Shown here piece by piece: positions 1 through 12,837 of a DNA stretch of 12,837 nt (position 1 is its first letter; each line of letters begins with the position of its first letter). The notes beneath the pieces were generated by a model, which did not search any database, was not told the origin of the DNA, and worked only from the letters and a program-made list of their open reading frames with translations. The position numbers and the translations under genes were made by a program. The stretch is from NCBI GenBank assembly GCA_903873095.1, contig CAIQMU010000057.1, forward strand, positions 1-12,837. The letters are read 5' to 3'. This stretch comes from an uncultured bacterium (lineage in GTDB: Bacteria > Patescibacteriota > Minisyncoccia > Phycocordibacterales > UBA1006).

Positions 1-278
1 AATTTAGTGAAGTCAAGGATAAAGTCATCCTGTGTAAGTCCTGACCCAATCCTTTTAATCGGAATATAGCAACAAAACTCAAATTCGTTTTCTTCCAAGT
101 CATCATCGTCATCTTCATCTTTCTCATCTATTGGAATATTATACGTTTGAGTCCCTTTATCGATATAAATAATATTTCCTTTAATAAAAATTTCATCCAT
201 ATCGATGTGCTTTGTTTCTCCAACTTTCATCGATGAGACGGTCTTATCAGAATTGATTTCCACTGCTCCTCTTACCAT
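1..278 (-). CDS. Partial hypothetical protein with acidic linker (C-terminus beyond left edge)
   Basis: Reading the minus strand from an ATG at 276-278 gives 92 codons without a stop up to the window edge, so the gene continues to the left. I do not recognise the family. The visible part starts MVRGAVEINSD, has a beta-rich stretch (roughly residues 25-50, with GNIIYIDKGTQTYNIP), then a strongly acidic run (KDEDDDDDLEENE, about residues 53-65), then a second hydrophobic stretch (FEFCCYIPIKRIGSG). There is no signal peptide or membrane segment. The start is uncertain: no Shine-Dalgarno lies before this ATG. Downstream in-frame alternatives are a GTG at codon 6 and an ATG at codon 17. It is divergent from the RSH gene, and a TTGACT/TATAAA pair lies in the gap. 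Coding status is supported by the open frame and by protein-like composition, not by homology. Confidence 0.6.
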   Translation of the reverse strand, partial: MVRGAVEINSDKTVSSMKVGETKHIDMDEIFIKGNIIYIDKGTQTYNIPIDEKDEDDDDDLEENEFEFCCYIPIKRIGSGLTQDDFILDFTK

Positions 279-316
279 GATTGTTAATTTAGGGTTTAAA
301 AATGAATTTACTAGAA

Positions 317-343
317 TTTATACTTTTAAACTAATAAAGTCAA
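317..343 (-). promoter_or_regulatory. Candidate promoter of the left-edge minus-strand gene
   Basis: On the minus strand there is TTGACT (338-343) and TATAAA (317-322), separated by 15 nt, which is shorter than the usual 16-18. The -10 lies 38 nt before the ATG at 278, so this gene would have a short leader, unlike most others here. Confidence 0.35.
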
Positions 344-371
344 TTCATAGTGCAAAAATATCAAAAATAAG

Positions 372-377
372 TAGAAT
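372..377 (+). promoter_or_regulatory. -10 box (TAGAAT) before the RSH gene
   Basis: TAGAAT matches TATAAT at five of six positions. It ends 6 nt before the ATG at 384, so transcription would begin at or near the start codon. No convincing -35 is visible. It fits the leaderless pattern seen at other genes in the window. Confidence 0.4.
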
Positions 378-383
378 GGATTT

Positions 384-1847
384 ATGGAATCAAATCTCAC
401 GGAACTACTTGCCATAAACCCTCATTTTTCATCAGACGAAACTGACCTGATTTCTCGTGCCTATGAGTTTTCAAGGAAGGCACACACGGGACAGTCTCGA
501 AACAGCGGTGATGATTATTTTTCACACGTGTTTGCAACCGCAAAAATACTCGCCGAGATGAACGCAGACGCAGTGACCATTTCCGCAGGACTTTTACATG
601 ACGTACTTGAAGATACCGAGGTGTCAGAATCTACTATGCGCGAACAATTTGGTGACGAGGTTGTTACCCTTGTTTCGGGTGTCACGAAACTTGGACATAT
701 CAAATACAAAGGTGTCACACGTCACGCAGAATCACTGCGAAAATTTTTCATCGCAAGTGCGCATGACATTCGCGTCGTCACTGTAAAACTTGCCGACCGT
801 TTACATAACATTTCAACACTCGAGTTCGTACCCAAAGAAAAACAACAACGTATCGCTATTGAAACACTCGAAATTTATGCACGTCTTGCTGATCGTCTCG
901 GGATGGGAAAAATGAAAGCCGCACTCGAAGATTTTGCGTTTCCTTTTGCGCACCCAACTGAATATGCAGCCACAAAAAAACTATTGGATGATTATACAAA
1001 TCTTGGTGAAGAACACTTGGCAAAAGTGTCAGCAACCTTGCGTGAAGAACTCGCCATTCTTGACGCAAACATTTCAAGTTTGAATTACCGTGTGAAACAC
1101 TTGTACAGTTTATGGGCAAAACTAAAACATAACGAATACGACATTAAAAAAATCTATGATATTTTTGCACTTCGCATTATTGTTCCAACCGTCGGAGATT
1201 GCTATCAAGCCCTTGGAATTATTCATAGTCTTTACAAGCCACTTCCAGGACGATTCAAAGATTATATTGCAAGTCCAAAACCAAATGGATATCAATCATT
1301 ACACACTGCAGTGTTTGATGGCCAAGGAAGTGTTGTTGAAATTCAAATCAGAACTGACGGAATGCACAAAGATGCTGAATATGGAATTTACTCGCATGTT
1401 GGATATAAGGAAACAGGAGGTTCGAATTTACAAAAGCAAAATTCAAAAACGTCCTGGACCAAGGAGCTTCTCGAGGCACAACGTGATTTAGCACATCCAG
1501 AAGATTTTTTGAAGCATTTAAAACTGGATTTCTTCGGTGCGCGTGTATTTGCGTACACACCAAAAGGTGACATTATTGAACTTCCCAAAGGAGCATCTAC
1601 GATTGATTTTGCATACGCCATTCATTCTGATATTGGAAACCATGTATTTGGTGCGCGCATCAACAATAAAATGGTTCCTCTCGAAACAGAAATCAAACAA
1701 GGTGATATTGTTGAAATTTTATGCATGGATAAATGCAAACCGACTCGCAAATGGGTTGCTATGTGCAAGACAACTCTCGCACGAAGTAATGTTCGAAAAT
1801 ATTTACGTGAGCATGGAAGTATCATTGATAAGATGTTGTTATCGTAA
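384..1847 (+). CDS. Bifunctional (p)ppGpp synthetase/hydrolase, RelA/SpoT family (short form)
   Basis: This cytoplasmic enzyme makes (p)ppGpp from ATP and GTP/GDP and also hydrolyses it, setting the stringent response. The N-terminal HD hydrolase domain is intact: H48, H72-D73, E76-D77 and D138/N142 (in KLADRLHN) match the Mn-binding residues of active hydrolases. The synthetase domain (about 230-340) has YDIFALRI, then RFKDYIASPKPNGYQSLHT (290-308) and EIQIRT (319-324). RFKD at 290-293 is the RxKD form typical of bifunctional enzymes, in contrast to the ExDD form of RelA. A TGS domain follows (about 388-450). The protein stops at 487 residues, shortly after TGS, so the helical, zinc-finger and ACT domains of the usual ~700-residue enzyme are absent. 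No frameshift is apparent: it ends in a clean stop followed at once by the next promoter. The start is the first in-frame ATG that fits the domain, and there is no Shine-Dalgarno. Confidence 0.95.
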   Translation: MESNLTELLAINPHFSSDETDLISRAYEFSRKAHTGQSRNSGDDYFSHVFATAKILAEMNADAVTISAGLLHDVLEDTEVSESTMREQFGDEVVTLVSGVTKLGHIKYKGVTRHAESLRKFFIASAHDIRVVTVKLADRLHNISTLEFVPKEKQQRIAIETLEIYARLADRLGMGKMKAALEDFAFPFAHPTEYAATKKLLDDYTNLGEEHLAKVSATLREELAILDANISSLNYRVKHLYSLWAKLKHNEYDIKKIYDIFALRIIVPTVGDCYQALGIIHSLYKPLPGRFKDYIASPKPNGYQSLHTAVFDGQGSVVEIQIRTDGMHKDAEYGIYSHVGYKETGGSNLQKQNSKTSWTKELLEAQRDLAHPEDFLKHLKLDFFGARVFAYTPKGDIIELPKGASTIDFAYAIHSDIGNHVFGARINNKMVPLETEIKQGDIVEILCMDKCKPTRKWVAMCKTTLARSNVRKYLREHGSIIDKMLLS

Positions 1848-1851
1848 CTCG

Positions 1852-1860
1852 TGATATAAT
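1852..1860 (+). promoter_or_regulatory. Extended -10 promoter (TGATATAAT) before the AI-2E permease
   Basis: A perfect TGnTATAAT lies in the 21-nt gap after the RSH gene. The hexamer (1855-1860) ends 8 nt before the ATG at 1869, which predicts a leaderless or nearly leaderless mRNA. The -35 region is weak, as is common for extended -10 promoters. Confidence 0.6.
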
Positions 1861-1868
1861 CAATTCAT

Positions 1869-2849
1869 ATGAACTATCCTGAAACATTTAGTTGGGCGGC
1901 GATCGGGCGCATTGTTGCAACAATCTTTGCGATTTATTTGATATGGAATTCAATTTCTGTGTTTATTGTCATTTTGATTTCACTGATCATGGCGGTTGCA
2001 CTGTATCCAATGGCAAGAAAACTGCACTCGTGGAGAATTCCTAAAATTCTCTCGATTCTGTTGGTGATCATACTACTATTAATCCCATTGGTTGCATTAG
2101 TACTTGTTACTGCACTTGCATTTACAAAACAATTTCCACAGGTTGTGACTCTCCTTGCGCCGATACTTGCAAAATTCGGCATCATGCCAAGTTCGATCGA
2201 AACAACGATCACGGGATATTTACAAGGAAATTTCAGTACATTCTTAACATCAACAAAAGAAATTGGCCTTGCACTGCTCAGTGTTTTCACGGCGATATTT
2301 CTTGCATTTTATTTCATGCTCGATGCTGATCATTTGTTTTCATTGTTTACAGGACTGTTTCCAAAACAAAAACGATTGCAAGCACGGAATTTGTCGATGG
2401 AGATTGGAGAAGTTGTTGGTCAGTATATTCGAGGAAACTTGGTTATCTCTCTTATTTGTATCGCATTGATTTATGGAGGGCTCGCACTTCTTCATATCCC
2501 ATTCGCACTTCCTCTTGCAATTTTTACAGGAATCATGGATTTGCTTCCGGTGATCGGTCCGGTTCTTGGCGCACTTCCCGCACTTGTTCTCGGGTTTGCG
2601 ATTTCACCACTGTATGGAATCTTGGTACTTGTGTTGTATATCGCATACAAGGAACTTGAAGATGTGATCATCAGTCCGATTATTTATAACAAGGCACTCA
2701 AATTATCTGCTGCGCTCATTTTTATTTCTGTTGTAATTGGTGCCGGAGTCTTCGGTGTCATCGGCGCATTCCTCGCACTTCCTGTTGCAGCAAGTATTCC
2801 GGTGATTATTAAATACAAGGAGGCGATGATGGCGAAGGATGGGGAATAA
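1869..2849 (+). CDS. AI-2E family transporter (PF01594-type permease)
   Basis: This is a polytopic inner-membrane protein of 326 residues, close to the family's usual 330-370. Hydrophobic segments cover about residues 10-50 (two helices), 58-86, 130-152, 190-212, 215-250 and 270-315, giving the seven or eight helices expected. The conserved region is the C-terminal half: MDLLPVIGPVLGALPAL near 220-240, then YKELEDVIISPIIYNKALKL and a glycine-rich last helix pair ending LPVAASIPVIIKY. The family is named after the E. coli autoinducer-2 exporter. Other members are Na+/H+ antiporters or have no known substrate, so the substrate here cannot be assigned. It follows the RSH gene by 21 nt but has its own extended -10 box. 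No terminator is visible after it. Confidence 0.9.
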   Translation: MNYPETFSWAAIGRIVATIFAIYLIWNSISVFIVILISLIMAVALYPMARKLHSWRIPKILSILLVIILLLIPLVALVLVTALAFTKQFPQVVTLLAPILAKFGIMPSSIETTITGYLQGNFSTFLTSTKEIGLALLSVFTAIFLAFYFMLDADHLFSLFTGLFPKQKRLQARNLSMEIGEVVGQYIRGNLVISLICIALIYGGLALLHIPFALPLAIFTGIMDLLPVIGPVLGALPALVLGFAISPLYGILVLVLYIAYKELEDVIISPIIYNKALKLSAALIFISVVIGAGVFGVIGAFLALPVAASIPVIIKYKEAMMAKDGE

Positions 2850-2892
2850 AAAGATATAAACAACCAGAAGGTTTTGCATCTGCAATTACTGC

Positions 2893-2898
2893 TATACT
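2893..2898 (+). promoter_or_regulatory. Candidate -10 (TATACT) for the DUF378 gene
   Basis: TATACT lies 39 nt before the ATG at 2938, which would give a leader of about 30 nt. The -35 region (around 2870-2879, TTTTGCAT) is only loosely spaced. This is the one well-placed plus-strand promoter here that does not predict a leaderless transcript. Confidence 0.35.
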
Positions 2899-2937
2899 AA
2901 AAACGTCTCAATTATTAGTCCCTAATTTTTACGCATT

Positions 2938-3174
2938 ATGAAAACACTTCATTTCATTACTTGGCTTCTTATTATCATCGGCGCATTTAATTGGCTCTTG
3001 GTCGGAGTATTCGGATGGGATGTTGGAATGCTCTTTGGAGGACAAATGGCCATCGTATCTCGCATTATTTACATCTTGGTGGGAGTTTCAGCTATTTACG
3101 AAATCTTCACACACAAATCTACGTGCAAAATGTGTTCTATGCCTTCAGCCCCTGCAGGAGGCATGATGAAATAA
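2938..3174 (+). CDS. DUF378 family small membrane protein
   Basis: This 78-residue protein has two membrane helices, about residues 5-27 and 37-58. The characteristic family sequence is present: LLIIIGAFNWLLVGVFGWD (10-28), then a short loop and a second helix (RIIYILVGVSAIYEIF). This matches DUF378 (PF04070), which has no known function. The C-terminal tail (HKSTCKMCSMPSAPAGGMMK) contains a CxxC pair and a Met-rich end, so it might bind a metal or form a disulfide; that is inference. No Shine-Dalgarno is present before the ATG. The gene converges with the GNAT gene, and the two share a hairpin terminator. Confidence 0.85.
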   Translation: MKTLHFITWLLIIIGAFNWLLVGVFGWDVGMLFGGQMAIVSRIIYILVGVSAIYEIFTHKSTCKMCSMPSAPAGGMMK

Positions 3175-3185
3175 TTTTTCAAGAT

Positions 3186-3222
3186 AAAAACCCCGCTTCG
3201 CATTCGCTACGCGGGGTTTTTT
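3186..3222. terminator. Bidirectional Rho-independent terminator, copy 1
   Basis: A 10-bp stem (AAAACCCCGC at 3187-3196 with GCGGGGTTTT at 3211-3220), a 14-nt loop and T runs on both strands. It lies between the convergent DUF378 gene (+) and GNAT gene (-) and can serve both. Bases 3186-3221 are identical, loop included, to 4229-4264. Confidence 0.9.
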
Positions 3223-3235
3223 CTATTCTAATTTC

Positions 3236-3670
3236 TTACTTAAACATTGCTATGTATTCATCGGACACCTGAAACCCTTGCTTCTGGTAAAAATCAATCA
3301 GCCTGGGATCTTTACGCACCCATAACATCATAGCCTCGATACCTAAGTCATTTAATTGCTTGTTTCCAAATTCCATAAGTGCACGACCGATTCCCATATG
3401 ATGCACCTCCGGATCTACAGCAATCTCCTCGAGGATTGCCTGAGGTCCATTCGCCCAAACCGATACATTATAGATCGCAAAGCCGAGAATTTTTCCATCT
3501 TCGCCCTCGGCAACATAAGAACTTTCACCGCAATAAGAAAACTTTTTAGTGAGATACTGCTCAGCATTACCCAGCACAAACGTTTCGTTATGTGGAGCTT
3601 GGCCAAATGCTTTTTCGAGAACCTGTGAGCAAGGCTTTAAATCTTCATGTACCATCTGACGAATATTCAT
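3236..3670 (-). CDS. GNAT family N-acetyltransferase
   Basis: This cytoplasmic protein of 144 residues is a single GNAT domain, which transfers the acetyl group of acetyl-CoA to an amine; the substrate cannot be read from the sequence. Motif A is clear: ILEEIAVDPEVHHMGIGRALM (79-99), with the acetyl-CoA pyrophosphate loop at H90-HMGIGRA. The first position of the usual R/Q-x-x-G-x-G is His here. Motif B follows as RLIDFYQKQGF (123-133), with Y128 in the position of the common catalytic tyrosine. The start ATG at 3670 is preceded by TGATATACT, whose hexamer ends 6 nt upstream, and not by a ribosome-binding site. It converges on the DUF378 gene and ends 14 nt from the shared terminator. Confidence 0.88.
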   Translation of the reverse strand: MNIRQMVHEDLKPCSQVLEKAFGQAPHNETFVLGNAEQYLTKKFSYCGESSYVAEGEDGKILGFAIYNVSVWANGPQAILEEIAVDPEVHHMGIGRALMEFGNKQLNDLGIEAMMLWVRKDPRLIDFYQKQGFQVSDEYIAMFK

Positions 3671-3676
3671 TAGCAG

Positions 3677-3685
3677 AGTATATCA
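3677..3685 (-). promoter_or_regulatory. Extended -10 promoter (TGATATACT) of the GNAT gene
   Basis: On the minus strand, TGATATACT has its hexamer at 3677-3682, 6 nt before the ATG at 3670. This predicts a transcript starting at or near the initiation codon. Confidence 0.55.
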
Positions 3686-3696
3686 GAAAAAATTTC

Positions 3697-3720
3697 AAAA
3701 AAAATCCCCTAAGGGATTTT
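3697..3720 (-). terminator. Rho-independent terminator of the 150-aa hypothetical gene
   Basis: The stem AAAATCCC / GGGATTTT (3701-3708 with 3713-3720, 4-nt loop) is followed on the minus strand by a run of eight T (four of them in the stem). It begins 3 nt after the TGA stop at 3724-3726 and also insulates the GNAT promoter just downstream. Confidence 0.8.
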
Positions 3721-3723
3721 ATC

Positions 3724-4176
3724 TCAATAACTTCGATCAAACATATCATCTCCCCAAACATTACATCCATCTGCTCCGAGTTTTGAGTAACACAAGTACA
3801 ACTGTCTAAAATTGTATTTCATTGCAAGTAGATCTTTAATTTCTTTATCCTGAACAGGTTTTTGTTTTCTTACTTCGAGTGCACCATTTGCACCAAAGAA
3901 AAAGAATTCTCCGTTTGTTCCACTAATTGATATGTCATGAGTTTCAATTTTAAAAGAACCTAAACCACTCGGACAAATTCGGAAAATTTCATCAGACGGA
4001 TATTCTTCTTCCATCCATTTAAGAGCATTGTTAAATGAAGTTTGAACCTGATCGTCAATTTCGATGTTAGTTTTTGCAAGAGGCATGGACGAGAGTATTT
4101 CAAACATTTTTTGAAACTGACGAGATGACCATTGATGTGGGGGAAAAATATTAGCTGTTCGCATGTTTTGATTCAT
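3724..4176 (-). CDS. Hypothetical protein, 150 aa
   Basis: I do not recognise this family. The protein is soluble, with no signal peptide or membrane helix. It begins with a polar region (MNQNMRTANIFPPHQWSSRQ), followed by a helical segment (about 18-60, ending KWMEEEYPSDE). A compact beta-like segment comes next (residues about 68-103, with GSFKIETHDISISGTNGEFFFF and GANGALEVRKQKP), then a C-terminal helix region with YNFRQLYLCYSKLG. Its one gene-like hallmark beyond the open frame is context: a hairpin terminator starts 3 nt after its TGA stop. A second in-frame ATG at codon 5 (4164) could be the start. A TTGACT (4222-4227) lies upstream with a poor -10 (TATTGT, 17-nt spacing). Neither start has a Shine-Dalgarno. 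Confidence 0.65.
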   Translation of the reverse strand: MNQNMRTANIFPPHQWSSRQFQKMFEILSSMPLAKTNIEIDDQVQTSFNNALKWMEEEYPSDEIFRICPSGLGSFKIETHDISISGTNGEFFFFGANGALEVRKQKPVQDKEIKDLLAMKYNFRQLYLCYSKLGADGCNVWGDDMFDRSY

Positions 4177-4228
4177 ATTTTATTTTTTAATTTACATCAC
4201 AATACTATTTAGATATTAATAAGTCAAC

Positions 4229-4264
4229 AAAAACCCCGCTTCGCATTCGCTACGCGGGGTTTTT
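4229..4264. terminator. Rho-independent terminator, copy 2 (after the zinc-ribbon gene)
   Basis: The same 36 bases as 3186-3221: a 10-bp GC-then-AT stem, a 14-nt loop and a T5 end on both strands. It lies 12 nt beyond the end of the minus-strand zinc-ribbon gene, which it should terminate. It sits just upstream of the minus-strand 150-aa gene, keeping the two transcripts apart. Confidence 0.88.
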
Positions 4265-4275
4265 ATTTTAAGAAT

Positions 4276-4905
4276 TTATTTCTTCTTTGAAACTTTCTTA
4301 GCAACTTTAGCTACAACTTTTTTAGGAGCTGCTGCTTTCTTTGCAACCTTTGTTTCTTTTGCTACTGGAGCAACTTTTGAAACTGTTGGCGCCGGTGCAA
4401 CTTCAGCCGGCTTTGAAGTCTGAGCCTTGTTGTTACTGATCGCCATAAGTGAAATCAACTGATCAAGTTTTGCAGAAACACTTGTAAGCTGTTTGAGAAC
4501 TTGGTCATTGTTTCCTTGTGCAGGTGCTGATGACTTGTTTTCCCAAGGTTTTGAAGCTCCTCGGTCGTTGTATGTCGGACGTGCATCACGATCGTTTGAT
4601 CGGAAACTTGATCGATCACCATAACTCACACGCGTAGGCCGTTCATCACGAACAAATACTTCATCTCCTCGCACCTTTGCGAAACAATCGTTACAAAGTA
4701 CATCCTTTCCAGAAACTGGTTTGAATGGAACTTGGCAAGGTTTTCCGCAACTTGTGCATGTTGCCTGGTACATTGGTCGGTCTGACTTGTCTCCAAAACT
4801 CTTTGGTTTTGAATCCCAAGGTTTTTTTGAAGCAAATGATGGTTTAAATCCACCTCGGTCTCCGCGGTCACCTCCGCCGAATCCTCCTCGTTTAAAATCT
4901 TTCAT
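4276..4905 (-). CDS. CxxC-x17-CxxC zinc-ribbon protein with RGG-like N-terminus and Lys/Ala-rich tail
   Basis: This 209-residue protein has three parts. Residues 1-45 are Gly/Arg/Asp-rich (KRGGFGGGDRGDRGGFK), resembling RGG-type RNA-binding tracts. Residues 46-75 form a zinc ribbon with C50, C53, C71 and C74, exactly CxxC-x17-CxxC, a small domain common in Patescibacteria. The middle (about 80-135) is low complexity, rich in Arg, Asp, Ser and Asn. A predicted helix (about 133-155, VLKQLTSVSAKLDQLISLMA) could be a short coiled coil. The end (160-209) is an Ala/Lys/Pro/Val tail ending KVAKKVSKKK, like histone-type or nucleoid-associated tails. A nucleic-acid-binding role is likely but inferred. 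The ATG has TAATAT 7 nt upstream, a weak -10. It is divergent from the deacetylase gene. Confidence 0.85.
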   Translation of the reverse strand: MKDFKRGGFGGGDRGDRGGFKPSFASKKPWDSKPKSFGDKSDRPMYQATCTSCGKPCQVPFKPVSGKDVLCNDCFAKVRGDEVFVRDERPTRVSYGDRSSFRSNDRDARPTYNDRGASKPWENKSSAPAQGNNDQVLKQLTSVSAKLDQLISLMAISNNKAQTSKPAEVAPAPTVSKVAPVAKETKVAKKAAAPKKVVAKVAKKVSKKK

Positions 4906-4994
4906 AAAATAAATATTACGTGTCTTATCATTAGCGATGAGATATAATTTGTATATTACATTATTTGTGAATAAAAGTCAACTAATTATTAGTA

Positions 4995-5003
4995 TGCTAT
5001 AAT
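4995..5003 (+). promoter_or_regulatory. Extended -10 promoter (TGCTATAAT) of the deacetylase gene
   Basis: A perfect TGnTATAAT, with the hexamer at 4998-5003, ends 7 nt before the ATG at 5011. The expected transcription start therefore falls on or next to the start codon. No clear -35 is seen. Confidence 0.6.
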
Positions 5004-5010
5004 TCCCCAC

Positions 5011-5895
5011 ATGAAAAAGGTTGAAAAATTAATTTTAATGATTGCTGTTGCGGTAGTTGTTATCATTGGTGTTGGTGCAGGGATTGTGCATGGGCGAAGT
5101 TCCGAACAAACACACCCCCAACCCCCTCTCGTAGAGGGGGTAGCAACACCCGCAACAACACACCCCCTACCCCCTCTAACAGAGGGGGCCGCAACACCTC
5201 CAACAAACCCAGAATATGTTCCTATCTTGGTCTATCATTCATTTGGACCACAAGTCTTGAAAAAGGAAGACAAAATGCAATTACATTACCGAGTAACAAC
5301 AGGTGCATTTGATGCACAGATGAAATATCTTGCTGATAACCACTACACACCCATTACATTTAATGCCTATGTAGATTACTTGAAAAATGGAACACCCATT
5401 CCTGAAAAAGCAATCGTTCTAACATTCGATGATGGATGGAAAACGCAATATACTTATGCGCTCCCCATCTTGCAAAAATATCATTTCACGGGAACTTTCT
5501 TTATTATTTCAAGTTATCCAGGTTATGGTGCATATATGTCATGGGACCAAATTATTGCAATTGATCACGATGGAATGGAAATTGGATCACACACCGTGCA
5601 TCATTTAAATTTAACAAAAGTGACTCCTTCACAAGTCATTTCTGAAGTGGTTGATAGTAAAAAAACATTGGAATCAAGACTTAGTCATGTAGTCACAACA
5701 TTTGCGTATCCTGAATATGGACAAAACATAGCCGCACAAAAAGCTCTTGCGGATGCAGGATATGTGGGAGCTCGTGCGGGTTGGGCGAAATTCAAAAACT
5801 CAGCATTACATATTTTTGAATTAACATCCCAAGAAGTCGTAAACAACCCGAATCCATTTTTAACCGTTCGATTGCCTGATGCAAAAACACCCTAA
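5011..5895 (+). CDS. Membrane-anchored polysaccharide deacetylase (NodB homology domain)
   Basis: This is a carbohydrate esterase family 4-type enzyme, which removes N- or O-acetyl groups from cell-surface polysaccharide or peptidoglycan, acting outside the membrane. An N-terminal helix (about 7-27) after MKKVEK is a signal anchor. Residues 34-65 are two 16-residue Pro/Thr-rich repeats (THPQPPLVEGVATPAT and THPLPPLTEGAATPPT) forming a linker. The catalytic domain starts near 69 (YVPILVYHSFG). Motif 1 is TFDDG (138-142), giving the base D140 and metal ligand D141. Motif 2 is SHTVHH, with ligands H194 and H198. Motif 3 is degenerate, FAYPEYG in place of RxPYG. The neighbouring envelope genes fit this role. 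A terminator stem overlaps the stop codon. The closest alternative is a poly-GlcNAc deacetylase of the PgaB/IcaB kind. Confidence 0.92.
   Translation: MKKVEKLILMIAVAVVVIIGVGAGIVHGRSSEQTHPQPPLVEGVATPATTHPLPPLTEGAATPPTNPEYVPILVYHSFGPQVLKKEDKMQLHYRVTTGAFDAQMKYLADNHYTPITFNAYVDYLKNGTPIPEKAIVLTFDDGWKTQYTYALPILQKYHFTGTFFIISSYPGYGAYMSWDQIIAIDHDGMEIGSHTVHHLNLTKVTPSQVISEVVDSKKTLESRLSHVVTTFAYPEYGQNIAAQKALADAGYVGARAGWAKFKNSALHIFELTSQEVVNNPNPFLTVRLPDAKTP
5110..5205 (+). repeat. Tandem 48-bp coding repeat, each unit holding a CCCCCTCT/AGAGGGGG palindrome
   Basis: Two adjacent 48-nt units (5110-5157 and 5158-5205) differ at 8 positions. Each contains a short hairpin: ACCCCCTCT with AGAGGGGGT (5121-5129 and 5133-5141, loop CGT), and CCCCCTCT with AGAGGGGG (5170-5177 and 5181-5188, loop AAC). 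The arms are identical in both units, while the loops differ at two of three bases (CGT, AAC). The repeat encodes the Pro/Thr linker of the deacetylase. C-rich/G-rich palindromes of this kind are more typical of dispersed intergenic repeats than of genes. Confidence 0.85.
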
Positions 5896-5910
5896 AGGTG
5901 TTTTGTTTTT
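5884..5910 (+). terminator. Rho-independent terminator overlapping the deacetylase stop codon
   Basis: The stem AAAACACC / GGTGTTTT (5884-5891 with 5897-5904) is followed by GTTTTTTATTT. The TAA stop at 5893-5895 lies inside the 5-nt loop, so the last codons form the left arm. Confidence 0.8.
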
Positions 5911-5923
5911 TATTTAAAATTAC

Positions 5924-5929
5924 TATAAT
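5924..5929 (+). promoter_or_regulatory. -10 box (TATAAT) before the DoxX-like gene
   Basis: A consensus TATAAT ends 6 nt before the ATG at 5936 and lies 19 nt after the preceding terminator stem. This predicts a leaderless transcript for the DoxX-like and LysE-like gene pair. Confidence 0.55.
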
Positions 5930-5935
5930 GATTAT

Positions 5936-6307
5936 ATGAAAATACTTAAATGGGCATTCCCACTTGTTGCAGCAATTATTCTCTTGCAAACATTATGGTT
6001 TAAATTTACAGGGGACCCAAGTTCAAAATATATTTTCTCCCAACTTCACGCAGAACCTTGGGGTAGAATCGGGAGTGGTATTATAGAACTAATAGCATCT
6101 ATTCTTCTCATCATTCCATCAACAAGATGGCTCGGTGCAATTATTACCCTTCTTGTACTCGGTGGAGCAATCATGGCACACATCTTCATACTTGGTATTT
6201 CTGTACAACATGATCATGGTGAACTTTTTGCACTGGCAGTCACTGCATTTGTTTGTGCGGCTATAACACTCTGGATGAATCGAGGCTCACTACACATTCA
6301 TATATGA
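5936..6307 (+). CDS. DoxX-like four-helix membrane protein
   Basis: This is an integral membrane protein of 123 residues. Hydrophobic stretches lie at about 6-23, 46-62, 66-88 and 97-113. The opening (FPLVAAIILLQTLWFKFTG), the Glu in GRIGSGIIELIASILLIIP (42-60) and the third helix with GAIITLLVLGGAIMAHIFILG follow the pattern of DoxX/DoxX-like proteins, a broad family tied in some members to redox partners and in others without known function. The C-terminus ends in HIHI. Its TGA stop overlaps the ATG of the next gene (ATGA), so the two are likely translationally coupled and may form a pair in the membrane. The exact function is not readable from the sequence. Confidence 0.75.
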   Translation: MKILKWAFPLVAAIILLQTLWFKFTGDPSSKYIFSQLHAEPWGRIGSGIIELIASILLIIPSTRWLGAIITLLVLGGAIMAHIFILGISVQHDHGELFALAVTAFVCAAITLWMNRGSLHIHI

Positions 6308-6975
6308 TTCCGAGTGAGAAAAAAATCATTACTTCATTTCTACTCGAGGCTCTCATAATCTTTGGGGCTTCTTTTGTTGTAAGTTTTTTAGGAACACTTC
6401 CTCTTGGTATTTTAAATACAACAGCGAATCATGTTGCTATGAACCAAGGAATCATCGCAGCATGTTATTTTATGCTAGGTGCCATTTTAATAGAAATTCC
6501 CTATTCTCTCATTGCAATACTAGGCTCACATTATATTTACAAGAGTAATTATTTATTTACCGTATTTAAGTTCACAAGCAGTCTTTTAATGTTTTGTATC
6601 GGTTTCTGGTATCTTATTCATAATCCCATTGCAATGAATATGAATATCATGATGACACCCATTGGAAAAACACACCTTTTTATACTTGGTATTATATTAA
6701 GCACTTTAAATGTTGCAGGAATTCCATTTTGGCTTTTTTGGGGAACCCACTTGATTAAAAAGGGATTTTTATCAATCAAGCCCATCCCCATTTCTCTTTA
6801 TGCAGTTGGAATTGCAACGGGAACATTAATGGGATTTCTTGTGTTTATAAAAACAAGTACTTTTTTATTTAAAACACTTACTATTAATGCACTCATATCT
6901 CAGCATATTATTGGTTTAGTTCTTATTTTTATTGCATTTTTCCAAATCATCCAATCATTTCGACGACAATCGTGA
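6304..6975 (+). CDS. LysE/RhtB-like membrane permease
   Basis: This 223-residue polytopic membrane protein has about six hydrophobic segments (roughly 12-32, 48-76, 82-106, 122-146, 161-184 and 196-216). The first and second helices with the intervening sequence (SFLGTLPLGILNTTANHVAMNQGIIAACYFMLGAILIEIPYSL, written here as a region) resemble the LysE/RhtB amino-acid exporter signature, in which a Gly/Pro-rich turn ends helix 1 and a Gly-rich helix 2 follows. Transport direction and substrate are unknown. I chose the ATG at 6304 because it overlaps the upstream TGA as ATGA and gives a clean N-terminus (MIPSEKK). An earlier in-frame ATG at 6253 would add 17 residues inside the DoxX-like gene. 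The C-terminus is basic (SFRRQS). Confidence 0.72.
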   Translation: MIPSEKKIITSFLLEALIIFGASFVVSFLGTLPLGILNTTANHVAMNQGIIAACYFMLGAILIEIPYSLIAILGSHYIYKSNYLFTVFKFTSSLLMFCIGFWYLIHNPIAMNMNIMMTPIGKTHLFILGIILSTLNVAGIPFWLFWGTHLIKKGFLSIKPIPISLYAVGIATGTLMGFLVFIKTSTFLFKTLTINALISQHIIGLVLIFIAFFQIIQSFRRQS

Positions 6976-6978
6976 TAT

Positions 6979-6984
6979 TATAAT
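6979..6984 (+). promoter_or_regulatory. -10 box (TATAAT) before the S9 peptidase gene
   Basis: A consensus TATAAT ends 6 nt before the ATG at 6991 and starts 3 nt after the previous stop codon. Its spacing supports the 6991 ATG over the in-frame GTG at 6985, which directly abuts the box. Confidence 0.55.
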
Positions 6985-6990
6985 GTGATC

Positions 6991-8640
6991 ATGTCACGAA
7001 AACTTTTTATTGGAATAATAGGAATACTGATTTCCCTTATTGCCTCACACACATGCTTCGCAGATCCTCTTTGGTATGGGAACATTGTCAGTGTTTCAGG
7101 AGATACTGCATTGCTTGAATTTCGTGGACTTGAAAAAAAACATGATATGTCATGTGTTATTTCAACTCGTGAATGTTCTGAAACTTCACCATTCTTAACA
7201 AACACGATCCTTTCTCCTAATACATCTTCACATAAAAATAATTTTCGATTCCCAAGTATAAGCATCCACAGAAACGGCTCTTCTAATAATATTTTTAAAT
7301 TCTATACAACCATCAGCTCATCAAACAAACGAACACTCTCACTTGTAAATACAAAAACTAAAAAAACATACTCTATCAGTAGTGCGCTCCATTTTTGGAA
7401 CCTCCTTGATTTACAACCTCGTGTTTCAAAATTTTCTCCCGACAACACAAAACTCGCTTATATTGATGATCGATCAGGATTCATATCGCTTTACATTACC
7501 AACCTTACAACACTTTCAAAAACTGGCCTATCGGGAACAAAAATAACATCTGACGTTTCTGTTGGTGATTTTACATTTGCGGACTCTCATACACTTCTCT
7601 ATGTTGCAAACACAACAAACGATCCCTATGATTGGGTTTTGTATTCTTATGACACCAATACACAAGTAACCACATCCCTTGCTCACCATCTCACCTACGA
7701 CAGCATCCTCCATCAATCAGGAAATTCCATCGTATTTACAAAACTCGGACCACTTGGAACAATTCCTGTTATTCTCACTGATTATCACGGAATAGATTTA
7801 CAAGATTTTAAACTACCCATTTCAACACCCGCATCTACAAATACTATTTCATATACGTATCAAAACATTGCAGGTTTCGACACCGTTGTCATGTCTAATC
7901 ACACGATCGATACAGTAAAACACCCCTTAATTATTTGGCTTCACGGCGGACCCTATCGACAATCAAGTTTTGTTCGCCACACATACATCAGTTATGGTGT
8001 GTATGATTGGGATTTGGAACAAGCCGTAAACCAAGGTGCGTACGTTGTTAAAATCGACTACCCAGGCAGTTACGGCAGTGGTCGAAAAAATACTGAGAGT
8101 ATCAAATCCGGCGTGGGACTTGTTGATGTAAAATCTGTTGAAGATGTTATCAATGACTTTGTTGCGCATAATACTGTTGATGGAGTTTACCTTGTTGGAA
8201 ATAGTTACGGCGGATATTTAGCACTGCGAACAGCTGTTGCGTATCCTGATCAAGTTGACGGAGCACTGTCTATCAATGGAATAACTGATTGGCAAAGCCT
8301 CATGATTTTTTACAAAAATTCTATCTTCAATGAATTCTTCGGAGGATTACCAAGTTCACATAATAAAAAATTATTTGCTCAGGCAAGCATCTTTTCTCGT
8401 GTTAAAAACTTGAAACATCCTGTCTATATTATCCAAGGTGAAGTTGATTCTACGGTTCCTAAATTTCAAGCGACTACTCTCAAATCAGCACTTGATACAG
8501 CAGGAAAACAATCAATGCTTCTTATGATTCCAAACGAAAATCATGTGTTTGAAAAAGATTCAAGTATTAATACTATTTGTACAACACTCTTTCAAATGGT
8601 TGGGTTTAGTGATACATCATCATGTAATCTAAATGGATAA
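6991..8640 (+). CDS. Secreted S9 (prolyl oligopeptidase) family serine peptidase
   Basis: This protein of 549 residues carries a signal peptide (MSRKLFIGIIGILISLIASHTCFA, cleavage likely before DPLW), so it acts outside the membrane. The N-terminal half (about 25-290) is rich in beta strands with repeated motifs such as FSPDNTKLAYIDD, consistent with a short beta-propeller. The C-terminal alpha/beta hydrolase domain has WLHGGP (oxyanion region, about 313), GNSYGG with nucleophile S405, D486 in QGEVDSTVP and H518 in NENHVFEK. The Ser-Asp and Asp-His distances (81 and 32 residues) fit family S9. Members cleave short peptides, often after Pro, or as acyl-/dipeptidyl-peptidases; specificity cannot be read here. 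No terminator follows, so readthrough into the downstream operon is possible. Confidence 0.9.
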   Translation: MSRKLFIGIIGILISLIASHTCFADPLWYGNIVSVSGDTALLEFRGLEKKHDMSCVISTRECSETSPFLTNTILSPNTSSHKNNFRFPSISIHRNGSSNNIFKFYTTISSSNKRTLSLVNTKTKKTYSISSALHFWNLLDLQPRVSKFSPDNTKLAYIDDRSGFISLYITNLTTLSKTGLSGTKITSDVSVGDFTFADSHTLLYVANTTNDPYDWVLYSYDTNTQVTTSLAHHLTYDSILHQSGNSIVFTKLGPLGTIPVILTDYHGIDLQDFKLPISTPASTNTISYTYQNIAGFDTVVMSNHTIDTVKHPLIIWLHGGPYRQSSFVRHTYISYGVYDWDLEQAVNQGAYVVKIDYPGSYGSGRKNTESIKSGVGLVDVKSVEDVINDFVAHNTVDGVYLVGNSYGGYLALRTAVAYPDQVDGALSINGITDWQSLMIFYKNSIFNEFFGGLPSSHNKKLFAQASIFSRVKNLKHPVYIIQGEVDSTVPKFQATTLKSALDTAGKQSMLLMIPNENHVFEKDSSINTICTTLFQMVGFSDTSSCNLNG

Positions 8641-8655
8641 TCCTTGTGATGATCC

Positions 8656-8683
8656 TTGCAATTTTTGATAATTAATTTATACT
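8656..8683 (+). promoter_or_regulatory. Promoter of the PqqD-GT-kinase-GT-nucleotidyltransferase operon
   Basis: TTGCAA (8656-8661) and TATACT (8678-8683) are separated by 16 nt. The -10 ends 10 nt before the ATG at 8694, giving a leader of zero to a few bases. This is the best-formed -35/-10 pair on the plus strand. Confidence 0.6.
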
Positions 8684-8693
8684 GACCCTTGTC

Positions 8694-9071
8694 ATGGTTA
8701 CTACAAAAACATATCGTATTGATCGCAATAAAGCGATTAGTGAAACCCTCGATGGAGAAACGATTATCATCAATCTTGAAACGGGAACTTACTACAGTAT
8801 GAATGAGGCCGGGACTGCTGTCTGGGACGCTATCGGAAAAGAATTACCCATTAATGTTACAGAATCATTCGTAACTGATTTTTTGGTTTTCCTTGAACGA
8901 GAAAACTTGATTGCCAATCTGTCTGAATCTGAATCTGAATTATCAGCGTGTTTTACTGCAAATGAAAAACCTGTCATTGAAAAATATAGCGATATGCAAG
9001 AAATGCTTCTTGCTGATCCTATTCACGATGTTGATACGGCTGGTTGGCCAAAAATGAAAGATGTTGAATAA
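8694..9071 (+). CDS. PqqD-like (RiPP recognition element) protein with conserved-looking C-terminal tail
   Basis: This protein of 125 residues is PqqD-like. Residues about 5-75 form a PqqD/RRE-like winged-helix domain: GETIIINLETGTYYSMNEAGTAVWDAI (21-47) is the family's beta-hairpin plus first helix, and FVTDFLVFLERENLIANL (59-76) its last helix. PqqD proteins bind leader peptides and deliver them to modifying enzymes. A Ser-Glu linker (SESESE, 77-82, encoded by three TCTGAA repeats) separates a 34-residue tail: KPVIEKYSDMQEMLLADPIHD (92-112), then VDTAGWPKMK. From memory, tails of the form DPIHDVD...GWP recur on proteins near HprK-like kinases and PF14907 proteins, but I cannot verify this here. 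It is the first gene of the operon. PQQ synthesis genes are absent. Confidence 0.85.
   Translation: MVTTKTYRIDRNKAISETLDGETIIINLETGTYYSMNEAGTAVWDAIGKELPINVTESFVTDFLVFLERENLIANLSESESELSACFTANEKPVIEKYSDMQEMLLADPIHDVDTAGWPKMKDVE
8922..8939 (+). repeat. Triple TCTGAA hexanucleotide repeat
   Basis: Three perfect in-frame copies of TCTGAA encode Ser-Glu three times at the domain-tail junction of the PqqD-like protein. Copy-number change would alter linker length without shifting the frame. Confidence 0.8.
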
Positions 9072-9075
9072 TACT

Positions 9076-9759
9076 ATGTCCATGCACCTTATTTCGGTAA
9101 TTATTCCGTATTATAAAGGAGAGCGTTTCATTGCCGAGACGCTTAATTCGGTATTTCGACAACAGTATCCAAATTTGGAAATCATTATTGTAAATGATGG
9201 ATCACCTGTTGATTCACTTGTCGCACTTGAACCGTTCCGTGATCGTATTGTTCTTGTTTCTCAAGAAAACAAAGGTCAAGCCTCTGCGCGAAATACCGGA
9301 ATTACATATGCACATGGAGATCTGATTGCATTTCTTGATCAAGATGACATATGGACTGATAATCACCTGGCACTTCTATTGCCGTATGTGATAGGAGAAT
9401 CTTCTTTCGCATTTGCGCAGGGAAAAATTCAAGAATTTCGCACAGACCAAGAAGGCCATATCCATGCGGATGAGCCCAAGCTACATCCAGTAATGATCGG
9501 CTCATCATTATTCACATCAAAAACTATTCATACCGTCGGGATGTTTGACGAGTCCATGCGCGAAGGCGAGGATTTCGATTGGACTGTTCGATTACAAGAA
9601 ACAGGACTCGTTGGTAATATAATTCCGGATGTAACATTTCTCTATCGAAGACATGAAACAAATTATAGTAATACTCCTGATTTTGTTCAGAAAGGAGAAT
9701 TTCTCACCATCAGAAAAAAACTTGAGCGTTTGAAAAGAGATCGGCAAGAAAATAATTAA
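9076..9759 (+). CDS. GT2-family glycosyltransferase
   Basis: This 227-residue cytoplasmic GT-A fold enzyme transfers a sugar from a nucleotide-sugar donor. The Rossmann-like start ISVIIPYYKGERFIAETLNSV (6-26) is followed by VNDGS (39-43), KGQASARNTG (66-75), FLDQDDIW (86-93, the metal-binding DxD as DQDD) and GEDFDW (164-169, general base region). It ends with RRHETNYSNT, similar to RRIHATNTG in the second GT2 of this operon. There is no membrane segment, so it probably works on a soluble or membrane-surface acceptor. Start codons at 9061, 9076 and 9082 are all in frame. I chose 9076 because family members begin only a few residues before the first strand and because 9061 would overlap the PqqD-like gene. 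No Shine-Dalgarno is present. Donor and acceptor are unknown. Confidence 0.9.
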   Translation: MSMHLISVIIPYYKGERFIAETLNSVFRQQYPNLEIIIVNDGSPVDSLVALEPFRDRIVLVSQENKGQASARNTGITYAHGDLIAFLDQDDIWTDNHLALLLPYVIGESSFAFAQGKIQEFRTDQEGHIHADEPKLHPVMIGSSLFTSKTIHTVGMFDESMREGEDFDWTVRLQETGLVGNIIPDVTFLYRRHETNYSNTPDFVQKGEFLTIRKKLERLKRDRQENN

Positions 9760-9768
9760 AACACATTT

Positions 9769-10842
9769 ATGAATCAGCCCCCGAAACACATCCTCATGAA
9801 AAATTTCCTCGCAGTCGAGCGTGGGTATTTTGATCGGGTTCTATATCCATCACTTGTTGAAACACAGCAGATTATTTCTCCTATTACAAAAACATATCTT
9901 ATTGCGGGTCGCCGTGTACGTATTCATTTTTATGGTGAAACCGTTGCACATATTTATTCACTTGCACTAACCCATCATCCGTTATTAGATAATTCAGATG
10001 CTGATCTGACTATTTATGCATGGGACGGAACAACGATTGGGCGGCACATGATGGCACCTTGGGATGAATCAACATTTGAAAAAAACTACACACCTCATCA
10101 AGTGTCGTTTTTTGGTGTTTATGTCGGAGGTGAAGAATCTCTCAGTTTTTATGACGAGGAAACAAAGACCGGATATTTTTGGACCAACGATGCATCTGTA
10201 TTGCCTGACTGGGTAACCGGTGCACCGTTTAGAACAATTTTGCACTGGTTTTTAAACGAATCAAATATTCATTTAATGCATGGTGCTGTGGTTGGAACCA
10301 ACGATTCATCGGTACTCCTCACTGCAAAAAGTGGTTCAGGCAAATCAACAACCGCGCTTTCATGTCTGCTTTCAGGAATGAATTATCTTGCTGACGATTA
10401 TATTGCAATTGAAGGATTAGACAAATCTGTAACAGCTCACAGTCTGTATCATTCAGCAAAAGTAACTAAACATGGACTAACCTTGTTCCCTGAGCTTCAC
10501 GAACACGTATGGAATAAGAATTTTGATGAACGAGAAAAGGCAATCATGTTTATCAACGATGTTTTCCCACATCAAACAAAACGAACTGCGAATCTAAATG
10601 CTGTATTAATTCCTAAAATCAGTTCCGGCCCGACACGACTTGTTCCTGCGACAAAAATTCAGGCATTGGTTGCTATTGCACCAACAACACTTCTTCAACT
10701 TCCTCTTGCTGAAACTGATAAAATTCAAGCGTTCAAAAATATCATTGAAAAAATTCCTTGTTACTTTTTGGAACTTGGACCTGAGATTCGTGAAATTCCT
10801 GATGTTATCAAGTCATTTTTAAATAATGGTACACTTGAGTAG
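9769..10842 (+). CDS. HPr-kinase-like P-loop kinase (HprK-related)
   Basis: This protein of 357 residues has a C-terminal HPr kinase-like P-loop domain. MHGAVVG (170-176) is followed by the Walker A loop AKSGSGKST (186-194) and by LADDY (207-211, D209/D210), which is the arrangement of HprK-type kinases. The N-terminal 160 residues differ from the HprK regulatory domain and are rich in aromatic beta strands. No HPr or other phosphotransferase gene is nearby. In lasso-peptide clusters such proteins phosphorylate the peptide (the paeninodin kinase, from memory), and related ones sit in exopolysaccharide loci. The partner here is probably a protein or peptide made by the same operon, such as the PqqD-like tail; that is inference. 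It starts 9 nt after the first GT2 gene, without Shine-Dalgarno. Confidence 0.88.
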   Translation: MNQPPKHILMKNFLAVERGYFDRVLYPSLVETQQIISPITKTYLIAGRRVRIHFYGETVAHIYSLALTHHPLLDNSDADLTIYAWDGTTIGRHMMAPWDESTFEKNYTPHQVSFFGVYVGGEESLSFYDEETKTGYFWTNDASVLPDWVTGAPFRTILHWFLNESNIHLMHGAVVGTNDSSVLLTAKSGSGKSTTALSCLLSGMNYLADDYIAIEGLDKSVTAHSLYHSAKVTKHGLTLFPELHEHVWNKNFDEREKAIMFINDVFPHQTKRTANLNAVLIPKISSGPTRLVPATKIQALVAIAPTTLLQLPLAETDKIQAFKNIIEKIPCYFLELGPEIREIPDVIKSFLNNGTLE

Positions 10843-10846
10843 TATT

Positions 10847-11539
10847 ATGAATTCTTCATCACCCCTCGTCAGTGTTATCCTCCCTGTTTATAACATGGAA
10901 AAATATGTCGCCGAATCGATTCACAGTGTTTTAGATCAGACATATAACAACATCGAGATTATTTGTATCAACGATGGATCAACTGACAACTCACTCGAAT
11001 TATTAAAAACGTTTGGAAACAAGATTATTATTGTTGAATGCGCACAAAACGGCGGGATCGGCGCAGCGCGAAATGCGGGAATTGCTGTCGCAACAGGTGA
11101 CTTTTTGGCTCTCATGGATGCAGATGATATGTGGGAACCTGCAAAAATAGAAACTCAAATAAATCAGTTCAAGCGAAATACGCATCTTGATATTTCGTTT
11201 TGTTATATGAAATGTTTTCTCAGTCCTGATCTGCCTGATGAAATAAAAGCAATTCGTCATTGCCCACCAGAACCCATGCCAGGACAAGTATCCGCAACCG
11301 CAATGATTAAAACATCGTCATTTTGGAAAGTAGGATTATTTGATCCAAAATGGCGCGTCGGTGAATTTATTGATTGGATGACCAAGGCGATCGAACACGG
11401 ACTAACATATGAAATGCTTCCAGATGCATTTCTCCTTCGTCGTATTCATGCAACAAACACTGGTGTAATCGAACGACCATCGCGCACTGACTACTTGAAA
11501 ATAGTAAAGGCAGCACTCGACCGCAAACGATCTATGTAA
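10847..11539 (+). CDS. Second GT2-family glycosyltransferase
   Basis: This protein of 230 residues is a paralogue-like partner of the first GT2. It has VSVILPVYNMEKYVAESIHSV (8-28), INDGSTDNS, GGIGAARNAG, LMDADDMW with the DxD metal site, VGEFIDW in place of GEDFDW, and RRIHATNTG near the end. The missing acidic residue in the GED-like motif (GEF) may alter catalysis or simply move the base. Cysteine-rich FCYMKCFLS at about 126-134 is unlike the first GT2. There is no membrane segment. Its ATG at 10847 lies 4 nt after the kinase stop; an in-frame ATG at 10826 would overlap the kinase by 17 nt. Co-operonic with the kinase and nucleotidyltransferase, it probably acts on the same acceptor, which is unknown. 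Confidence 0.88.
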   Translation: MNSSSPLVSVILPVYNMEKYVAESIHSVLDQTYNNIEIICINDGSTDNSLELLKTFGNKIIIVECAQNGGIGAARNAGIAVATGDFLALMDADDMWEPAKIETQINQFKRNTHLDISFCYMKCFLSPDLPDEIKAIRHCPPEPMPGQVSATAMIKTSSFWKVGLFDPKWRVGEFIDWMTKAIEHGLTYEMLPDAFLLRRIHATNTGVIERPSRTDYLKIVKAALDRKRSM

Positions 11540-11544
11540 TTTAT

Positions 11545-12765
11545 ATGAATAAGCTTATTAAAAAATTACCTATTCCTGAAAGTTTTCCAAACAAAGAAGA
11601 AACTCTCACCCTTAAACTCATTCTATGCAAAGATGAAGAATTTTTAACTATGTGGGAAATATGGAAATCATCTGTCGTGTTTGATGATATTGATTTTGCA
11701 ACACTCAGAATTCTTCCTATGGTATACACACGCTTGATTAATCTTGGTATTTCTGATGAATTAGCCGGCAAGATCAAGGGGGCTTATCGCATGGCTTGGG
11801 CTAAAAATCAAAAAACATTACATTCTGCCGCAGATGCCATCAAACTTCTAATGGATGCCGGCATTCCTGTTATGGTTCTCAAGGGTATTCCCTTGCTTGT
11901 TAATTATTACAAAGACACTGGTGCCAGATTTATGGGCGATGCTGATATTCTTGTAAAACCAGGCGATGTAAAAAAATCAATCGAACTACTCCGAAAAAAT
12001 AATTGGCACTATGTCGATAAAGCATTCGAATCAGCGCACAATTCAAATACGGCTGGTATTATGAATGTCACCAAAGAAACAAATTTTCAAGATTCGAATG
12101 GAAATGAAATCGATGTGCACTGGGGACTTTTTCACAGTACCAATAGACTCGGATTACTTGATCAATTATTTGGTAATAATCATGACCATATTCTTGCATT
12201 CGAAGACTTGGAGCCACGATCGTTACCTATCTCATTCGCAGGTACATCTTGCATGATGCCTTCACACGAAGATTCTCTCATTCATGTTATCGCCCATGGT
12301 TCTGTACGAAATGACCATCGCGCGATTCGTTGGGTAACGGACGCAACTGCGATTATTCGAAACTCATCACTTGATTGGGATTATCTATTGCAGCAGACAC
12401 AAAAATTTTCATTTGTTATTGAAATGCAGGTAGCGCTTCGTTACCTAAAAGAAACATACTCTGTAGAAATTCCTGATGATTTCTTGCGAACCCTTGCAAC
12501 TATTCCTGTAAAAAAATCCAATATCAAGCGTTATTATAAAAATGCAAACGGAACTCCGTATACATTACTTGGTGCATTTCCCTTGCTATGGCGAACGTAT
12601 TGGTCATCACATAAACACGGATCATTCTTAAAACGAACTGTCGGATTCCTTGATTACAGCGCAAAATCATTCGGCCTTCCAAACAAACGATCCCTTGTAT
12701 CATTCGCAGTAAAAAAATATATCGAACGACTTACCTATTACTTGAAAAAAATATTCCAAAAATAA
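11545..12765 (+). CDS. Nucleotidyltransferase-fold protein, PF14907 type
   Basis: This soluble protein has 406 residues. The nucleotidyltransferase core starts near 107: VMVLKGIPLLVNYY, then GARFMGDADILVKP (126-139) with the metal pair D132 and D134, and later NEIDVHWGLFHST (about 188-200), which carries the third acidic residue. This order (LKG...R.mgDaDiLV...iDvHW) matches the uncharacterised nucleotidyltransferase family PF14907. The C-terminal half is mainly helical (HVIAHGSVRNDHRAIRWVTD, then the end). In the pseudomycoidin lasso cluster a homologue is reported, as I recall, to add hexose to a phosphorylated peptide. Here it may transfer NMP or a sugar to the kinase product, which is inference. 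It starts 5 nt after the second GT2 and ends at a strong hairpin. Confidence 0.85.
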   Translation: MNKLIKKLPIPESFPNKEETLTLKLILCKDEEFLTMWEIWKSSVVFDDIDFATLRILPMVYTRLINLGISDELAGKIKGAYRMAWAKNQKTLHSAADAIKLLMDAGIPVMVLKGIPLLVNYYKDTGARFMGDADILVKPGDVKKSIELLRKNNWHYVDKAFESAHNSNTAGIMNVTKETNFQDSNGNEIDVHWGLFHSTNRLGLLDQLFGNNHDHILAFEDLEPRSLPISFAGTSCMMPSHEDSLIHVIAHGSVRNDHRAIRWVTDATAIIRNSSLDWDYLLQQTQKFSFVIEMQVALRYLKETYSVEIPDDFLRTLATIPVKKSNIKRYYKNANGTPYTLLGAFPLLWRTYWSSHKHGSFLKRTVGFLDYSAKSFGLPNKRSLVSFAVKKYIERLTYYLKKIFQK

Positions 12766-12794
12766 AACACCGCGATGATCGCGGTGTTTTATTT
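12764..12794. terminator. Strong, nearly symmetric terminator ending the operon
   Basis: A 12-bp perfect stem AAAACACCGCGA / TCGCGGTGTTTT (12764-12775 with 12779-12790) has loop TGA and T/A-rich flanks on both sides. The TAA stop of the nucleotidyltransferase (12763-12765) overlaps its left edge. The symmetry would allow it to terminate a converging minus-strand gene as well. Confidence 0.9.
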
Positions 12795-12801
12795 TAAACT
12801 A

Positions 12802-12837
12802 TTAGATCAACTGCTGACCTGATGTAATTTGTGATGT
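12802..12837 (-). CDS. Possible C-terminus of a converging gene cut by the right edge
   Basis: On the minus strand the last 33 bases read as eleven open codons ending QITSGQQLI, with a TAA stop at 12802-12804, just beyond the symmetric terminator. Only eleven codons are visible, so coding status rests on the terminator's symmetry and is weak. Confidence 0.25.
   Translation of the reverse strand, partial: TSQITSGQQLI

Follow-up and report, generated by a model that had tools for sequence, protein, structure and literature searches.

The operon and its setting

The window analysed here is an entire contig (G000:C57) of 12,837 nucleotides. The genes and features at issue are as follows.

8694-9071, + strand: g1, 125 aa, PqqD-type RRE with a conserved tail fused at its C-terminus
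8961-8987, + strand: recognition-like strand of g1, residues 90-98 (NEKPVIEKY), predicted by AlphaFold2
8988-9053, + strand: conserved core-like tail of g1, residues 99-120 (SDMQEMLLADPIHDVDTAGWPK)
9061-9759, + strand: g2, 232 aa, short GT2 glycosyltransferase with DQDD and a C-terminal RRHxxN
9769-10842, + strand: g3, 357 aa, HprK-like kinase of a distinct subfamily, after a 9-nt gap
10826-11539, + strand: g4, 237 aa, second short GT2 with DADD and RRIHxxN
11545-12765, + strand: g5, 406 aa, PF14907 NTP_transf_5 protein, after a 5-nt gap
12759-12795, + strand: terminator hairpin, -22.8 kcal/mol, z -8.1

All five open reading frames lie on the + strand and are free of internal stops, as a sequence-only reading of this DNA had stated, and the tight spacing of 4-9 nt that it described is recovered as gaps of 4, 9, 4 and 5 nt with the alternative starts ATG 9076 for g2 (4 nt from g1) and ATG 10847 for g4 (4 nt from g3). 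Its single terminator also stands, the fold energy of the hairpin being equalled in 0 of 200 shuffles. Its ‘one good promoter’ does not: the signal upstream of g1 is no better than chance. Counting both strands, 8400-12837 holds 20 promoter-like sites where shuffled sequence gives 14.6 ± 3.7, and the candidate at 8656 agrees at 9 of 12 positions. A prolyl-oligopeptidase-like gene directly upstream was rejected as a member of the set, having no BLAST match in 27 loci. In the scan of window proteins, sugar genes beyond the five are limited to one polysaccharide deacetylase, 2.8 kb upstream.

The two glycosyltransferases match PF00535 (Pfam) with 101 bits (7e-29) for g2 and 127 bits (1e-36) for g4. 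The g5 product matches PF14907 with 136 bits against a cut-off of 31.2 (Pfam), and K113, R128, D134 and D266 are invariant across its alignment (n=14); a profile search for a PDB relative of PF14907 at E 0.01 found none. For g3 the match to Hpr_kinase_C (PF07475) is 28 bits, below the Pfam cut-off of 33.3, and the kinase identity proposed earlier is borne out by the invariance of H171, G191, K192, T194, D209, D210 and K257 across the alignment (n=15) and by a family profile that matches HPr kinases in the PDB at E 2.4e-5. None of the NCBIfam models listed for g1-g5 and five homologous proteins attains its cut-off.

An RRE with a built-in tail

The g1 protein matches PqqD (PF05402) with 25.4 bits against a Pfam cut-off of 23.4, and its RRE is closest to the lasso RREs TbiB1 and TfuB1, which upholds the suggested kinship with lasso-type tailoring proteins; structures of these lasso RREs have been solved with leader peptides bound. 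Family match and lasso-RRE-like fold together identify an RRE, whilst a strict definition, as worded in the available part of PMC12710340, asks for β-β-β followed by three α helices, and the AlphaFold2 model of g1 has only helices 38-48 and 58-69 before the tail; the homologue at locus L008 is modelled with three.

The protein ends in a conserved tail, PxIEKYxDMQEMLLADPIHDVxxxGWP, overlooked in the sequence-only reading. By its letters the start of this tail resembles the [Y/W]xxPx[L/V/I] leader motif bound by lasso and LPP RREs. AlphaFold2 predicts a strand at residues 95-98, within a block (91-100) of pLDDT 90, and an equivalent strand (IEKY, 113-116; block pLDDT 83) in the Uhrbacteria homologue; the g1 core that follows has a short predicted helix (101-106) and is otherwise unstructured at pLDDT about 50. 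Across 146 tails DP is present in 146/146, H in 99% and G, W and P in 88-89% each, in a set chosen partly by these letters: 120 of the tails (of 169 matches) have words in common with g1, and the other 26 were picked up by scanning with a pattern for the tail and another for the RRE, some sequences being duplicated between the two groups. Since this count is biased, loci found through the kinase were used as a check (below); over five of these and the window, identity is 60% in the tail and 32% in the RRE. No Ser/Thr is conserved in the 146 tails, and 58 of them have neither residue from DP to the C-terminal end.

An aromatic residue is present in 72 of 81 full RREs against 19 of 59 short RREs, in which helix α2 is lost (Fisher 3e-12). 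Of the 9 full RREs without a scored aromatic, 7 belong to gut-type loci, where the tail is spaced differently before the Y. We do not rely on this co-change, as it comes down to about 3 changes and 2-3 independent pairs and is not significant on the tree. Judged by eye, many of the short tail-bearing ORFs (120 listed of 148) resemble truncated genes that start within the last RRE helix; P0144, P0149, P0181 and P0187, also by eye, might be free-standing tails.

Recurrence of the set

That the set would recur elsewhere, as had been anticipated, is confirmed by an Uhrbacteria contig with the five genes in identical order and by the companions of the RRE gene within six picked ORFs on either side: kinase in 21, PF14907 in 20 and GT2 in 22 of 27 loci, with an ABC exporter in 7 of the 27, including the congener L007. 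The ORF picker overlooked the tail genes of L019/L062, L098 and L100, which were recovered separately. Tailed RREs are spread over Patescibacteria, Proteobacteria, Cyanobacteria, Chloroflexi and gut phyla, and a related set lies on a plasmid of Crinalium epipsammum PCC 9333, making experiments possible without culturing a Patescibacterium. GT2-kinase fusions (L032, L065, L099) and an RRE-tail-GT2 fusion (L012, in which the tail is internal and followed by the GT2) indicate that the glycosyltransferases belong with the set.

The link between tail and kinase was examined in 11 loci that kinase homology had brought up and the tail had not. In 10 of them a tailed RRE lies near the kinase, and the exception (L063, a 7.5 kb contig) comes from a genome with a tailed RRE on a different contig (L014). 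Loci with weaker HprK-like kinases have the tail in 0 of 23 and an RRE without tail in 9 of 23, this sample being 23 of 28 loci (L091-L095 left out), 17 of them seen as short slices only. The tail is therefore no artefact of tail-based searching. All 12 tailed genomes searched contain a kinase of the g3 family, and among 379 genomes of the phylum tail and full-length kinase occur in the same 2. The tail is thus linked to the g3-type kinase subfamily. In six of the 27 loci (L014, L015, L016, L019, L031 and L033) the tail is present and no kinase lies within 6 ORFs; some of them lie close to contig ends, and the L019 kinase is about 6 kb away.

Two variants bear on what the core does. In L032 and L098 it is divergent (ALDPP, with no H and no GW) while the enzymes are unchanged, and in five gut loci the kinase carries an extra RRE with a strand-like end (by eye) and no core, so that the role of the strand may be structural only. 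Both would suit a somewhat doubtful alternative in which g1 is a self-occupied scaffold, its cis strand permanently filling the RRE groove and its DPIHxV..GWP segment docking kinase, NTase and GT2s that modify another molecule; the internal tail of L012 and the want of a conserved Ser/Thr in the core point the same way. Such a scaffold gives no reason for the retention of an RRE that has a recognition-type strand, where a simple adaptor would have served. Neighbour clusters recurring over several loci are few beyond the five families, and an obvious substrate is not among them.

Neighbours in other taxa include glycosyltransferases, UDP-galactopyranose mutase, polysaccharide pyruvyl transferase and a sugar epimerase-like protein. 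The possibility raised earlier of a standard O-antigen locus does not apply to the window, where the ten proteins scanned include no such genes, though some relatives are close to sugar genes. The neighbours in other taxa would fit a glycan pathway with a sugar or small molecule as the substrate of the kinase and the PF14907 protein, subsequently lengthened by the GT2s, and with g1 in an accessory role. We consider this improbable: the deacetylase is the one non-set sugar gene among the scanned window proteins, the lasso RREs resembling g1 bind leader peptides in their solved structures, and radical SAM genes occur in L065, L020 and, below cut-off, L099. Radical SAM enzymes often modify peptides. 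No peptidase family was found among the neighbours profile-scanned one at a time, 34 (24 + 10) of one batch included.

Lasso genes and a separate precursor

The absence of a lasso cyclase and B2 protease, noted earlier for the stretch itself, extends to the genome (91% complete), which has no match to B2 (PF13471) and a single match to PF00733, starting MCGIVGIVG, which we take to be an AsnB-like, ordinary asparagine synthase; a lasso cluster was rejected on these grounds. Of ten other genomes with the set, 6 give no B2 match; in the remaining 4 the match sits on a different contig from the tailed loci or more than 250 kb away from them.

Neither the tail profile nor a leader regex found a separate precursor in 35 loci, the three regex matches each overlapping a known gene, and none of 12,332 frames from these loci carries the tail on a non-RRE protein. 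The archaeal-type SpI peptidase (TIGR02228) has no match in the own genome or the congener, and 3 weak matches in 12 genomes, none above cut-off. No ABC profile match to an MsbA-like exporter was found within the window. These searches bear on the idea that a precursor for an LPP- or lasso-like system is encoded elsewhere, and that the tail is a leader mimic stabilising or inhibiting the RRE until that precursor displaces it. The LPP pathway, whose kinase, NTase, RRE and exporter core goes with separate precursors in the available part of PMC13381572, offers a precedent. We nonetheless hold the idea to be quite unlikely: g1 is the single site that the tail profile picks up in the own genome, the SpI search gave no match there or in the congener and none above cut-off in 12 genomes, and the core after the strand is conserved beyond what a mimic would need.

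A proposed mechanism

The reading we favour, tentatively, is that the operon may be related to the lasso/LPP tailoring set yet stand alone, with RRE and ‘precursor’ in one polypeptide. The g1 RRE would have its leader groove occupied in cis by the protein's FxxPxI-E-K-Y-like predicted strand, fixing the DMQEMLLADPIHDVDxxGWP segment as a putative tethered acceptor or primer, on or beside which the kinase, PF14907 protein and two GT2s might build a phospho-sugar unit; in some relatives an MsbA-like ABC protein could export the product. Against an acceptor role we set the 58 tails without Ser/Thr, as the LPP kinase at its site modified Ser and not Thr or Tyr in the experiments covered by the available part of PMC13381572. 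We also count against the mechanism the internal tail of L012, the divergent cores of L032 and L098, the coreless extra RRE of five gut loci, the missing peptidase among neighbours, the six tailed loci without a nearby kinase and the L063 kinase without a tail. An RRE-precursor fusion in the full sense, in which the near-invariant core is the peptide that primes a phospho-oligosaccharide assembled on the cis-clamped segment, and recognition, substrate and carrier are one small protein, seems to us unlikely. As a speculation borrowed from the Asp-Pro chemistry of GDPH-type sites, the Asp-Pro present in every tail might cleave itself or form an ester and so pass the segment on to a glycan.

The set marks a thinly but widely distributed family of RRE-centred kinase/NTase/GT2 cassettes. 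A built-in recognition strand, if true, would be a novel mode of RRE use, and the conserved core offers one defined segment in which phosphate or sugar could be sought.

Comparison with known systems

HprK_rel_A, HprK_rel_B and the SynChlorMet ScmC/ScmD systems pair PqqD-like with HprK-like proteins, and in mycofactocin an RRE and a GT2 act on a conserved peptide; we know of no kinase or PF14907 protein in the latter set. Membership in any of these was rejected on scores far below cut-off: g3 reaches 28.1 of 200 bits for HprK_rel_A, ScmD scores 18.7-29.4 of 100 bits in 3 of 4 homologous RREs and is unlisted for g1, and the mycofactocin GT2 model gives g2 63 of 280 bits, among many GT2 models. 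Four plasmid records with plain PqqD-like matches, of which two bear the name lasso chaperone, align to a 153-aa tailed RRE within residues 4-96 only.

The paeninodin and pseudomycoidin systems, as far as the available part of PMC8498205 describes them, share an RRE (B1), an HprK-like kinase that phosphorylates a C-terminal Ser and a nucleotidyltransferase that puts hexoses on the phosphate. The window set differs in lacking B2, with only the AsnB-like synthase in its genome.

Also close is LPP of Bacillota (PMC13381572, 2026), on which the following holds for the part of the paper available. LPP is cyclase-free, with an RRE, HprK kinase, NTP transferase and MsbA-like exporter, so that the idea of a cyclase-free RRE/HprK/NTase system is not new. 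The earlier suggestion of an undescribed system thus falls for this part and survives for the tailed RRE, of which no published description was found, four tail letter strings being unmatched in the literature searched. LPP precursors are separate proteins of 35-200 aa with variable C-termini and a YxxPxVL leader, used with an archaeal-type SpI peptidase (PMC13381572), whereas the window set has a fused conserved tail, no SpI match in its own genome and no separate precursor found in 35 loci; we therefore rejected a canonical LPP system. The likenesses are a discrete RRE, an HprK-like kinase (in the window under its Pfam cut-off) and an NTP transferase without a lasso cyclase, and an MsbA-like exporter, on our side only in relatives of the window set. 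Some LPP sets also lie in capsule or glycosyltransferase-rich loci (PMC13381572). In the PbaB1 complex leader residues E-9 to L-7, after WxxPxL, extend the RRE sheet (PMC13381572), and the [Y/W]xxPx[L/V] recognition motif of LPP has its apparent counterpart in the strand of g1.

Genes and signals of the operon

The window is the entire contig G000:C57 (12,837 nt) of a genome of 656,782 nt in 122 contigs, 91% complete. ORF calling bore out the five forward-strand ORFs (g1–g5) of the sequence-only reading, and their spacing, claimed as 4–9 nt, is indeed tight, with gaps of 4, 9, 4 and 5 nt when starts 9076 and 10847 are taken. The claimed terminator is strong; the promoter, described as good, is indistinguishable from chance. 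Pfam assigns g1–g5, in order, to PqqD, GT2, HPr-kinase-like, GT2 and PF14907, the g3 match scoring 28 bits, below the cut-off of 33.3. The profile of the g3 family matches HPr kinases in the PDB (E 2.4e-5), and its kinase residues are invariant among 15 aligned sequences. Further genes of the window are:

384–1847: ORF presumably encoding a RelA/SpoT-type (p)ppGpp enzyme, judged by sequence
4276–4905: gene with relatives (42–45% identity) upstream of the Uhrbacteria set, L008
5011–5895: polysaccharide deacetylase (PF01522), in which a short near-repeat rich in Pro follows the N-terminal hydrophobic segment; relative (33% identity) also upstream of the L008 set
6985–8640, forward strand, ending 53 nt ahead of g1: protein resembling S9 prolyl oligopeptidases, its N-terminus bearing a hydrophobic segment; none of the 27 loci of the recurrence scan has a match

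From these resemblances, the neighbourhood may be partly common to the window and L008.

Recurrence of the gene set

The set, whose recurrence the sequence-only reading had left to be checked, was found again in other taxa: a scan of the g1 alignment against a collection with one genome per species (84,980 species) gave 27 loci. Gene order is identical in L008, is kept with an inserted ABC exporter in L011 (Paceibacterota), and is kept in L012 (Kaiserbacteria) with an ABC exporter and with RRE-tail and first GT2 joined in one gene; two deltaproteobacterial loci hold RRE, kinase, GT2 and PF14907. Within six picked ORFs on either side, the kinase occurs in 21 of the 27 loci, PF14907 in 20, GT2 in 22 (among them a 35-aa fragment at the edge of a contig and one gene on the opposite strand) and an exporter in 7, while kinase, PF14907 and GT2 are all absent from this range in L014, L015, L016 and L033. 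A kinase of the g3 family is nevertheless present somewhere in all 12 tailed genomes searched, including that of L014. At the congener locus, L007, the RRE is accompanied by kinase, exporter and PF14907, and the only GT2 lies further off on the other strand.

The set is rare in its own phylum. The g3 kinase occurs in 2 of 148 relatives (the window's genome and its congener), and the tail profile matches 2 of 379 genomes of the phylum, the same two that have the full-length kinase, with weak kinase matches in 8 more.

Further neighbours in relatives vary, comprising additional glycosyltransferases, sugar enzymes, a sulfotransferase and many genes without a family; family scans found no peptidase family among these neighbours. 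Radical SAM genes lie near the sets of L065 and L020, and in L099 below the cut-off. An RR[IL]HxxN-like C-terminal motif is found in 42 of 68 GT2-profile hits of the loci and window, including most of the short ones. Fusions were also observed: L012:1365-2576 joins RRE, tail and GT2, and a GT2 precedes the HprK-like kinase within one polypeptide in L032:8447-10195, L065:6524-8311 and L099 (frame from 105).

The claimed absence of a lasso cyclase and of the leader protease B2 (PF13471) holds in the window's genome, of which about 9% may be missing at 91% completeness: PF13471 has no match, and the sole PF00733 match begins MCGIVGIVG, which we take to be an asparagine synthetase B start. Genome G517 has both kinds of group: C20 and C25 carry tailed sets, C15 a plain-RRE group. 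The latter (about 32,485–37,500) combines its plain RRE with a weak HprK, a PF14907-like frame and a B2 gene in about 5 kb and is perhaps a lasso-type cluster.

Conservation of the g1 tail and its link to the kinase

The last 35 residues of tailed RREs mostly read P-x-[ILV]-E-K-[YF]-x-D-M-Q-E-M-L-L-A-D-P-[IV]-H-[DE]-V-x-x-x-G-W-P among 146 tails, drawn from 120 of 169 database hits (one the window protein) and from 26 loci, partly overlapping. D-P is found in 146/146, H in 99% and W in 89%, both sources having been picked partly by these letters; loci were therefore sought by kinase homology. This yielded 11 that had not already come from the tail, and in 10 of them a tailed RRE adjoins the kinase or lies one gene away:

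L064–L067, L096–L100: tailed RRE with kinase
L069 (NC_019735.1), mobilizable plasmid of the cyanobacterium Crinalium epipsammum PCC 9333: related set of tailed RRE, PF14907, kinase, FkbM, GT, SMP-30-like and ABC genes, with a gene for a group II intron reverse transcriptase close by

The eleventh, L063, on a 7.5-kb contig, has no tailed RRE. Among weaker HprK-like kinases (E above 1e-26 in genome searches; 23 of 28 loci examined), the tail is found in 0/23 and a plain RRE in 9/23. Across five kinase-found loci and the window, tail identity is 60%, against 32% for the RRE.

L032 and L098 have a divergent core (LALDPP..., lacking H and GW; read as ALDPP in L098) beside the same enzymes. Four short database ORFs with a tail and no recognisable RRE (P0144, P0149, P0181, P0187) are, by sequence, possible free-standing tail peptides.

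Predicted structure of the tail

According to a report on linear polyphosphorylated peptides (LPP; PMC13381572), lasso and LPP RREs bind [Y/W]xxPx[L/V/I/F/A] leaders as a strand extending the RRE sheet. In AlphaFold2 models I-E-K-Y forms a strand, at a block pLDDT of 90 for the window protein and 83 for the Uhrbacteria homologue, and DPIHDVDxxGWP is unstructured in both. The RRE is structurally closest to the lasso RREs TbiB1 and TfuB1, whose structures were determined with leader peptides, although Foldseek's own best E is 2.2e-3. The tail strand is predicted to dock in cis. An F/Y/W three residues before the P position is present in 72/81 full-length RREs versus 19/59 lacking helix α2 (the window's kind), an association that reflects only about three changes on the tree and proves nothing.

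Candidate function of the tail

Among 12,332 frames from 35 loci, no tail was found outside RRE frames, and the compact operons (window, L008–L010) have intergenic gaps too small for a further gene; the leading candidate for the role of substrate or tether is therefore the fused tail. A simple phosphoserine scheme is disfavoured, since 58/146 tails have no Ser/Thr from D-P onward and the LPP kinase reportedly leaves Thr and Tyr at its site unmodified (PMC13381572). The L012 tail is internal, and in five gut-type loci (L022, L024, L027, L028, L029) the HprK-like kinase itself ends in an RRE whose terminus looks strand-like by eye and which lacks the DPIH core. Weighing these points, we tentatively favour g1 as an RRE-precursor fusion acting as acceptor or primer, at somewhat below even chances. 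That the tail is instead a docking scaffold seems rather less likely, while an unlinked precursor encoded elsewhere and a glycan pathway are each improbable.

Comparison with known systems

Four letter strings of the tail were found in none of the 5.39 million papers searched. Nor did literature listings, together with passages of PMC12710340, PMC7470986 and PMC8498205, yield a description of the families or of RRE-fused precursors; work beyond these may exist. The LPP system of Bacillota (Nat Commun, May 2026; PMC13381572) comprises an RRE, an HprK kinase, an NTP transferase and an MsbA-like exporter with no cyclase, and has its core in common with the window set. In contrast to LPP, the window set has no match to the archaeal-type peptidase SpI in its genome, and the tail profile gave no separate precursor in 35 loci; it has in addition the tail and short GT2s with the C-terminal RR[IL]HxxN-like motif.
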